Made by a program: the position numbers and the translations under genes
NCBI RefSeq assembly: GCF_011174775.1
Contig: NZ_JAANHS010000003.1
Location: forward strand, 186,001 to 250,000
Direction of reading: 5' to 3'
Length of the DNA stretch: 64,000 nt
DNA from: Rhodobacter calidifons
GTDB taxonomy: Bacteria > Pseudomonadota > Alphaproteobacteria > Rhodobacterales > Rhodobacteraceae
Shown here: positions 1 through 64,000 of the stretch, one piece after another
Layout of the letters: every line of letters begins with the position of its first letter
Numbering within the stretch: the stretch's first letter is position 1
The notes under the pieces: model-generated
What the model was told of the DNA's origin: nothing
Seen by the model: the letters and a program-made list of their open reading frames with translations, nothing else
The model's database searches: none

Positions 1-622
1 AGCTGCCCGGGACGAGGGTGTTGTCCGTCTGGCTGAAATACGACATCACCGAAGCAAGCCAGCTGTCATTGCGATAGAGCGTGCCGGGCCCGCCGAAGGT
101 CGCGCTGCCGTTGTAGTAGCCGGCATGGCCAAGGCCCAGCGCATGGCCGATCTCGTGAATGTAGGTCTGAAGCATGTAGCCGTTGAGGTGCTGCGGGCTC
201 CAGTTCGGGGGGATGTTGATGAAGGACTGGCTGATCCGGCCGCCCTGGAGGTTGAAGTAGGCGTAGGCGCCATCCGGATCGTTGTTGTCGAAGATCAGGT
301 TGGCAGCGGACGAGGTGCTGCGCAGGAAGGTGATGCCCGAGACTTCCGACCAGGCCTCGAGTGCGGCCTCGGCGATGGCCTGTTCGGCCGCCGAAAGGCC
401 GGCCACGTTGTAGGTCAGGGTGCGCGCTGCGTTCAGCTGAAAGCGATAGGTGCCGTTGAAGGTGCCACCGGAGGCCCAGTTCCAGTATCCGCTGGTCAGC
501 TGCTGGGCGATCTGGTCCCAGCTGAACGGTGCCAGGGCGGCCCGGCCGGGTGCTGCCAGCAGATGCTGGTCAAGGCTGGCAAGCGGATCGTTCGGTTCGC
601 GGATGGCGCAAAGCACGCACAT
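1..622 (-). CDS. Serralysin-like M10 zinc metalloprotease (partial, C-terminus outside window)
   Basis: Only the N-terminal 207 residues lie in the window; the gene runs off the left edge. The reading starts at ATG 622 (MCVLCAI...) after a GGGGGG-rich ribosome site. The catalytic motif HEIGHALGLGHAG is at about residues 156-168 and a Met-turn-like SVMSY follows, which is diagnostic of metzincins of the serralysin type. The fold begins with a WDQIAQQLTSGYWNW stretch typical of the start of the protease domain. There is no Sec signal peptide, as expected for type I secreted serralysins whose signal sits at the C-terminus after glycine-rich repeats; that part cannot be seen. It is 23 bp downstream of a small secreted protein on the same strand. 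Confidence 0.88.
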   Translation of the reverse strand, partial: MCVLCAIREPNDPLASLDQHLLAAPGRAALAPFSWDQIAQQLTSGYWNWASGGTFNGTYRFQLNAARTLTYNVAGLSAAEQAIAEAALEAWSEVSGITFLRSTSSAANLIFDNNDPDGAYAYFNLQGGRISQSFINIPPNWSPQHLNGYMLQTYIHEIGHALGLGHAGYYNGSATFGGPGTLYRNDSWLASVMSYFSQTDNTLVPGS

Positions 623-645
623 GGAAATCTACCCCCCGGAAATGG

Positions 646-1071
646 TCACTTCGGAAGCTGGTCAAGCACGCCAAGGTAAAGCCTGCGCCGCATCGGCTCG
701 GTCATCGCGGCGTCGGCGATGACAAGTCCGGTCGATGGCATTGCGGTCCGGACCCCGGAGGCATCGACCCAGGTCGGCAGCAGTTCCAGCTGGGACTCGG
801 TGGCACGGATCACATCGATTTCCAGACCGGGGCCGGTGGACAGCGGGGTGTCCTGTGTCCCTTGCACCCGGTAGCCCGGCTGCGCGCCCAGCGTATCCAG
901 AAAGCCCGCGCAGACGGCCGCCAGACGGGACGGATCGACATGCGTGGAGGACAGGCAGGCAAAGTGCAGCGGGCGGTCGCTGACGGATTCTCCTCCGGCC
1001 GAAGATGCGGACAAGGCGACTGCTCCCAGAACCTTCAGCATGTGGCCCGAACGACAGGCTGCGCGCCGCAT
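646..1071 (-). CDS. Small secreted protein of unknown function upstream of the protease
   Basis: A 141-residue protein if ATG 1071 is used (MRRAAC...); a longer start at 1110 and a shorter one at 1041 are possible. I prefer 1071 because it gives a basic n-region followed by a hydrophobic stretch (LKVLGAVALSASSAGG), a plausible signal peptide. The mature part has two cysteines (FACLSS and LAAVCAG) that could form a disulfide. I do not recognise the family. It is 23 bp upstream of the serralysin-like gene and probably co-transcribed. Periplasmic serralysin inhibitors are small secreted proteins often next to the protease, so an inhibitor or accessory role is possible, but no sequence motif supports it. 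Confidence 0.6.
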   Translation of the reverse strand: MRRAACRSGHMLKVLGAVALSASSAGGESVSDRPLHFACLSSTHVDPSRLAAVCAGFLDTLGAQPGYRVQGTQDTPLSTGPGLEIDVIRATESQLELLPTWVDASGVRTAMPSTGLVIADAAMTEPMRRRLYLGVLDQLPK

Positions 1072-1224
1072 GCCGATACCCCTAACCTGCCTGATCCGAA
1101 AGCCATGCACCGGAACCGTTTCAGCGGTTTGGCAGGTTTACGGCAAATTCTGGGCAGCCTGCAATGGCGGCGTTCCGCGATGCGCTTGCCGCAGGGCCGA
1201 CCGTCGGGCAGGACAAGGCGCAGA

Positions 1225-1599
1225 TCAGAGCCGCTCCAGCTCTTGCACGGCGGTCTCGCGCAGGGCGCGCAGGTCGGCGATGGCGGCCTCCAGGTCCTGC
1301 CGCTGGCGGTCCAGCGCCAGAAGCTGGCGGTCGGCAAGCTGAAGCCAGGCTTCGAGCTGCGGCCGTTCGCCCTTCTTGCCGTAGATCAGCAGCCACTGGC
1401 GGATCTCTTCCAGAGAAAAGCCGAAGCGGCGGCCGCGCAGGATCAGCTTCATCCGCGCCACCTCGCGCGGGCCGTAGAACCGGGCGCGGCCCTCTTTCTC
1501 GGGGGACAGAAGCTCGATGTATTCGTAATAGCGCAGGGTGCGCGGGGTCACCTCGAAACGGGCGCACATCTCCTTGAAGCTGAGGCGGGTCTCGGTCAT
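1225..1599 (-). CDS. MerR-family transcriptional regulator
   Basis: 124 residues. The N-terminal helix-turn-helix reads FKEMCARFEVTPRTLRYYE, followed by LILRGRRFGFSLEEIRQWL, the signature of short MerR proteins common in alphaproteobacteria next to fatty-acid and branched-chain acyl-CoA genes. The C-terminal part is a coiled coil (residues about 85-120) for dimerisation; no cysteine metal site is present. It is divergent from the PaaI thioesterases (108 bp between starts) and is the likely regulator of that unit. It resembles the MerR protein at 42705, but I see no TGACGT palindrome in front of it. Confidence 0.85.
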   Translation of the reverse strand: MTETRLSFKEMCARFEVTPRTLRYYEYIELLSPEKEGRARFYGPREVARMKLILRGRRFGFSLEEIRQWLLIYGKKGERPQLEAWLQLADRQLLALDRQRQDLEAAIADLRALRETAVQELERL

Positions 1600-1707
1600 G
1601 CGCAGTCCTCCCGGCTGGGCAGCCTAAGGCGGGCGCCGGGATCACGCAACGGTTTCGGGGGGTTGCCTTCCTTCGGGCGCGGCGGTTTGATGCGGGCCGA
1701 GGGACAC

Positions 1708-2130
1708 ATGACCGACATCACCGACATCGCCCGCAGTTTCATCGCCGCCCTGCCGCACAGTCATGCGCTTGGCATGCAGCTGGAGTCGATCGGCGCGGGG
1801 CAGGTGACCATCTCGATGCCTTACGACCCGGCGCTGGTGGGCGACCCGGAGACGGGCGTGATCCATGGCGGCGCGGTGTCGGCCCTGATGGACACGGCCT
1901 GCGGTGCCGCGGTGATGAGCCATCCGCAGGCGGGTTTCTCGACCGCGACGCTGGACCTGCGGATCGACTACATGCGACCCGCCACGCCGGGCCAGACCAT
2001 CCGCACCCGGGCGGAATGTCACCATGTCACGCGGTCGGTGGCCTTCGTCCGTGCGGTGGCGACCGACGACGACGAAAGCCGCCCGGTGGCCATGGCCTCG
2101 GGCGCCTTCACGGTGGAGCGCAAGGGATGA
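1708..2130 (+). CDS. PaaI-family hotdog thioesterase
   Basis: 140 residues with the hotdog-fold core VIHGGAVSALMDTACGAAV, the PaaI-type active-site region in which the HGG turn and the aspartate of the central helix act on acyl-CoA thioesters. The start at 1708 is chosen over 1690 because GAGGGA lies just upstream. The stop codon overlaps the start of a second hotdog gene (ATGA). The substrate is not readable; aromatic or short-chain acyl-CoA is usual for the family. Confidence 0.85.
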   Translation: MTDITDIARSFIAALPHSHALGMQLESIGAGQVTISMPYDPALVGDPETGVIHGGAVSALMDTACGAAVMSHPQAGFSTATLDLRIDYMRPATPGQTIRTRAECHHVTRSVAFVRAVATDDDESRPVAMASGAFTVERKG

Positions 2131-2633
2131 GGCCGCCGCCGGAACCGCTGCATGTCATCAAGCGGCGCCGCGAGGGGCTGTTGCGCACGCTGGTCGATGG
2201 CGTGCCCTATATCCGGTTCCTCGGGGTGGAATTCGACCGGCGCGGCGACGAGCTGACCGCCGTCCTGCCCTTCAAGGACAGTCTGATCGGCAATCCGCGC
2301 CTGCCCGCGCTGCACGGAGGCGCGACGGCGGCCTTCCTGGAGATCGCGGCGATGATCGAGCTGGCCTGGAGCACGCTCTGGGACGGGGTGGAAAGCGAGG
2401 GCGCCCTGCCGGACGGGCCGCTGCGGCTGCCCAAGACGATCGACTTCACGGTGGATTACCTGCGGCCCGGGCTGCCGCGCGATGCCTATGCCCGGGCGCG
2501 GGTGAACCGGTCGGGGCGGCGCTATGCGTCGGTCCATGTCGAGGCCTGGCAGGACAACCGCGCGCGCCTGTTCGCGCAGGCCACGGGCCATTTCCTGATG
2601 CCGCAGCCGCTGCGCCCCGGCAGCAAGGCATGA
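2127..2633 (+). CDS. Second PaaI-like hotdog thioesterase
   Basis: 168 residues starting at ATG 2127 inside the stop of the previous gene (ATGA overlap). The hotdog region reads LHGGATAAFLEIAAMIELAW, so the aspartate seen in the first copy is replaced by glutamate (FLEIA), a known variation among hotdog enzymes. The protein is longer than its neighbour in the N-terminus and the loop GVESEGALPDGPLRLPKTIDF. The tandem pair suggests a heteromeric enzyme or two substrate ranges. It is translationally coupled to the MATE gene by another ATGA overlap. Confidence 0.8.
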   Translation: MRPPPEPLHVIKRRREGLLRTLVDGVPYIRFLGVEFDRRGDELTAVLPFKDSLIGNPRLPALHGGATAAFLEIAAMIELAWSTLWDGVESEGALPDGPLRLPKTIDFTVDYLRPGLPRDAYARARVNRSGRRYASVHVEAWQDNRARLFAQATGHFLMPQPLRPGSKA

Positions 2634-3940
2634 CCGCCATCACCCATGGCCGCATGCTGAGGATCGCCGGCCCGATCGTGCTGTCCAATGCCACAGTGCC
2701 CTTGCTGGGTGCGGTGGATACGGCGGTGATCGGGCAGCTTGGCGATCCGGCAAGCCTGGGCGCCGTGGGGATCGGCGCGGTGATCCTGGCGACGCTGTAC
2801 TGGGCCTTCGGCTTCCTGCGCATGTCCACCTCGGGCCTGGCGGCGCAGGCGCAGGGGGCGGGCGACATGGCCGAGCGGTCCGCCGTCCTGCTTCGCGCGC
2901 TGATCGTGGGGGCGGGGGCGGGGCTGGCGCTGATCCTGGCGCAGGTGGCGCTGTTTGCCGGGGCCTTCTGGCTGGCGCCGGCCTCGGCGACGGTGGAGGG
3001 GCTGGCACAGGACTACCTGGCGATCCGCATCTGGGGGGCGCCCGCGACCATCGCGCTTTACGCGCTGACCGGCTGGCTGGTCGGGCTGGAGCGGACGCGG
3101 GCGGTGCTGCTGTTGCAGCTGTGGCAGAACGGGCTGAACATCGCGCTGGACCTGTGGTTCGTGCTGGGTCTTGGCTGGGGGGTCGAGGGCGTGGCGCTGG
3201 CCACGCTGATCGCGGAATGGACGGGGCTGGCGCTGGCCCTGTGGTTGGCCCGCGATGCCTTCGGGCCGGCCTTGCGCGGCGCGCTGGCCCGGCTGGGCGA
3301 CGGGATCGCGATCCGCCGCATGTTCTCGGCCAGCCGCGACATCATGGGCCGGACGATCCTTCTGCAACTGGCCTTCACCACCTTCGTCTTTCTGGGCGCG
3401 CGGTTCGGCGACGTGACGCTGGCGGCGAACCAGGTGCTGATGCAGTTCCTGGAGATCACCGCCTTCGCGCTGGACGGCTTTGCCTTTGCCGCCGAGGCGC
3501 TGGTGGGGCAGGCGGTCGGGGCGCGCTCGGCCGCGGATACGCGCGCGGCAGGGCGGATCACCATGCAATGGGGTTTCGGCGGCGCGGCGGCGCTGGCGCT
3601 GGTCTTTGCCCTGGCCGGGCCGCAGATCATCGACCTGATGACCACCGCGGCCGAAGTGCGCGCGGCGGCGCGCGGTTATCTGCCCTGGCTGGTCTTGGCC
3701 CCCCTGATCGGCGTGGCGGCCTGGATCTATGACGGTATCTTCATCGGCGCGCTGCTGACGGGCGAGATGCTGCGCGCGATGCTGGTGTCGGTCGCAGTCT
3801 ATGCCCTGGCGCTGGCCGTCCTGGTGCCGCTGGCGGGGAACCACGGGCTCTGGGCGGCGCTGATGGTGATGAACGGGGCGCGCACGCTGGCGATGGGACG
3901 GCTGTATCCGAAGGTGCTGGCCCTGCCGCAGCGGGCGTGA
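2630..3940 (+). CDS. MATE-family multidrug/toxin exporter (DinF-like)
   Basis: 436 residues, the usual MATE length, with about twelve hydrophobic segments. The N-terminus ITHGRMLRIAGPIVLSNATVPLLGAVDTAVIGQLG is characteristic of the DinF branch (first TM helix followed by VDT.VIG). It is an inner-membrane exporter driven by H+ or Na+. ATG 2630 overlaps the stop of the second thioesterase, so three genes (two acyl-CoA thioesterases and an exporter) are translationally coupled, which hints that the exporter removes the released acid; this is inference. Confidence 0.88.
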   Translation: MTAITHGRMLRIAGPIVLSNATVPLLGAVDTAVIGQLGDPASLGAVGIGAVILATLYWAFGFLRMSTSGLAAQAQGAGDMAERSAVLLRALIVGAGAGLALILAQVALFAGAFWLAPASATVEGLAQDYLAIRIWGAPATIALYALTGWLVGLERTRAVLLLQLWQNGLNIALDLWFVLGLGWGVEGVALATLIAEWTGLALALWLARDAFGPALRGALARLGDGIAIRRMFSASRDIMGRTILLQLAFTTFVFLGARFGDVTLAANQVLMQFLEITAFALDGFAFAAEALVGQAVGARSAADTRAAGRITMQWGFGGAAALALVFALAGPQIIDLMTTAAEVRAAARGYLPWLVLAPLIGVAAWIYDGIFIGALLTGEMLRAMLVSVAVYALALAVLVPLAGNHGLWAALMVMNGARTLAMGRLYPKVLALPQRA

Positions 3941-4020
3941 CCCGGCCGCGCCGCGCGCTGCATGAGGCTTGCCTTCCCCCCGCCGCCCCTGCCATGATCC
4001 GCCCGCCAGAGGGGAGCATC

Positions 4021-4476
4021 ATGCGGAAATTCCTCGTCGTGCTGGACGACAGTCGCGAGTGTCTGAATGCCATGCGCTTTGCCGCGCTGCGGGCGGCGCA
4101 TACCGGGGGTGGGGTCACGATCCTGTCGGTCATCCCGCCGGAGGAGTTCCAGACCTGGATGGGCGTCGCCGACCTGATGCGCGCCGAGGCGCGCGAGCGG
4201 ATCGAGGCGCATTTCGAGGTCTTCGCCAAGTGGATGCGCGACAAGCAGGGGGTGAACCCCGAACTGGTGATCCGCGAGGGCGATCCGGTGACCGAGATCC
4301 TGTCCCTCGTCAAGGAGGATCCCGAGATCGGCATCCTGGTGCTGGGCGCGGGGACCGACAAGTCCGGGCCGGGGCCTCTTGTCACGGCCATGACACGAAA
4401 TGCGGGCAGTCTGCCGATACCGATCACCATCGTTCCGGGCGACATGTCGAAGGAACGGCTGGAAAGCATCACCTGA
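4021..4476 (+). CDS. Universal stress protein (UspA family)
   Basis: 151 residues starting MRKFLVVLDDS, with the single Usp alpha/beta domain. ILVLGAGTD followed by a Gly-rich segment matches the G-x2-G nucleotide loop of ATP-binding Usp proteins. The start at 4021 follows a GAGGGGAGC ribosome site. It is 80 bp downstream of the MATE gene and could be read from it or alone. The role is stress endurance by an unknown partner, as for most members. Confidence 0.85.
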   Translation: MRKFLVVLDDSRECLNAMRFAALRAAHTGGGVTILSVIPPEEFQTWMGVADLMRAEARERIEAHFEVFAKWMRDKQGVNPELVIREGDPVTEILSLVKEDPEIGILVLGAGTDKSGPGPLVTAMTRNAGSLPIPITIVPGDMSKERLESIT

Positions 4477-4528
4477 TCCACCCCCGGATCGGGCGGTTCC
4501 CTGCGCTTTTTTTCACGATACCGCCGCT

Positions 4529-4544
4529 GTAAGCGCCTGCTTAC
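4529..4544. promoter_or_regulatory. Inverted repeat upstream of eptA
   Basis: GTAAGC-GCCT-GCTTAC, a perfect 6-bp inverted repeat 70 bp before the eptA start. It follows a run of seven T residues at 4507-4513, so it might be an operator for eptA or part of a transcript end for usp. No regulator can be assigned. Confidence 0.3.
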
Positions 4545-4613
4545 TGCATCCTCGGGTCGCGGAGACTATGGTCTACGTGGGCCGCATCAGGCCCTGTCAT
4601 CCTGGATCTCCGC

Positions 4614-6251
4614 ATGATCGACCCGACCCAGGCCGCCGGCAACGGCCGCCGCCCCAGCCTTTCGCCCGCACTTCTGAACGCCCTTGTCGCAACCTGGCTT
4701 CTGGCCCTGTGCAACGCGACCTTCTGGGGGCATCTTTTCCGCATCTTCGCGGGCCGCACGGTGACCGCGCTGGTCTTTGCCGGGGCGGTCTGGGCGCTGT
4801 TGCTGCTGGTGATCTCGCTGCTGGCGCTGCGCCGGATGCAGAAGCCGGTGCTGGTGGCGCTTCTCATGATCGCGGGGGTCAGTTCCTATTACGTCGATGT
4901 GCTGGGCGTGGTCATCGACCGCGAGATGATCCAGAACGCGATGACCACGACCTTCGCGGAATCGAAACATCTGATCACCCCGCAATTCCTGGCGCATGTG
5001 GCGTTGTACGGGGTTCTGCCCTCGGCGCTGGTGCTCTGGGTCCGCATCCGCCGTGCCCCTGCCTTGCGCGCGGCGGCCGGGGCGGGCCTGATGCTGGCGC
5101 TGTCGGCGGCGCTTGTGGCGGGGCTTCTGTTCACCAATCTGAAGGCCTATTCCACTGTCCTGCGCGCCGAGAAGGAGCTTCTGGGCGCGGTCCAGCCGCT
5201 GGCCCCGCTGTCGGGCGCCCTGCGCTATGCCAGGATGATGATGAAATCGACGCAGGTCGTGTTGCAGCCCACCGGCCGCGATGCCGGCAAGGGGCCCTAC
5301 CTGAGCACGGCCGGCAAGCCGGTGCTGATGGTGATCGTCGCGGGCGAGACCGGGCGGGCGCAGAACTGGTCGCTGGGCGGCTATGCGCGCCAGACCAACC
5401 CGGAGCTTGCGGCGCGCGACATCCTGTATTTCCCGCAGGCGACCAGCTGCGGCACGGCGACCGCGACCTCGCTGCCCTGCATGTTCTCGCCGCTCGGGCA
5501 GGCGGACTATTCCTACGAGGGGGGCCTGAGCCACGAGAACCTGCTGGACGTGCTGAGCCATGCCGGATTCCGGGTGGAATGGTGGGACAACAACACCGGC
5601 GACAAGAACATCGCCGACCGGATCCCGCGGCGGACGATGACGGCGGCGGACGGGGCCGACTTCTGCCAGCCGGAATGCATCGACGGCGTTTTCCTCAAGG
5701 CGCTGGCAGAGAAGGCCGCGACGATCACCGAGGACACGGTGATCGTCCTGCACCAGATCGGCAGCCACGGCCCGAGCGACTGGCTGCGCTATCCCGCCGA
5801 CCGCGAGATCTTCGCCCCCGCCTGCAAGACGCCCGAGCTGACGGATTGCACGGCAGAGGAGATCGTCAACGCCTATGACAATACCATCGCCTACACCGAC
5901 CATGTCCTGGCCGAGGTGATCGACCTGCTGGACGGCTCGGATCGGGTGATCCCGGCGCTATACTATGTCTCGGACCATGGCGAGAGCCTGGGGGAAGGCG
6001 GGCTGTATCTGCACGGCACGCCCTATTTCATGGCGCCCGACAATCAGACGCGGGTGCCGATGGTGATCTGGATGTCCGAGCGGTTCCGTGCCAGTCTCGG
6101 GCTGGACAGGGCCTGTCTTGCGGCCAGGACGGATGCGCCGGTCAGCCATGACAACATGTTCTCGACGGTGCTTGGAATGCTGAACGTGACGACCTCGGCC
6201 CGGGATGACGCGCTGGACATCGCCGGGGCCTGCCGCCGGGGCACGGGCTGA
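4614..6251 (+). CDS. eptA: Lipid A phosphoethanolamine transferase (EptA/sulfatase family)
   Basis: 545 residues: an N-terminal membrane domain with about five helices (residues 15-175) and a periplasmic sulfatase-fold catalytic domain. The nucleophile is Thr246 in GETGRAQNWSLGGYARQ; metal-binding motifs SCGTATATSLPCMFS, WWDNNTGDKN, HQIGSHGP and SDHGESLGE are all present, as are paired cysteines of EptA-type enzymes. It transfers phosphoethanolamine from phosphatidylethanolamine to lipid A at the outer face of the inner membrane, reducing surface charge and polymyxin binding. The diacylglycerol left behind is the substrate of the next gene, 2 bp downstream. Confidence 0.92.
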   Translation: MIDPTQAAGNGRRPSLSPALLNALVATWLLALCNATFWGHLFRIFAGRTVTALVFAGAVWALLLLVISLLALRRMQKPVLVALLMIAGVSSYYVDVLGVVIDREMIQNAMTTTFAESKHLITPQFLAHVALYGVLPSALVLWVRIRRAPALRAAAGAGLMLALSAALVAGLLFTNLKAYSTVLRAEKELLGAVQPLAPLSGALRYARMMMKSTQVVLQPTGRDAGKGPYLSTAGKPVLMVIVAGETGRAQNWSLGGYARQTNPELAARDILYFPQATSCGTATATSLPCMFSPLGQADYSYEGGLSHENLLDVLSHAGFRVEWWDNNTGDKNIADRIPRRTMTAADGADFCQPECIDGVFLKALAEKAATITEDTVIVLHQIGSHGPSDWLRYPADREIFAPACKTPELTDCTAEEIVNAYDNTIAYTDHVLAEVIDLLDGSDRVIPALYYVSDHGESLGEGGLYLHGTPYFMAPDNQTRVPMVIWMSERFRASLGLDRACLAARTDAPVSHDNMFSTVLGMLNVTTSARDDALDIAGACRRGTG

Positions 6252-6253
6252 GG

Positions 6254-6622
6254 ATGGCGGTCGAGGAGAAGCCCCCGCGCAAGACAGGGCCGGCGCATTT
6301 CCTGGCCGCGGCCGGCTATTCGCTGGCCGGATTGCGGCGGCTGGCGCGGGAAAGTGCCTTCCGGCAGGAAATCCTGCTGATTCTGGGCCTTCTGGTCGTC
6401 TTCCTGGTCTTCGGCGCCTCGCTGGCCGAAATCGGCGGGCTTCTGGCGCTGGGGCTGGTGCTGATCGCGGTCGAGGCGCTGAACACCGCGCTGGAGGTTC
6501 TGGTCGATCACCTGTCGCCGGGCTGGTCGCAGTTCGCCAGGGATGCCAAGGATCTGGGCTCGCTGGCGGTGGCCTGTGTCATCGGCGCGATCGTCCTTTT
6601 TGCGGGCATCGTGCTGATCTGA
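6254..6622 (+). CDS. dgkA: Diacylglycerol kinase
   Basis: 122 residues, a typical prokaryotic DgkA of three membrane helices. The catalytic stretch VEALNTALEVLVDHL carries the general-base glutamate and the conserved Asn, and RDAKDLGSLAVA is the second signature. It phosphorylates diacylglycerol to phosphatidic acid in the inner membrane. Placement 2 bp after eptA indicates direct recycling of the diacylglycerol released when phosphatidylethanolamine donates its head group to lipid A. Confidence 0.92.
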   Translation: MAVEEKPPRKTGPAHFLAAAGYSLAGLRRLARESAFRQEILLILGLLVVFLVFGASLAEIGGLLALGLVLIAVEALNTALEVLVDHLSPGWSQFARDAKDLGSLAVACVIGAIVLFAGIVLI

Positions 6623-6649
6623 CAGGCGGACCGCCGCCCAGGCAGGGCG

Positions 6650-6705
6650 TGCAATGCTGCATTGCAGAAATCTGCCTTGGGATCGTCACGCGACCGGCCT
6701 ATATT
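6650..6705 (+). promoter_or_regulatory. TGC palindrome plus sigma70-type promoter before a small peptide gene
   Basis: TGCAATGC-T-GCATTGCA at 6650-6666 is a perfect 8-bp inverted repeat around one base. It is followed by a -35 box TTGGGA (6677-6682), a 17-bp spacer and a -10 box TATATT (6700-6705). The palindrome contains TGCTGCATTGCA, which resembles TGC-rich operators of PhaR/PhbF-type regulators of polyhydroxyalkanoate genes; that link is inference. Confidence 0.5.
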
Positions 6706-6744
6706 GGCAGGCAGGGAGGAGCCTTGCCATGAAAGGCCCGCACC

Positions 6745-6897
6745 ATGTCGATCCACCTCTTTCCGCGCCGAACCGCCGCGCCCGTGCCGGTGGAACCCTA
6801 CTATCAGGCCGAGAAGCCCGAGACCCCGGTCGTGCCCCTGCGCCCCCTGACGGCGCTGGAGCAGATGTATGCCTATTGGGGGTCCGACCGGCCCTGA
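6745..6897 (+). CDS. Small 50-residue conserved-looking protein
   Basis: Starts MSIHLFPRRT at 6745 and ends ALEQMYAYWGSDRP. It has a good -35/-10 pair 40 bp upstream and a GGGAGGAG stretch at 6715. The proline-rich middle (VPVEPYYQAEKPETPVVPLRPL) and the aromatic end MYAYW are like those of short uncharacterised proteins in Rhodobacteraceae genomes, as far as I recall. It is soluble, with no signal or membrane segment. Function unknown. It lies between dgkA and the convergent release-factor-like gene. Confidence 0.6.
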   Translation: MSIHLFPRRTAAPVPVEPYYQAEKPETPVVPLRPLTALEQMYAYWGSDRP

Positions 6898-6943
6898 CGC
6901 CCGGATCTGTCCCCGGCCGGGACACTCCGGCCGGGGCAGCGCC

Positions 6944-8065
6944 CTAGATCGCGTAGCGCAGGATGGCCGCCAGCGAGGCGCGCTGCGGAATGTCGTCGCG
7001 CCGCACCGCCAGCACCCGCCCACCCGAGGCCAGCACCCGGCCCGCGATCTCGTCCACCACGCCATAGCTGATGGCGCTTTCCTCCTTTTCGAAGGTCACT
7101 TCGCCGGTGGTCTCGTCCACGGTGCCGGGCACCACCTCGTCGATATCGACCAGAAGCGTGTCAACGGCACCGAAGGTGGCGGCGCGGGCGGCGCGGGCGA
7201 TCTGGGTCGTGGCGCGGCCCTCGTTCTCGCGCGCCGAGAACAGCGCGTGGACGTCGCCGATCATCCGGGCGTGCAGCGCATCGAGGATCGGGCGCGCCGC
7301 CTCGGCCAGTTCGGCGGCCGACATGCGGACCGGGCTGGTCCTGATGCCATCGGCGGCCAGGTGGTCATGGCTGCACACCGAACGGAACATCGAGGCCAGG
7401 GGCTCGGTCGCGGCCAGGATCAGGGGTTCGGACCGGCCCGCCAGCACCGGGCGAAGGGCCGCATCAACCTTGCGGCAGAAGGCGCGCAGCAGGATGTTCT
7501 GCCCTTCGGCGCCCCCCTTGCGCTGCGAATAGCTGCGGGTATTCACATTTGCCGTCCCCGCAGCCGAGGCCGCATCCTTCGGCATGCCGGGCACCTTGAC
7601 CTCTTGCGCGGGCAGGTCGGCAAAGACCTCGACCAGCCGCACCTCGTTTTCCGCCAGCGCCAGCACGAAGGCATGCTGCTGGACCGACACGGCGCGCAGA
7701 AGGGGCTTGATGTGGAACCGGTCCGAGACCTGGACCATGTCGGTCAGGTGGTTCGGCAGGCGGAACGACCGCAAGGATTGGGGTGTGACGAAAATGGCCA
7801 GCGCATTGGCCTGGAATTTCCAGAAGTCGTCGTCGTCGAGAAGGTCGTGAACCTGTTCCTCGATCGGCCAGATGGTGCGCTTTTCGGTGCCCACGGCCTC
7901 CAGCTGCGCAACCGCGGTCTTCAGAAGCTTGCCCAGCTCGGTCCGGGACGGTCCGATGTTCTGGGTTTCCGGCGTGGTGCGCAGGTAGAAGGACACGGAT
8001 GCCTCGCCGCGATGAGCGACCAGTTTCTGCAATTCGGGCGCGGTGGGAATATCGACGTAAAGCAT
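6944..8065 (-). CDS. Bacterial archaeo-eukaryotic release factor (BaeRF)-like protein
   Basis: 373 residues from ATG 8065 (MLYVDIPTAPELQKLVAHRGEAS). The layout fits the BaeRF families: an N-terminal domain with SFYLRT and R-rich helices, a central VFADLPAQEVKVPG segment, and a C-terminal eL30/RNase E-like part (SAISYGVVDEIAGRVLASGGRVLAVRRDDIP). These proteins are related to aRF1/eRF1 and are thought to act at stalled or hibernating ribosomes. No GGQ peptide-release motif is visible. It is divergent from the nfu gene, with a 139-bp intergenic region. Confidence 0.7.
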   Translation of the reverse strand: MLYVDIPTAPELQKLVAHRGEASVSFYLRTTPETQNIGPSRTELGKLLKTAVAQLEAVGTEKRTIWPIEEQVHDLLDDDDFWKFQANALAIFVTPQSLRSFRLPNHLTDMVQVSDRFHIKPLLRAVSVQQHAFVLALAENEVRLVEVFADLPAQEVKVPGMPKDAASAAGTANVNTRSYSQRKGGAEGQNILLRAFCRKVDAALRPVLAGRSEPLILAATEPLASMFRSVCSHDHLAADGIRTSPVRMSAAELAEAARPILDALHARMIGDVHALFSARENEGRATTQIARAARAATFGAVDTLLVDIDEVVPGTVDETTGEVTFEKEESAISYGVVDEIAGRVLASGGRVLAVRRDDIPQRASLAAILRYAI

Positions 8066-8204
8066 TTGGACCTCATTGTGATGCCTTGGACAGGTGGGGC
8101 CTGTGCCGCCCCGGTTCAACCTTGCGGCGGGGTTGCGGCGGCGCTCTGCCTTGACAGGCGGGGGTCGCGAGCGCATATCCGCTTGATCCTGTCGGAGATC
8201 GCAG

Positions 8205-8768
8205 ATGTTCATCCAGACCGAATCCACGCCGAACCCTGCCACGCTGAAATTCCTGCCCGGCCAGACCGTGCTGGAGCTTGGGACGGCCGACTTCCCCAGC
8301 GCCGAGGCGGCGGCGAAATCGCCTCTGGCCAGGCGCATCTTCGCGGCGGGGGGCGTGACGGGTGTGTTCTTCGGCACCGACTTCGTGACGGTGACGAAGG
8401 CCGAGGATGTGGACTGGGCGCATATCAAGCCGCAGATCCTGGGCGCGATCATGGAGCATTACCAGTCGGGCGCCCCGGTGATCGAGGGTGAGGGGTCGAA
8501 CGGCGGCGGCCATGCCGAGCACACCGGCGAGGATGGCGATGTGGTTCGCCAGATCAAGGAGTTGCTGGACACCCGCGTCCGGCCCGCGGTGGCGCAGGAT
8601 GGTGGGGACATCACGTTCCATGGCTTTGACCGGGGTGTGGTCTACCTGCACATGCAGGGCGCCTGCGCGGGCTGCCCGTCCTCGACCCTGACGCTGAAGA
8701 TGGGGATCGAGAACCTCTTGCGGCACTACATCCCGGAAGTGCTGGAAGTCCGCCCGGTTGCTGCGTAA
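8205..8768 (+). CDS. NifU/Nfu-type iron-sulfur scaffold protein
   Basis: 187 residues in two domains: an N-terminal Nfu domain (MFIQTESTPNPATLKFLPGQ, residues 1-90) and a C-terminal NifU-like domain with the cluster-binding pair Cys154 and Cys157 in ACAGCPSSTLTLK. It is like eukaryotic NFU1 and alphaproteobacterial homologues that pass [4Fe-4S] clusters to targets such as lipoyl synthase. The linker is Gly/His-rich. It is 18 bp upstream of tsaB. Confidence 0.92.
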   Translation: MFIQTESTPNPATLKFLPGQTVLELGTADFPSAEAAAKSPLARRIFAAGGVTGVFFGTDFVTVTKAEDVDWAHIKPQILGAIMEHYQSGAPVIEGEGSNGGGHAEHTGEDGDVVRQIKELLDTRVRPAVAQDGGDITFHGFDRGVVYLHMQGACAGCPSSTLTLKMGIENLLRHYIPEVLEVRPVAA

Positions 8769-8786
8769 CGGGGCGGCCTGACGGAC

Positions 8787-9392
8787 GTGCTGCTGCCCAT
8801 CCTGGCCTTCGACACCTCGGCCGCGCATTGCGCGGCCGCCTTGCTTTTGCAGGGCCGGGTGATCCAGCGGCTGGAGCCGATGGAAAGAGGTCAGGCCGAG
8901 CGGCTGATGCCGATGCTGGAAGAGGTGCTGGCCGAAGGCGGGATCGGCTGGCGCGACCTCAGGGCGCTGGCGGTCGGGACCGGGCCGGGCAACTTCACCG
9001 GCGTGCGGATCGCGGTGGCCGCCGCCCGGGGGCTGGCGCTGGGTCTGGGGATCCCGGCGGTGGGCGTGTCCCGGCTGGAGGCACTGGCCCACGGCCTGCC
9101 GCGCCCGCTGGTCGTGATCGAGGACGCGCGGCGCGGTCAGGTCTATGTCCAGCTGTTCACCCCCGCAGGCCCGGGCCCTGCCCATCTGGCCGACCGGATC
9201 GTCCCGGCCTGCCCCGCCACCGGCTCGGCCGCCGGGCCGGGCGCCCTGCCCCCGGCGATGCCGCTGGTCGAGGCCATCGCCCGCATCGGTGCCGAACGGG
9301 CGGCCAGCCCGCAGCCCAGCCCTGCACCCTTCTACCTGCGCGGGGCCGACGCTGCCCCGCCCGCTGACCCGCCGCCGGTGATTCTGCCGTGA
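8787..9392 (+). CDS. tsaB: tRNA threonylcarbamoyladenosine biosynthesis protein TsaB
   Basis: 201 residues from a GTG start at 8787; LPILAFDTSAAHCAAALL and GTGPGNFTGVRIAVAAARGLA are the ASKHA/YeaZ signatures. It supports TsaD in making t6A at position 37 of ANN-decoding tRNAs. It is shorter than the E. coli protein in the C-terminal half, as often seen in alphaproteobacteria. The stop overlaps the rimI start (GTGA). Confidence 0.9.
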   Translation: MLLPILAFDTSAAHCAAALLLQGRVIQRLEPMERGQAERLMPMLEEVLAEGGIGWRDLRALAVGTGPGNFTGVRIAVAAARGLALGLGIPAVGVSRLEALAHGLPRPLVVIEDARRGQVYVQLFTPAGPGPAHLADRIVPACPATGSAAGPGALPPAMPLVEAIARIGAERAASPQPSPAPFYLRGADAAPPADPPPVILP

Positions 9393-9820
9393 CGCCCGAG
9401 GCTCTGGCCGCGCTTCATGCCCGGTGTTTCCGCACTCCTGCCCCGTGGAGTGCTGCCGATTTCAGCGGCTTCCTGTCCGACCCGTTGTGCTTTCTTCTGG
9501 TCGAGGCGGACGCGGGTTTTCTTCTGGGCCGGGCGGTCGCGGGCGAGGCCGAGCTTCTGACACTCGCCGTCCAGCCGGAGGCCCGGCGCCGGGGCCTTGG
9601 CCGCAGGCTGGTCGCGCGGTTTCTGTATCAGGCCCGGCTGCGCGGCGCCAAGCGCGCCTTTCTTGAGGTTTCCGCCGAAAATGGCGCGGCGCTGGCGCTT
9701 TACGAATCGGCGGGGTTCACCGCAGCGGGGCGGCGCAAGGGCTATTACCGGACCCAGGGCGGGCCAGCGATCGACGCTCTGGTCCTGCAACGCGATCTGG
9801 CGGTTGCAGCGGGGGCCTAG
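9389..9820 (+). CDS. rimI: Ribosomal protein bS18-alanine N-acetyltransferase (GNAT)
   Basis: 143 residues from GTG 9389, overlapping the tsaB stop. The acetyl-CoA loop EARRRGLGRRLV and the GNAT B-motif LEVSAENGAALALYESAGF are clear. RimI acetylates the N-terminus of ribosomal protein S18, and tsaB-rimI is a conserved pair, which decides the name over other GNATs. Confidence 0.85.
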   Translation: MTPEALAALHARCFRTPAPWSAADFSGFLSDPLCFLLVEADAGFLLGRAVAGEAELLTLAVQPEARRRGLGRRLVARFLYQARLRGAKRAFLEVSAENGAALALYESAGFTAAGRRKGYYRTQGGPAIDALVLQRDLAVAAGA

Positions 9821-9870
9821 ACCTTCCTGACCAACGAGTCAGGTTTTTGCCGATCACACGCGAATCTGGC

Positions 9871-9899
9871 TTGACCCTCATCGAGGCTTTGTCGCTAAT
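9871..9899 (+). promoter_or_regulatory. Putative promoter of the nucleoside ABC operon
   Basis: TTGACC at 9871-9876, a 17-bp spacer and GCTAAT at 9894-9899, 78 bp before the bmp start. It is the best -35/-10 match in the gap. Confidence 0.4.
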
Positions 9900-9976
9900 C
9901 AACGCCAGACCTCGCCCGCGACCGGGAAACCGGCGGACTGGGCGGGAGAAGTGTTGTATCAACCGGGAGAACACCC

Positions 9977-10972
9977 ATGAGCCTTATGAAATCCCTCGCC
10001 GGGGCCGTATCGGCAGTCGCCCTTCTGTCGGGCGTCGCGGCGGCCGAGCCGGCGATCATCTTCGATCTGGGCGGCAAGTTCGACAAATCCTTCAACGAGG
10101 CCGCCTTCAACGGGGCCGAGCGGTGGGCGAAGGAGACGGGCGGCACCTACAAGGAGCTGGAGATGCAGGACGAGGCCCAGCGCGAGCAGGCGCTGCGTCG
10201 TCTGGCCGAAGCGGGCGCGAACCCCGTGGTGATGACCGGCTTTGCCTTCGGCGACGTGCTGAACAAGGTCGCTCCGGATTTCCCGAATACCAAGTTCGCG
10301 ATCATCGACATGGTGGTGGAGCAGCCGAACGTGAAATCGGTCGTGTTCAACGAACATGAGGGCTCCTACCTTGTCGGCATGATGGCGGGTCTGGCCACCA
10401 AGACCGGCACCGTCGGCTTCATCGGCGGCATGGACATCCCGCTGATCCGCAAGTTCGGCTGCGGCTATGCCCAGGGCGTGCTGGCGGCCAACCCGAATGC
10501 CAAGGTCGTGCTGAACATGACCGGGACGACTCCGGCCGCCTGGAACGACCCGGTGAAGGGTGCGGAACTGGCCAAGGGCCAGAAGGCGCAAGGCGCGGAC
10601 GTGATCTATGCGGCCGCCGGCGGCACCGGTGTGGGCGTTCTGCAGGCGGCGGCGGACGAAGGGATCCTGTCGATCGGCGTCGACAGCAACCAGAACTACC
10701 TGCACCCCGGCAAGGTCCTTACCTCGATGCTGAAGCGGGTGGACAACGCCGTCTATGAGGCCTTCAAGGAAGGCGAGAACCTGACCCCCGGCATCAACGT
10801 GATGGGGCTGGCGAACGATGGCGTCGGCTATGCGATGGACGAGAACAACGCCTCGCTGGTGACCCCGGAGATGCAGGCGGCGGTCGATGCCGCGGCCGAG
10901 AAGATCAAGTCGGGTGAGCTGGTGGTGCACGACTACATGTCGGACAACACCTGCCCGGCCGCCTCGTTCTGA
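9977..10972 (+). CDS. BMP-family nucleoside-binding lipoprotein-like periplasmic protein
   Basis: 331 residues with a signal peptide (LAGAVSAVALLSGVAAAEP, cleavage after about residue 23; no lipobox cysteine). The mature protein begins IIFDLGGKFDKSFNEAAFNGAERW, the BMP/PnrA motif for nucleoside binding. It is the receptor of the ABC importer encoded downstream; the purine nucleoside phosphorylase at the end of the unit supports purine nucleosides as ligands. The C-terminus has the HDYMSDNTCPA cysteine. Confidence 0.9.
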   Translation: MSLMKSLAGAVSAVALLSGVAAAEPAIIFDLGGKFDKSFNEAAFNGAERWAKETGGTYKELEMQDEAQREQALRRLAEAGANPVVMTGFAFGDVLNKVAPDFPNTKFAIIDMVVEQPNVKSVVFNEHEGSYLVGMMAGLATKTGTVGFIGGMDIPLIRKFGCGYAQGVLAANPNAKVVLNMTGTTPAAWNDPVKGAELAKGQKAQGADVIYAAAGGTGVGVLQAAADEGILSIGVDSNQNYLHPGKVLTSMLKRVDNAVYEAFKEGENLTPGINVMGLANDGVGYAMDENNASLVTPEMQAAVDAAAEKIKSGELVVHDYMSDNTCPAASF

Positions 10973-10995
10973 TCGGCTGACAGCCCGAGACGAAG

Positions 10996-11025
10996 GATGC
11001 CGCGCCAGACCTCTGGCGCGGCATC
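10996..11025 (+). terminator. Strong intergenic hairpin between binding protein and ATPase genes
   Basis: Perfect 14-bp inverted repeat (10996-11009 with 11012-11025, two-base centre), arm sequence GATGCCGCGCCAGA. Only TT follows, so it is more likely an mRNA-stabilising or attenuating structure that keeps binding-protein mRNA in excess than a full terminator. Confidence 0.7.
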
Positions 11026-11091
11026 TTAGCAAGAGCACCCCGAAAAGCCGCGCCGCAAGCGGCGGGTGCCCTGGCCGACAAGGGGGAAGAC

Positions 11092-12636
11092 ATGGCGGAT
11101 CCGGCTTATGCCATCGAACTGAAGGGCATCTCGAAAGCCTTCGGTCCGGTGCAGGCGAACAGGGACATCAACATCGCGGTGCCGAAGGGCACGATCCACG
11201 GCATCATCGGCGAGAACGGCGCGGGCAAGTCCACGCTGATGTCGATCCTGTATGGTTTCTACAAGGCCGACGCGGGCCAGATCTTCGTCAACGGCCAGTC
11301 GACCCCCATCCCCGACAGCCAGAGCGCGATCCGCGCCGGGATCGGGATGGTCTTCCAGCACTTCAAGCTGGTGCAGAATTTCTCGGTGCTGGAGAACATC
11401 ATCCTTGGGGTCGAGGACGGCCCGATGCTGAACACCTCGCTGTCGAAGGCGCGGAACGAGCTGGAACGGCTGGCCCGGGACTATGAGCTGGACGTCGATC
11501 CCGACGCGCTGATCGAGGACCTGTCGGTCGGCCACCAGCAGCGGGTCGAAATCCTGAAGGCGCTGTACCGGCAGGCCGACATCCTGATCCTGGACGAACC
11601 CACGGGCGTGCTGACCCCGGACGAGGCAGACCACCTGTTCCGCATCCTGCGAGGGCTGAAGGATCAGGGGAAGACGGTGATCCTGATCACCCACAAGCTG
11701 CGCGAGATCATGGAGGCCACCGACAACGTCAGCGTCATGCGCAGGGGCACGATGGTGGCCACGGTCAAGACGGCCGAGACCAGCCCGGAGCAGCTGGCAG
11801 AGCTGATGGTGGGCCGCAAGGTGCTGCTGGAGGTCGAGAAGGCGCCTGCGAAACCGGGCGAGGTGGTGCTGAAGGTCGAGGACCTGCGCGTACGCGACGA
11901 GCACAAGGTGGAGCGGCTGAAAGGCGTCAGTTTCGAGATCCGCGCGGGTGAGATCCTCGGGATAGCGGGCGTGGCCGGGAACGGCCAGACCGAGCTTCTG
12001 GAAGCGCTTGGCGGCATGATCCGCGCCACCGGCAGGGCGTGGTTGAAGGGGGCGGACCTTCCGCTTTCCGGCACGGGGGCGGATGGGCAGAGCCGCCGCC
12101 GCACGGGCATCGCCCATGTGCCAGAGGACCGGCATCACCATGGCCTGATCCTGGACTTCACCGCCTGGGAGAACGTGGCCTTCGGTTATTTCAACGATCC
12201 CAGATACCAGAAGAACGCGCTCTTCATGGACAACGACGCGATCCGGACCGACACCGAACGGAAGATGGCGAAGTTCGATGTGCGCCCGCCGATCCCGACG
12301 CTGGCGGCCAAGTCCTTCTCGGGCGGGAACCAGCAGAAGATCGTTGTGGCACGCGAGATCGAGCAGAACCCGGCGCTGCTGCTGATCGGCCAGCCGACCC
12401 GGGGGGTGGACATCGGCGCGATCGAGTTCATCCACAAGCAGATCATCGCCCTGCGCGATGCGGGGGCGGCCATATTGCTGGTCAGCGTGGAACTGGACGA
12501 GATCATGAGCCTCTCGGACCGCATCGCCGTGATGTTCGACGGCAGGATCATGGGCTTCCGCGACCCCGAGACCACGGATGAGCGGGAATTGGGCCTGTTG
12601 ATGGCCGGGGTGACGGGGAAGGGAGAGGCGGCATGA
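11092..12636 (+). CDS. ABC transporter ATP-binding protein, double-domain (nucleoside importer)
   Basis: 514 residues with two ABC domains. The first has Walker A GENGAGKST, signature LSVGHQQRVEILKALYRQ and Walker B ILILDEPTGVL. The second has a degenerate Walker A (GVAGNGQTELLEAL), signature FSGGNQQKIVVAREI and LLLIGQPTRGVDIGA. This asymmetric pairing is typical of RbsA/YufO/NupA-type ATPases working with BMP binding proteins. It acts at the inner face of the membrane with the permeases downstream. Confidence 0.92.
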   Translation: MADPAYAIELKGISKAFGPVQANRDINIAVPKGTIHGIIGENGAGKSTLMSILYGFYKADAGQIFVNGQSTPIPDSQSAIRAGIGMVFQHFKLVQNFSVLENIILGVEDGPMLNTSLSKARNELERLARDYELDVDPDALIEDLSVGHQQRVEILKALYRQADILILDEPTGVLTPDEADHLFRILRGLKDQGKTVILITHKLREIMEATDNVSVMRRGTMVATVKTAETSPEQLAELMVGRKVLLEVEKAPAKPGEVVLKVEDLRVRDEHKVERLKGVSFEIRAGEILGIAGVAGNGQTELLEALGGMIRATGRAWLKGADLPLSGTGADGQSRRRTGIAHVPEDRHHHGLILDFTAWENVAFGYFNDPRYQKNALFMDNDAIRTDTERKMAKFDVRPPIPTLAAKSFSGGNQQKIVVAREIEQNPALLLIGQPTRGVDIGAIEFIHKQIIALRDAGAAILLVSVELDEIMSLSDRIAVMFDGRIMGFRDPETTDERELGLLMAGVTGKGEAA

Positions 12637-12655
12637 TGGTTGGCCTGACGCAGCC

Positions 12656-12780
12656 CCCCACCCCCCTCCCCTCCCCACGGAGGGGGAGGAGAGGCCCTGA
12701 TTTCGCGAGGGTGCGCGGAATGCCTGACGGAGCGTCCGGGCACCTCCCTCCTCCCGCCGTGGGGGAGGGATGGGGTGGGG
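12656..12780. repeat. Long imperfect inverted repeat (CCCCACCC...GGGTGGGG) within the ABC operon
   Basis: Arms at 12656-12692 and 12743-12780 match at most positions over about 37 bases; the shared core is CCCCACCCC, CCCCACGG and GGAGG boxes. It fills most of the 178-bp gap between ATPase and permease genes in an otherwise tightly packed operon. It looks like a REP-type intergenic element of alphaproteobacteria, and would fold into a stable cruciform or mRNA hairpin. Confidence 0.7.
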
Positions 12781-12814
12781 GGGCCGCCCCCCGTTCATTC
12801 TGGAGGGCCGCCTG

Positions 12815-13915
12815 ATGGACCGTTTGCCACGCTGGGCCGATGTGGCCCTTGTCCCCTTCGTGTCGCTGACGCTGGCCGCGATCATCTCGGCCCTGGTCAT
12901 CGTCGCCATCGGCCAGGACCCGTGGGAGGCGATCACGGTGATGGTCAAGGGATCGGTGATGAACGCCTACGGCTGGGGCTACACGCTTTACTACGCGACC
13001 AGTTTCATCTTCACCGGGCTGGCGGTGACCGTGGCCTTCCACGCGGGCCTGTTCAACATCGGCGGCGAGGGACAGGCGCAGCTGGGGGGTCTTGGCGTCG
13101 CGCTGACGCTGCTGTTCATCCCCTGGCCGCACTGGACGATCGCGCTGGTCGCGGCCTCGCTGGGGGCGGCGCTGTTCGGGGCGGCCTGGGCGGCGATCCC
13201 GGCCTATCTTCAGGCGAAACGCGGCAGCCATATCGTCATCACCACGATCATGTTCAACTACATCGCGGCCAGCCTGATGATCTTCATGCTGGTCGATGTG
13301 CTGCGCCCCCCCGGCAAGATGGACCCGGCCACGGCGAACTTCCCGCCCGCGACGCATCTGCCGAGTTTCAACGAGATTCCGGGCCTGAACGCGATCTTCA
13401 CCAGCGGCGTGCCCGCCAACGTCACCTTCTTCATCGCTTTGGCGATGGCGGTGGTGGTCTGGCTTCTGTTGTGGCGCACGCGGCTGGGCTACCAGATCCG
13501 CGCCTTCGGCAAGTCGGAACCCGCCGCGCGCTATGCCGGGATCAATCCGACCAAGATCATCATGATCGCCATGCTGATTTCCGGGGGCCTTGCCGGGCTG
13601 ATGGCGATCAACAACGTGATGGGTGAAGCCGAACGCCTGCTGGGCAACTCGGCCTCGGGCGCGGGGTTCATCGGCATCGCGGTGGCGCTGATGGGGCGGA
13701 ACCATCCCATCGGCGTGGTGCTGGCGGCGCTGCTGTTCGGCTTCCTGTTCCAGGGCGGGGCCGAGCTGGGCCTCTGGACCAAGATCCCGATCGAGTTGCG
13801 CACCGTGGTGCAGGGTCTGGTGATCCTGTTCACCGGAGCGCTGGACATGATGGTGCGGATGCTTCTGGTGCGCATCTTCGCCCTGTTCCGCACGTCCAGA
13901 CTGGAGGCCGCGTGA
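12815..13915 (+). CDS. ABC transporter permease 1 (nucleoside importer)
   Basis: 366 residues, eight or more membrane segments, BPD_transp_2 family. The central motif FNIGGEGQAQLGGLG is the usual signature of nucleoside/simple-sugar permeases of this class, and GKSEPAARYAGINPTKII is the cytoplasmic coupling loop. The start at 12815 follows TGGAGGG. It pairs with the second permease, whose gene starts in its stop codon but is broken. Confidence 0.9.
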   Translation: MDRLPRWADVALVPFVSLTLAAIISALVIVAIGQDPWEAITVMVKGSVMNAYGWGYTLYYATSFIFTGLAVTVAFHAGLFNIGGEGQAQLGGLGVALTLLFIPWPHWTIALVAASLGAALFGAAWAAIPAYLQAKRGSHIVITTIMFNYIAASLMIFMLVDVLRPPGKMDPATANFPPATHLPSFNEIPGLNAIFTSGVPANVTFFIALAMAVVVWLLLWRTRLGYQIRAFGKSEPAARYAGINPTKIIMIAMLISGGLAGLMAINNVMGEAERLLGNSASGAGFIGIAVALMGRNHPIGVVLAALLFGFLFQGGAELGLWTKIPIELRTVVQGLVILFTGALDMMVRMLLVRIFALFRTSRLEAA

Positions 13916-14713
13916 TGGATTACGCAACGCTGCTGCAACTGCTCGATTCCACCCTGCGGCTTGCAACGCCGCTCTTGCTGGCCTGCCTTGCCGGGCTTTA
14001 CTCGGAACGGTCTGGCGTCTTCGACATCGGGCTGGAAGGCAAGATGCTGGTGGCCGCGATGTGCGCGGGCGCGGTGGCCTTCTACAGCGGCTCGGCCTGG
14101 GTGGGCGCGCTGGCGGGGATCGGCGGCTCGCTGATCTTTGCGCTGATCCATGGGGTCACCTCGATCACCTTTCGCGGCAACCAGCTGATCGCTGGGGTGG
14201 CGCTGAACTTCCTGGCCTCGGGGCTGACGGTGCTGACGGCGCAGGCGCTGTTCGGCCAGGGCGGGCGCACGCCGCCCCTGACCGGAGCGGCGCGGTTCGG
14301 CGAGCTGACCCTGCCCTTCGCCGAGGCCCTGCGCCCGGTGCCGGTGATCGGGCCGCTTTATGCCGAGGTGATCTCGGGCCATTCGGTGCTGGTCTACATG
14401 GCCTTCGCCATCGTCGCGCTGACCTGGTTCGTGCTTTACCGCACACGTTACGGCCTGCGCCTGCGCGCGGTCGGGGAAAACCCGGCCGCCGTCGATACCG
14501 CCGGGGTCAGCGTGGTGGGCCTGTCTGCTGTTCGGCTTCTTCCAGGCGCTGGCGACGCGGCCGGACATTGTGGAAGGGATCGTGCGGGTGAAGGTGCCGG
14601 TGTCCTTCATCGAGGCCCTGCCCTACATCCTGACCGTCATCGTGCTGGCCGGCTTCATCGGCAAGGCGATCCCGCCCCGCGCGGGCGGCGAGCCCTATGT
14701 GAAGGAACGCTGA
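13915..14713 (+). pseudogene. ABC transporter permease 2, disrupted by internal deletion and frameshift
   Basis: The first 203 codons encode a normal BPD_transp_2 permease (YSERSGVFDIGLEGKMLVAAM; GLRLRAVGENPAAVDTAGVSVVGL). At TGGGCCTG (14516-14523) the frame is lost; the continuation WACLLFGFFQAL...GFIGKAIPPRAGGEPYVKER, which is the normal C-terminus, is in another frame and ends at 14713. The two parts add to about 268 residues against roughly 310-325 usual, so about 50 residues are missing. The 8-mer can be read both as the end of VVGL and as the start of WACL, as expected for a deletion between two direct repeats. Left as is, the first frame stays open through to the end of the downstream phosphorylase. 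It may be real loss or an assembly error; a working importer needs this subunit. Confidence 0.85.
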
Positions 14714-14744
14714 CACTTCGACGAAAATCGTCTTTCTCTTCCGC

Positions 14745-14785
14745 AGATATCCCACGGGGGGTGCGGGGGGTGCGAAACCCCCCGC
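14745..14785 (+). repeat. ATATCC-(G)n hairpin element, copy 1
   Basis: GATATCCCACGGGGGGT followed by a perfect 9-bp hairpin GCGGGGGGT / ACCCCCCGC (14763-14785, loop GCGAA). A sister element lies at 54922-54954. It sits between the broken permease and the phosphorylase gene and could attenuate or end transcription, though no long T run follows. Confidence 0.6.
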
Positions 14786-14811
14786 TTCTCCGGCCAGCCA
14801 GAGGCGACCCG

Positions 14812-15615
14812 ATGTCCGATGCCGAAACCCTTGTCCGCCTGATCCGCGCCCGTTCGGGGGATGCCCCTGTAGCCCTGGGCCTTATCCTCGGCTCGGGCCT
14901 TGGCCATCTGGCCCATGCGGTGGATGGCGTTGCCATTCCCTACGCCGACCTGCCCGGCTTCCCGCATGTGGGCGTATCGGGCCACAATCCGAACCTGCAC
15001 ATCGGCAGGCTGGAGGGTGTCCGCGTCGCAGTCTTCGGCGCGCGCGAGCACTATTATGAAAGCGGCAATCCTCGGGCGATGCTGCTCCCGTTGCAGGTGC
15101 TGAAGGCGCTTGGCGCGGAAAGCCTGATCCTGACCAATGCGGCGGGGTCGATGCGGCCTGACGTGCCGCCGGGGAGCGTCATGCTTCTGTCCGACCACAT
15201 CAACTTTTCCGGCCTGAACCCCTTGATCGGCGAAAAGACCGATGCGCGTTTCGTGCCGATGACCGATGCCCACGACCCCGCCCTGCGCGAGGCCCTGAAG
15301 GCCGCCGCGACCTCCGAGGGGATCGACCTGCCGGAAGGCGTCTATTGCTGGTATTCCGGCCCCTCCTTCGAGACCCCGGCAGAGATCCGGATGCTGAAGC
15401 TGCTGGGCGGCGATGCGGTCGGCATGTCCACCGTGCCCGAGGTGATCCTGGCGCGGTTCCTGGGGCTGAGGGTCGCGGCGATCTCCACCATAACCAACAT
15501 GGCCGCCGGCATGTCGGACGAAAGGATCAGCCACGAGCACACCAAGACCATGGCGCCCCTGGGTGCGGCAAAACTGGAACGCATCCTGAGGGAATTCCTG
15601 CGCTCACGGCATTGA
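14812..15615 (+). CDS. Purine-nucleoside phosphorylase (trimeric type)
   Basis: 267 residues from ATG 14812. Motifs: phosphate loop LGLILGSGLGHLAHAV, ILTNAAGSMRPDVPPGSVMLLSDHIN, YSGPSFETPAEIRMLK, MSTVPEVILARFLGL and ITNMAAG with the base-recognising Asn. It splits purine nucleosides to base and ribose-1-phosphate in the cytosol. Its place at the end of the BMP/ABC unit indicates salvage of imported nucleosides. An upstream frame runs into it without a stop because of the permease lesion, but the internal ATG and the family length support the start given. Confidence 0.92.
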   Translation: MSDAETLVRLIRARSGDAPVALGLILGSGLGHLAHAVDGVAIPYADLPGFPHVGVSGHNPNLHIGRLEGVRVAVFGAREHYYESGNPRAMLLPLQVLKALGAESLILTNAAGSMRPDVPPGSVMLLSDHINFSGLNPLIGEKTDARFVPMTDAHDPALREALKAAATSEGIDLPEGVYCWYSGPSFETPAEIRMLKLLGGDAVGMSTVPEVILARFLGLRVAAISTITNMAAGMSDERISHEHTKTMAPLGAAKLERILREFLRSRH

Positions 15616-15698
15616 GACGACTGGAGGTTTGACTTCGCCGGCAAAGCCAAGCAACCCTTTGATGATCCCGCCGCTTTCGCCCGGAATGGGCCGCCCCG

Positions 15699-16619
15699 AT
15701 GCAGCTTTACCTCCCCATCGCCGAGGTCTCGGTCAATGCCTTCCTCATCCTGGGGCTGGGCGGGATCGTGGGGTTCCTGTCGGGCATGTTCGGCGTCGGC
15801 GGCGGGTTCCTGATCACGCCGCTTCTCTTCTTCATCGGCGTCCCGCCCGCCGTCGCCGTGGCCACGGGCGCAAATCAGGTGGTCGCCTCGTCGATCTCGG
15901 GTGTCCTGGCACAGCTGCGCCGCAAGGGCGTGGACTTCACCATGGGGACGGTGCTGCTGGTCGGGGGGGTGATCGGCTCGGCGATCGGGGTCTGGATCTT
16001 CGCCTGGATGACCCGGCGCGGGCAGGTCGATCTGTTCGTGCAACTGTCCTATGTGATCTTCCTCGGCCTGATCGGCGCGATGATGTTCCAGGAAAGCCTG
16101 CGCAGCCTCTTGCAGTCGCGCAAAAGCGGCGGGGCCCCCATCCGCCGCGCCCATGTCCATTCCTGGGTGCATGGCCTGCCGTTCAAGATGAAGTTCCGCG
16201 CCAGCGGTCTTTACATCAGCGTGATCCCGCCCCTGTTGATCGGCGCCTCGGTCGGCGTCCTGTCGGCCATCATGGGGGTGGGCGGCGGGTTCATCCTGGT
16301 GCCGGCGATGATCTACCTTCTGGGCATGCCCACCAAGGTCGTGATCGGCACCTCGTTGTTCCAGATCATCTTCGTCACCGCCTTCACCACCGTCATGCAT
16401 GCCGTCACCAGCCAGACGGTGGACATGCTTCTGGCGCTGCTTCTGATCCTTGGCGGCGTGGTCGGGGCACAGATCGGCACGCGGGTCGGCGTAAGGCTGA
16501 AGGCCGAACAGCTGCGCATCCTGCTGTCCCTGCTTGTGCTTACGGTGTCGCTGCGGATCGCCATCGACCTGCTGGTCATGCCGTCCGAGCTCTATTCGGT
16601 CGCCGGAGTGCTGCCATGA
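15699..16619 (+). CDS. TauE/SafE-family membrane transporter (probable sulfite/organosulfonate exporter)
   Basis: 306 residues with seven to eight membrane helices. It has the duplicated family motif ([14 protein letters not shown] near residue 35 and [14 protein letters not shown] near residue 195). A long cytoplasmic loop [26 protein letters not shown] separates the halves. The gene overlaps the TIGR02186 gene by ATGA, a conserved pair in Rhodobacteraceae whose partner presumably assists the exporter. Confidence 0.88.
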
Positions 16620-17374
16620 TCCGCGCGGTGGCCCTTTACCTGCTGCTGGCCCTGCCGGCCGCCGCGCAAGAGGTGATCGTCGCCGGGCTGAGCCAGAACC
16701 GCGTCTCGATCACCGCGGATTTCGACGGGTCCGAGATCCTGATCTATGGCGCGGTCAAGCGCGAGGCGCCGCCGCCGGAAGGCGGGCCGATCGAGGTCAT
16801 CATCACGGTCGAAGGCCCCTCCACCCCCGTTGCCGTACGCCGCAAGGGGCGCGTCGCGGGGATCTGGGTCAACACCGCCTCGGTCCGGATCGACAGCGCG
16901 CCCAGCTTCTATGCCGTCGCCTCGACCGGACCGCTGCGGCACATCCTGTCGGACACCGAGAACCTGCGCCACGGCATCACCATCGACAGGGTGATCCGCG
17001 CGATCGGCATCTCGGCCGAAGCCGACAGGTCCGGCGAATTCGTCGAGGCGCTGATGCGTGTGCGGACAGGGGAAGGGCGCTACCGCGTGCTGGAAGGCAA
17101 GGTCGAACTGACCGAGGACACGCTGTTCCGCACCGACATCGTGCTGCCCTCGAACCTGACCGAGGGCGAATACAAGGTGCGGCTGTTCCTGCTGCGCGCC
17201 AAGCAGGTGATCGCCAGCCAGGAACGGGTGATCGGCGTGCGCAAGGAAGGGCTGGAGCGGTTCCTCTTCAATCTGGCGCAGGAGCGGCCGTTGATCTATG
17301 GCCTGCTGTCACTGGTTCTGGCCGCCGTGGCCGGATGGGGCGCCTCGACGGCCTTCCGGCTGATGCGGGCCTGA
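16616..17374 (+). CDS. TIGR02186 family membrane-anchored periplasmic protein
   Basis: 252 residues: a short signal peptide ([14 protein letters not shown]), a beta-rich periplasmic region and a C-terminal helix ([24 protein letters not shown]) that anchors it. [24 protein letters not shown] is the family start. Always seen next to TauE-type transporters; the molecular role is not known. ATG 16616 overlaps the tauE stop. Confidence 0.85.
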
Positions 17375-17466
17375 CGCCTCCTCGTGCGACTACCTGTCCT
17401 GGTCGGTTGCCGCGGCGAGCGGGGACGAAGGCACCGACGAGCGGAGCCGCCGCGCCGGTCGGCCGG

Positions 17467-17721
17467 TCACGTCTTCCCTGCCAGCGCCGCCTCCAGCGCC
17501 GCGATCCGCGCCTCCAGCGCCGCGTTCTCCTCGCGCGCCTTCTGCGCCATGGCGCGGACGGCGTCGAATTCCTCGCGCGTCACGAAGTCGCGGTCGGCCA
17601 GCCAGCGGTCCACCCAGCTTCTGAACGCGGTCTCGGCCTCGGTCCGGGCACCCTGGGCGACGCCCATCGCATTGGTCATGAGCTGGCTCATGTCGTCGAA
17701 GAACTTGTTGCGGGACTGCAT
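17467..17721 (-). CDS. ubiK: Ubiquinone biosynthesis accessory factor UbiK (BMFP domain)
   Basis: 84 residues: [34 protein letters not shown] at the N-terminus, [37 protein letters not shown] as a C-terminal coiled coil. This is the YqiC/UbiK signature. It forms trimers at the membrane and helps UbiJ in aerobic ubiquinone formation. The gene is divergent from lgt, as in many relatives. Confidence 0.9.
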
Positions 17722-17865
17722 CTGGCCACCTCCTGGCTTTACACCCTATATGGTCCCGACCGGGCACGAGGACAAGGCGAACCGCCGGGGTCGCGCCCGG
17801 GGGTGGCGCGGTTGACTTCCCCAGCCCCGCCCGCGACAAGCGGGGCCAAAGCGATGAGGGCCCGA

Positions 17866-18735
17866 ATGATCCCCTTTCCCGACCTTTCGCCGAATCTCTT
17901 CGAGATCGAGCTGTTCGGCTTCACCCTGGCGCTGCGCTGGTATGCGCTGGCCTATATCGTGGGAATCCTCTTCGGCTGGTGGATCGTGCTGCGCGCCATC
18001 CGCAGCCCGCGGCTGTGGCAGGGCGCCGCGCCGATGGTGCCGGAACAGGTGGAACGCCTGCTGACCTGGATCATCCTGGGCGTGATCCTGGGCGGGCGCC
18101 TCGGCTATGTGCTGTTCTACGATCTGCCGACCTACCTGGCCGACCCCTTGCAGATCGTGAAGGTCTGGGAAGGCGGCATGTCCTTCCACGGCGGTTTCCT
18201 GGGCGTCGTCGTCGCCGCGCTGTGGTTCGGCCGGCGCGAGGGGATCCCGCTTCTGTCGCTGGGCGACCTGCTGGCGCTGGCCACGCCCCTGGGCCTGATG
18301 CTGGGCCGGCTGGCGAACTTCGTCAATGCCGAGCTCTGGGGCCGCCCGACCACCCTGCCCTGGGGGGTGATCTTCCCGGGCGAGGCCGCGCAATACTGCC
18401 CGGGGGTCGAGGGCCTGTGCGCCCGCCATCCAAGCCAGCTTTACCAGGCCGGGCTGGAGGGGCTGGTCCTGCTTCTGGTCCTCTTGTGGCTTGCCTTCCG
18501 CACCGGCGCGCTGAAGCGGCCGGGGCTGGTGATGGGCGTGTTCCTGGCCGGCTATGGCCTGGCGCGGTTCCTGGTGGAATTCGTCCGCCAGCCCGATGCG
18601 CAGTTCGTCAGCGAGGGCAATCCGATCGGCTGGGCGGTGCAGGTCGGGCAGGCCGGTCTGACCATGGGGCAGCTCCTGTCGCTGCCGATGATCGCCCTGG
18701 GCCTCTGGTTCGCCCTGCGCGCGCGAAGGCCATGA
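17866..18735 (+). CDS. lgt: Prolipoprotein diacylglyceryl transferase
   Basis: 289 residues from ATG 17866 (GAGGG nine bases upstream; ATG 17854 would add four residues). Membrane enzyme with [22 protein letters not shown] (family arginine/asparagine/glutamate block) and RHPSQLYQA. It transfers diacylglycerol from phosphatidylglycerol to the lipobox cysteine of prolipoproteins. It overlaps midA by ATGA, starting an lgt-midA-pgeF unit. Confidence 0.93.
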
Positions 18736-19784
18736 CCCCCCTCGCCCGCCTGATCGCCGAGCGCATCCGCGAGACCGGGCCGATCAGCGTTGCCGACTAC
18801 ATGGCCGAATGTCTGCTGCATCCGGTCCATGGCTACTACGCCACCCGCGATCCGTTCGGCGCGGGCGGCGATTTCATCACCGCCCCCGAGATCAGCCAGA
18901 TGTTCGGCGAGCTTTTCGGCCTGGCGCTGGCGCAGGCCTGGCTGGACCGGGGCGCGCCCACCCCCTTCACGCTGGCCGAAGCCGGCCCCGGCCGCGGCAC
19001 GCTGATGGCCGACGCCTTGCGCGCGACGCGGGGCGTGCCCGGCTTTCATGCCGCCGCAAGGCTGGTGCTGGTCGAGGCCTCGCCGCATCTGCGGGCGGTG
19101 CAGGCCGAAAGGCTGGCCGGCCACCGCCCGGACTGGGTGAACCGGCTCGAGGATCTGCCGGAGGCGCCCCTGTTCCTGATCGCCAACGAATTCCTCGACG
19201 CGCTGCCCATCCGGCAGTTCCAGCACGGACCGCAGGGCTGGCGCGAGCGGCTGGTGGGCCTGGACGACAAGGGGCTGGCCTTCGGCCTGTCCGCGCCCCT
19301 GCCGCAGGTCCCCGATACCCCGGCCTTCCGCCATGCACCGGAAGGCGCGCTGGTCGAGGACAATCTGCCCGCCCGTCTGGCGGTGGCCGAGGTCGCACGC
19401 CGCATCGCACGGCATGGCGGGGTGGCCTGGTGGATCGACTACGGCGGCTGGCGGTCGCAGGGCGACACGTTGCAGGCGCTGCGCCGGCACCGGCCCGACG
19501 ACCCGCTGGCCCATCCGGGCGAGGCCGACCTGACCGCCCATGTCGATTTCGAGCCGCTGGCCGCCCTGGCCCCGGCCTACGCCTATGACACGCAGGGGGC
19601 GGTGCTTGCCCGTCTGGGCATCGCCGCCCGCACCGAGCGGCTGGCGCAGGGACTGACGGGCGCGGCACTGGAGAGTCATCGTGCCGCGCATCGCCGCTTG
19701 ACCGATCCGGCGGAAATGGGTTCGCTGTTCAAGGTGCTGGCCATCACCTCGGCCGGCGCCCCGCTGCCTCCGGGATTCGCCTGA
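18732..19784 (+). CDS. Class I SAM-dependent methyltransferase, MidA/NDUFAF7 family
   Basis: 350 residues. [26 protein letters not shown] and [18 protein letters not shown] (SAM-binding glycine loop) identify the family; [14 protein letters not shown] is a further signature. The mitochondrial homologue NDUFAF7 dimethylates an arginine of a complex I subunit, so a respiratory-complex target is likely here. Coupled to lgt (ATGA) and pgeF (TGATG). Confidence 0.88.
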
Positions 19785-20542
19785 TGCCCTCGACGCTGGA
19801 AATCATCACCTCGGACGCGCTGGCGGCCCGCCATGGGTTCTTCACCCGCAAGGGCGGCGCCTCCTCGGGCATCTTCGCCGGGCTGAACTGCGGCACGGGA
19901 TCATCGGACCAGACCGAGATCGTCGCGATCAACCGCGCGCGCGTGGCCGAGGCGATGGGGCTGGGGCCCGAGGCGCTGGTCACCGTGCATCAGGTCCATT
20001 CGGCCCGCGCCCTTGCCGTGACCGGCCCGCTGTCGATCCGCCCCGAGGCCGACGCCCTGGTCACCGCGACTCCGGGTGTGCTTCTGGCCGTGCTGACCGC
20101 CGATTGCCAGCCCGTGCTGTTCGCCGATCCCGAGGCGGGCGTGGTCGGCGCCGCCCATGCCGGGTGGCGCGGGTCGGTGGATGGCGTGCTGGAGGCGACC
20201 ATCGACGCGATGGAGACGCTGGGCGCCCGCCGGTCGCGGATCACCGCCGTCATCGGACCGACGATCAGCCAGGCCGCCTACGAGGTCGGCCCCGAGTTCT
20301 TCGACCGCTTCCGCGCCGAGGACGAGGACAGCACCCGCTTCTTTGCGGGGGGGCCGGGGGACCGGCTGCTGTTCGATCTGCCGGGATACGGCCTGCATCG
20401 GCTGCGCAACGCAGGGGTGAAAACGGCAGAGTGGACCGGACATTGCACCTACCGCGATCCCGAGCGATTCTTTTCCTATCGCAGGACAACCCACGCCGGA
20501 GAGGCGGATTACGGGCGGCTCATTTCAACAATCAGGCTTTGA
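19784..20542 (+). CDS. pgeF: Peptidoglycan editing factor PgeF (YfiH, Cu/Zn laccase-like fold)
   Basis: 252 residues starting in the midA stop (TGATG). The metal triad is intact: His of VHQVHSARA, Cys of LTADCQPVLF and His of AAHAGWRGSV. TISQAAYEVGPEF is the conserved following segment. The E. coli protein removes L-Ser-containing errors from peptidoglycan precursors; older annotation calls it polyphenol oxidase. Confidence 0.9.
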   Translation: MPSTLEIITSDALAARHGFFTRKGGASSGIFAGLNCGTGSSDQTEIVAINRARVAEAMGLGPEALVTVHQVHSARALAVTGPLSIRPEADALVTATPGVLLAVLTADCQPVLFADPEAGVVGAAHAGWRGSVDGVLEATIDAMETLGARRSRITAVIGPTISQAAYEVGPEFFDRFRAEDEDSTRFFAGGPGDRLLFDLPGYGLHRLRNAGVKTAEWTGHCTYRDPERFFSYRRTTHAGEADYGRLISTIRL

Positions 20543-20654
20543 TCCCGGGCAACGCGGCCTGAAAAAGCCCAGATTGCTGCACCGCGCTTCCCCAACCTTG
20601 CCGCAATCGCGCATCAGCATCTTTCGTGCAGGTTGAATAGCGCCGGGGATTGCG

Positions 20655-20849
20655 ATGATCATCCAGATGAAGACCAAGCGCCGCTGGATCCTTTCGATCC
20701 TTGAAGCCGTGGGCGACGGGACCGACAGCCGCGTGCTGGCGCGCGCGACCGTGCGGCAGACCTCGGGCCGGACCGCGGTTGCGGGTCAGAAGGGCTTTGC
20801 CATGCGCCTGAAATCGGCGACCCGGCAGCTCAGCGACGCCGCCCGCTGA
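20655..20849 (+). CDS. Small basic protein of unknown function
   Basis: 64 residues, MIIQMKTKRRWILSILEAV...MRLKSATRQLSDAAR, strongly basic, with one amphipathic helix near the N-terminus. A GGGGAT lies before ATG 20655; ATG 20667 is the alternative. Short basic proteins beginning MKTKRRW-like are, from memory, found in Rhodobacteraceae, but no function is known. It is convergent with the Lrp gene, 3 bp apart. Confidence 0.5.
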   Translation: MIIQMKTKRRWILSILEAVGDGTDSRVLARATVRQTSGRTAVAGQKGFAMRLKSATRQLSDAAR

Positions 20850-20852
20850 GGC

Positions 20853-21353
20853 TCAGGCGGATTTCGCCAGCCGCGCCTCCAGCACGTCGAAGGGCAGGCC
20901 GGGCTCGTCCTTGGCACAGCGGATCACCAGGCTGGTCTTGACGTTGGCGACATGATCGGCGCGTAGAAGCTCTTCGGTCAGGAAGCTTTGAAAGCTGGAC
21001 AGATCGGGCGAGACGCATTTCAGGATGAAGTCGATCTCGCCGTTCAGCATGTGACATTCGCGGACAAGCGGCCAGGCCTTGCAGCGGGCCTCGAAGGCCG
21101 AAAGGTCCGCCTCGGCCTGTGAATCCAGCCGGACCATCGCGAAGACCTGGACCTCGAAGCCCAGTTCGCGGGCGTTGATGTCTGCGTGATAGCCGCGGAT
21201 GTAGCCCTGTTCCTCCAGCACCCGCACCCGGCGCAGGCAGGGCGGAGCCGAAATGCCCACCCGACTGGCAAGCTCGACGTTGGTCATCCGGCCATCTGCC
21301 TGCAACTCGGCCAGAATCTGGCGGTCGATGGAATCCAGCTTGTGCGCGACCAT
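20853..21353 (-). CDS. Lrp/AsnC-family transcriptional regulator
   Basis: 166 residues: helix-turn-helix [50 protein letters not shown] and a RAM effector domain ([13 protein letters not shown]...[16 protein letters not shown]). It is divergent from trxB with a 177-bp gap. This Lrp-trxB arrangement is common in the family and suggests autoregulation and control of trxB, with an amino acid as effector. Confidence 0.9.
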
Positions 21354-21530
21354 GATGCCTCCTGTTCGCGACTTACTTACGCGCGGGGCCTGTCCGGCGC
21401 AATAATGTTTCAACCTGCCGCAAGAAAACCTTCCTCCGGCAAGTTCTGCGCGGGCGGCAATCCCGCGATGCAGGGGCTTTCCGCCTCTGCCCCGCGTGGC
21501 TATATCGGGGTCCGACAATTGGGGGACGAC

Positions 21531-22469
21531 ATGGGCGACACGCGGCATACACGGGTTCTGATCATCGGCTCCGGCCCGGCGGGCTATACGGCGGCGGTCT
21601 ATTCGGCCCGCGCGATGCTGAACCCGATCCTGATCCAGGGCTTGCAGCCCGGTGGCCAGCTGACCATCACGACCGAGGTGGAAAACTGGCCTGGCGACCA
21701 TTCGGTACAGGGGCCGGACCTGATGGCGCGGATGGAGGAACATGCCCGCGCGATGGGGGCCGAGGTGATCTCGGACTACATCACCAGTCTGGACCTGTCG
21801 CAGCGGCCCTTCGTGGCGGCGGCGGACAGCGGGACGACCTATACGGCAGACGCGGTGATCCTGGCAACGGGGGCGCAGGCCAAGTGGCTGGGGCTGCCGA
21901 GCGAGGAGAAGTTCAAGGGCTTCGGCGTGTCGGCCTGCGCGACCTGCGACGGCTTCTTCTATCGCGGGAAAGAGGTCGTGGTGATCGGGGGCGGCAATAC
22001 GGCCGTGGAAGAGGCGCTGTTCCTGACCAACTTCGCGTCGAAGGTGACGGTGGTGCATCGGCGGGACACGTTCCGGGCCGAGAAGATCATGCAGGACCGG
22101 CTGTTCAGGAACCCGAAGATCGCGGTGGTCTGGGATACGGAAGTGACGGAGATCCTGGGGACCGAGGCCCCCTTGGGGGTGACGGGGGTGCGGGTCAGGA
22201 ATGTGAAGACGGGGGCCGAGTCGGTCATCCCCTGCGACGGATTCTTCGTGGCCATCGGGCATGCGCCGGCGTCAGAGCTGGTGAAGGACCAGCTGCCCCT
22301 GCATTCGGGGGGCTATGTGGTGGTGGAGCCCGGGTCCACCCGGACGGCGATCCCCGGGGTCTTCGCGGCGGGGGACCTGACGGACCACATCTACCGGCAG
22401 GCGGTGACGAGTGCCGGGATGGGCTGCATGGCGGCGCTGGATGCCGAGAAGTTCCTGGCGGGGCACTAG
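21531..22469 (+). CDS. trxB: Thioredoxin-disulfide reductase
   Basis: 312 residues. FAD-binding [19 protein letters not shown], redox pair Cys136-Cys139 in [20 protein letters not shown] loop [16 protein letters not shown] and C-terminal [20 protein letters not shown]. It keeps thioredoxin reduced with NADPH in the cytosol. The start at 21531 is preceded by GGGGGACGAC. Confidence 0.95.
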
Positions 22470-22551
22470 GGGCGCACCACGCGTGGTCAGCCTTGCGGGT
22501 CGTTGAAAATCAATGCGTTGGCTGCGGGCGTTCAGCGTTCGTTAACCGGCG

Positions 22552-22622
22552 GCTCCTCATTCGCCTTCGGCTTCCCGTCGCTTGGGGCCTGGCGAGGAGG
22601 AGCCGAAGGCGAACGACGAGCG
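22552..22622. repeat. Inverted repeat in the convergent trxB/ABC intergenic region
   Basis: A perfect 13-bp pair TTCGCCTTCGGCT (22560-22572) / AGCCGAAGGCGAA (22601-22613) extends imperfectly to about 25 bp. It lies between two convergent genes and may act as a two-way transcript end, though no T run is present. Confidence 0.55.
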
Positions 22623-22628
22623 ATATGG

Positions 22629-23678
<1,050 letters not shown>

Positions 23679-23696
23679 GGGTTTTCCTTCCCCCGT

Positions 23697-24482
23697 TCAA
23701 ACCTGTTCCGGAAAGCGCCAGCTTTCCGCTTCCGCAGCGATCTTCGCCGCGATGTCCCTGATCCTTGGCGCCAGCGTCCCCAGTGCGTCCAAAGTCGTCC
23801 GCGCCGTGGTCGAAGTGATCGACAAGGCCCCCATCGCCCGGCCCTGACGCGAGAGAATCGGGACGGCGCAGCAGATGATTCCCGCCTCGTGTTCCTCCCG
23901 GTCCCAGGCATGGCCACGTTTCCGAATCGCCTCCAGCTCCTCCAGCAGCGCCTCGCGCGAGGCGAGGGTGTGGGGCGTGAAGCGGTGGAAGGACTGGCGG
24001 GCGAGCGCCGCCTCCAGCGCCTCGGGCGGCAGGAACGCAAGCATCGCCTTGCCCACCCCGGTGCAGTAGGCCGGGCCGACCTTGCCGGCCTGGGCGAACA
24101 TCTCGACCGGCCGGGCGGCGTTGCGTTTGTCCACATAGAGGACCTGGCCGAGATCGAGCTGGGCCAGATGGATCGTCTCGCCGGTTTCGCGTGCCAGTTC
24201 ATCGAGATAGGGCCGCGCGATCGGGGCGAGCGAGGATTGCGACCAGGCGGCATGCGCCAGCCGGACAAGCCGGACGCCAAGTGCATAGGTGCCGGTGTCG
24301 GGGTCGAGCGTCAGCATTCCCTGATGCGTCAGGGTCTGCAACAGGCGGTAGAGCGTGGCCTTGGGATAGGCCGATTGCGTCAGCAGATCGGAGAAGCGCA
24401 CGGGGCGGCCATGGCGGGCCACCATGTCCAGGACATCCAGCGCCTTGCCCACCGTGCCGTCGGCATTTCCCTCTGCCCCCAT
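23697..24482 (-). CDS. IclR-family regulator of the galactoside locus
   Basis: 261 residues from ATG 24482 (GGGGAGGGG just upstream). N-terminal winged helix (TVGKALDVLDMVARHGRPVRFSDLLTQSAYPKATLYRLLQTL) and a C-terminal effector domain (GVGKAMLAFLPPEAL, ICCAVPILSRQGRAMGALSIT). Divergent from the transport/catabolic operon, which it most likely represses in the absence of a sugar-derived inducer; KDGal-type acids are common IclR effectors. The inverted repeat at 24555-24571 is the candidate operator. Confidence 0.9.
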   Translation of the reverse strand: MGAEGNADGTVGKALDVLDMVARHGRPVRFSDLLTQSAYPKATLYRLLQTLTHQGMLTLDPDTGTYALGVRLVRLAHAAWSQSSLAPIARPYLDELARETGETIHLAQLDLGQVLYVDKRNAARPVEMFAQAGKVGPAYCTGVGKAMLAFLPPEALEAALARQSFHRFTPHTLASREALLEELEAIRKRGHAWDREEHEAGIICCAVPILSRQGRAMGALSITSTTARTTLDALGTLAPRIRDIAAKIAAEAESWRFPEQV

Positions 24483-24506
24483 CGTCCCCTCCCCGGAACG
24501 TCGTTG

Positions 24507-24571
24507 TTGACAGGATAGAGGATAGCCGACATAGTTTTCAATATTCAAGACTAAGTTTCAAATAGTGAAAC
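24507..24571 (+). promoter_or_regulatory. Promoter and IclR-type operator of the galactoside operon
   Basis: TTGACA (24507-24512), 17-bp spacer, CATAGT (24530-24535). Downstream of the -10 is a perfect inverted repeat GTTTCA-AATAG-TGAAAC (24555-24571), preceded by two TTCAA direct repeats (24538-24549 region). The stretch is AT-rich in contrast to its surroundings. Position after the -10 fits a repressor. Confidence 0.65.
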
Positions 24572-24587
24572 CAAACGGGAGGAAACC

Positions 24588-25838
24588 ATGGTTCACAAAC
24601 TGACGGGCGCTGTGACGCTCGGGGCGGCGCTCATGCTGTCCACTTCGGCCTTCGCGCAGCAGCGCGTCGTTACCTGGAATGCGGACTACGACCCGATTCC
24701 GCTGGCCGCGGCCGAGGCCCTGATCGCCGATTTCGAGGCCGCGAACCCCGACATCGACGTTCAGATGACCAACTTCGACCACGAAGCCTACAAGAACGCG
24801 ATCCGCAACTTCCTGACCGCGAACCCGCCGGATCTGGCCAACTGGTATGCCGCGAACCGGATGCGGCCCTTCGTGGAAGCCGGGCTGTTTGCCGATATCT
24901 CGGACGTCTGGGAAGAGAACGGGCTGAAGGAGGCGCTGGCCTCGTCGGTGTCCTCGGCCTCGATCGACGGCAAGTTCTACGCCATCCCCTACACCTATTA
25001 TCAGTGGGGCATCTACTACAACCGCGACGCCTACAAGGCGGCGGGGGTCGAGGTGCCGGGGCCGGAAGGCGTGACCTGGGATCAGTTCCTGGCCAACTGC
25101 GAGAAGTTCAAGGCGGCAGGCATCGACTGCGTGACCACGGGCTCGTCGGCGCTGTGGCCGGTGGCGGGGATCTTCGACTATGTGTCGATGCGTACCAACG
25201 GCTACCAGTTCCACAGCGATCTGGCGGCGGGCAAGGTCAGCTGGACCTCGCCGGAAGTGGCGGCGGTGTTCGACAACTTCGGCAAGCTGCAACCTTACGT
25301 CACCGAGAACCATGCCGCGATCGACTGGCAGGATGCGGCGGCTCTCTTGGTGCAGGGCAAGGCTGCGAACTACGTGATGGGCAACTTCGCCGTCGGCGTC
25401 TTCAAGGAAGGCGGGATGACGAACGACAACCTGGGCTTCATGGTGTTCCCGGAGATCACCCCCGGCATCCCGCGGGCCGAGGAAGCGCCGACCGACACGA
25501 TCCACCTGACCTCGGGCGCGAAGAACCCCGAGGATGCGAAGAAGTTCCTGGCCTACATGGCCAGCGCCGAGGCGCAGTCGAAGTGGAACACGGCGGTGGG
25601 CCAGCTGCCCACGAACAAGAACGCGAGTGTTCCGGCGGATGACCCGTTCCTGGTGGCCGGGTTCGAGGCGCTGTCCACCGCGACGGGCGGCATCGCCCAG
25701 TTCTGGGACCGCGACGCGGATGCCGAATATGCCAAGGTCGGCATGGAAGGCTTCCAGCAGTTCCTGGTGCAGCCCGAACAGCGCGAGGCGATCCTGGCGC
25801 GGCTGGAACAGGCCCGCACGCGGCTTTATCCGCAGTAA
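24588..25838 (+). CDS. Extracellular sugar-binding protein (CUT1, family 1)
   Basis: 416 residues, signal peptide GAVTLGAALMLSTSAFAQQ. The mature part starts VVTWNADYDPIPLAAAEALIADFEAANPDIDVQ, the usual solute-binding family 1 pattern, with YTYYQWGIYYNRDAYKAAGV and TIHLTSGAKNPEDAKKFLAYMAS. It is the periplasmic receptor of the importer; neighbouring GH42 and GH13 genes point to a galactoside or other oligosaccharide. Confidence 0.92.
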   Translation: MVHKLTGAVTLGAALMLSTSAFAQQRVVTWNADYDPIPLAAAEALIADFEAANPDIDVQMTNFDHEAYKNAIRNFLTANPPDLANWYAANRMRPFVEAGLFADISDVWEENGLKEALASSVSSASIDGKFYAIPYTYYQWGIYYNRDAYKAAGVEVPGPEGVTWDQFLANCEKFKAAGIDCVTTGSSALWPVAGIFDYVSMRTNGYQFHSDLAAGKVSWTSPEVAAVFDNFGKLQPYVTENHAAIDWQDAAALLVQGKAANYVMGNFAVGVFKEGGMTNDNLGFMVFPEITPGIPRAEEAPTDTIHLTSGAKNPEDAKKFLAYMASAEAQSKWNTAVGQLPTNKNASVPADDPFLVAGFEALSTATGGIAQFWDRDADAEYAKVGMEGFQQFLVQPEQREAILARLEQARTRLYPQ

Positions 25839-25847
25839 GCTGATTCT

Positions 25848-25883
25848 GGCGCCCTCCGTTCGCGGGGGGCGCCTTTTCGTTTT
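25848..25883 (+). terminator. Attenuating terminator after the binding-protein gene
   Basis: Stem GGCGCCCTCCG / CGGGGGGCGCC (one G-T pair) with a TTCG tetraloop, followed by TTTTCGTTTT. A classic intrinsic terminator placed so that most transcripts end after the binding protein, giving it excess over the permeases. Confidence 0.85.
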
Positions 25884-25896
25884 CCGGGGGGGGAAC

Positions 25897-26814
25897 ATGG
25901 CAGAGGCAGCTTCGACACCACGGCGCTGGACGCAGAGGACGGTGGCCCCATGGCTGTTCCTTGCGCCGGGTCTGTTCATGTTCACGGTCTATGTGCTGTG
26001 GCCCATCGTCGAAAGCGTGACGCTGTCGTTCTACGACTGGAACGGGCTTTACGACCGGGACGGCAACTTCACCGGGCGTTTTGTCGGCATGGGGAACTAC
26101 CGGGAACTGATGACCGACCCGGCCTTCACCACCAGCCTGTGGAACAACCTGAAATGGCTGGTCCTCTACATGCTGGCGCTGCCGGCGGGGCTGTTCATCG
26201 CGATCTTCCTGAACCAGACCGTTAGGGGCATTCGTCTCTACAAGTCCCTGTTCTTCTTTCCCTTCGTCATCAGCCAGGTCGTCGTCGGCCTGATCTTCAG
26301 CTGGTTCTACGCGCCGAACTTCGGGCTGTTCTACAAGCTGATCGAATCCATCACCGGCAAGGGGGTCGCGGTGCTGGCCGATCCGAACCTCGTGACCTAC
26401 GGCATCATCGCCGCGGGCCTCTGGCCGCAGATCGCCTATGTGATGATCCTGTATCTCACCGGCCTGAACAACGTCGCCCCCGACCAGATCGAGGCGGCAC
26501 GGCTGGACGGGGCCAAGGGCTGGCGGATGCTGTGGTATGTGGTGCTGCCGCAGTTGCGCCCGGCCACGTTCATCGCGGTGATCGTGACTGTGATCGGCGC
26601 GCTGCGGTCGTTCGACCTGGTGTCGATCATGACGAACGGCGGGCCGTTCGGGTCGTCCCGCGTGCTGTCCTACTACATGTTCGAGATGGCGCTCGGCGAA
26701 TACGGCTTCCGCATGGGCTATGGCGCGGCGATTGCCGTGGTGCTGTTCGCCATCATGATGATCTTCATTTCGGGCTTCATCTGGAAGATGTGGCGCGACG
26801 AGAGGGAGCGCTGA
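25897..26814 (+). CDS. ABC sugar transporter permease (MalF-like)
   Basis: 305 residues, six membrane helices. The EAA loop is EAARLDGAKGWRMLWYVVLPQLRP. N-terminus APWLFLAPGLFMFTVYVLWPI is typical of CUT1 first permeases. ATG 25897 follows GGGGGGGAAC. Confidence 0.9.
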   Translation: MAEAASTPRRWTQRTVAPWLFLAPGLFMFTVYVLWPIVESVTLSFYDWNGLYDRDGNFTGRFVGMGNYRELMTDPAFTTSLWNNLKWLVLYMLALPAGLFIAIFLNQTVRGIRLYKSLFFFPFVISQVVVGLIFSWFYAPNFGLFYKLIESITGKGVAVLADPNLVTYGIIAAGLWPQIAYVMILYLTGLNNVAPDQIEAARLDGAKGWRMLWYVVLPQLRPATFIAVIVTVIGALRSFDLVSIMTNGGPFGSSRVLSYYMFEMALGEYGFRMGYGAAIAVVLFAIMMIFISGFIWKMWRDERER

Positions 26815-26815
26815 G

Positions 26816-27661
26816 ATGTTTCCGCGTCCGATCCAGAAATCCTCGCCCGTCGCGCAGTGGGTCTACACCATCGCCCTGCCCGTGGCGCTGATCCTGTGGC
26901 TGTTCCCGCTGCTCGGTGTCGCCCTCACCTCGCTGCGCCCGGCCTCGGACCTGGCGCAGGGCAACTACTTCGGCATGCCCTCCGGCATCGCCTGGGAGAA
27001 CTACGTCTTCATCTTCACCAAGACGCCTATCGGCAAGTACATGGTGAACTCGCTGTGGGTGACGATCCCCACGGTGATCGGCGCGGTCAGCCTGTCGCTG
27101 ATGACCGGGTTCGCGCTGGCGGTCTACGGGTTCCGGGCGAACATCCTGGTGTTCTTCATGTTCGTGGCGGGGAACTTCGTCCCGTTCCAGATCCTGATGG
27201 TCCCGGTCCGCGACATGACGCTGAATTTGGGCATGTACAACACCTGGTATGGGCTCGCGCTGTTCCACATCGCGTTCCAGACCGGGTTCTGCACCCTGTT
27301 CATGCGCAACTTCATCAAGGCGCTGCCGTTTGAACTGATCGAGGCGGCAAGGGTGGAAGGCGTCAGCGAATGGCGCATCTTCTGGTATATCGTGCTGCCG
27401 CTGATGCGGCCCGCCATCGCGGCGCTGTCGGTGCTGGTCTTCACCTTCATCTGGAACGATTTCTTCTGGGCCACCGTGCTGACGCAAGGTGTGGACAGCC
27501 AGCCGATCACGGCGGGGCTGTCCAGCCTCAACGGCCAGTGGATCGCGCAATGGCATCTGGTCAGCGCCGGATCGATCCTTGCGGCCCTGCCGCCGGTGGC
27601 GATGTTCTTCCTGATGCAGAAGCACTTCATCGCCGGCCTGACGCTGGGGGCGGTGAAATGA
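26816..27661 (+). CDS. ABC sugar transporter permease (MalG-like)
   Basis: 281 residues, six membrane helices. EAA loop EAARVEGVSEWRIFWYIVLPLMRP and the C-terminal FFLMQKHFIAGLTLGAVK are diagnostic of CUT1 second permeases. One base separates it from the previous stop and it overlaps the SDR gene by ATGA. Confidence 0.9.
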   Translation: MFPRPIQKSSPVAQWVYTIALPVALILWLFPLLGVALTSLRPASDLAQGNYFGMPSGIAWENYVFIFTKTPIGKYMVNSLWVTIPTVIGAVSLSLMTGFALAVYGFRANILVFFMFVAGNFVPFQILMVPVRDMTLNLGMYNTWYGLALFHIAFQTGFCTLFMRNFIKALPFELIEAARVEGVSEWRIFWYIVLPLMRPAIAALSVLVFTFIWNDFFWATVLTQGVDSQPITAGLSSLNGQWIAQWHLVSAGSILAALPPVAMFFLMQKHFIAGLTLGAVK

Positions 27662-28425
27662 CCGAAGGTGCCACGTTCCCCGACCTGCGCGGCGCGTCGG
27701 TCTTCATCACCGGAGGCGGGTCGGGTATCGGCGCGGCCCTGACCGAGGCCTTCCTGCGCCAGGGCGCAAAGGTGGCCTTCTGCCAGCGGTCGGATGCCAC
27801 GCCATTCTGCGATGCGATGGAGGCCGCCACCGGCAATCGGCCCCTGTTCCTGCCCTGCGACATCTCTGTCACCGACCAGTTGCAACTGACGCTGGCGACG
27901 GCCGCAAAGGTGCACGGGGACATCACCGTCCTGGTGAACAACGCCGCGAACGACACACGCCACGAGACGCTGAAAACCGATCAGGCCTTCTGGGACTGGT
28001 CGATGGCGGTGAACCTGCGGTCGTATTTCTTTGCCTGCCAGTCGGTGATTCCGGGGATGAAGGCGGCGGGCGGCGGGTCGATCATCAACTTCTCCTCGAT
28101 CAGCTTCATGATGGCCGACAAGGGCTATGCCGCCTACATCACCGCCAATGCCGGGATCGTCGGGCTGACCCGGACGCTGGCGCGCGAGTTCGGCCCCGAT
28201 CGCATCCGCGTCAACGCCATCGCGCCCGGCTGGGTGCTGACCGAACGGCAGAAAGAGCTTTGGGTCACCCCCGAGGCCCTGTCCGCCCATCTGGCCCGCC
28301 AGTGTCTGCCCGACCCGATCCAGCCCGAGGACATGGCGGGCGCGGTCCTGTTCCTGGCCTCGAACGCTTCGCGCATGATGACCTCGCAGACCCTGGTGCT
28401 GGACGGAGGGTTCATCTCGTCATGA
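27658..28425 (+). CDS. SDR-family oxidoreductase, probable galactose/aldose 1-dehydrogenase, lacking the catalytic lysine
   Basis: 255 residues. NAD(P) loop VFITGGGSGIGAALTEAF, LVNNAANDT, catalytic Ser147 and Tyr160 are present. The YxxxK motif reads Tyr160-Ile-Thr-Ala-Asn164 (codon AAT at 28147-28149), so the lysine that lowers the tyrosine pKa is missing. The rest of the fold (GIVGLTRTLAREFGPDRIRVNAIAPGW, LVLDGGF) is intact. Between transport and lactonase genes it is expected to oxidise galactose (or another aldose) to its lactone. The change may inactivate it, may be tolerated, or may be a base error (AAG to AAT). Confidence 0.85.
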   Translation: MTEGATFPDLRGASVFITGGGSGIGAALTEAFLRQGAKVAFCQRSDATPFCDAMEAATGNRPLFLPCDISVTDQLQLTLATAAKVHGDITVLVNNAANDTRHETLKTDQAFWDWSMAVNLRSYFFACQSVIPGMKAAGGGSIINFSSISFMMADKGYAAYITANAGIVGLTRTLAREFGPDRIRVNAIAPGWVLTERQKELWVTPEALSAHLARQCLPDPIQPEDMAGAVLFLASNASRMMTSQTLVLDGGFISS

Positions 28426-29333
28426 CCGAAACCGAGACGCCGGACTGGATCGCCGTCGACTGGGGCACGTCGAACCTGCGCGCCTTTGCCATGTCGGCGG
28501 ATGGGCGTGTGCTGGCCGAGGCGTCGTCGGACGACGGCATGGGGAAACTGACGCGCGACGGGTTCGAGCCCGCATTACTGCGTCTGATCGCGCCCTGGCT
28601 GGAGGGTCGGCCGTCGGTCATCGCCTGCGGCATGGTGGGCAGCCGTCAGGGCTGGTGCGAGGCGCCCTATCGCGCCGTGCCCTGCACGCCGCTTGATCCG
28701 GCCGCGCTGGTCATGGCGCCGACGACCGATCCGCGGCTGCGGGTCAGCATCGCGCCGGGGCTGAAGCAGATCCGGCCCGCCGACGTGATGCGCGGCGAGG
28801 AGACCCAGATCGCCGGGGCGCTGCACCTGATGCCGGGCTATGACGGTGTGCTGTGCCTGCCCGGAACCCATTCCAAATGGGCGCACATCAGCGCGGGCGA
28901 GGTGGTCAGTTTCCAGACCTTCATGACCGGCGAGATGTTCGCGCTGCTGTCCGAATCCTCGGTCCTGCGGCATGGAATGCAGGGCGGGGGCTGGGACGAT
29001 GCGGCCTTCGATGGGGCCGTGGCAGATGCGCTGTCGCGGCCGGAACGGCTGGGCGCGCGGCTGTTCTCCCTGCGTGCCGAGGGGCTGATCGCGGGGCTGT
29101 CGGCGGCGGCAGCGCGGGCACGGCTGTCGGGCCTTCTGATCGGGACGGAACTCGCGGCAGCCCGGCCCTACTGGCTGGGCCAGCGCGTGACGCTGATCGG
29201 GGCCGAGACCCTGTCGGCGGCCTATGCCCGCGCGCTGGCGGCGCAGGGCGTGGCCGCACAGCGCCTGCCCGCCACCGACTGCACTCTGGCCGGGCTTGCC
29301 TCGCTGATCCGGCAGACCGAGAGGACCAGATGA
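28422..29333 (+). CDS. dgoK: 2-dehydro-3-deoxygalactonokinase
   Basis: 303 residues. [23 protein letters not shown] is the phosphate-1 motif of Dgo[16 protein letters not shown] and [15 protein letters not shown] are further family blocks, and [19 protein letters not shown] closes the core. It phosphorylates KDGal at O6. Overlaps both neighbours by ATGA. Confidence 0.92.
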
Positions 29334-29935
29334 CCCATCGCAACCTGATCGCCATCCTGCGCGGGATCACCCCGCCCGAGGCCGCCGAAGCCGCGCGCGC
29401 TCTGGTCGCGGCGGGGATCACCCGGATCGAGGTGCCGTTGAACTCGCCCGATCCGTTCGCGTCCATCGCGGCGATGGTGGCCGCCGTGCCGGGGGCCGAA
29501 ATCGGCGCGGGGACGGTGCTGACGGTCGAGGAGGTCGCCCGTGTCAAGGCGGCGGGCGGGACGCTGGTCGTGTCTCCGAACGCGGATGTCGAGGTGATCC
29601 GGGCGACGGTGGCGGCGGGCATGGCCTCCTGGCCGGGGGTGATGACGCCGACCGAGTGTTTCGCGGCGATCAGGGCGGGGGCAACGGGGCTGAAGCTGTT
29701 CCCCGGCAGTCTGATCGGGCCCGAGGGGCTGAAGGCGATCCGCGCAGTGCTGCCGAAGGACCTGCCGGTCTATGCCGTGGGCGGGGCGGGGCCTGCGAAC
29801 TTTGCCGATTGGGCGAAGGCGGGGGCGCAGGGGTTCGGGATCGGGACGGCGCTTTATACGCCGGGCCTGTCCACCGCCGAGATCGCCTCACGCGCCAAGG
29901 CCATCGTGGCTGCCTATGACGAGGTGTTCGCATGA
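29330..29935 (+). CDS. dgoA: 2-dehydro-3-deoxy-6-phosphogalactonate aldolase
   Basis: 201 residues of the KDPG/KDPGal class I aldolase family. [13 protein letters not shown], the glutamate in IEVPLNSP, and the Schiff-base lysine in GLKLFPGS are present, with NSPDP instead of the TNSP typical of Eda, which supports KDPGal specificity. Splits KDPGal to pyruvate and glyceraldehyde-3-phosphate. Confidence 0.9.
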
Positions 29936-30768
29936 TCTTCGATGCACGCCCGTGCGAGTTGGGCGAGGGGCCGCTGTGGCACCCGGTTCGTGAACAACTG
30001 TTCTGGTTCGACATCCTGAACCGGACTCTTCATTCGCAATCCCGGTCCTGGACCTTCGCGGACTATGTCTCTGCGGCAGGCTGGATCAGCGCGGAGGAGC
30101 TGCTGGTGGCCTGCGAGACGGGTCTCTTCCGGCTGAACCTGTCCTCTGGCGAGCGGACCGCCGTGGCAGAGGCTGGCACGCCGGACACCCGGTCGAACGA
30201 CGGCCGCGCGGATCGGCAGGGCGGGTTCTGGTTCGGGACGATGGGGAAAAGGGCCCAGAAGGGCGCGGGCGCGATCTGGCGCTGGTATCGGGGCGAGCTG
30301 CGCCAGCTGTTTCCCGGCATCACCATCCCGAACGCGATCTGCTTCACGCCGGACGGAAGGGCCGCGCATTTCGCCGATACGGCGACGGGCAAGGTGATGA
30401 AGGTCGCGCTGGACGCGGCGGGCTGGCCGGTGGGTGAGCCCGAGGTCTGGCTGGATCTGGAACGCGCAGGGCTGAACCCGGACGGGGCAGTGATCGACGC
30501 CGAGGGGCGCTTCTGGAATGCGCAGTGGGGCGCCGGGCGCGTGGCCTGCTACGCGCCGGACGGGGTGTTTCTGCATGCCGTGGAGACGCCGGGCGCGCCG
30601 CAATCGTCCTGCCCGGCCTTCGGCGGGCCGGACCTCTCGACGCTTTACGTCACCACCGCGCTGGAACACATGGACGCCGAGGCGCGGGCGCGGCACCCGG
30701 CCTCCGGCCAGCTTTTCGCCTTCCCCGGCGCGGGGAAAGGCCTTCCCGAACCGCAGGTCACCCTATGA
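29932..30768 (+). CDS. SMP-30/gluconolactonase-type lactonase
   Basis: 278 residues, six-bladed propeller. Metal ligands: Glu in [11 protein letters not shown], Asn/Asp in [19 protein letters not shown], Asn in [11 protein letters not shown] and Asp in [14 protein letters not shown]. It hydrolyses an aldonolactone, here most likely galactono-1,4/1,5-lactone, to the acid. It lies between the aldolase and beta-galactosidase genes, with 4-base overlaps on both sides. Confidence 0.88.
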
Positions 30769-32666
30769 AACGCACGCTTGGCGTCTGTTACTACCCCGAA
30801 CATTGGCCCGAGGCGCAATGGGCCGAGGATGCCGCCCGCATGGCGCGGCTGGGCCTGACCTGGGTCCGCATCGGCGAGTTCGCCTGGAGCCGGATGGAGC
30901 CCGAGCCGGGCCGCCATGACTGGGGCTGGCTGGACCGGGCGATCGAGACGCTGGGCAAGCGCGGGTTGAAGGTGGTGCTGGGCACGCCCACGGCGACGCC
31001 GCCGCGCTGGATGCTGGAACGGCACCCGGACATGCTGGCGGTGGACCGGGAGGGGCGCGCGCGCGGCTTCGGCTCGCGGCGGCACTACGATTTCTCGCAT
31101 CCGGGCTATCGGGCGGAATGCGCGCGGATCGTGACGGCCCTGGCGGAACGCTATGGCCGGAACCCCCATGTGGCGGCCTGGCAGACCGACAACGAATATG
31201 CCTGCCATGCGACGACGCTCAGCTATTCCGAGGCGGCAAAAGTGGCCTTCCAGGACTGGCTGGCGCAGAAATACCAGTCCCCCGACGCCTTGAACCGGGC
31301 CTGGGGCAACGTGTTCTGGTCGATGGAATACCGCGATTTCCGCGAGGTCGGCCTGCCGAACCTGACGGTGACCGAGCCGAACCCGAGCCATGTGATGGAC
31401 TTCCGACGCTTTTCCAGCGATCAGGTGGTCAGCTTCAACCGGCTTCAGGTCGAGATCATCCGCCGCCACTCTGACGCGCCGATTGCCCACAACTACATGG
31501 GCGCGGTGACCGAGTTCGATCACTTCAGGGTCGGCGCCGATCTGGATATCGCAAGCTGGGACAGTTATCCGCTGGGCTTCCTGTCGGACCGGATCCCGGC
31601 AGAGCCCGAGCACAAGCGGCGCTTCGTGCGGCAGGGGGACCCGGATTTCCAGGCCTTCCACCATGACCTTTACCGCGCCGTGGGGCGGGGCCGCTGGTGG
31701 ATCATGGAACAGCAGCCGGGCCCGGTGAACTGGGCGCCCTGGAACCCCGACCCGCTGCCCGGCATGGCCCGGCTCTGGGCCTGGGAGGCCTTCGCCCATG
31801 GCGCCGAGGCGGTCTGCTATTTCCGCTGGCGGCAGGCGCCCTTTGCGCAGGAACAGATGCATGCGGGCCTGCTGCGCCCCGACAGCGCCCCGGCGCAGGC
31901 CTTCGGCGAGGCCGAGCAGGTGGCGCGCGAGCTGGCCGCGATGCCGGACGCGGGCACGGCCAGGGCGGATGTCGCGCTGGTGTTCGATTACGAATCGGAC
32001 TGGGCCTGGGAGATCCAGCCTCAGGGGCGCAGCTTCAGCTATTTCTGGCTGGTGTTCCACATCTACAAGGGGCTGCGGCGGCTGGGGCTGAACGTGGACA
32101 TTCTGCCCCCCGATGCGGCGGACCTGTCGGGTTATCGGCTGGTGCTGGCCCCGGGGCTGTTCAGCCTGTCGGACAAGCTGAAGGCGGCGCTGGCGGCCTT
32201 CCAGGGCACCGCGATCCTGGGGCCGCGGACCAATTCCAGGACGCCGGACTTTGCCATTCCCGTCCCGCTGCCGCCCGCCCTGCCCGGACTGGATGCCGTG
32301 GTCGCGCGGGTCGAAAGCCTGCCGCCGGACGTGCCGGTGCCGCTGGCGCAAGGCGGCGCGCTGGTCAACTGGCGCGAGAAGCTCGAGGGCAATGCACAGA
32401 CAGTCGAAGAGGCCGAGGACGGCTGGCCGGCGCTGGTCGCGGCGGGGAAGCTACACTATCTGGGCGGTTGGCCGGACGAGGTGGCGCTGACCCGCATCCT
32501 GCACCGCGCCTGCGCGGCGGAAGGAATCGAGACCGACCCGCTGCCCGAAGGACTGCGCCGCAGGGATACCGCGACGCACCGCTTCCTGTTCAACTACAAC
32601 CCGGTTCCTGCCGAATGGGGTGGGGTGACGATCCCCCCGGCAGGGGTGTGGTGGACCGAAAGGTAG
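30765..32666 (+). CDS. Beta-galactosidase, GH42
   Basis: 633 residues. GVCYYPEHWPEAQWAEDAARMARLGLTWVRIGEFAWSRMEP is the GH42 start; the acid/base is Glu144 in QTDNEYACH and the nucleophile Glu315 in WIMEQQPGPVNW. The C-terminal part holds the trimerisation (glutamine-amidotransferase-like) domain. No signal peptide, so it acts on imported galactosides in the cytosol. Last gene of an eight-gene unit whose enzymes take galactose to pyruvate and GAP, except for the dehydratase. Confidence 0.93.
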   Translation: MKRTLGVCYYPEHWPEAQWAEDAARMARLGLTWVRIGEFAWSRMEPEPGRHDWGWLDRAIETLGKRGLKVVLGTPTATPPRWMLERHPDMLAVDREGRARGFGSRRHYDFSHPGYRAECARIVTALAERYGRNPHVAAWQTDNEYACHATTLSYSEAAKVAFQDWLAQKYQSPDALNRAWGNVFWSMEYRDFREVGLPNLTVTEPNPSHVMDFRRFSSDQVVSFNRLQVEIIRRHSDAPIAHNYMGAVTEFDHFRVGADLDIASWDSYPLGFLSDRIPAEPEHKRRFVRQGDPDFQAFHHDLYRAVGRGRWWIMEQQPGPVNWAPWNPDPLPGMARLWAWEAFAHGAEAVCYFRWRQAPFAQEQMHAGLLRPDSAPAQAFGEAEQVARELAAMPDAGTARADVALVFDYESDWAWEIQPQGRSFSYFWLVFHIYKGLRRLGLNVDILPPDAADLSGYRLVLAPGLFSLSDKLKAALAAFQGTAILGPRTNSRTPDFAIPVPLPPALPGLDAVVARVESLPPDVPVPLAQGGALVNWREKLEGNAQTVEEAEDGWPALVAAGKLHYLGGWPDEVALTRILHRACAAEGIETDPLPEGLRRRDTATHRFLFNYNPVPAEWGGVTIPPAGVWWTER

Positions 32667-32697
32667 GGTGAGGGTCAACCCCACCCGACCGGGGACT

Positions 32698-34308
32698 TCA
32701 GTCGTGCACCGCAACCGTGCCGGTCACCGGCAGGAAGGCCGCCGCGTTCGGGCCAAGGGTCAGCCGGTCACCTTGCAGGACTGCGTGAAGCGACGGCCCG
32801 GTGGGTGCGCCGACGCCCGACACGGTCACCGACAAGGCCACCGGCGAGAGATTGAAGAGGCAGAGCAGCGCGCCTTCGCCCTCGCCCCGGACAAAGCCGA
32901 GGACCGGCTCACGCAGGTCGAGGAAGCGCGTCCTTCCGGTCCTGAGCGCCGCTGACCCTTTGCGGAAGGCCAGCGCCGCGCGGTAGTGTTCCAGCACCGA
33001 GCCCTGCGCGCCCGTCTGCCCGGCGACATGGCGGGCGGCCTGTTCCGCCTTCACCGGCAGCCAGGGCTTGCCGCTGGTGAAGCCCGCGTTCGGCGACGCG
33101 TCCCAGACCATCGGCGTGCGGGTGTTGTCGCGGCCGATGGGCTCGGGCCAGAAGTTGATGCCCTGCGGGTCGGTCAGTTCCTCGAAATCGAGGGGCGTGT
33201 CGGTCTGGCCCAGTTCCTCGCCCTGCCAGAGGCAGATCGAGCCCTCGAAGGACAGCAGCAGCGAAGCTGCCTGTTTCGCCAGATCCTCGGTGCTGGCCGC
33301 GTGTCTGGCCCAGCGCGTCGCATGGCGGACGACATCGTGGTTGGAAAAGGCCCACATCGGCCAGCCGTCGGGCGCGCCCTTGAAGAAGCCCTCGATCCGG
33401 TCACGGAAGAAGGTGGCGGAATAGTCGTAGCCCATCAGTTCGAAGGAATAGCACTGATGCAGCCGCCCCGGCGCGGTGTATTCGCCCATCATGCGGATCG
33501 CATGGTGGCTTTCGCCCATCTCGCCCACGCTTGCCGCGCCATAGTCGTCCAGCAGCCTGCGGATGCGTTCCAGCCAGGCCAGGTTCTCGGGCTGGTTCTT
33601 GTCGAACAGGTGATACTGCATCCCGTAGGGGTTGCCCTCGGGTTCCGGCTTGACCCGATAGTCGGCGCAATTGTCGCGCAGAAGCAGGTCGTGGAAGAAA
33701 TAGTTGACGGTATCGAAGCGGAAGCCGTCCACCCCGCGTTCCAGCCAGAAGCGCATCGCCGAAAGCGCCCAGTCCTGGACGGCGGGGTTGTGGTAGTTGA
33801 GGTCGGGCTGCGCCGCCAGGAAGTTGTGCAGGTAATACTGCTTGCGCCGCGCGTCCCAGGCCCAGGCGGGCCCGCCGAAGACCGACAGCCAGTTGTTGGG
33901 CGGGGTGCCGTCATGCCGGGGATCTGCCCAGACATACCAGTCGGCCCTTGGGTTCACCCGGTCCTTGCGGCTTTCGACGAAAAAGGGGTGCTGGTCCGAG
34001 GTGTGGCTGAGCACCTGGTCGATGATGACCTTCAGCCCCAGATCATGAGCGCGCGCCACCAGCGCGTCGAAATCGGCCAGGGTGCCGAAGACCGGATCGA
34101 CGTCGCAATAGTCGCTGACGTCATAGCCCATGTCCTTCATCGGGCTGCGGAAGAAGGGGGAGAGCCAGAGGGCGTCCACGCCCAGCGCCGCAAGATGGTC
34201 CAGCCGCCGGGTGATCCCGGGCAGGTCGCCCACCCCGTCGCCATTGTCATCCTGGAACGACCGGGGATAGACCTGATAGGTCACGGCGCCACGCCACCAG
34301 TCGGACAT
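32698..34308 (-). CDS. Alpha-glucosidase, GH13
   Basis: 536 residues. WWRGAVTYQVYPRSFQDDNGDGVGDLPGI, conserved regions DQVLSHTSDQHPFF, GFRFDTVNYFF (nucleophile Asp), SVGEMGE (acid/base Glu) and FSNHDVVRH. Cytosolic oligo-1,6- or alpha-1,4-glucosidase type. It converges on the beta-galactosidase gene with 31 bp between, so it may serve the same importer with alpha-glucosides or may be an independent unit. Confidence 0.92.
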   Translation of the reverse strand: MSDWWRGAVTYQVYPRSFQDDNGDGVGDLPGITRRLDHLAALGVDALWLSPFFRSPMKDMGYDVSDYCDVDPVFGTLADFDALVARAHDLGLKVIIDQVLSHTSDQHPFFVESRKDRVNPRADWYVWADPRHDGTPPNNWLSVFGGPAWAWDARRKQYYLHNFLAAQPDLNYHNPAVQDWALSAMRFWLERGVDGFRFDTVNYFFHDLLLRDNCADYRVKPEPEGNPYGMQYHLFDKNQPENLAWLERIRRLLDDYGAASVGEMGESHHAIRMMGEYTAPGRLHQCYSFELMGYDYSATFFRDRIEGFFKGAPDGWPMWAFSNHDVVRHATRWARHAASTEDLAKQAASLLLSFEGSICLWQGEELGQTDTPLDFEELTDPQGINFWPEPIGRDNTRTPMVWDASPNAGFTSGKPWLPVKAEQAARHVAGQTGAQGSVLEHYRAALAFRKGSAALRTGRTRFLDLREPVLGFVRGEGEGALLCLFNLSPVALSVTVSGVGAPTGPSLHAVLQGDRLTLGPNAAAFLPVTGTVAVHD

Positions 34309-34538
34309 TCTTACCCCCAGTTATCCCGATGCCTGATCCGGCCATAGCGGCGGTCGGGTCGGCGCAAAAGTCCATAGCGGTTGCGATGCCCTTCCGCGTG
34401 CAGAATCCCCGCCCCTGCGGCACATCCGCAACGTCCTGCCCGCCAGACGGGCGCTGCCGGTCTGTAACGGTGACAATATCGCGGTTGACCCGTCCGGCCC
34501 TCGCGCGCACCTTGCCGGCCAGAGCCGGAGCGCCCTCG

Positions 34539-35774
34539 ATGACCAAAGCCCCCCTGATCACCCCCGTGCTGATCGCCGGCTGCCTGATCCTGATGATCTC
34601 TTTCGCGATCCGGGCAAGCTTTGGCGTCTTCCAGATCCCGGTAGCCGCCGAATTCGGCTGGCTGCGGGCGGAGTTCTCGTTGGCCATCGCGATCCAGAAC
34701 CTGGCCTGGGGCATCGGCCAGCCGCTGTTCGGCGCGCTGGCGGAACGCTTCGGCGACCGCAGGGCGATCATCCTGGGGGCGCTGATGTATGCGCTGGGGC
34801 TGGTGCTGTCCGCCTATGCGGTGACGCCCGGGCAGCATCAGCTGCTGGCGATCCTGGTCGGCTTCGGCATCGCCGGCACCGGGTTCGGCGTCATCCTGGC
34901 CATCGTCGGCCGCGCCGCCAGCCCCGAGAACCGCTCGATGGCGCTGGGGATCGCCACCGCAGCCGGGTCGGCAGGTCAGGTGTTCGGCGCGCCGACGGCC
35001 GAGTGGCTTTTGCAGAGCTACAGCTGGCAGAGCGTGTTCCTGATCTTCGCGGCCGTCATCCTGGCCACGCTGGCGGCCCTGCCCTTCCTGCGCAGCCCGA
35101 AGCTGGCGACGCGGGCCGAGCTGGAGGAAAGCATGGGCACGGTCCTGATCCGCGCCTTCCGCGATCCGTCCTACACGTTGATCTTCCTGGGCTTCTTTTC
35201 CTGCGGCTATCAGCTGGCCTTCATCACCGCGCATTTCCCGGCCTTCGTGACCGAGCTCTGTTCCCCCATCGACGCAGGGTCGATGCTGTCGAACATCGGC
35301 ATCACCACGACCTCGGCGCTGGGGGCGGTATCGATTGCGGTGATCGGGCTGTTCAACATCGTCGGCACGCTGACGGCGGGCTGGCTGGGCAAGCGCCATA
35401 CCAAGAAATACCTGCTGTTCTGGATCTATGTCGGCCGGACCATCGCGGCGGCGGCCTTCATCCTGATGCCGATCACCCCGGCCTCGGTCCTGATCTTCTC
35501 GGCGGTGATGGGGGCGCTTTGGCTGGCGACCGTGCCGCTGACCTCGGGGCTGGTCGCGCATATCTACGGCATCCGCTACATGGGGACGCTCTATGGCGTG
35601 GTATTCCTGAGCCACCAGATCGGCGGCTTTCTGGGGGTCTGGCTGGGGGGCCGGATGTATGACCTGAACGGCGACTATACGCTGGTCTGGTGGATCGGCG
35701 TCGGGGTCGGAGCCTTCAGTGCGCTGGTTCACCTGCCGATCCGGGAACGGCAGATGGTGGCGCAGGCGGCGTGA
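34539..35774 (+). CDS. MFS transporter (oxalate/monocarboxylate-like)
   Basis: 411 residues, twelve predicted helices. GALAERFGDRRAIILGALMYALGLVLSA is the MFS A-motif region, and LFNIVGTLTAGWLGKRHTKKYLL the second-half repeat. N-terminus and overall pattern match MFS proteins of the OFA/MCT type. The substrate is unknown. The 230 bp upstream contain no gene; TTGACC at 34483 is a possible -35 box. Confidence 0.85.
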   Translation: MTKAPLITPVLIAGCLILMISFAIRASFGVFQIPVAAEFGWLRAEFSLAIAIQNLAWGIGQPLFGALAERFGDRRAIILGALMYALGLVLSAYAVTPGQHQLLAILVGFGIAGTGFGVILAIVGRAASPENRSMALGIATAAGSAGQVFGAPTAEWLLQSYSWQSVFLIFAAVILATLAALPFLRSPKLATRAELEESMGTVLIRAFRDPSYTLIFLGFFSCGYQLAFITAHFPAFVTELCSPIDAGSMLSNIGITTTSALGAVSIAVIGLFNIVGTLTAGWLGKRHTKKYLLFWIYVGRTIAAAAFILMPITPASVLIFSAVMGALWLATVPLTSGLVAHIYGIRYMGTLYGVVFLSHQIGGFLGVWLGGRMYDLNGDYTLVWWIGVGVGAFSALVHLPIRERQMVAQAA

Positions 35775-35836
35775 CGGGCGGCTTCTCGTCGCGGGGCGCA
35801 CGGGCGGGGTGCGCATCCGGTGCCGGGCAGGCGTCC

Positions 35837-36883
35837 TTAGTTCTGGGGCATCGGCTGGACGATCAGCACCTCGAGGTCGCGGTCCGGGACGTAGTTCGTC
35901 TTCTCGATCACGAAGGTGGTGGGTCCGGTCTTGCGGACCCCCTCGGCGCACAGCGAGATCACGTTCTTCGGATCGCCCTTGTCCAGCGTCAGGGTGAAGC
36001 GGCCGATGGGGCCGGCCCAGCTGTTCGCCGTGCGCAGGATGTACGAGATGTTCCAGCCGGTGCCGATATTGCCGAATTCAGCGCTGCCCGAGGCCTCGAG
36101 CGTCCTGGCGATCGCCTTCGAGGTGCCCTCGTCGATGCAATACTGATCCTTCAGGTGAAGCTGCCAGTCCTCGGGCGGGTGGGTCCAGTAGAACACCCCG
36201 CCGGGCGGGCGGTTGGTGTAGCTGTGGCTGATGCGGACCACTCCCCCGGCCGGGAAGGTCTGGGTCCAGTGATAGCGGGTGACGATGGCCCAGGTTCCCC
36301 AGACATCCGGCGGCAAGCCCTGCGCCGGATCGCCCGGGTAATACTCCGCCAGCCCCAGCGCCTCGACCTCGGCCCGCCGGTCCTGCGGCAGGGACAGCAG
36401 CGCCTCGCGCACCGCCACGAGGTCAAGCGTGAGCGGGATGCCCAGCCGGGCCAGATCGGCCGTCACGTCGCGACCAGGGTTGTCGTACTGGCGGGAGGGC
36501 GGGTTCTCCTCGTCGAAGCCCTCTTCGACCACCGCGATGCGGTCGATGGCGACCTGCACGGGCCGGCCGTCCACGGTGGCGGTGAAGCCGACGAGATCGG
36601 GCGAGGACAGGTCCTCGGGCAGGTTCATCGCCGCTTCATAGCCCGACCATACGCCGACGGGCGGCAGGGGGAAGATCACTTATCCAGTCACGTCCCGGTC
36701 GGTGAGATTGCGGAACACATAGTCCACGGTGATCCGGTCGAGGCCGATGAAAAGCCGTTCTTCCTCCATCGCGATGGCCTCGGTCTGACCGAAGGTCAGG
36801 CCGGTGGCGGAGAGGCCGCCGAAGCCGTCATTGGCGAAGGCGGGGGTCGCGGCAAGGCAGGCAGAGACAAGGACGAGGCGCAT
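35837..36883 (-). pseudogene. DUF4424 secreted protein gene split by an in-frame TAA
   Basis: ATG 36883 after GGAGGTTTCC encodes a signal peptide (RLVLVSACLAATPAFAND) and FGGLSATGLTFGQTEAIAMEEERLFIGLDRITVDYVFRNLTDRDVTG, the start of DUF4424. A TAA at 36680-36682 stops it; the same frame continues directly (VIFPLPPVGVWSGYEAAM...) to 35837 with the rest of the domain. A Tyr codon TAC changed to TAA would explain it. A restart at GTG 36679 would lack the signal peptide. About 347 codons in total. Either a recent nonsense mutation or a base error; function of DUF4424 is unknown. Confidence 0.8.
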
Positions 36884-36949
36884 GGAAACCTCCGGGCGGA
36901 CCACGACTATCTGACGCCGGATGGGGCAACCCTGCAAGCCCCGGAGCGA

Positions 36950-36992
36950 CCGGAGTTTGCAAAACTCCGGACCGATTTCCGCCGGAAATCGG
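36950..36992. repeat. Two adjacent perfect hairpins
   Basis: CCGGAGTTT-GCA-AAACTCCGG (36950-36970) followed by CCGATTTCC-GCC-GGAAATCGG (36972-36992), each with 9-bp arms and a 3-base loop. They sit in the divergent gap between the DUF4424 and MFS genes, 57 bp before the MFS start; possible operators or leader structures. Confidence 0.65.
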
Positions 36993-37048
36993 CCTTGCGC
37001 CGGGCGGAGAGGCTTGTCACAAGCGCCGGACGTCCCGAAAGGCCCCTC

Positions 37049-38218
37049 ATGCGCATCGGCATCGCCGCCCTGATCCTCGCCTATGTCCTGAGCCAGTTCT
37101 ACCGCGCCTTCCTGGCGGTGCTGGCGCCGGTGCTGACGCAGGATCTGGGGGTGACGGCGGCCGAGCTGGCCTCGGCCTCGGGCTGGTGGTTCCTGACCTT
37201 TGCGGCGATGCAGCTGCCGATCGGCGCCTGGCTTGACCGGGTGGGGCCGCGGCTGACCTCGGGCCTTCTGCTGGCGGTGGGGGCCGGAGGGGCGGTACTG
37301 TTCGCCGAGGCCACGGACGCAGGGCAGATCAAGCTGGCCATGGCGCTGATCGGGGTGGGCTGTGCGCCGGTCCTGATGGCAAGCTACTTCATCTTCGCCC
37401 GCCAGTTCGCGTCAGCCGCCTTCGGGACGCTGGCGGCCTTGACCCTGGGGATCGGCACGCTGGGCAATGTTGCCGCGTCGCTGCCCCTGTCCTGGGCGGT
37501 GACCGCCTTCGGCTGGCGCGAGACGGTGCTGGGCCTCGCTGCCATCACCGGCGCGGTGGCGCTGGCGATTCTCGCTCTGGTGCGGGATCCCGAACGGCTG
37601 GAGGGGGCGCGGCACGGGTCGCTGCTGGAGCTTCTGAGGATGCCCGCGCTCTGGCCGGTCCTCATCATGATGATGGTCTGCTATGCGCCCATCGCCGGGC
37701 TGCGGGGCCTGTGGATCGGGCCCTATCTGGCCGATGTGCACGGTGCGGATGCGCTGGAGATCGGGCGGATCAGCCTGTGGATGGGTCTGGCCATGGTGGC
37801 GGGCAATTTCGCCTATGGACCGCTGGACCGCTGGTTCCGCAGCCGCAAGCGGCTGGTGATCCTGGGCAATGCGGCGATGCTGGTCTGCCTGTTCGGGCTG
37901 TGGTGGTTCGCCGCCGCGCCGCCGATTGTGGCGGCGGGACTGCTGGTGGCTGCGGGCTTCTTCGGCGCAAGCTTTCCCATCGTTCTGGCACATGGGCGGG
38001 CCTTCGTGCCGGCGCATCTGACCGGGCGCGGCGTGACGCTGCTGAACCTGTTCGGGATCGCGCCCATCGGCATCGCCCAGATCGTGACCGGACGCCTGCA
38101 TGCCGCAACCGAACCCGTCACCCCCGCCGCGCCTTATGAGGCGGTGTTCCTGTTCTTCGCCCTGACAACAGCGGCGGGTCTTGCCGTCTACCTCTGGTCA
38201 CAGGACCGCAGGGGCTGA
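37049..38218 (+). CDS. MFS transporter
   Basis: 389 residues, twelve helices. FYRAFLAVLAPVLTQDLGVTAAELASASGWWFLTFAAMQLPIGAWLDRVGPR includes the A-motif. FARQFASAAFGTLAALTLGIGTLGNVAASLPL follows in helix 5. No close match to a named substrate class; the gene is divergent from the damaged DUF4424 gene. A short GC hairpin (CGGCGG/CCGCCG, 38223-38239) follows the stop. Confidence 0.85.
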   Translation: MRIGIAALILAYVLSQFYRAFLAVLAPVLTQDLGVTAAELASASGWWFLTFAAMQLPIGAWLDRVGPRLTSGLLLAVGAGGAVLFAEATDAGQIKLAMALIGVGCAPVLMASYFIFARQFASAAFGTLAALTLGIGTLGNVAASLPLSWAVTAFGWRETVLGLAAITGAVALAILALVRDPERLEGARHGSLLELLRMPALWPVLIMMMVCYAPIAGLRGLWIGPYLADVHGADALEIGRISLWMGLAMVAGNFAYGPLDRWFRSRKRLVILGNAAMLVCLFGLWWFAAAPPIVAAGLLVAAGFFGASFPIVLAHGRAFVPAHLTGRGVTLLNLFGIAPIGIAQIVTGRLHAATEPVTPAAPYEAVFLFFALTTAAGLAVYLWSQDRRG

Positions 38219-38318
38219 GCCCCGGCGGCCTTTCCGCCGACGAATCCGCTTTTCCCCGCGCGGGCCTTGCGCTAACAGCCGCCCGTCCCGCCTTTGGGAC
38301 GATCAGAGGAGAACCCCG

Positions 38319-39341
38319 ATGGGCTACAAGGTCGTCGTCGCGGGTGCCACGGGCAACGTGGGCCGCGAAATGCTGAACATCCTCGCCGAGCGCGAGTTCC
38401 CGGTGGACGAGATCGCCGCGCTGGCATCGCGCAAATCGCTGGGCACCGAGGTCAGCTTTGGCGACAAGACCCTGAAGACCAGGGACCTGGACACGTTCGA
38501 TTTCACCGGCTGGGACATCGCCCTTTTCGCCGTGGGGTCCGAGGCGACGAAGGTCTATGCCCCCAAGGCTGCCGCGGCGGGCTGCGTGGTGATCGACAAC
38601 TCGTCGCTCTACCGCTACGACGCCGACATTCCGCTGATCGTGCCGGAAGTGAACGCCGACGCCATCCACGGCTACAGGAACCGGAACATCATCGCCAACC
38701 CCAACTGCTCGACCGCGCAGATGGTGGTGGCGCTGAAGCCGCTGCATGACCGCGCAAGGATCAAGCGGGTGGTGGTGGCCACCTATCAGTCCGTCTCGGG
38801 CGCCGGGAAGGAAGGGATGGACGAGCTGTGGAACCAGACCAAGTCGATCTACAACCCGGTCGAAGAGGTTCCGGCAAAGAAGTTCCAGAAGCAGATTGCC
38901 TTCAACGTGATCCCGCAGATCGACGTCTTCCTGGACAGCGGCGAGACCAAGGAGGAATGGAAGATGGTGGCCGAGACGAAGAAGATCCTCGACCCGAAGA
39001 TCAAGGTCACGGCCACCTGCGTCCGCGTGCCCGTCTTCGTCGGCCACTCCGAGGCGATCAACATCGAGTTCGAGGATTTCCTCGACTGGCAGGAGGCGCA
39101 GGACATCCTGCGCGAGGCGCCGGGGGTGATGCTGATCGACAAGCGCGAGCCCGGTGGCTATATCACGCCGATCGAATGCGTGGGCGAATATGCGACCTAT
39201 GTCAGCCGGGTGCGGCAGGATTCGACCATCGAGAACGGGCTGAGCCTGTGGTGCGTGTCCGACAACCTGCGCAAAGGCGCGGCGCTGAACGCGGTGCAGA
39301 TCGCCGAACTGCTGGGGTCGAAGGCGCTGAAGAAGGGCTGA
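38319..39341 (+). CDS. asd: Aspartate-semialdehyde dehydrogenase
   Basis: 340 residues. NADP loop VVVAGATGNVGREML, catalytic cysteine in ANPNCSTAQMVVAL, substrate residues in YQSVSGAGKEGMDEL and RVPVFVGHSEAINIEF. It makes aspartate semialdehyde for lysine/DAP, threonine and methionine. AGAGGAGAACC precedes ATG 38319. Monocistronic, with a terminator directly after. Confidence 0.95.
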   Translation: MGYKVVVAGATGNVGREMLNILAEREFPVDEIAALASRKSLGTEVSFGDKTLKTRDLDTFDFTGWDIALFAVGSEATKVYAPKAAAAGCVVIDNSSLYRYDADIPLIVPEVNADAIHGYRNRNIIANPNCSTAQMVVALKPLHDRARIKRVVVATYQSVSGAGKEGMDELWNQTKSIYNPVEEVPAKKFQKQIAFNVIPQIDVFLDSGETKEEWKMVAETKKILDPKIKVTATCVRVPVFVGHSEAINIEFEDFLDWQEAQDILREAPGVMLIDKREPGGYITPIECVGEYATYVSRVRQDSTIENGLSLWCVSDNLRKGAALNAVQIAELLGSKALKKG

Positions 39342-39364
39342 GGGTTTCTTAACCCTGATCGTGG

Positions 39365-39395
39365 AGGGTCTTGGCTTATGGCCGAGACCCTTTTT
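39365..39395 (+). terminator. Intrinsic terminator of asd
   Basis: Stem AGGGTCTTGGC / GCCGAGACCCT (one G-T pair, loop TTATG) followed by TTTTT. It overlaps the ATG of the decayed downstream gene at 39378. Confidence 0.75.
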
Positions 39396-39906
39396 CACTG
39401 TGACGGCCTGTTGTGGCGGCGGTTTGTGACGCTGTGCCGCGCGCGGGACGAGACGCCCGGAGCCGTGCTGCGCGACCTGGTGGCCTTGAGGTGCAGCGCT
39501 GGGAGCGCCGCAGAGCGAGGAGTGCCGAAGGCATCGACGAGCGGCTCCTGCGTCGCGCCTTCGGCTTCTCGTCGCATAGGCGCTGGTAGTCTCCGAGACC
39601 TGGGGAGAACTGCAACGGGCGCTTGCCGAACGCGGATTGAAATACGTGCCCGCAGGTGGCGGGTTGAACCTTCTCGACGCCGCCACCGGCATGCCTCTGG
39701 CCAAGTCGAGCCAGGTGGGCCCGGCCTGCATGGCCCTTGTCCGCCGCTTCGGCTGCGGCTTTCCGGACCATCCCAACCCCGCAATCGCGGCTCGGGCCCT
39801 TGCCCGACCCCAACCCCCGCCCCTGACCCCGACCCGGAGCCCCGTCCCCTTGCGCCTCGGGCGGCCAGGGGCTTACCTGTCCGTACCGGCAGGAGACCCG
39901 CGATGA
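39378..39906 (+). pseudogene. Decayed conserved-hypothetical gene (frameshifts and nonsense codon)
   Basis: Pieces of one protein are spread over three frames. Frame one from ATG 39378: MAETLFHCDGLLWRRFVTLCRARDETPGAVLRDLVAL. Then, about one base out, EVQRWERRR...AEGIDERLLRR. Then in a third frame LRLLVA-stop(TAG 39577)-ALVVSETWGELQRALAERGLKYVPAGGGLNLLDAATGMPLAKSSQVGPACMALVRRFGCGF. This fits a family of short Rhodobacteraceae proteins beginning with FHCD..LW.RF, as I recall it. At least two frameshifts and one GAG-to-TAG change are needed. The last frame stays open to 39906; the true end is probably before about 39800. Function unknown. Confidence 0.65.
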
Positions 39907-40727
39907 CCCCGATGCTTCCCCTGAACGACGGCCGCCAGATCCCGCAGCTGGGCTTCGGCCTGTGGCAGGTGCCAGCTGCCAGCACCGCCGAGACCACGGC
40001 CACGGCGCTGAAACTCGGCTACCGGCTGGTCGACGGCGCGGCGATCTACGGCAACGAGGTGGGACTGGGCGAGGGCGTCCGCGCCTCGGGTCTGCCGCGG
40101 GAGGACATCTTCGTGACCACCAAGGTCTGGAACAGCGAACAGGGCTTCGACTCCGCGATCCGCGCGGCCGAGGCAAGCCTGGAACGGCTGGGCCTGGCCC
40201 ATGTCGACCTTCTGCTGATCCACTGGCCCTGCCCGGCCCGGGGCCTTTACCTCGACACCTGGCGCGCGCTGATCCGGCTGCGGGAAGAGGGTCGCGCCCT
40301 GTCGATCGGCGTGTCGAACTTCCAGGAGGCGCATCTGGAACGGATCATCGGCGAGACCGGCGTCACGCCCGCCGTGAACCAGGTCGAGATCAACCCCCGC
40401 CTGCAACAGCCTGCCCTGCGCGCCTTCCACGACCGCCACGGCATCGTCACCCAGAGCTGGACGCCCCTTGGCCAGGGGCAGAGCTTCGGGGCCGCCCCCG
40501 TTCAGGCCGCCGCGCGCCGCACCGGCAAGTCCCCGGCCCAGGTCATCCTGCGCTGGCACCTCCAGATCGGCGCCGCGGTCATTCCGCGTTCGACCCGCGA
40601 GGCCGGGCTGCGCGAGAACCTGGACCTCTTCGACTTTGCGCTGACCGAGGCGGAGATGGCCGCGATGGCGACGCTGGACGAGGGCCGGCGCTGCGGTCCC
40701 GATCCGGCACAGTTCGACATGGCCTGA
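39903..40727 (+). CDS. Aldo/keto reductase
   Basis: 274 residues, 2,5-diketo-D-gluconate reductase-like. Catalytic residues: Asp and Tyr in YRLVDGAAIYGNE, Lys in FVTTKVWN, His in LLLIHWPCP. ALSIGVSNFQEAHLERI and IPRSTREAGLRENLDLFDFAL (NADP 2'-phosphate site) are present. Reduces carbonyls or aldoses with NADPH; substrate not readable. An alternative frame runs into it from the pseudogene, but ATG 39903 gives the normal family start. Confidence 0.88.
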   Translation: MTPMLPLNDGRQIPQLGFGLWQVPAASTAETTATALKLGYRLVDGAAIYGNEVGLGEGVRASGLPREDIFVTTKVWNSEQGFDSAIRAAEASLERLGLAHVDLLLIHWPCPARGLYLDTWRALIRLREEGRALSIGVSNFQEAHLERIIGETGVTPAVNQVEINPRLQQPALRAFHDRHGIVTQSWTPLGQGQSFGAAPVQAAARRTGKSPAQVILRWHLQIGAAVIPRSTREAGLRENLDLFDFALTEAEMAAMATLDEGRRCGPDPAQFDMA

Positions 40728-40828
40728 CGCGCGCCGGGACGAAATCCCTGCGACGGGTATCCCGGCCTTGCCCGGACTGCGGCATCGGGCTTACCCTTTC
40801 GGCCGATGTCGATCGAAGGGCCCCGCCG

Positions 40829-42457
40829 ATGCGCGCATTTCTTGCCGTTCTCCTCGCCTTCACCGCCCTGCCCGCCTGTGCCGACACCATCGCGGCAACC
40901 AGCCGGATCACCGCCGTCACCGTCTATCCCGAAGGCGCAAGGCTGACGCGCGAGGTGACGTTCAGCGTGCCTTCGGCGGGCAGCCACGAGCTGCTGGTCA
41001 CCGACCTGCCCTCTGACAGCGACCCCGGGATGATCCGGCTTGCCCCTTCGGAGAGTCTGCGGCTTGGCGCCTTCAACCTGCGCGCCGACCGTCTACCCCC
41101 GCGCGAGGACCCGCTGACCGAGGACCAGAAGGCCGCCAAGGCCCGGATCGAGGCCGCGCAGACCGCCGCCGACACCGCGCAACTGGCGCTGGAGGCGGTG
41201 ACGGCTCGGGTCGAGGCGGCAGAGGCGCAGGTGCGGTTCCTGTCATCCTTCTCTGGCGCCTTGCCGGACGGGGCGACGCCCGAGACGATCAGGGCGATGG
41301 CCGGGATGATCGGGGCCGAGACGCTTGCCGTCCGTCAGGCCGCGCTGGCGGCGAAGGCGGATCTTCCTGCGGCGCAGAAGGCCGTGACCGAGGCACAGGA
41401 GGCGCTGGTCAGGGCGCAGGCGGCCTATGACGCGCTGCCCTCGGCGGACATGGACTATGCCGCGCTGTCGGTGGCGGTCACCGCGCAGGAGGCGGGCGAA
41501 GCGACAGTGACGATCACCCAATATGTCGGCAACGCAAGCTGGCAGCCGGTCTATGACCTGAACCTGACGCGGAAGGGCGGCGACAGGCTGACCCTCGACC
41601 GTTCGGTCCTGGTGACGCAGCACACCGACGAGGATTGGGACGGGGTGGCACTGACCCTGTCGTCCGCGCGGCCCTCGGAACAGGCGGCCCCCTCGCAGCT
41701 TTGGCCAGAGTTGCGCAGCATCTGGCCAGAGGACGCGCCGGAAGGTCTGGCGCGCAAATCGCGGGGCGACGCGGACATGGCGATGATGGAGGCGCCGGTG
41801 TCCGAAACCGCCCCGTCGGTCACGGCCGGCGTGGCGCTGGAGGGTGACACCGTCGTCTACAACTACCCGGTGCCGGTGACCGTGGCTGCGGGCGCCGAAG
41901 ACCTTCGGCTTGCCCTGGACAGCCTCGACTTCGTGCCGGTCGTGCAGGCCGTGGCCGTGCCCCGGCTGGACCGGACGGCCTTCGTGATGGCCAGCTTTAC
42001 CAACGCCAGCGACGAGCCGCTGCTGCCCGGTCAGGCGATGCTGCTCCGCGAGGGCGTGCTGGCCGGCCAGACCTGGCTGGACGTGGTCGCTCCGGGGGTG
42101 GAGACGAAGGTGGGGTTCGGCGCGCTTGAAACGCTGCGGGTCAAGCGCGAGATGCCGAAGCGCGCGGGGGGCCAGACGGGGATCTTCGTCAGCGCCAACC
42201 GGCAAAGCGAAAGCGCGGTGATCACGGTCGAGAACACCGGGGCAGAAGCCTGGCCGGTGCGGATCCTGGATCAGGTCCCCTACAGCGAGCAGGACGACCT
42301 GGAGATCGCGGTGACGGCCAGTCCCAAGGTCACGGAAACCGATGTCGATGGCCAGCGCGGCATCCTCGCCTGGGACTTCGCGCTGCCTGCGGGGGCCAGG
42401 CAGACGATCACGCTGGAACAGGTTCTGACCTGGCCGGAAGGCATGGTCCTGCGCTGA
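40829..42457 (+). CDS. DUF4139/DUF4140 (mucoidy inhibitor-like) secreted protein
   Basis: 542 residues with signal peptide AFLAVLLAFTALPACADT. N-terminal DUF4140 (ITAVTVYPEGARLTREVTFSVPSAGSHELLVTDLP), a coiled coil at about residues 95-205 rich in Ala/Glu, and C-terminal DUF4139 (VGNASWQPVYDLNL, VNTHTDEDWDGVALTLSSA-like block, SANRQSESAVITVENTG). Periplasmic or surface protein; molecular role unknown in the family. Confidence 0.85.
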   Translation: MRAFLAVLLAFTALPACADTIAATSRITAVTVYPEGARLTREVTFSVPSAGSHELLVTDLPSDSDPGMIRLAPSESLRLGAFNLRADRLPPREDPLTEDQKAAKARIEAAQTAADTAQLALEAVTARVEAAEAQVRFLSSFSGALPDGATPETIRAMAGMIGAETLAVRQAALAAKADLPAAQKAVTEAQEALVRAQAAYDALPSADMDYAALSVAVTAQEAGEATVTITQYVGNASWQPVYDLNLTRKGGDRLTLDRSVLVTQHTDEDWDGVALTLSSARPSEQAAPSQLWPELRSIWPEDAPEGLARKSRGDADMAMMEAPVSETAPSVTAGVALEGDTVVYNYPVPVTVAAGAEDLRLALDSLDFVPVVQAVAVPRLDRTAFVMASFTNASDEPLLPGQAMLLREGVLAGQTWLDVVAPGVETKVGFGALETLRVKREMPKRAGGQTGIFVSANRQSESAVITVENTGAEAWPVRILDQVPYSEQDDLEIAVTASPKVTETDVDGQRGILAWDFALPAGARQTITLEQVLTWPEGMVLR

Positions 42458-42580
42458 CCGGGGACAGGATTGCAGGACTGCTGGCCCGGCTGTCAGACCG
42501 GGACCCGGCCTTTTCCGCTGCCCGTTCCGCTGCCAGTCCCGCTCCCTCTGCGTCAACCGGAACGATTTCAGGACGAAGTC

Positions 42581-42633
42581 TGACTTCACGTCAGGCGCGG
42601 TTCTGACGTGACGTCACAGTGACGTTAACGTCA
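42581..42633 (+). promoter_or_regulatory. Three tandem TGACGT-type operator sites before the MerR gene
   Basis: TGACTTCACGTCA (42581-42593, one arm imperfect), TGACGTGACGTCA (42604-42616, perfect arms around G) and TGACGTTAACGTCA (42620-42633, perfect 14-bp palindrome). They resemble the sites of LiuR-type MerR regulators of acyl-CoA catabolism and probably serve the MerR protein encoded downstream. Confidence 0.75.
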
Positions 42634-42704
42634 ACTCCTCTGGTAATCCTGTAGGCAGGTTCGCATCTGCGGCGGCAGTGATGCTTCCAATGACGAGTGC
42701 GACC

Positions 42705-43106
42705 ATGACGACTGGAACACCGAGTGACGTGATGACCATCCGCGAGATGTGCGAGAGCTACAACGTGACCCCGCGCACCCTGCGGTTCTACGAGGCCAAG
42801 GAACTGCTGCACCCGATCCGCATCGGGACGCGGCGCCTGTTCACCCGGCGCGATCGGGCGCGGCTGGTGCTGATCCTGCGCGGCAAGCGCTTCGGCTTCA
42901 GCCTCGAGGACATCCGGCAGACGCTGGACCTTTATGACCGCGACGGCGGGGTGACCGCCCAGCGCCAGCGGGCCTTTGAGCTGGCGGTGAAGCGGCTGGC
43001 CGAGATGGAGGCGCAGCGGGCCGAGCTGGACCTGGCGATCGCCGAGCTGAAGGCCGAGCTGGCGGAGGCCGAAGCCAAGGGCCTGGTGCCCCGGCACGCG
43101 GCCTGA
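42705..43106 (+). CDS. MerR-family regulator of a beta-oxidation cluster (LiuR-like)
   Basis: 133 residues from ATG 42705; starts at 42681 and 42732 are possible and no ribosome site decides. Helix-turn-helix VMTIREMCESYNVTPRTLRFYEAKELLHPIRIGTRRLFTRRDRARLVLILRGKRFGFSLEDI, then a dimer coiled coil. This short type without a ligand domain of its own commonly controls fatty-acid or branched-chain acyl-CoA genes in alphaproteobacteria, sensing acyl-CoA or related compounds (family knowledge). It is followed by acyl-CoA dehydrogenase 53 bp downstream. Confidence 0.88.
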   Translation: MTTGTPSDVMTIREMCESYNVTPRTLRFYEAKELLHPIRIGTRRLFTRRDRARLVLILRGKRFGFSLEDIRQTLDLYDRDGGVTAQRQRAFELAVKRLAEMEAQRAELDLAIAELKAELAEAEAKGLVPRHAA

Positions 43107-43158
43107 ACGACCCGCGCCCCGTCCGGGGCGCGGCACCTGAAGGGAAGAGGAGAGAGGA

Positions 43159-44934
43159 ATGCCCAGCTATACCGCCCCCGTGAAGGACATGCAGTTCCTG
43201 CTGCACGACCTGTTGAAGGTCAGCGAGGCCGACATACCTGGCTACTCCGACCTTGACCGCAGCTTCACCGTGGCCGTCTTCGAGGAGGCCGCCAAGGTGG
43301 CGCAGGACGTGCTTGCCCCGCTGAACACGGTGGGCGATGTCGAGGGCTGCGTGCTGGAAAACGGCGTCGTCCGCACGCCCAGGGGGTTCAAGGCGGCCTT
43401 CGACACGCTGCGCGAGGGCGGCTGGATGTCGCTGGACGCGGCGCCCGAATACGGCGGGCAGGGGCTGCCTTACCTCATGCACACCGCGGTGAACGAGACC
43501 TTCGTTTCGGCCAACATGGCCTTCAACATGTATCAGGGCCTGACCCATGGCGCCTATTCGGCGATCCTTGCGCACGGGACCGAGGAGCAGAAGCGGAAGT
43601 GGCTGCCGAAGCTTGTGACCTGTGAATGGACCGGCACGATGAACCTGACCGAGCCGCATTGCGGGACCGACCTCGGCCTGTTGCGCACCAGGGCCGAGCC
43701 GCAGGCGGACGGGTCCTACCGGATCACCGGGCAGAAGATCTTCATCTCGGCCGGGGATCACGACATGGCCGAGAACATCGTGCATCTGGTGCTGGCCAAG
43801 GCCCCGGGCGGCGGCGAGGGGACGAAGGGGATCAGCCTTTTCATCGTGCCGAAGTTCCTGGTGAATGATGACGGCACGCTTGGCGACCGGAACGCGGTGT
43901 CCGTGGGCAAGGTCGAGCACAAGATGGGCATCCACGGCAACGCGACCTGCGTGATGAACTACGACGGGGCGACGGGGTATCTGCTGGGTGAACTCCACAA
44001 GGGCATGCGCGCCATGTTCACCATGATGAACGAGGCGCGGCTGGGCGTGGCGCTGCAAGGCTATGCCGTGGCCGAGGCCGCCTATCAGAACGCGCTGGCC
44101 TATGCGAAGGACCGGCTGCAAGGCCGCGACGTGACGGGGGCGAAGAACCCGAACGGCCCGGCCGATCCGCTGATCGTGCATCCCGACATCCGCCGCAACC
44201 TGATGGAGCAGAAGAGCTTTGTCGAAGGCGCCCGCGCGCTGACCTACTGGGGCGCGACGCTGATCGACCGCTATACCCGCACGGGCGACGCCGCGGTCGA
44301 AGGGCTGGTCAGCCTGATGATCCCGGTGCTGAAGGGGTTCCAGACCGACAAGGGCTTCGAGATGGCAGTACAGGCCCAGCAGGTCTTTGGCGGGCACGGC
44401 TATATCGAGGAATGGGGCATGTCGCAGTTCGCCCGCGACGCCCGGATCGCGATGATCTACGAAGGCGCGAACGGTATACAGGCGCTGGATCTGGTGGGCC
44501 GGAAGCTCGCGCAGGACGGCGGCAGGCATGTGATGGCCTTCTTTGAAATGGTGAAGGCCGAATGCAAGGCGCATGAGGGCGACGAGCGGATGACGGGCTT
44601 CGTGGAGGCCTTGAAGACCGCGTCGAAGCAGCTGCAACAGGCGGGCATGTTCTTCATGCAGAACGGCATGAAGAACCCCAATGCGGCGCTGGCCGGGTCC
44701 TATGACTTCATGCACATGATGGGCCATGTCTGCCTGGGCCTGATGTGGACCCGGATGGCGAAGGCTGCCTATGAGGCGCTGGATGCCGGTGCCGCCGACC
44801 GTGATTTCTACGCGGCGAAGATCGCCACGGGCCGCTTCTACATGGCCCGGCAGCTTCCGGCCTGTTCCATGCATCTGGCCCGCATCGAAAGCGGGGCCGA
44901 TCCGGTCATGGCGCTGGCCGCCGAGGCGTTCTGA
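43159..44934 (+). CDS. Acyl-CoA dehydrogenase, long form (DmdC/FadE-like)
   Basis: 591 residues, about 200 more than classical acyl-CoA dehydrogenases, because of an N-terminal extension ([21 protein letters not shown]) and a C-terminal domain. [21 protein letters not shown] binds [43 protein letters not shown] contains the catalytic Glu. The same long family includes the methylmercaptopropionyl-CoA dehydrogenase DmdC, but fatty acyl-CoA is more likely given thiolase and FadJ nearby. Confidence 0.9.
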
Positions 44935-44967
44935 ACCGGGCCGCTCGTCGTTGACTTCGTCACACCT

Positions 44968-44987
44968 CGCCGGGGTTGCCCCCGGCG
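44968..44987 (+). terminator. Intercistronic hairpin between acyl-CoA dehydrogenase and GST genes
   Basis: CGCCGGGG-TTGC-CCCCGGCG, perfect 8-bp stem with a TTGC loop, no T run. Likely an attenuating or processing structure in the 131-bp gap. Confidence 0.5.
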
Positions 44988-45065
44988 ATGCGCCGAAGTC
45001 GCATCAGGAGGCTTTCCGTCCGGCGCGTGGCGCGTAAGGGTAGGAGGGGACAAGGGAGGACGGTG

Positions 45066-45689
45066 ATGAAGCTCTACTGTTTCGGCGAAAGCGGCAACGC
45101 CTACAAATGCGCCCTGGCGCTGGAGATGGCCGACCTGGACTGGGAGCCGGTCTTCGTCGATTTCTTCAAGGGCGAGGCGCGAAGCGCGGAGTTCAAGGCG
45201 ATCAACGAGATGGGCGAGGTCCCGGTGCTGGTCGACGGCGACACCACGCTGACCCAGTCGGGGGTGATCCTGGATTACATCAGCTCCAAGACCGGCAAGC
45301 TGGGGGGCCGCTCTGCCGCAGAACGGCGCGAGGTGCTGCGGTGGCTGTTCTGGGACAACCACAAGCTGTCCACCGCCATCGGCACCACCCGGTTCCTGAT
45401 GAACTTCCTGCCCCCCGAAAAGCGCCCCGAGGCGGTGATCCCCTTCCTGCAAGGCCGCCTGAAGGCCGCCTATACGGTGCTGAACGACCACCTCGACAGC
45501 CGCACCTGGATCGCCGGAGAGGCCGTGACCATCGCCGACCTGTCCTGCTGCGGTTACCTTTTCTACCCCGAGCCCTTCGGCTTTGATCGCACCGACTGGC
45601 CGCACATCGACCGCTGGCTGGACCGCATCAGTGCGCTGCCCGGCTGGAAACACCCCTACGACCTGCTGACGCGGGCCTTCCCCGCCTGA
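45066..45689 (+). CDS. Glutathione S-transferase family protein
   Basis: 207 residues: thioredoxin-like N-domain (MKLYCFGESGNAYKCALALEMADLDWEPVFVD, VPVLVDGDTTLTQSGVILDYI) and an alpha-helical C-domain (TWIAGEAVTIADLSCCGYLFY). It is in the middle of the beta-oxidation cluster, 10 bp before the thiolase gene. Its substrate is unknown; glutathione conjugation of a reactive enoyl or epoxide intermediate would fit the context. Confidence 0.87.
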   Translation: MKLYCFGESGNAYKCALALEMADLDWEPVFVDFFKGEARSAEFKAINEMGEVPVLVDGDTTLTQSGVILDYISSKTGKLGGRSAAERREVLRWLFWDNHKLSTAIGTTRFLMNFLPPEKRPEAVIPFLQGRLKAAYTVLNDHLDSRTWIAGEAVTIADLSCCGYLFYPEPFGFDRTDWPHIDRWLDRISALPGWKHPYDLLTRAFPA

Positions 45690-45699
45690 GGAGACCACC

Positions 45700-46911
45700 A
45701 TGACCGATGCCTTCATCTACGACGCCGTCCGCAGCCCCCGCGGCAAGGGCCGCCCCGACGGCAGCTTGCACGAACTGACCTCGGTCGCACTGTCGGCCAA
45801 GGTGCTGAACGCCGTGAAGGAGCGGAACGGGCTGGAAGGCCACGCGGTCGAGGATGTGATCTGGGGCAACGTCACCCAGGTCGGCGAACAGGGCGGCTGC
45901 CTCGCAAGGTCGGCGGTGCTGGCCTCGGATCTGGACGAACGCATCCCCGGCCTGGCGATCAACCGCTTCTGCGCCAGCGGGATGGAGGCGGTGAACCTGG
46001 CGGCGAACCAGGTGAAGGGCGGGGCGGGGCATGCCTATATCGCCGGCGGGGTCGAGATGATGGGGCGGGTCCCCATGGGCTCGGACGGGGCGGCGATTGC
46101 CGTCGATCCGACGCTGGCCATGAAGACCTACTTTGTCCCGCAGGGCATCAGCGCCGACATCATCGCCACCGAATTCGGCTTTACCCGCGACCAGGCCGAC
46201 GCCCTGGCGGTGGAATCGCAGCGCCGCGCGGCGGTGGCGTGGGAGGAAGGGCGGTTCGCGAAATCCGTCCTGACGATCAGGGATCAGAACGGCCTGACCA
46301 TCCTGGACCGCGACGAATACATGCGCCCCGGCACCGACATGCAGGCGCTTGGCGCGCTGAAACCGGCCTTCAAGGAGATGGGCGAGGTGATGCCCGGCTT
46401 CGACAAGGTCGCGATCATGAAGTATCCGCACCTCGAGAAGATCAACCACATCCACCACGCGGGCAACTCCAGCGGCATCGTGGACGGGGCGGCGGCCGTC
46501 CTGATCGGCAGCGCCGAGTTCGGCCGGGCCCACGGGCTGAAACCCCGCGCCCGCATCCGCGCCACGGCGAAGATCGGCACTGACCCGACGATCATGCTGA
46601 CCGGCCCGGTCCCGGCGACGCAGAAGATCCTGAAGGACTCGGGTCTGACGATCCGCGACATCGACCTGTTCGAGGTGAACGAGGCCTTCGCATCCGTGGT
46701 GTTGCGGTTCCAGCAGGCCTTCGACGTCGATCCTGCCGTGGTCAACGTGAATGGCGGGGCGATCGCCATGGGGCACCCGCTGGGGGCCACGGGGGCGATC
46801 ATCATCGGCACGCTGCTGGACGAGCTGGAGCGGCAGGACAAGGAACTGGGGCTGGCGACGCTCTGCATCGCCAGCGGCATGGGCGCGGCCACGATCATCG
46901 AACGGGTCTGA
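45700..46911 (+). CDS. Acetyl-CoA C-acyltransferase (thiolase, FadA/FadI type)
   Basis: 403 residues. Nucleophile Cys91 in NRFCASGMEAVNLA, His in GGAIAMGHPLGATGAI and the second Cys in ATLCIASGMGAATII. Start MTDAFIYDAVRSPRGKGRPDGSLHEL is the degradative thiolase pattern. It performs the last step of beta-oxidation and pairs with the FadJ-like protein at 48640. Confidence 0.93.
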   Translation: MTDAFIYDAVRSPRGKGRPDGSLHELTSVALSAKVLNAVKERNGLEGHAVEDVIWGNVTQVGEQGGCLARSAVLASDLDERIPGLAINRFCASGMEAVNLAANQVKGGAGHAYIAGGVEMMGRVPMGSDGAAIAVDPTLAMKTYFVPQGISADIIATEFGFTRDQADALAVESQRRAAVAWEEGRFAKSVLTIRDQNGLTILDRDEYMRPGTDMQALGALKPAFKEMGEVMPGFDKVAIMKYPHLEKINHIHHAGNSSGIVDGAAAVLIGSAEFGRAHGLKPRARIRATAKIGTDPTIMLTGPVPATQKILKDSGLTIRDIDLFEVNEAFASVVLRFQQAFDVDPAVVNVNGGAIAMGHPLGATGAIIIGTLLDELERQDKELGLATLCIASGMGAATIIERV

Positions 46912-47069
46912 TCCGATGCGCTGCACAGGCAAGTTCGGCGCCATGCGAGAGGTGCAAGGCCGCCTTGCTGTCGCATCCGGTGCACCCGATGTCGCAATCC
47001 TCCGTCGCGACGGAGCTGATTCTCCCATGATGGGCGCTTCTTCAAATCGGTTTGGGTGGCACTCCCGTC

Positions 47070-47495
47070 ATGCATTCACATATCGCTGCGCATCTTCGCT
47101 TTCGTGGAGAGCTGCTTCTGGCGGGCCGGATCGAGGCGCTTCTGGACTATTACGCCTTTCCGCTGCCCATCTTCCTGCCGGCCGAACGTCTGCTTCTGTC
47201 GGGGCGGCCGGAAGCGCGGCTGTTCCTTTCGCTGCTGCGGCAGCGCTTGCTGCGGGATGGGGTCGCCGCGTTGCGGCCAGAGGTCAGGGCCGTCGAACTG
47301 CCCCGCGCCGGTCGGTTCCGGGTCTGGGCCGACTGGAACGAGCTGACGCTGGCGGGCGAGGCGGGGCGGTCGTCCTCGGCGGTCTATTTCTGCCGCGCCA
47401 CCGCGCTTGGACCGCAGGTCGAGATGGTGAACTATACCCGCGCGTCGATGCCCGACCTGGCACAGCAATTCGAGGCTCTGGCGCTTTCCGCCTGA
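47070..47495 (+). CDS. Small NTF2-like hypothetical protein, copy 1
   Basis: 141 residues, MHSHIAAHLRFRGELLLAGRIEALLDYYAFPLPIFL. The pattern of a helix pair, FPLPIFLPAERLLLSGRPEARLFLSLLRQRLLRDGV, then strands RFRVWADWNELTLAGE resembles the NTF2-like fold and matches the layout of the protein at 47934. No catalytic residues are evident. The 158 bp before it hold no gene. Confidence 0.65.
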   Translation: MHSHIAAHLRFRGELLLAGRIEALLDYYAFPLPIFLPAERLLLSGRPEARLFLSLLRQRLLRDGVAALRPEVRAVELPRAGRFRVWADWNELTLAGEAGRSSSAVYFCRATALGPQVEMVNYTRASMPDLAQQFEALALSA

Positions 47496-47544
47496 CGCGG
47501 GGGCCTCTCCGGCCGGGCGGCGCCCAACCGGAAGGAGACCCCGC

Positions 47545-47937
47545 ATGCCCGTGATCGACCCCGCGAAGGTTCCGGTAAAGACCGGCTCGATCTATCCCGA
47601 ACCCTATGCCGGCATGATGAAGGGCCGGTCGTCGCTTCGGCACTGGCACTTGAACGAGGACGAGTTCGTGATGGTGACCGAGGGCGAATGCACCCTGGTC
47701 CAGGACGCGGGCGAGACGGTGATGCGCCCGGGCGACTGCGCGGCTTTCCCGGCGGGCAGCACGGACGGACACCATTTCATCAACCGCTCCGACCGCGTGG
47801 CGCGGTTTCTGGTCGTGGGCACCAAGGCCCCGCGCGAGGTGGCGACCTATTCGGATGTGGACCTGCGGGTCGAGATCGAGGGCGGCAAGGCGCGGTTCAC
47901 CTATCGCGACGGCCAGGATTGGACAGGCCCGCGATGA
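47545..47937 (+). CDS. Cupin-domain protein with probable internal in-frame deletion
   Basis: 130 residues. N-terminus IDPAKVPVKTGSIYPEPYAGMMKGRS runs straight into SLRHWHLNEDEFVMVTEGECTLVQDAGETVMRPGDCAAFPAG. Homologues, as I recall them, carry about 20-25 residues of the first cupin strands (a LGDA..GL.QFG.N...L.PG-like segment) between these parts. The first metal motif HWH....E is present, the second is GHHF. The frame is kept. Either a shorter natural form or a deletion between RSS-like repeats. Confidence 0.75.
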   Translation: MPVIDPAKVPVKTGSIYPEPYAGMMKGRSSLRHWHLNEDEFVMVTEGECTLVQDAGETVMRPGDCAAFPAGSTDGHHFINRSDRVARFLVVGTKAPREVATYSDVDLRVEIEGGKARFTYRDGQDWTGPR

Positions 47938-48392
47938 ACGCGCTGGATATCTATCAGCAAGCCCTGAATGCCGTCTCGCAAACCGTGCTGAACGGCGATT
48001 TTGACGGCTATGCACGCAGGATCGACCTGCCCTATCTGATCCATACCGAGACCGCGCGGCTTCTGGTCACGTCTGGCGACGATCTGCGCCCGACATTCGA
48101 CACCCTGCACCAGACCCTGAAGGATCTTAATGTGACTCATTACGAAAGGGTTGCCCGCGAAGCCGAGTATGTCGATTGCGACCGTATCGAGGGCTGGCAC
48201 CACACGCATCTGATCTCGCACGGCGAGCGGGTGGCCTGCCCGCATGCCTCGCGCCACGCCATCGTGCGGCGCGGTGAGGTCTGGCTGTTCTCGGAGGCGC
48301 ATTACCAGATCAGGGCCGACCGCTGGCCGATCACCCGCGACGTGCTGCTGGCGCAGTTCGGCAGGCGCTTGAGCCCGAGGGATCTGACGTGA
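47934..48392 (+). CDS. Small NTF2-like hypothetical protein, copy 2
   Basis: 152 residues from ATG 47934, overlapping the cupin stop. MNALDIYQQALNAVSQTVLNGDFDGYARRIDLPYLIHTETARLLVTSGDDLRPTFDTLHQTL and FSEAHYQIRADRWPITRDVLLAQFG. Similar in plan to the protein at 47070 (helices, then a LPYLI/LPIFL strand and RLL..SG), suggesting distant paralogues. Function unknown. The 247 bp after it contain no gene. Confidence 0.7.
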   Translation: MNALDIYQQALNAVSQTVLNGDFDGYARRIDLPYLIHTETARLLVTSGDDLRPTFDTLHQTLKDLNVTHYERVAREAEYVDCDRIEGWHHTHLISHGERVACPHASRHAIVRRGEVWLFSEAHYQIRADRWPITRDVLLAQFGRRLSPRDLT

Positions 48393-48639
48393 ACCCGGAG
48401 CCTGACCTCTGCCCGCGCATGACCGCCCGGCCCGACCCGCGGCCCCGGCCTGCGGGACGCTCGGCGCCTGACCGCTGCTGCGACCGATCCATAACCCGTT
48501 TCCGCGGCGCCGGGCGGCGGCCTCGGGACGCGATGACCTGCCCTGAAGACGATCTGCACCAATTGCGCCGGAAGGGACCCTGCACCTTGCCGCACAAGGC
48601 GGGCACCCCCTCATCCGGCTGGCCCAAGGAGACGAACCG

Positions 48640-50829
48640 ATGACCGATTTCACCATGACCACCGATGCCGAAGGTGTCGCCACGATCACCTGGGACGTCC
48701 CGTCCAGATCGATGAACGTGATGTCCACCGAGGCTTTCGCGCTGTTGTCCGATCTGATCGACCGGGCGCTGGCCGATCCGGGGGTGAAGGGGATCATCCT
48801 GACCAGCGGCAAGAAGGATTTTGCCGGAGGGATGGACCTGAACGTTATCGCAGGCATGCGCGCGGGCGGGGCACAGGCGATCTTTGACGGCGTGATGCAG
48901 ATGCACCAGGTCCTGCGCAAGATCGAACGCGCGGGCATGGACCCGAAGACGCTGAAGGGGGGCAAGCCCATCGTCGCCGCCCTGCCGGGCACGGCGCTGG
49001 GGATCGGGCTGGAACTGCCGCTCGCCTGCCACCGCATCATCGCGGCTGACAACCCCAAGGCAAAGATCGGTCTGCCCGAGATCATGGTCGGCATCTTCCC
49101 CGGCGCCGGCGGCACCACGCGCCTGGTGCGCAAGCTGGGCGCGATGATGGCGGCACCCTTCCTGCTGGAGGGCAAGCTGGTGTCTCCGAAAGAGGCGAAG
49201 GGCGCGGGCCTGATCGACGAGGTGGTGGCGCCCGAGGACCTGCTGGCGCGGGCGAAGGAATGGGTCCTGTCGGCGACCGACGCCGATCTGGTGAAGCCCT
49301 GGGACCAGAAGGGCTACAAGATGCCCGGCGGCACGCCCTATCACCCGGCGGGTTTCCCGACCTTCGTCGGGGCCTCTGCCATGGTCCTCGGCAAGACGAT
49401 GGGCGTCTATCCGGCGGCGAAGGCGCTGCTTGCGGCGGTCTATGAGGGCGCGCTGGTGCCCTTCGACACCGCGCTGCGAATCGAGGCGCGGCATTTCACA
49501 TCCGTGCTGATGAACCCCTCGTCCGCGGCGATGATCCGCAGCCTGTTCATCAACAAGGAGGCGCTGGAGAAGGGCGCGAACCGGCCGAAGGTCGCGGATC
49601 AGTCCGTGAAGAAGCTGGGCGTGATCGGGGCGGGGATGATGGGGGCGGGCATCGCCTATGTCAGTGCCAATGCGGGGATCGAGGTGGTCCTGATCGACGC
49701 GACGCAAGAGGCCGCAGATCGGGGCCGCGCGCATTCCGAGGGGCTGCTGGACAAGGGCATGAAGCGCGGCAAGGTCACGGCCGAGAAGAAGGCCGAAGTG
49801 CTGGGCCGGATCACCGCCACCACCGATTACGCCGCGCTGTCAGGTGCCGATCTGGTCATCGAGGCGGTGTTCGAGGATCCGAAGGTCAAGGCCGAAGTGA
49901 CGGCCAGGGTCGAGGCCGTGGTGGGCGCCGACTGCATCTATGCCACGAACACCTCGACCCTGCCGATCACCGGCCTTGCGAAGGCCAGCGCGCGCCCGGA
50001 ACAGTTCATCGGCATCCACTTCTTCAGCCCGGTGGACAAGATGAACCTGGTCGAGATCATCCGCGGCAAGGCGACCGGCGAACGCGCCGTCGCCAAGGCG
50101 CTGGATTTCGTCCGCCAGATCCGCAAGACCCCCATCGTCGTCAACGACGCGCGGTTCTTCTACGCCAACCGCTGCATCATCCCCTACATCAACGAAGGCA
50201 TCCGCATGGTCGCCGAAGGGGTGGAACCGGCGCTGATCGAGAATGCGGCAAAGCTGGTGGGGATGCCGCTGGGACCGCTGCAACTGGTGGACGAGACCTC
50301 GATCGACCTTGGCGTGAAGATCGCCAAGGCGACGAAAGAGGCGATGGGCAAGGACTACCCCGACGAGGCGGTGGACCATGTGCTGTTCTGGATGGCCGAT
50401 CAGGGCCGGCTGGGCCGCAAGTCGAACGCCGGGTTCTACGCCTACAACGACAAGGGCGAGCGTCTGGGTCTGTGGGAGGGCCTTGCGCACAAGTATCCGC
50501 TGGACAAGATGCAGCCCTCGCTGTCGGACGTCCAGCACCGGATGCTTTTCGCCCAGGTGCTGGAGGCGGTGCGCGCGCTGGAGGACGGCGTGCTGACCGA
50601 CATCCGCGAAGGCGACGTGGGCGCGATCCTCGGCTGGGGCTTTGCGCCCTGGTCGGGCGGGCCGTTCTCGTGGCTGGACATGATCGGCGCGCCCCGCGCG
50701 GTCGCGATCTGCCGGGGCCTGACAGCGCAGTTCGGGCCGCGGTTCCATGCTCCCGCGCTTCTGCGCGAGATGGCCGAGAAGGGCGAAACCTTCTACGGCC
50801 GCTTCGCGGGCGAAAAGGCCGCTGCCTGA
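48640..50829 (+). CDS. Bifunctional enoyl-CoA hydratase / 3-hydroxyacyl-CoA dehydrogenase (FadJ/FadB type)
   Basis: 729 residues. Crotonase domain (residues 1-300) with ILTSGKKDFAGGMDLNVI and KIGLPEIMVGIFPGAGGTTRLVRKLG; NAD loop KKLGVIGAGMMGAGIAYVSANAG at about residue 325; catalytic His/Glu region IGIHFFSPVDKMNLVEII; C-terminal dimer domains. It hydrates enoyl-CoA and oxidises the L-3-hydroxyacyl-CoA with NAD. The substrate of the thiolase upstream results. Convergent with the DUF2783 gene of the homogentisate unit. Confidence 0.93.
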   Translation: MTDFTMTTDAEGVATITWDVPSRSMNVMSTEAFALLSDLIDRALADPGVKGIILTSGKKDFAGGMDLNVIAGMRAGGAQAIFDGVMQMHQVLRKIERAGMDPKTLKGGKPIVAALPGTALGIGLELPLACHRIIAADNPKAKIGLPEIMVGIFPGAGGTTRLVRKLGAMMAAPFLLEGKLVSPKEAKGAGLIDEVVAPEDLLARAKEWVLSATDADLVKPWDQKGYKMPGGTPYHPAGFPTFVGASAMVLGKTMGVYPAAKALLAAVYEGALVPFDTALRIEARHFTSVLMNPSSAAMIRSLFINKEALEKGANRPKVADQSVKKLGVIGAGMMGAGIAYVSANAGIEVVLIDATQEAADRGRAHSEGLLDKGMKRGKVTAEKKAEVLGRITATTDYAALSGADLVIEAVFEDPKVKAEVTARVEAVVGADCIYATNTSTLPITGLAKASARPEQFIGIHFFSPVDKMNLVEIIRGKATGERAVAKALDFVRQIRKTPIVVNDARFFYANRCIIPYINEGIRMVAEGVEPALIENAAKLVGMPLGPLQLVDETSIDLGVKIAKATKEAMGKDYPDEAVDHVLFWMADQGRLGRKSNAGFYAYNDKGERLGLWEGLAHKYPLDKMQPSLSDVQHRMLFAQVLEAVRALEDGVLTDIREGDVGAILGWGFAPWSGGPFSWLDMIGAPRAVAICRGLTAQFGPRFHAPALLREMAEKGETFYGRFAGEKAAA

Positions 50830-50846
50830 CGCGAGCCTGACGGCTG

Positions 50847-51047
50847 TCAGTCGGACGTCGAACCCGGGTCGCGGGCCAGGCGCAGCGCCCTGGCCAGCAC
50901 GGCATGGTCGCCGATGTGGTTCATCAGGATCAGGATCAGCCGGGCGTTCAGCGCATGGCTCTCCGCCTCGCTCAGGCCCTCGTGCGTGGCGATCAGCGCG
51001 GCATAGGTTTCGTCCGGGCTGGTCAGGTTCGGGGTGGTGATCAGCAT
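50847..51047 (-). CDS. DUF2783 small protein, probable coupling subunit of the hydroxylase (MhaB-like)
   Basis: 66 residues: MLITTPNLTSPDETYAALIATHEGLSEAESHALNARLILILMNHIGDHAVLARALRLAR, all helical. It starts 3 bp after the flavin hydroxylase stop. In P. putida U, 3-hydroxyphenylacetate 6-hydroxylase is a flavoprotein (MhaA) with a very small coupling protein (MhaB); size, order and neighbours agree, so this is the likely counterpart. That the small protein belongs to the same family is inference. Confidence 0.75.
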   Translation of the reverse strand: MLITTPNLTSPDETYAALIATHEGLSEAESHALNARLILILMNHIGDHAVLARALRLARDPGSTSD

Positions 51048-51050
51048 GGG

Positions 51051-52667
51051 TCAGCCCTTTCCGATGGCACGGGCAAGCGCGGCCGTGACGGCGCTTTCGT
51101 CGAACCTGTCCCAGCGGGCGGCGACATGCTGGTCCGGGCGGATCAGATAGACGGCCGAGCGCGCCTCTCCCAAATAGCGGGCGGTCAGTTCCGGCGTGGC
51201 GGTCAGCGCCAGGCGCGCTACGGTCAGGCCGTGGGCGTCCAGGCTGTCGGGCGCGTCGGCATCGATCGTCATCAGCGTGAAGCCCCGCCCGAGACGGTTC
51301 AGCAGCCAGCCATCCGCCACCGGCGCATCCGGGCAGGGGCTGCCGGGACGGGTGCGGGCGGGCATCGCGGGAAGATCCGGGCCGTTCAGCGCCGAGCCGT
51401 CATAGGTGCAGGGCACCGAAAGCCGGCCCGAGTTCACCACGGTGCGGGCGAAGGGCAGATGTTCGGCCAGCGTCAGCACCGCGTTGCGGAACAGCTTCGA
51501 CACCGGGGTCTTGGGCGTGATGAAATCCGTCGCCCGGGTAGAGTTCAGGATGTTCTCGTCGGCGCCGAAGACACGTTCGGCATCATAGCTGTCCAGCAGC
51601 GTCTCGGGCGCGGTGCCGTCCAGCACCAGCGCCAGTTTCCAGGCCAGGTTGTCCACGTCCTGGATGCCCGAATTCGCGCCCCGCGCGCCGAAGGGGCTGA
51701 CCTGATGCGCCGAGTCGCCCGCGAACAGCACCCGGCCATGGCGGAACCGCTCCATCCGGCGGCACTGGAAGGTGTAGATCGAGCACCAGTCCAGCTCATA
51801 CTCCACATCCGGTCCCAGCATCGCATCGACGCGGGCGCGGATGCGGGCCGGCTCCAGCTCCTTCGCGCGGTCGATGTTCCAGCCCAGCTGGAAGTCGATG
51901 CGCCAGATGTCGTCGGGCTGCTTGTGCAGCAGCGCGGAATCGCCCGACTTGAAATGCGGCTCGAACCAGAACCAGCGTTCGGTCGGGAAATCGGCCTTCA
52001 TCTTCACGTCGGCGATCAGGAAGTTGTCCTCGAACACCCTCCCGTCGAAACTGAGCCCCAGCATGCCCCGCAAGGGGCTGCGGGCGCCGTCGCAGACGAT
52101 CAGCCAGTCGGCCTGAAGCTGGTAGGGTCCGTCCGGCGTCAGTATGTCCAGCGTCACATGATCATCGGCCAGGCTGACGGCATCGACGCGGTTCCGCCCC
52201 CGCAGCTCGATCGGCGCGCCTTCGGCCTGCGCCGCCAGGATGGCGTCGTGCAGGAACTTCTCGAACCAGGGCTGTTGCAGGTTGACGAAGGCCGGGAAGG
52301 CATGGCCGCCCTCGGGCAACAGGTTGAACTCATACAGTAGCCGGTCGTCGTGGAACACCTTGCCGACGTTCCACTGCACGCCCTTCTCCAGCATCGGCCC
52401 CGCCGCGCCCAGCCGGTCGCAGATCTCCAGCGTGCGCTTTGCAAAGCACAGCGCCCGGCTGCCCAGCCCCGCGCCTTCGTGGTCGTCCAGCAGCAGCACC
52501 GGCACTCCGCGCCGGCCCAGGTCCAACGCCATGGCCAGGCCGACCGGGCCGCCGCCCACGACGATCACCCGGTGGCGGATCGGCGTGGCGGCATCCTGAT
52601 CGGGCGACCGCTGATAGGGATAGAGGCGGAACGCCAGCGCGTAGCGTTCCGGAAGGCGTTCGGTCAT
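51051..52667 (-). CDS. FAD-dependent aromatic hydroxylase, probable 3-hydroxyphenylacetate 6-hydroxylase (MhaA-like)
   Basis: 538 residues, group A flavin monooxygenase. FAD loop HRVIVVGGGPVGLAMALDLGRRGVPVLLLD, DG motif LIVCDGARSPLRGMLG, GD motif RVLFAGDSAHQVSPFGARGANSGIQDVDNLAWKLALVL, and a C-terminal thioredoxin-like part (SAVYLIRPDQHVAARWD). Next to hmgA/fahA and a tiny partner gene, it most likely hydroxylates 3-hydroxyphenylacetate to homogentisate. A related phenol or resorcinol substrate cannot be excluded from sequence. Confidence 0.85.
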   Translation of the reverse strand: MTERLPERYALAFRLYPYQRSPDQDAATPIRHRVIVVGGGPVGLAMALDLGRRGVPVLLLDDHEGAGLGSRALCFAKRTLEICDRLGAAGPMLEKGVQWNVGKVFHDDRLLYEFNLLPEGGHAFPAFVNLQQPWFEKFLHDAILAAQAEGAPIELRGRNRVDAVSLADDHVTLDILTPDGPYQLQADWLIVCDGARSPLRGMLGLSFDGRVFEDNFLIADVKMKADFPTERWFWFEPHFKSGDSALLHKQPDDIWRIDFQLGWNIDRAKELEPARIRARVDAMLGPDVEYELDWCSIYTFQCRRMERFRHGRVLFAGDSAHQVSPFGARGANSGIQDVDNLAWKLALVLDGTAPETLLDSYDAERVFGADENILNSTRATDFITPKTPVSKLFRNAVLTLAEHLPFARTVVNSGRLSVPCTYDGSALNGPDLPAMPARTRPGSPCPDAPVADGWLLNRLGRGFTLMTIDADAPDSLDAHGLTVARLALTATPELTARYLGEARSAVYLIRPDQHVAARWDRFDESAVTAALARAIGKG

Positions 52668-52688
52668 CTGCTCCTCCCTCAGCGGTTC

Positions 52689-53639
52689 TCAGCCCTGAAG
52701 CGCCGCCCACATCTCCAGATCGCGCTGGGCGGTCCAGATGCGGGGATGGCCGATCCCGCGGGCCTCGTCATAGGCGCGGGCGACGTTGAAGGGCAGGCAA
52801 TGTTCGTAGATGGCGTAGTCCCGGAACTTCGGATCGCATTCCGCCCGGCAGGCCTCCCAGGCTTCCTTCAGGGTGCCGTTGCGAGCCGCGACACGGGCCA
52901 CGGGCCGGTAGGTCGATTCCACGAAATCCTTCGTCCGGTCCAACGCCGCGTTCACCGCCGCACGGCCCACCACCGCATCCCCCCTGCCTGGAGCGATCGC
53001 GTCCAGATCATAGGCGCGGATCGCCTCCAGCGTGCCTCCCCAGTCGGCGAAATGGCCGTCGCCGCAATAGCAGGCGGAATGCGCCTCGACGATGTCGCCG
53101 GTGAACATCACGTTCTGGTCAGGGACATGGATCACCGCATCGCCTGCGGTATGGGCGCGGCCCAGTTGCAGGATGTCCACCCGCCGATTGCCCAGCCAGA
53201 CCGTCATCTTCCCGTTGAAGGTGGTGGTCGGCCAGGTCAGGCCGGGGATGTCCTCATGCCCCTGGAACAGGCGGGGAAAGCGCTGGAACTCGCTGTCCCA
53301 ATCCTCCTGCCCGCGCTCGGCCACCATGTTGCGCGCGGCTTCCGACATGATGATCTGCGGGGCCTTGAAGGCCGACGCCCCCAGCACCCGCACCGCGTGG
53401 TAATGCGTCAGCACGAGGTGAGAGATGGGCTTGTCGGTCACGCTGCGGATGCAGTCGATCACCTTCTGCGCGAGGCGGGGCGTGGCCTGCGCCTCGACTA
53501 CCATCACAGACTGATCGCCGATGATGACGCCCGAGTTCGGGTCGCCCTCGGCGGTAAAGGCGTAAAGGCCCTCGCCGATCTCGGTGAAGCTGATCTGCTT
53601 CCCGCTCAGGTCGCCTTGGGATGCGAAAGCCTTGGCCAT
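52689..53639 (-). CDS. MBL-fold hydrolase of the homogentisate cluster
   Basis: 316 residues. The usual HxHxDH is altered: HYHAVRVLG keeps both His but has Val-Arg for Asp-His. HTAGD and FTGDIVE are conserved, so at most one metal site is complete. GEGLYAFTAEGDPNSGVIIGDQSVMVVEAQAT is the fold start. It lies 3 bp after fahA and 21 bp before the hydroxylase. Role unknown: possibly hydrolysis of a lactone or thioester feeding the pathway. Confidence 0.85.
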   Translation of the reverse strand: MAKAFASQGDLSGKQISFTEIGEGLYAFTAEGDPNSGVIIGDQSVMVVEAQATPRLAQKVIDCIRSVTDKPISHLVLTHYHAVRVLGASAFKAPQIIMSEAARNMVAERGQEDWDSEFQRFPRLFQGHEDIPGLTWPTTTFNGKMTVWLGNRRVDILQLGRAHTAGDAVIHVPDQNVMFTGDIVEAHSACYCGDGHFADWGGTLEAIRAYDLDAIAPGRGDAVVGRAAVNAALDRTKDFVESTYRPVARVAARNGTLKEAWEACRAECDPKFRDYAIYEHCLPFNVARAYDEARGIGHPRIWTAQRDLEMWAALQG

Positions 53640-53642
53640 GGT

Positions 53643-54899
53643 CTAGGTCCTTGCATAGGGGTCTTCAAGCGCGGGCAGCACCTTGCCGGAGCAGTCGCCG
53701 AAACCGATGGTGTAGCCATCCCCGCGGCACCATCCGCGCAGGGTGAGGGTGTCGTTGTCCTCGATGAAACTGCGGCTGCCGCCCGCGATCACGATGGGTT
53801 CCTTGCCGCCCCAGGACAGTTCCAGGAGGCTGCCGCGGCTGTCCTTCGTCGGCCCCGAGATCGTGCCCGACCCCAGCAGGTCGCCGGTGTTCATCGGGCA
53901 GCCGCAGGTGGTGTGATGCGCCAGCTGCTGGGCGGCCGAGTAATACATCTCGGCGTAATTGGTCCGGGCGATCACGGTTTCCGTCCCGCCTTCCGGCGTC
54001 AGCCCGACCTCCAGCGCGATGTCGTACAGCATCGGGCGCGGCTCGTGCAGGTAGGGCAACAGCGGCTTCTCCCGCGCAGGCGTCGAGGTGCGGAACGGCT
54101 CCAGCGCCGCGCGCGTCACGATCCAGGGGCTGATCGTCGTCGCCGTGGCCTTGGCCTGGAAGGGCCCCAGCGGCTGATATTCCCAGGCCTGGATGTCCCG
54201 CGCCGACCAGTCGTTCAGAAGGACATAGCCGAAGATCATCGCGTCCGCCTCGGCCACCGTCACCGGGCCTTCGGACGGCAGTCCCACCACCGCGCCCAGT
54301 TCCAGCTCGATGTCGAACCGGGCCGAGGGCGCAAAGCGCGGCGCGGCATCCTCCGGCCCCTTCAGCTGCCCCCAGGGCCGACGCACCGGCGTGCCCGAGA
54401 CCACCACCGACGACGCCCGCCCGTTATATCCGATGGGGATATGCAGCCAATTCGGCGGCAGGGCATTCTCGGCCCCCCGGAACATGGTGCCGACATTGGT
54501 CGCATGGTGCCGCCCGGCGTAGAAATCGGTGTATTCGCTGACCAGAAACGGCATGTGCAGGGTTGCACCGGCCAGAGGCACCAGGAAGGGCGCGACAGCC
54601 GCCCTCTCGGCCGCTCCTTCCGCGAGCAGGGCGGTCAGCCGGTCGCGCAGGGCGGCCCAGACCGCCGGCCCGGCTTCCATCAGGTCGTTCCAGAACGGCA
54701 CGTCCAGGAAGGGGCCACCGGACAGGGCAACAAGCCCCGCCTCCTCCAGCCCCGCCACATCCAGCACGAAATCCCCGATGGCCACGCCGCAGCGCGGATC
54801 GCCGCCCGGCATCGAGAACACGCCGCAGGGCAGGTTGTTCAGCGGAAACGGATGGTCCGGCGCATTGGCGCTTTCGACCCAGGATCGCAGCAGCGGCAT
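53643..54899 (-). CDS. fahA: Fumarylacetoacetase
   Basis: 418 residues. Catalytic region VSEYTDFYAGRHHATNVGTMFRG (metal Asp, base His), metal ligands in FDIELELGAVVG and LLNDWSARDIQAWEYQPLGPF, and GDLLGSGTISGP. Cleaves fumarylacetoacetate into fumarate and acetoacetate, the final homogentisate step. Confidence 0.95.
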   Translation of the reverse strand: MPLLRSWVESANAPDHPFPLNNLPCGVFSMPGGDPRCGVAIGDFVLDVAGLEEAGLVALSGGPFLDVPFWNDLMEAGPAVWAALRDRLTALLAEGAAERAAVAPFLVPLAGATLHMPFLVSEYTDFYAGRHHATNVGTMFRGAENALPPNWLHIPIGYNGRASSVVVSGTPVRRPWGQLKGPEDAAPRFAPSARFDIELELGAVVGLPSEGPVTVAEADAMIFGYVLLNDWSARDIQAWEYQPLGPFQAKATATTISPWIVTRAALEPFRTSTPAREKPLLPYLHEPRPMLYDIALEVGLTPEGGTETVIARTNYAEMYYSAAQQLAHHTTCGCPMNTGDLLGSGTISGPTKDSRGSLLELSWGGKEPIVIAGGSRSFIEDNDTLTLRGWCRGDGYTIGFGDCSGKVLPALEDPYART

Positions 54900-54921
54900 C
54901 TGCCCTCTTTCATCTGTCCGA

Positions 54922-54954
54922 AAATATCCCGGGGGTCCGGGGGCTGGCCCCCGG
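54922..54954. repeat. ATATCC-(G)n hairpin element, copy 2
   Basis: AAATATCCCGGGGGT then CCGGGGGC-TG-GCCCCCGG (perfect 8-bp hairpin, 54937-54954), between hmgA and fahA. Same layout as 14745-14785. Elements of this type are, from memory, frequent in Rhodobacteraceae intergenic regions. Confidence 0.6.
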
Positions 54955-54965
54955 TCCGCCGCCTG

Positions 54966-56327
54966 TCACTTGACGCCCGGCGTCCCGTCGAACTTCTTCT
55001 CCAGCGACCCCCAGCAGTCGATGTAGTCCTCTTGCAGATGGCCTGCCTGTGCCGCGAAGGGCGTGAGGTGCTGCGGGAAGCGGGTCTCGAACATGAAGGA
55101 CATGGTGTCCTCCAGCTTCTCGGGCTTCAGCGCGGCGTTCGAGGCGCCCTCGAAGGCCGTCTTGTCCGGCCCGTGCGGCAGCATGCAGTTGTGCAGGGAC
55201 ATGCCGCCGGGGACAAAGCCCTTGGGCTTGGCATCATAAACGCCATAGATGTTGCCCATCAGTTCCGACATGACGTTCTTGTGGTACCAGGGCGGACGGA
55301 AGGTGTTCTCGGCCACCATCCAGCGTTCGCGGAACAGGACGAAATCGATGTTCGCCGTCCCCTCGACGCCAGAGGGCGCGGTCAGCACGGTGAAGATCGA
55401 CGGATCGGGATGGTCGAACAGGATGGCGCCCACCGGGCAGTAGGTCCGCAGGTCGTACTTCACCGGCGCGTAATTGCCGTGCCAGGCCACCACGTCCAGC
55501 GGCGAATGGCCGATCTTCGTCTCGTGGAACTGGCCGCACCACTTGACGGTGACGGTGGACGGCACCTCCCGGTCCTCGAAGGCCGCCACGGGCGTCTTGA
55601 AGTCGCGGCGGTTGGCCATGCAGTTGGCGCCGATCGGCCCGCGGCCGGGAAGCTGGAACTTCTGCCCGTAGTTCTCGCAGACGAAGCCCCGCGCCGGACC
55701 TTCCAGCACCTCGACCCGATAGACCAGCCCGCGCGGCAGGATGGCGATTTCCTTCGGCTCCAGGTCGATGATCCCAAGCTCTGTGCAGAACCGCAGCCGG
55801 CCCTCCTGCGGCACGACCAGCAGCTCGCCGTCGGCCGAGAAGAAATATTCGTCCCGCATCGAGGTGTTGACCAGATACATGTGGCTGGCCATGCCCGTCT
55901 GGGTGTTCACATCCCCCGCCGTGGTCATCGTCCGCATGCCGGTGATCCAGGTCAGCGGTTCGTCGGGCACCGGCAGCGGGTCCCAGCGATACTGGCCAAG
56001 GCTGACGATGTCCGGGTCGATGCAAGGCGCCGATTTCCACAGCGGCACGTCGATCTTGCGGAAGCGGTGCGTGTGCTTGACGCTCGGCCGGATGCGGTAG
56101 CACCAGGTACGCTCGTTCTGATGGCCGGGCGCGGTGAAGGCCGTGCCCGACAGTTGTTCGCCATAAAGCCCGTAGTTGCATTTCTGCGGGCTGTTCATCC
56201 CCTGCGGCAGCGCGCCCGGCAGCGCCTCGGTCTCGAAGTCATTGCCGAAGCCAGGCATGTAGCCCTCATGCGGGCCGGCGATGGATGCGGCGCGGATCAT
56301 GCCCTTGGGAAGGGAATGGCTGGTCAT
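54966..56327 (-). CDS. hmgA: Homogentisate 1,2-dioxygenase
   Basis: 453 residues from ATG 56327, with a near-perfect AAGGAGGT ribosome site. [18 protein letters not shown], iron ligands in [15 protein letters not shown] and [14 protein letters not shown], and [12 protein letters not shown]. Opens the ring of homogentisate to maleylacetoacetate. First gene of the minus-strand operon. Confidence 0.96.
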
Positions 56328-56397
56328 TTGCACCTCCTTTTGGCGGGGTGGCATCGGGGACTCGGATCCGCCCTTGCCTGGGCGGTGCTTTTGGTCT

Positions 56398-56445
56398 TGT
56401 ATAGTTGCTAATGCAACCAAGTCAAGAACAAGTTGCATCTGCAAC
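56398..56445. promoter_or_regulatory. hmgA/maiA divergent control region with two MarR-type palindromes
   Basis: GTTGCTAATGCAAC (56404-56417) and GTTGCATCTGCAAC (56432-56445; GTTGCA-TC-TGCAAC perfect), centres 28 bp apart. For hmgA (minus strand) -35 TTGACT is at 56420-56425 and -10 TATACA at 56398-56403, spacer about 16, so site 1 fills the spacer and site 2 lies upstream. Both overlap the expected maiA promoter. Confidence 0.8.
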
Positions 56446-56459
56446 GAACTGGAGACACC

Positions 56460-57089
56460 ATGCCCGAGACGGTGCTGTATGATTACTGGCGGTCCTCGGC
56501 CGCCTACCGGGTGCGGATCGGGCTTCACCTTCTGGGCCTGCCCTTCCGGGCGGTGCCGGTCGATCTGACGGCGGGGCAGCAGCGCGGCCCGGACAATCTG
56601 GCGCGCAATCCGCAGGGTCTGGTCCCGGTGCTGGAGATCGACGGGCTGCGCCTGACGCAATCGCTGGCGATCCTGGAATACCTGGACGAGACGCGGGGCG
56701 CGGGCTGGCTGCCGGGCGATGCCGCCGCGCGGGCCGAGGTGCGGGCCATGGCCCATGCGGTGGCGATGGACACCCATCCCGTCTGCAACCTGCGCGTGGC
56801 GCAGCACGCGGTCTCGCTGGGCGCGACGATGGAGGGCTGGATGCGGCATTTCATCCCCCTGGGCCTTGCGGGGCTGGAGGGGCTGATGCAGCGCCATGCC
56901 GGGGGACGGTTCAGCCATGGCGACGGGGTGACGCTGGCCGACCTGTGCCTTTTGCCGCAGATCTACAATGCCCGGCGCTGGGGGGTGGACCTTGCCCCCT
57001 TCCCGCGGGTGGCCGAAGTCGCGGCGGCCCTTGAGGCTCTGCCCGCCTTCCAGGCGGCGCATCCCGACCGGGCGAGACCCACGCCATGA
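56460..57089 (+). CDS. maiA: Maleylacetoacetate isomerase
   Basis: 209 residues from ATG 56460 (GGAG upstream). Zeta-class GST with [22 protein letters not shown] (glutathione site), [29 protein letters not shown] and the C-domain [22 protein letters not shown]. Converts maleylacetoacetate to fumarylacetoacetate. It overlaps the MarR gene by ATGA and is divergent from hmgA. Confidence 0.93.
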
Positions 57090-57550
57090 CCGATCCGGCC
57101 GACGATTTCGATTTGCAGGACTTCCTGCCTTACCTGTTGAACCAGGCGGCCGAGGCGACCTCGCGCGGGTTTCAGGCGGCCTACCGCGACCGCTATGGCT
57201 TCACGCGCACGCAATGGCGGGTCATGGCCAATCTGGGCAAGTTCGGCGCGATGACCGCGCGCGACATCTGCGCGATCAGCCATATCGAGAAGACCAAGGT
57301 CAGCCGCGCCGTGGCCGCGCTGGAACAGGCGGGCCTCCTGTCCCGCGCGCCCAGCGCGACCGATCGCCGCGCCGAGCTGTTGTCGCTGACGGGGCAGGGT
57401 CGCGCGGTCTTTGCCGAGCTTGGCGGGCTCGCGCTGGCCTTCGACCGTCAGCTGCGCGCCGTGCTGGGCACCGAGGATGCCGAACGGCTGGTCAGCCTGC
57501 TGCGACGGCTGGCCCAGGCCGTCCCGCCGGGCGCGGGCGCCGAGGACTGA
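57086..57550 (+). CDS. MarR-family repressor of the homogentisate cluster
   Basis: 154 residues. Winged helix: [71 protein letters not shown]. Coupled to maiA. The P. putida pathway uses an IclR-type HmgR, so this is the alternative MarR form. Homogentisate or a related acid is the likely inducer. Convergent with the aminotransferase gene, 5 bp apart. Confidence 0.9.
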
Positions 57551-57555
57551 CCAGG

Positions 57556-58908
57556 CTAGATCGCCGAGAACCCGGCCTCCAGCGCGGACAGGATATTCGC
57601 CACATCGGTCTCGGACACCACCAACGGCGGTGACAGGATGATGTTGTTGCCCGAGACCCGGACCATCACCCCCGCCTCGTAGGTTGCGCGGTGCACCTTG
57701 CCGATGGTCTTCTTGTCGATGGGGGTCTTGCTGCCACGGTCCGCGACCAGTTCCAGCGCGCACATCAGCCCGTGCCCGCCGCGGACATCGCCGATGACCT
57801 CGTGCCGCGCCATCAGCGCCTGCAACCCGGCGAACAACTGCGCCCCGCGCGCCCCGGCATTCAGCTGGACCTGAAGCCGTTCCGTCTCGCGCAGGCAGGC
57901 GATGGCCGCCGCCGCACCCACCGGGTGGCCGGAATAGGTATAGCCCGACCCGATGGCGCCGCGGCCGCTGGTATCCTTCTCGAACACCTCGGCCACGCCT
58001 TCCGACACCATCACCGCGCCGAACGGGAAATAGCCGTTGGTGATCGCCTTGGCCGACACCAGCAGGTCCGGCCGCACCCCCCAGTGGCGCGAGCCCGTCC
58101 AGCCGCCCGTCCGACCGAAGGCCGTGATGACCTCATCCGCAATCAGCAGGATCCCGTGTTTCGAACACAGCGCCCGCACCCCCGGCATGAAGCTTGCATG
58201 CGGCGGGATCACCCCGCCCGCGCCCAGGACCGGCTCCATGATGAAGGCGGCGATAGTCGAGGCGTCCTGGAACATGATCTCGTCCTCGATGGCCGCCAGG
58301 CACAGCTGCGCCAGCCGTTCGGGGTCGGTCTCGTTGAAGGGGTTGCGGTAGGTATAGGGCGCAGGCGTGTGGTAGCATCCCGGCATCAGCGGCTCGTACT
58401 GGGTGCGGAAATTCGCGTTGCCGTTCACGGATGCCCCCAGCGTATGCGTGCCATGATAGCCCTTCTTCAGGCTCAGGAACTTGACCCGCCCGGCCTCGCC
58501 CCGGATCTTGTGATACTGCCGCGCCAGCCGCAGCGCGACCTCCACCCCGTCCGACCCGCCCGAGGTATAGAAGGCGCGGCTCAGCCCGTCGGGGGCGAAG
58601 AAGGCGGCCAGCATCTCGGCCAGCTCGATCACGTTGTCGTTCGTCGTGCCGCGGAAGATCGAGTAATAGGGCAGCCGGTTCAGCTGCGCCGTGATCGCGT
58701 CCTTCACCGGCTGGCAGGAATAGCCCAGGTTCACGTTCCACAACCCGCCCACCGCGTCGATGGTGCGGTGGCCGTCCACGTCGATGATCTGAACCCCCTC
58801 GGCCTCGACGATGATGTCGGGCGGGTTGGCCAGACTGTCGGCCGGATGCGCCATCGGGTGCCACAGGTGCCGGGCGTTGTGTTCCTTCAGGAAGTTGGCA
58901 TCCTTCAT
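57556..58908 (-). CDS. Class III omega-aminotransferase
   Basis: 450 residues, PLP fold type I. N-terminus LWHPMAHPADSLANPPDIIVEAEGVQIIDVDGH, GGSDGVEVALRLARQYHKIRG, EPVLGAGGVIPPHASFM, IADEVITAFGRTGGWTGS and Schiff-base Lys in VSAKAITNGYFPFGAVM. Moves an omega- or alpha-amino group to pyruvate or glyoxylate (beta-alanine, taurine or diamine type). Overlaps the HAD gene (ATGA), which overlaps the aldehyde dehydrogenase; a deaminate-then-oxidise route is implied. Confidence 0.9.
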   Translation of the reverse strand: MKDANFLKEHNARHLWHPMAHPADSLANPPDIIVEAEGVQIIDVDGHRTIDAVGGLWNVNLGYSCQPVKDAITAQLNRLPYYSIFRGTTNDNVIELAEMLAAFFAPDGLSRAFYTSGGSDGVEVALRLARQYHKIRGEAGRVKFLSLKKGYHGTHTLGASVNGNANFRTQYEPLMPGCYHTPAPYTYRNPFNETDPERLAQLCLAAIEDEIMFQDASTIAAFIMEPVLGAGGVIPPHASFMPGVRALCSKHGILLIADEVITAFGRTGGWTGSRHWGVRPDLLVSAKAITNGYFPFGAVMVSEGVAEVFEKDTSGRGAIGSGYTYSGHPVGAAAAIACLRETERLQVQLNAGARGAQLFAGLQALMARHEVIGDVRGGHGLMCALELVADRGSKTPIDKKTIGKVHRATYEAGVMVRVSGNNIILSPPLVVSETDVANILSALEAGFSAI

Positions 58909-59561
58909 CGGGCGATCTCCTGGTCAAGCAAGGCAAGCGCCCGGGCGTAGCTGGCGCCGGGCCGGGTGACGTCGAAATGGACGAAGGGCATGCCGACGGC
59001 TGCGGCGCCCGTCAGGTTCCGCGCCTGGTCGTCCACGAAGACACAGGCGGCGGCGGGCAGGCCCAGCCCCTCGATGACCATCGCGAAGGCGCGCGGGTCG
59101 GGTTTCAGGATGCCGGTGTGGGTGGCGTCCACGATCAGGTCGAAATCGGCCAGAAAGGGCAGCTTCGCGCGGAAACCGGCGCCGTAGAACAGGTCCAGCT
59201 CGTTCGACAGGATCGCCAGCCGGTGCCCCCTTTCCCTGGCCTCCGCAATGGCCGACAGTGCCTCGGGCCGGATCACTGCCGCCGGATCGGCGCCCCGGAC
59301 GCGGCCGACGAACTGGGGAAAGGCGGTCCAGTCTTCACCTACCAGCGCGCCGGTTTCCCGCATCCGCAGCGCCCAGTAGTCGCGTTCGGTCATCTGGCCC
59401 GCCTGCATCGCCCGCCAGGGCGCGTCCGAGGCCGGGTCGAACGGCCCGCGCCAGGTCAGCGTGCCCGGGGCAAGGCCCAGCGCGGCCTCGGACAGGGCGT
59501 GCGTCTCGAACAGGGTCTTCGAGATCACCCCGCCGAAATCCAGCACCAGCGCGCGGGTCAC
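58905..59561 (-). CDS. HAD-superfamily hydrolase (subfamily IA)
   Basis: 218 residues. Motif I is LVLDFGGVISKT, in which the usual DxD/T is D-F-G, so the second acid is absent as in the dehalogenase/epoxide branch; motif II AILSNELD; motif III/IV KPDPRAF and FVDDQARNL. A phosphatase or dehalogenase on a small metabolite; the position between aminotransferase and aldehyde dehydrogenase suggests it works on the same substrate family. Confidence 0.8.
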   Translation of the reverse strand: MTRALVLDFGGVISKTLFETHALSEAALGLAPGTLTWRGPFDPASDAPWRAMQAGQMTERDYWALRMRETGALVGEDWTAFPQFVGRVRGADPAAVIRPEALSAIAEARERGHRLAILSNELDLFYGAGFRAKLPFLADFDLIVDATHTGILKPDPRAFAMVIEGLGLPAAACVFVDDQARNLTGAAAVGMPFVHFDVTRPGASYARALALLDQEIAR

Positions 59562-61039
59562 AGCTTCACCCAGGCGGTCTTGAGGTTCAGGAACTTGTCG
59601 AAGGCATGCAGCGACTTGTCGTGCCCGTTGCCGGACTGGCCGACCCCGCCCAGGGGCACCGTCAGGTCAGACCCGCCATAGGTGTTCACATGCACCAGCC
59701 CCGCCCGGATCGCCCGCACCATGCGATGCGCCCGCGACAGGTTCGCGGTCCAGACCGCGGCGGCCAGGCCATAGTCGGTGGCATTGGCCAGGGCCACCGC
59801 CTCGGCCTCGGTGTCGAAGGGGGTGACGGTGACGACCGGACCGAAGACCTCCTCGCGGAACACCCGGTCCCCGGGTTCGGCATCGGCGACGATGGCGGGC
59901 GACATGTAGTAGCCGCCGGTCTCCTGAAGGATCCGCGCGCCGCCGATCACCTGCCGTCCGGCCGCGCGCGCCTCGGCCACGAAGGCAAGGTTCCGGTGCA
60001 GCTGGCGTTCCGAGTTGACCGCCCCGGCCTGGGTGGCCAGGTCCAGCGGATCGCCGACCTTGATCGCGGCGGCATGGGCGGCAAGCTTCTCGACAAAGCC
60101 TTTGTGGATGCTGCGTTCGACCAGGATGCGCGAGCCGGCGATGCAGACCTGACCCGAGTTGCGGAAGATGGCATGGGCAGCGACCTTTGCCGCCTCGTCC
60201 AGGTCGGGCGCATCGGCAAAAACGATGTTGGGAGACTTGCCGCCCAGTTCCAGATAGACGCGCTTCAGGTTCGACCGGGCCGCAGCCTCGACAAGGCGCC
60301 GCCCGGTCGCGCCCGATCCGGTGAAGGCCAGCACATCCACCTGCATCGATTCGGCGATGGCCGCGCCCACCACCGTGCCTTCTCCGGTGACGACGTTGAA
60401 CACGCCCGGCGGCAGGCCCGCCTCCAGCCCCAGTTCGGCCAGGCGCAGCAGCGTCAGGCAGGCGGTCTCGGCCGGTTTCAGCACCATGGTGCAGCCGGCC
60501 GCCAGCGCCGGAGCGATCTTCCAGGCGCCGATCATCAGGGGAAAGTTCCACGGCACGATGGCGCCGACCACGCCGACAGGCTCGCGATGGACCAGGCCCA
60601 GGAAGGCCGGGTCGGTGGGGGCGATTTCGCCTGAGAGCTTGTCGATCGCCTCGGCATAATAGCGGAGCGTCGCCGCCGCCGAGAGCGGCTCGGCCTTCAG
60701 CGCCATGCCGATCTCGGTCCCGTTCTCGCGCACGCCCAGGACGGCGATCTCCAGCGCCCGGGCCTCGATCAGATCGGCCCATTTCAGCAGGACCTTCCTG
60801 CGCGCGGCGGGCGCAAGGCCGGACCAGCGGCCATCGTCGAATGCGCGGCGGGCGGCGGCGATGGCGGCATCGGCGTCGGCCCTTGTGCTGCGGGCGCAGG
60901 TGGTGAGCTGACGGCCGTCGATGGGCGAGACGACCGGCATCGTGCCCCCGTCCGAAGCCGGAACGCGGCGACCGTCCACAACGTGCAGGGCCGGTTCCAG
61001 CCGTTGCGCACGCAGGCTGTCGATCTGGGATTGGGTCAT
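59558..61039 (-). CDS. NAD(P)-dependent aldehyde dehydrogenase
   Basis: 493 residues. PWNFPLMIGAWKIAPALAAGCTMVLKPAE, LELGGKSPNIVF (catalytic Glu), NSGQVCIAGSRILVERSIH (nucleophile Cys) and EVFGPVVTVTPFD. Similar to aminobutyraldehyde/betaine-aldehyde dehydrogenases. First gene of a minus-strand operon with a promoter and IclR-type operator just upstream (61043-61098). Confidence 0.92.
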   Translation of the reverse strand: MTQSQIDSLRAQRLEPALHVVDGRRVPASDGGTMPVVSPIDGRQLTTCARSTRADADAAIAAARRAFDDGRWSGLAPAARRKVLLKWADLIEARALEIAVLGVRENGTEIGMALKAEPLSAAATLRYYAEAIDKLSGEIAPTDPAFLGLVHREPVGVVGAIVPWNFPLMIGAWKIAPALAAGCTMVLKPAETACLTLLRLAELGLEAGLPPGVFNVVTGEGTVVGAAIAESMQVDVLAFTGSGATGRRLVEAAARSNLKRVYLELGGKSPNIVFADAPDLDEAAKVAAHAIFRNSGQVCIAGSRILVERSIHKGFVEKLAAHAAAIKVGDPLDLATQAGAVNSERQLHRNLAFVAEARAAGRQVIGGARILQETGGYYMSPAIVADAEPGDRVFREEVFGPVVTVTPFDTEAEAVALANATDYGLAAAVWTANLSRAHRMVRAIRAGLVHVNTYGGSDLTVPLGGVGQSGNGHDKSLHAFDKFLNLKTAWVKL

Positions 61040-61042
61040 GTT

Positions 61043-61098
61043 GGTTCTTTATTTACACCAGCGGTTCATATATTGCGCCCAGGAAGGGATTCGGTCAA
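61043..61098 (-). promoter_or_regulatory. Promoter and IclR operator of the aldehyde dehydrogenase operon
   Basis: On the minus strand: -35 TTGACC (61093-61098), 18-bp spacer, -10 AATATA (61069-61074), then the 26-bp site 61043-61068 with boxes TGAACC, TGGTG, AATAA and GAACC. The same boxes in the same order occur at 62017-62042 before tctC. Confidence 0.75.
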
Positions 61099-61144
61099 CC
61101 CAGCAAGCGCAAGGGCGGTCCAGATGCCGGGCGCGGATGGCGGG

Positions 61145-61936
61145 TCAGGCCGCGCCGAAGCGCGCAACTGCGGCGCGGAACGTGGCCGGCGGACGGCCGC
61201 CGATGCCCGCGTTCAGCGTCTCGGCCTCGGCGAACAGCGCGGCGATGATCTGGCGGCGCAGGTCGTTCGTCATCCGGTGCGCCGGCACCGCGACCGCAAT
61301 CGCCCCGGTTGCCGTTCCGTCGGTGTCGAAAACCGGCATGGCGATGCCATAGACATCGTCCTCGTTGGTCTGGTCGGCCTCGGCATAGCCGGTCAGCCGA
61401 ACCTCTTGCAGCCGCGCGCGGATCACCTCCGCATCGGTGGGCGTGCGCGAGGTGCGGGCGGCCAGCGGCTCGGCCAGCAGCCGGTCCACCAGTTCGGGGC
61501 GCGAGAAGGCCAGGACTGCCAGGCCCGATGCCGTGCTGTGGAACGGCAGGATCTCGCCCGCCACCAGCGAGACCCGGCTGCCCCGGCTGGCCTCGCAGAC
61601 CCCGATGGTCGCCAGCGCCCGGCCCGAGATCAGCGAGGCATGCGCCGTCTCGCCGATCTGCGCCGACAGCGCCTCCAGCGACTGTTGGAAGACCGACGAG
61701 ACCGGAAAGGCCGTCTCGCGCACCCGCGCCAGCCGCAGAACGCCCGCGCCCAGCCGGTAAAGCCTTGCATCGCCGCGCTTTTCCAGAAGGCCGTGGTCGC
61801 ACATGACCGCCAGCATCCGGTGCACGGTCGCCTTGTCCACGCCCGACCGGCGGGCCAGTTCGGACAGGCCGATCTCGGGCTCGGAATCCGAAAAGTAATC
61901 CAGCAGAGACAAGGCTTTGGCTACCGTGCTTGACAA
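61145..61936 (-). CDS. IclR-family regulator of the aldehyde/TTT locus
   Basis: 263 residues if TTG 61936 is the start (GGGGGT seven bases upstream); upstream TTG/GTG codons to 61969 are alternatives. Winged helix TVAKALSLLDYFSDSEPEIGLSELARRSGVDKATVHRMLAVM and effector domain (LPFHSTASGLAVLAFSRPEL, YGIAMPVFDTDGTATGAIAVAVP). It lies between its two probable targets, the aldehyde dehydrogenase operon and the divergent tct operon. Confidence 0.88.
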   Translation of the reverse strand: MSSTVAKALSLLDYFSDSEPEIGLSELARRSGVDKATVHRMLAVMCDHGLLEKRGDARLYRLGAGVLRLARVRETAFPVSSVFQQSLEALSAQIGETAHASLISGRALATIGVCEASRGSRVSLVAGEILPFHSTASGLAVLAFSRPELVDRLLAEPLAARTSRTPTDAEVIRARLQEVRLTGYAEADQTNEDDVYGIAMPVFDTDGTATGAIAVAVPAHRMTNDLRRQIIAALFAEAETLNAGIGGRPPATFRAAVARFGAA

Positions 61937-61986
61937 GATGTGACCCCCAACTTCCGCCCGGACCAACAAACCCGCGCCAAAAAACG

Positions 61987-62042
61987 TTGACGCAGCGTGC
62001 TGATGGTCCTAAGATTTGAACCAATGGTGACAATAATGAACC
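61987..62042 (+). promoter_or_regulatory. Promoter and IclR operator of the tct operon
   Basis: TTGACG (61987-61992), 17-bp spacer, TAAGAT (62010-62015), then a 26-bp site (62017-62042) with TGAACC, TGGTG, AATAA and GAACC boxes, 21 of 26 bases equal to the site at 61043-61068. A further TGAACCGATGG runs into the leader, so TGAACCNATGG repeats at 20-bp spacing. Confidence 0.75.
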
Positions 62043-62057
62043 GATGGGAGGTCGTCA

Positions 62058-62993
62058 ATGCCGAAGTTCAAGCCTGCCCTGCTTGCCCTGCTTGCATCCA
62101 GTGTCGCCGCACCGGCCCTGGCCGAATACCCCGACCGGCCGGTCAGCTTTGTCGTGCCCTTCCCGCCCGGCGACCTTGAGGACGTCCTGACCCGCATGAT
62201 CGCCGAGGACTTCCAGGCGAAATACGGCGTCGCCGCGGCGGTGGTGAACAAGCCTTCGGAGGGCGGGCCCTTCCCCGGCGCGGCCGAAGTCGCGGCTGCC
62301 CCGGCCGACGGCTACACCATCGGCTCATTCGTGGTGGACATCCCCGTGGTCGGCCCCGATGTCGGCGTCCCCGGCCTGAACCCCGACCCGTTCGAGCCGC
62401 TGGGCATCTTCCTGACCTATCCCTTCGTCATCGCGACCTCGGCCGACAAGCCCTATTCCACGATGGCCGAACTTGCCGAACACTCGCAGTCCGACCCGCA
62501 GCTTCTGGGCCATTTCGGCGCCTTCCTTCTGCCGACGCAGGCGACCTTTGCCGCGGCGAAGGAACTGGGCTTCGAATGGGGTGGCGAGGCGTCCGCAGGC
62601 GCGCTGGACTGCAATTCGCTGGCCTCGGGCGACTTCGATGTCATCAACACGACGATCCAGCAGATTCTGCCCTGCCTTGACAGCGTGAAGATCCTGGCCA
62701 CCGTCACCGAAGGGCCGATCTCGGTGGTGCCGGACGCGCCGACCCTGGCCTCGGTCGCGCCGGACCTGAACATCTCGCTGTGGAACGGGCTCTTTGTGCA
62801 CAAGGACACGCCGGCCGATGTGCGCGAGAAGATCATCGCATCGGCGAAGGAAACCATGGCCTCGGCCCGTGCGCAGGAGCTGGCAGCGCAGACCGGCGCC
62901 ATCGTCTACTGGATGGATGCCGAGGCAGCGAAGGCGCGCATCGCCTCGGACATTCAGGTGTCGGGCCGCATCGCCGGCATGCTGGAACAGTAG
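62058..62993 (+). CDS. tctC: TctC-type substrate-binding protein of a tripartite tricarboxylate transporter
   Basis: 311 residues with signal peptide PALLALLASSVAAPALAEY. YPDRPVSFVVPFPPGDLEDVLTRMIAEDFQAKYG, VVNKPSEGGPFPGAAEVAAAPADGYTIG and LWNGLFVHKDTPADVREKI are the TctC pattern. The carboxylate loop has DLED where many family members have GGGTD, so the ligand may be unusual. Contains one Cys pair (ALDCNSL, LPCLDSV). Confidence 0.88.
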   Translation: MPKFKPALLALLASSVAAPALAEYPDRPVSFVVPFPPGDLEDVLTRMIAEDFQAKYGVAAAVVNKPSEGGPFPGAAEVAAAPADGYTIGSFVVDIPVVGPDVGVPGLNPDPFEPLGIFLTYPFVIATSADKPYSTMAELAEHSQSDPQLLGHFGAFLLPTQATFAAAKELGFEWGGEASAGALDCNSLASGDFDVINTTIQQILPCLDSVKILATVTEGPISVVPDAPTLASVAPDLNISLWNGLFVHKDTPADVREKIIASAKETMASARAQELAAQTGAIVYWMDAEAAKARIASDIQVSGRIAGMLEQ

Positions 62994-63014
62994 GCGCCGG
63001 ACGGGATCGGCCGG

Positions 63015-63554
63015 ATGCGCGAAGGGCCCGAGGACCGCCCGCATGTCTTTCCCCAAGGCCGCCGGCCGGGAGAGATCCTGTTCGTGACGCTGACGATGGC
63101 AGTGGCGGTGGCGCTGCTGGCCGCGATCCCCTGGCAGACGACCTGGCTGCCGGGCAAGGGGCTGGCGGCGCAGCCGCGCTTCTGGCCCGCGCTGTCGCTG
63201 GGGGGCGTGGTGCTGTTCGGGTTGATGAATGCACTGTCGCGGCTGCGCGTGCCCCGCACGCCCGGCCGCTGGCAGGAGGCCGCGCTCTGGCTGCGCTCGC
63301 TGGAGTTCATCGGCTGGTACATGCTGTACGTCATTGCGATTCCGCTTATCGGCTACCTCGGCGCGACGCTGGCCTTCTGCACCGGGATCGCCCTGCGCAC
63401 CGGCTATCGCGGGCGCGCGGTCTGGATCGCGGCGGGCTTCGGCCTGTTCGTCGTCCTGTTCTTCAAGACCGGGATGAACGTGAAGATCCCCGCGGGCGCG
63501 ATCTACGACTTCGCCCCCGGCAGCCTGCGCTACATCCTGATCCGCTATTTCTGA
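63015..63554 (+). CDS. tctB: TctB-type small membrane subunit
   Basis: 179 residues, four membrane helices: LFVTLTMAVAVALLAAIPW, FWPALSLGGVVLFGLMNAL, WYMLYVIAIPLIGYLGATLAFCTGIAL, VWIAAGFGLFVVLFFKTGMNV. Position and topology match TctB. 21 bp after tctC. Confidence 0.85.
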   Translation: MREGPEDRPHVFPQGRRPGEILFVTLTMAVAVALLAAIPWQTTWLPGKGLAAQPRFWPALSLGGVVLFGLMNALSRLRVPRTPGRWQEAALWLRSLEFIGWYMLYVIAIPLIGYLGATLAFCTGIALRTGYRGRAVWIAAGFGLFVVLFFKTGMNVKIPAGAIYDFAPGSLRYILIRYF

Positions 63555-63561
63555 GGCGCCG

Positions 63562-64000
63562 ATGGAGAGCTTCCTTTCCGGCATCGAGCTTCTGGCCCGC
63601 TGGGACGTGATCGCCGCGCTGATCGTCGGTTCGATCGGCGGCGTTCTGGTCGGTGCCATGCCCGGCGTCGGCGCGGCGGTGGCCATCGCCATCGCCCTGC
63701 CAGTGACCTTTTCGCTGGAGCCCATCGTCGGGCTGACGCTGCTGCTGGGGATCTACGGATCCTCGATGTTCGGCGGGGCGATCCCGGCGATCCTGGTCAA
63801 CACGCCCGGAACGCCGGTGAACGCGCTGACCACCTATGACGGCTATCCGATGACCAGGCGCGGCGAGGCGCGGCGGGCGCTGAGCTTGGCCTATTCCGCC
63901 TCGTTCTACGGGGCCGTGCTGTCCATCTTCGCGCTGATCCTGCTGGCCCCCGTGCTGGCCAGGGTCGCGCCGATGTTCGGGGCACGGGAAATCTTCCTGG
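63562..64000 (+). CDS. tctA: TctA-type large membrane subunit (partial, C-terminus outside window)
   Basis: 146 residues visible from ATG 63562. VLVGAMPGVGAAVAIAIALPVTFSLEPIVGLTLLLGIYGSSMFGGAIPAILVNTPGTPVNALTTYDGYPMTRRGEA is the TctA signature, including the NTPGT loop. 7 bp after tctB. It completes a TTT importer for a carboxylate. Confidence 0.93.
   Translation, partial: MESFLSGIELLARWDVIAALIVGSIGGVLVGAMPGVGAAVAIAIALPVTFSLEPIVGLTLLLGIYGSSMFGGAIPAILVNTPGTPVNALTTYDGYPMTRRGEARRALSLAYSASFYGAVLSIFALILLAPVLARVAPMFGAREIFL

Follow-up and report, generated by a model that had tools for sequence, protein, structure and literature searches.

Paired palindromes in the hmgA/maiA promoter region of Rhodobacter calidifons as proposed operators of the adjacent MarR-type regulator

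Our analysis of a 64,000 nt stretch of Rhodobacter calidifons DNA (contig NZ_JAANHS010000003.1, positions 186,001–250,000, assembly GCF_011174775.1; in the following the window) leads us to propose that the adjacent MarR protein very probably has its operators in two palindromes GTTGC-N4-GCAAC, situated between the divergent genes hmgA and maiA. It would repress both operons and would be released by an aromatic acid, for which homogentisate or one of its close precursors is the most likely candidate. The assignment of the palindromes to this MarR protein is well supported by the comparison with related sequences; DNA binding, repression, the effector and the boxes of the maiA promoter we infer. 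The proposal offers a concrete operator, a promoter geometry and a candidate cognate repressor for homogentisate catabolism in the Rhodobacteraceae, for which the nearest precedent found is the HmgS prediction in a few gammaproteobacteria.

On the minus strand of the locus hmgA (54966–56327), coding for homogentisate 1,2-dioxygenase (TIGR01015, 657.5 bits with a cut-off of 511), is followed in its operon by the fumarylacetoacetase gene fahA as second gene (53643–54899; TIGR01266, 480.5 bits, above the NCBIfam cut-off) and by genes for a metallo-beta-lactamase-fold protein (52689–53639) and an FAD monooxygenase (51051–52667), both kept in many relatives. On the plus strand lie maiA for maleylacetoacetate isomerase (56460–57089; TIGR01262, 234 bits with a cut-off of 171) and the gene of a MarR-family regulator of 154 amino acids, the proposed repressor (57086–57550; Pfam MarR_2, 58.6 bits). 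The identities hmgA, maiA and MarR, which had been given in a sequence-only reading of this locus, are thus upheld by the NCBIfam and Pfam profile scores. The start codon of marR overlaps the stop of maiA with four shared bases (57086–57089), so that both genes are probably co-transcribed. At 61145–61969 of the window, 3.6 kb from marR, there is also an IclR-family regulator gene (PcaR/PcaU-like, below the cut-off), which is found in several relatives too.

Both palindromes lie within the intergenic region (56328–56459) and are without mismatch: operator 1, GTTGC TAAT GCAAC, extends from 56404 to 56417 and operator 2, GTTGC ATCT GCAAC, from 56432 to 56445. They are 28 bp apart as had been claimed, measured from centre to centre, with 14 bp in between, and are the only exact copies in the 64 kb. 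In dinucleotide shuffles the exact motif occurred on average 0.07 times per window, and two or more copies were found in 0 of 100 shuffles. When up to two mismatches were allowed no enrichment was seen in the window (29 sites found, 34.9 expected), so the signal resides in the exact form. The whole genome of 3.62 Mb contains six exact sites, and the four outside the hmgA/maiA promoter are all within open reading frames. On the minus strand the hmgA −35 box TTGACT (56425–56420) and the −10 box TATACA (56403–56398) are separated by a spacer of 16 bp, which palindrome 1 occupies exactly; here the sequence-only reading proved correct. An A+T-rich −10-like box is recognizable by eye in the relatives. 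It is hardly conceivable that the palindromes arose by chance or form an RNA structure or terminator instead of a protein site. Short palindromes with mismatches are indeed frequent, as the above count of 29 shows, but the exact form is enriched, a box between −35 and −10 is upstream of any hmgA transcript, and the box is conserved across genera at a fixed distance from TTGAC.

MarR proteins bind palindromes as dimers. A MarR dimer on operator 1 would block the hmgA promoter between −35 and −10 and would at the same time overlap the −35 proposed for the maiA-marR promoter, which reads in the other direction. This putative promoter (56405–56433, plus strand) was placed from the spacing and comprises a weak −35-like TTGCTA within operator 1 and the −10-like ACAAGT at 56428–56433. 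The latter is a poor match, which counts against the operator model; the corresponding elements in relatives are better (TAAAGT, TATCTT, by eye). Read on the other strand, the TTGC of box 1 lies 17 bp before a −10-like element (by eye), and a single dimer could therefore block both directions. A second dimer on operator 2, which lies over the likely −10 and transcription start of maiA, would cover these and tighten autorepression. Upon demand for the pathway, both operons would be released by the aromatic acid binding to MarR, with homogentisate or one of its close precursors as the most likely ligand.

The position of the box was compared among relatives. A protein search with the MarR of the window gave 40 loci, in 29 of which hmgA is found beside marR or maiA-marR. 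Upstream of hmgA in these 29 loci 21 boxes are exact, three have one mismatch and five loci have neither. The sequence-only reading would have been refuted by relatives of identical gene order without the palindromes, and it withstood this check: where the order hmgA-maiA-marR is shared the palindrome was never missing, being exact in 18 of 20 loci and changed by one mismatch in the other two (L015 and L016, which are alike). In nine loci maiA is absent and marR is directly opposite hmgA. The box is still present between them, exact in L011, L030 and L031 and with one mismatch in L036, and the remaining loci of this kind (L032–L035 and L037) have a changed box together with a changed MarR. The site hence remains with marR where maiA is missing. 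Observations that count against the proposed operator come from five relatives with hmgA adjoining marR, which do not have the motif in its GTTGC form, and from L020 and L029, where the gene of a close MarR is present but no site was found and no hmgA start lies within the stretch examined.

Pooling these loci with those of the family search described below gave 73 distinct hmgA upstream regions, 43 of them with an exact box. In 41 of the 43 the sequence TTGAC follows 3 bp beyond the box, i.e., the overlap of box and hmgA promoter is kept, and the four central bases are variable, mostly A-N-N-T. The pair is less constant. With up to two mismatches and within 60 bp a second box was found at exactly 28 bp in 11 of the 43 regions (relatives or the window itself) and four times at other spacings (L047, L052 and twice in L066). 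About half of the relatives with maiA first have a single box only, which makes the pair an optional refinement. The comparison with relatives thus supports the earlier idea that the placement allows control of both directions by MarR, but one box already spans both promoters, and the second palindrome, although real in the window, is an optional extra over the −10/start region of maiA.

The motif search in other family genomes which the earlier reading had called for was done with the pattern box-N3-GTCAA in 198 genomes, with MarR not used as bait and with the reversed pattern as control. The pattern matched in 27 genomes and the control in 6, and 25 of the 27 matches are in homogentisate-pathway clusters. 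Twenty-one of the 27 places are at hmgA and two at fahA (69–86 bp); of the remaining four, one is separated by about 240 bp from the operon's gene for the metallo-beta-lactamase-fold protein, one by about 890 bp from fahA, and two (L054, L067) are outside pathway clusters and within reading frames. A MarR gene is present within a 3-kb stretch at 19 of the 27 places. Of the 198 genomes 130 have hmgA, most of them without the exact form of the box and many with a changed box. Three family genomes (L055, L064 and L072) are without an hmgA match at E 1e-60; their box is grouped with fahA and with a gene for a MarR of about 43–49% identity.

An architecture common to the whole class was considered and rejected. 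Among 289 genomes across the class the pattern matched in six, the window included (control pattern in two), and the other five matches are inside long reading frames, next to which no pathway gene was found. From this we conclude that the architecture is a feature of the family and of a few Rhizobiales and relatives, not of the class. Of these Rhizobiales and relatives, L013, L019, L023 and Pannonibacter (L011) have the exact box and L015 and L016 the one-mismatch box. Likewise rejected was a genome-wide tyrosine regulon, since the genome has no further intergenic exact site and no site with up to two mismatches is present at the hpd locus, which encodes an earlier step of the pathway. The regulon therefore looks local, and the missing site at hpd counts against the operator model.

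The regulator itself has the MarR winged-helix domain and passes the gathering score of two Pfam profiles, MarR_2 (E 6.8e-16) and MarR (E 5.5e-13). Its AlphaFold model (pLDDT 90) predicts a MarR fold, and the best Foldseek matches are MarR regulators with TM values of 0.7–0.8. In the model the recognition helix comprises residues 69–81; residue 68 is just before it, and E68 and T70 are at its start. The protein gave no match to the IclR_C domain and only a sub-threshold match to HTH_IclR. The best NCBIfam match is HpaR (TIGR02337), a MarR protein of similar fold (7el3) that regulates a related operon for aromatic ring cleavage, but an identification with HpaR was rejected, as 52.7 bits were reached and 121.2 bits are required.

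In Variovorax paradoxus MarR_73/IadR, a sensor of indole-3-acetate, S28 and R46 are described to coordinate the carboxylate of the ligand (PMC9613470). Residues S26 and R45 of the MarR protein in the window align with S28 and R46 of MarR_73 (chain 7krh of the S28A R46A mutant), which makes an aromatic acid the probable effector. Among the Foldseek neighbours are MarR proteins with salicylate, benzoate and 6-hydroxynicotinate, HpaR on DNA and NadR with 4-hydroxyphenylacetate. Of the 76 rows of the MarR alignment 69 have S26 and 75 have R45; distant MarR kin conserve both to the same degree, and these residues therefore do not single out homogentisate. It might therefore be argued that MarR binds the boxes and answers to another ligand such as 4-hydroxyphenylpyruvate, 3-hydroxyphenylacetate or maleylacetoacetate. 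The ligand residues indicate only the class of aromatic carboxylates, and the FAD monooxygenase of the hmgA operon could open the pathway to other aromatics. We nevertheless regard another ligand as less likely, since HmgR of Pseudomonas putida, which controls the same genes, has homogentisate as anti-repressor according to PMC5343134, and since induction by an intermediate formed before the repressed step would be a common design. Homogentisate is for this reason our first choice as effector.

Could the boxes be bound by another regulator, with the adjacent MarR being a bystander? The type-D MarR paralogue that some relatives encode next to the aminotransferase gene, or a regulator encoded elsewhere, might be considered. 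In L008–L010 a second MarR (35–37% identical) has its own exact GTTGCN4GCAAC upstream, and the MarR designated type C below, only about 40% identical, adjoins the same box. On the other hand the genome of the window has a single MarR match at E 1e-20 or better, the box tracks the adjacent marR through rearrangements of the locus, and a changed recognition helix goes along with a changed box. We therefore consider a different regulator very improbable and retain the adjacent MarR as the proposed repressor. The second MarR gene of the three loci (L008:5509–5949, L009:5613–6053 and L010:5470–5949) lies between marR and a class III aminotransferase gene, and this second, distant MarR gene is missing from the corresponding place in the window.

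The MarR proteins found beside hmgA fall into three groups. Type A, to which the protein of the window belongs, has Glu or Asp at position 68 and Thr or Ser at position 70, and its box is GTTGC-N4-GCAAC. Type C (38–46% identical to the MarR of the window) has Asp or Glu68 and Ser70 and the same box. Type B (46–55% identical) has His68 and Thr70, and the type B loci with an hmgA start all have GTAAC as right arm and mostly GTTG in the left arm. We had considered that the type B box might be an unrelated motif, which was rejected, as it proved to be a half-changed version of the GTTGC box. For MarR kin across the class that combine Asp68 and Val70, the region upstream of the gene coding for the MarR itself often contains GTTTC-N4-GAAAC.

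We therefore tentatively suggest, with somewhat less than even confidence, that in these MarR repressors of Alphaproteobacteria residues 68 and 70, located where the recognition helix begins, may read base four of the half-site GTTNC. In this possible code Glu/Asp68 with Thr/Ser70 would go with GTTGC, His68 with Thr70 with a hybrid of GTTG- and GTAAC (in two cases GTTAC in both arms), and Asp68 with Val/Ala70 with GTTTC or GTTAC. For the arm counts, given as the fourth bases of both arms, own-genome copies, L104–L108, identical proteins and ORFs covering fewer than 100 model positions were omitted, and strict counts comprise boxes with the other eight arm positions perfect. Strict boxes of proteins with acidic residue 68 and Thr/Ser70 (n = 38) were 36 GG and 2 GA; with acidic 68 and Val/Ala70 (n = 37) we counted 20 TT, 12 mixed T/A, 3 with one G and 2 GG, and for His68 with Thr/Ser70 (n = 7) 4 GA, 2 AA and 1 GG. 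With one mismatch allowed the His68 proteins (n = 44) gave 40 GA, 2 AA, 1 GG and one without a box, the proteins with acidic 68 and Thr/Ser70 (n = 54) gave 39 GG, 2 GA, 1 GT, 2 TG and ten without a box, and 19 of 63 proteins with acidic 68 and Val/Ala70 were boxless. Exceptions with GTTGC boxes are a type-D row having Gly68-Val70 and two further rows that combine acidic 68 with Val/Ala70; in some cases the box may be that of the neighbouring type-A MarR.

The rule was fixed before 60 fresh loci were fetched, and its prediction was then scored as arm match out of 10. Where G was predicted the best form had G in 9 of 9 loci, only one of them at 10/10 and two scoring just 7. Where A was predicted (His68 and Thr70) the GTAAC arm was present in 9 of 9, the other arm being GTTG. 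Of the 32 loci with T predicted, 8 match GTTTC/GAAAC perfectly, 7 combine a T arm with a different one (score 9), 2 are contrary (GTTAC/GCAAC in L140 and L148), and 15 have no site scoring at least 9 and are thus uninformative. On the whole the fresh loci mostly follow the rule. In the remaining 10 of the 60 the residues are outside the rule. The clearest exception is one of these ten, L187, whose MarR with His68-Ala70 has a perfect GTTGCN4GCAAC box and speaks against a role of His68 alone. On a tree of 133 of the 167 rows (site-less rows and far outliers dropped) the state of residue 70 changes about three times and His68 about two times, which is too few for significance, and kinship inflates the counts. 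With about three evolutionary changes and the contrary loci L140, L148 and L187 we reject the code as a proven result and regard it as a strong lead. If the code were true, a catabolic repressor could be redirected to another operator by very few substitutions, and few such rules are known for the family. Since the pathway promoter is kept while repressor and operator have changed together, these loci form a natural series for testing the DNA choice of MarR proteins.

Co-evolution of proteins and their DNA sites has reportedly been studied for the GntR, IclR, LacI and MerR families. For one MarR protein recognition-helix residues are described to contact bases directly (PMC3737563). The sequence-only reading had also seen the MarR protein as a replacement of the IclR-type HmgR of pseudomonads. 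This idea is already known from HmgS, a predicted MarR-family regulator of hmgAB in Alteromonadales (3 genomes, 6 sites), which PMC5343134 assigns to the homogentisate genes by comparative genomics in place of HmgR. The locus described here resembles it in having a MarR-family protein beside the hmg genes and a conserved site upstream; HmgS is from Gammaproteobacteria, and the comparison covers protein family, gene neighbourhood and presence of a site. P. putida HmgR resembles our candidate as a local repressor of the homogentisate operon but has the IclR fold and family. For Shewanella PMC3223726 describes a LysR replacement. MarR_73/IadR shares with the protein of the window that it is a MarR repressor of an aromatic-acid catabolic locus with the operator ahead of the controlled operon (PMC9613470), but it senses indole-3-acetate and is only about 28% identical. 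The available portions of PMC13273656 and PMC2529317 contain nothing on a MarR regulator of hmgA, and our search of the open literature, with subscription papers and RegPrecise itself outside its scope, gave no paper on this operator in the Rhodobacteraceae or on a MarR base–residue code. Homogentisate-responsive parts of this kind might be of use as biosensors.

Two further arrangements were seen among the MarR loci. In genome G138 (L062 and L090) a type-B MarR is found beside hmgA, and a separate type-C MarR with a GTTGC box lies near the genes of the metallo-beta-lactamase-fold protein and the FAD monooxygenase, as though two repressors had divided the regulon between them. In L116, L130, L135 and L137 remote HmgA homologues (25–27% identical) are encoded near MarR genes, with a perfect GTTTCN4GAAAC upstream of marR in three of these loci and a near copy in the fourth, which suggests a sister pathway with the same repressor design.
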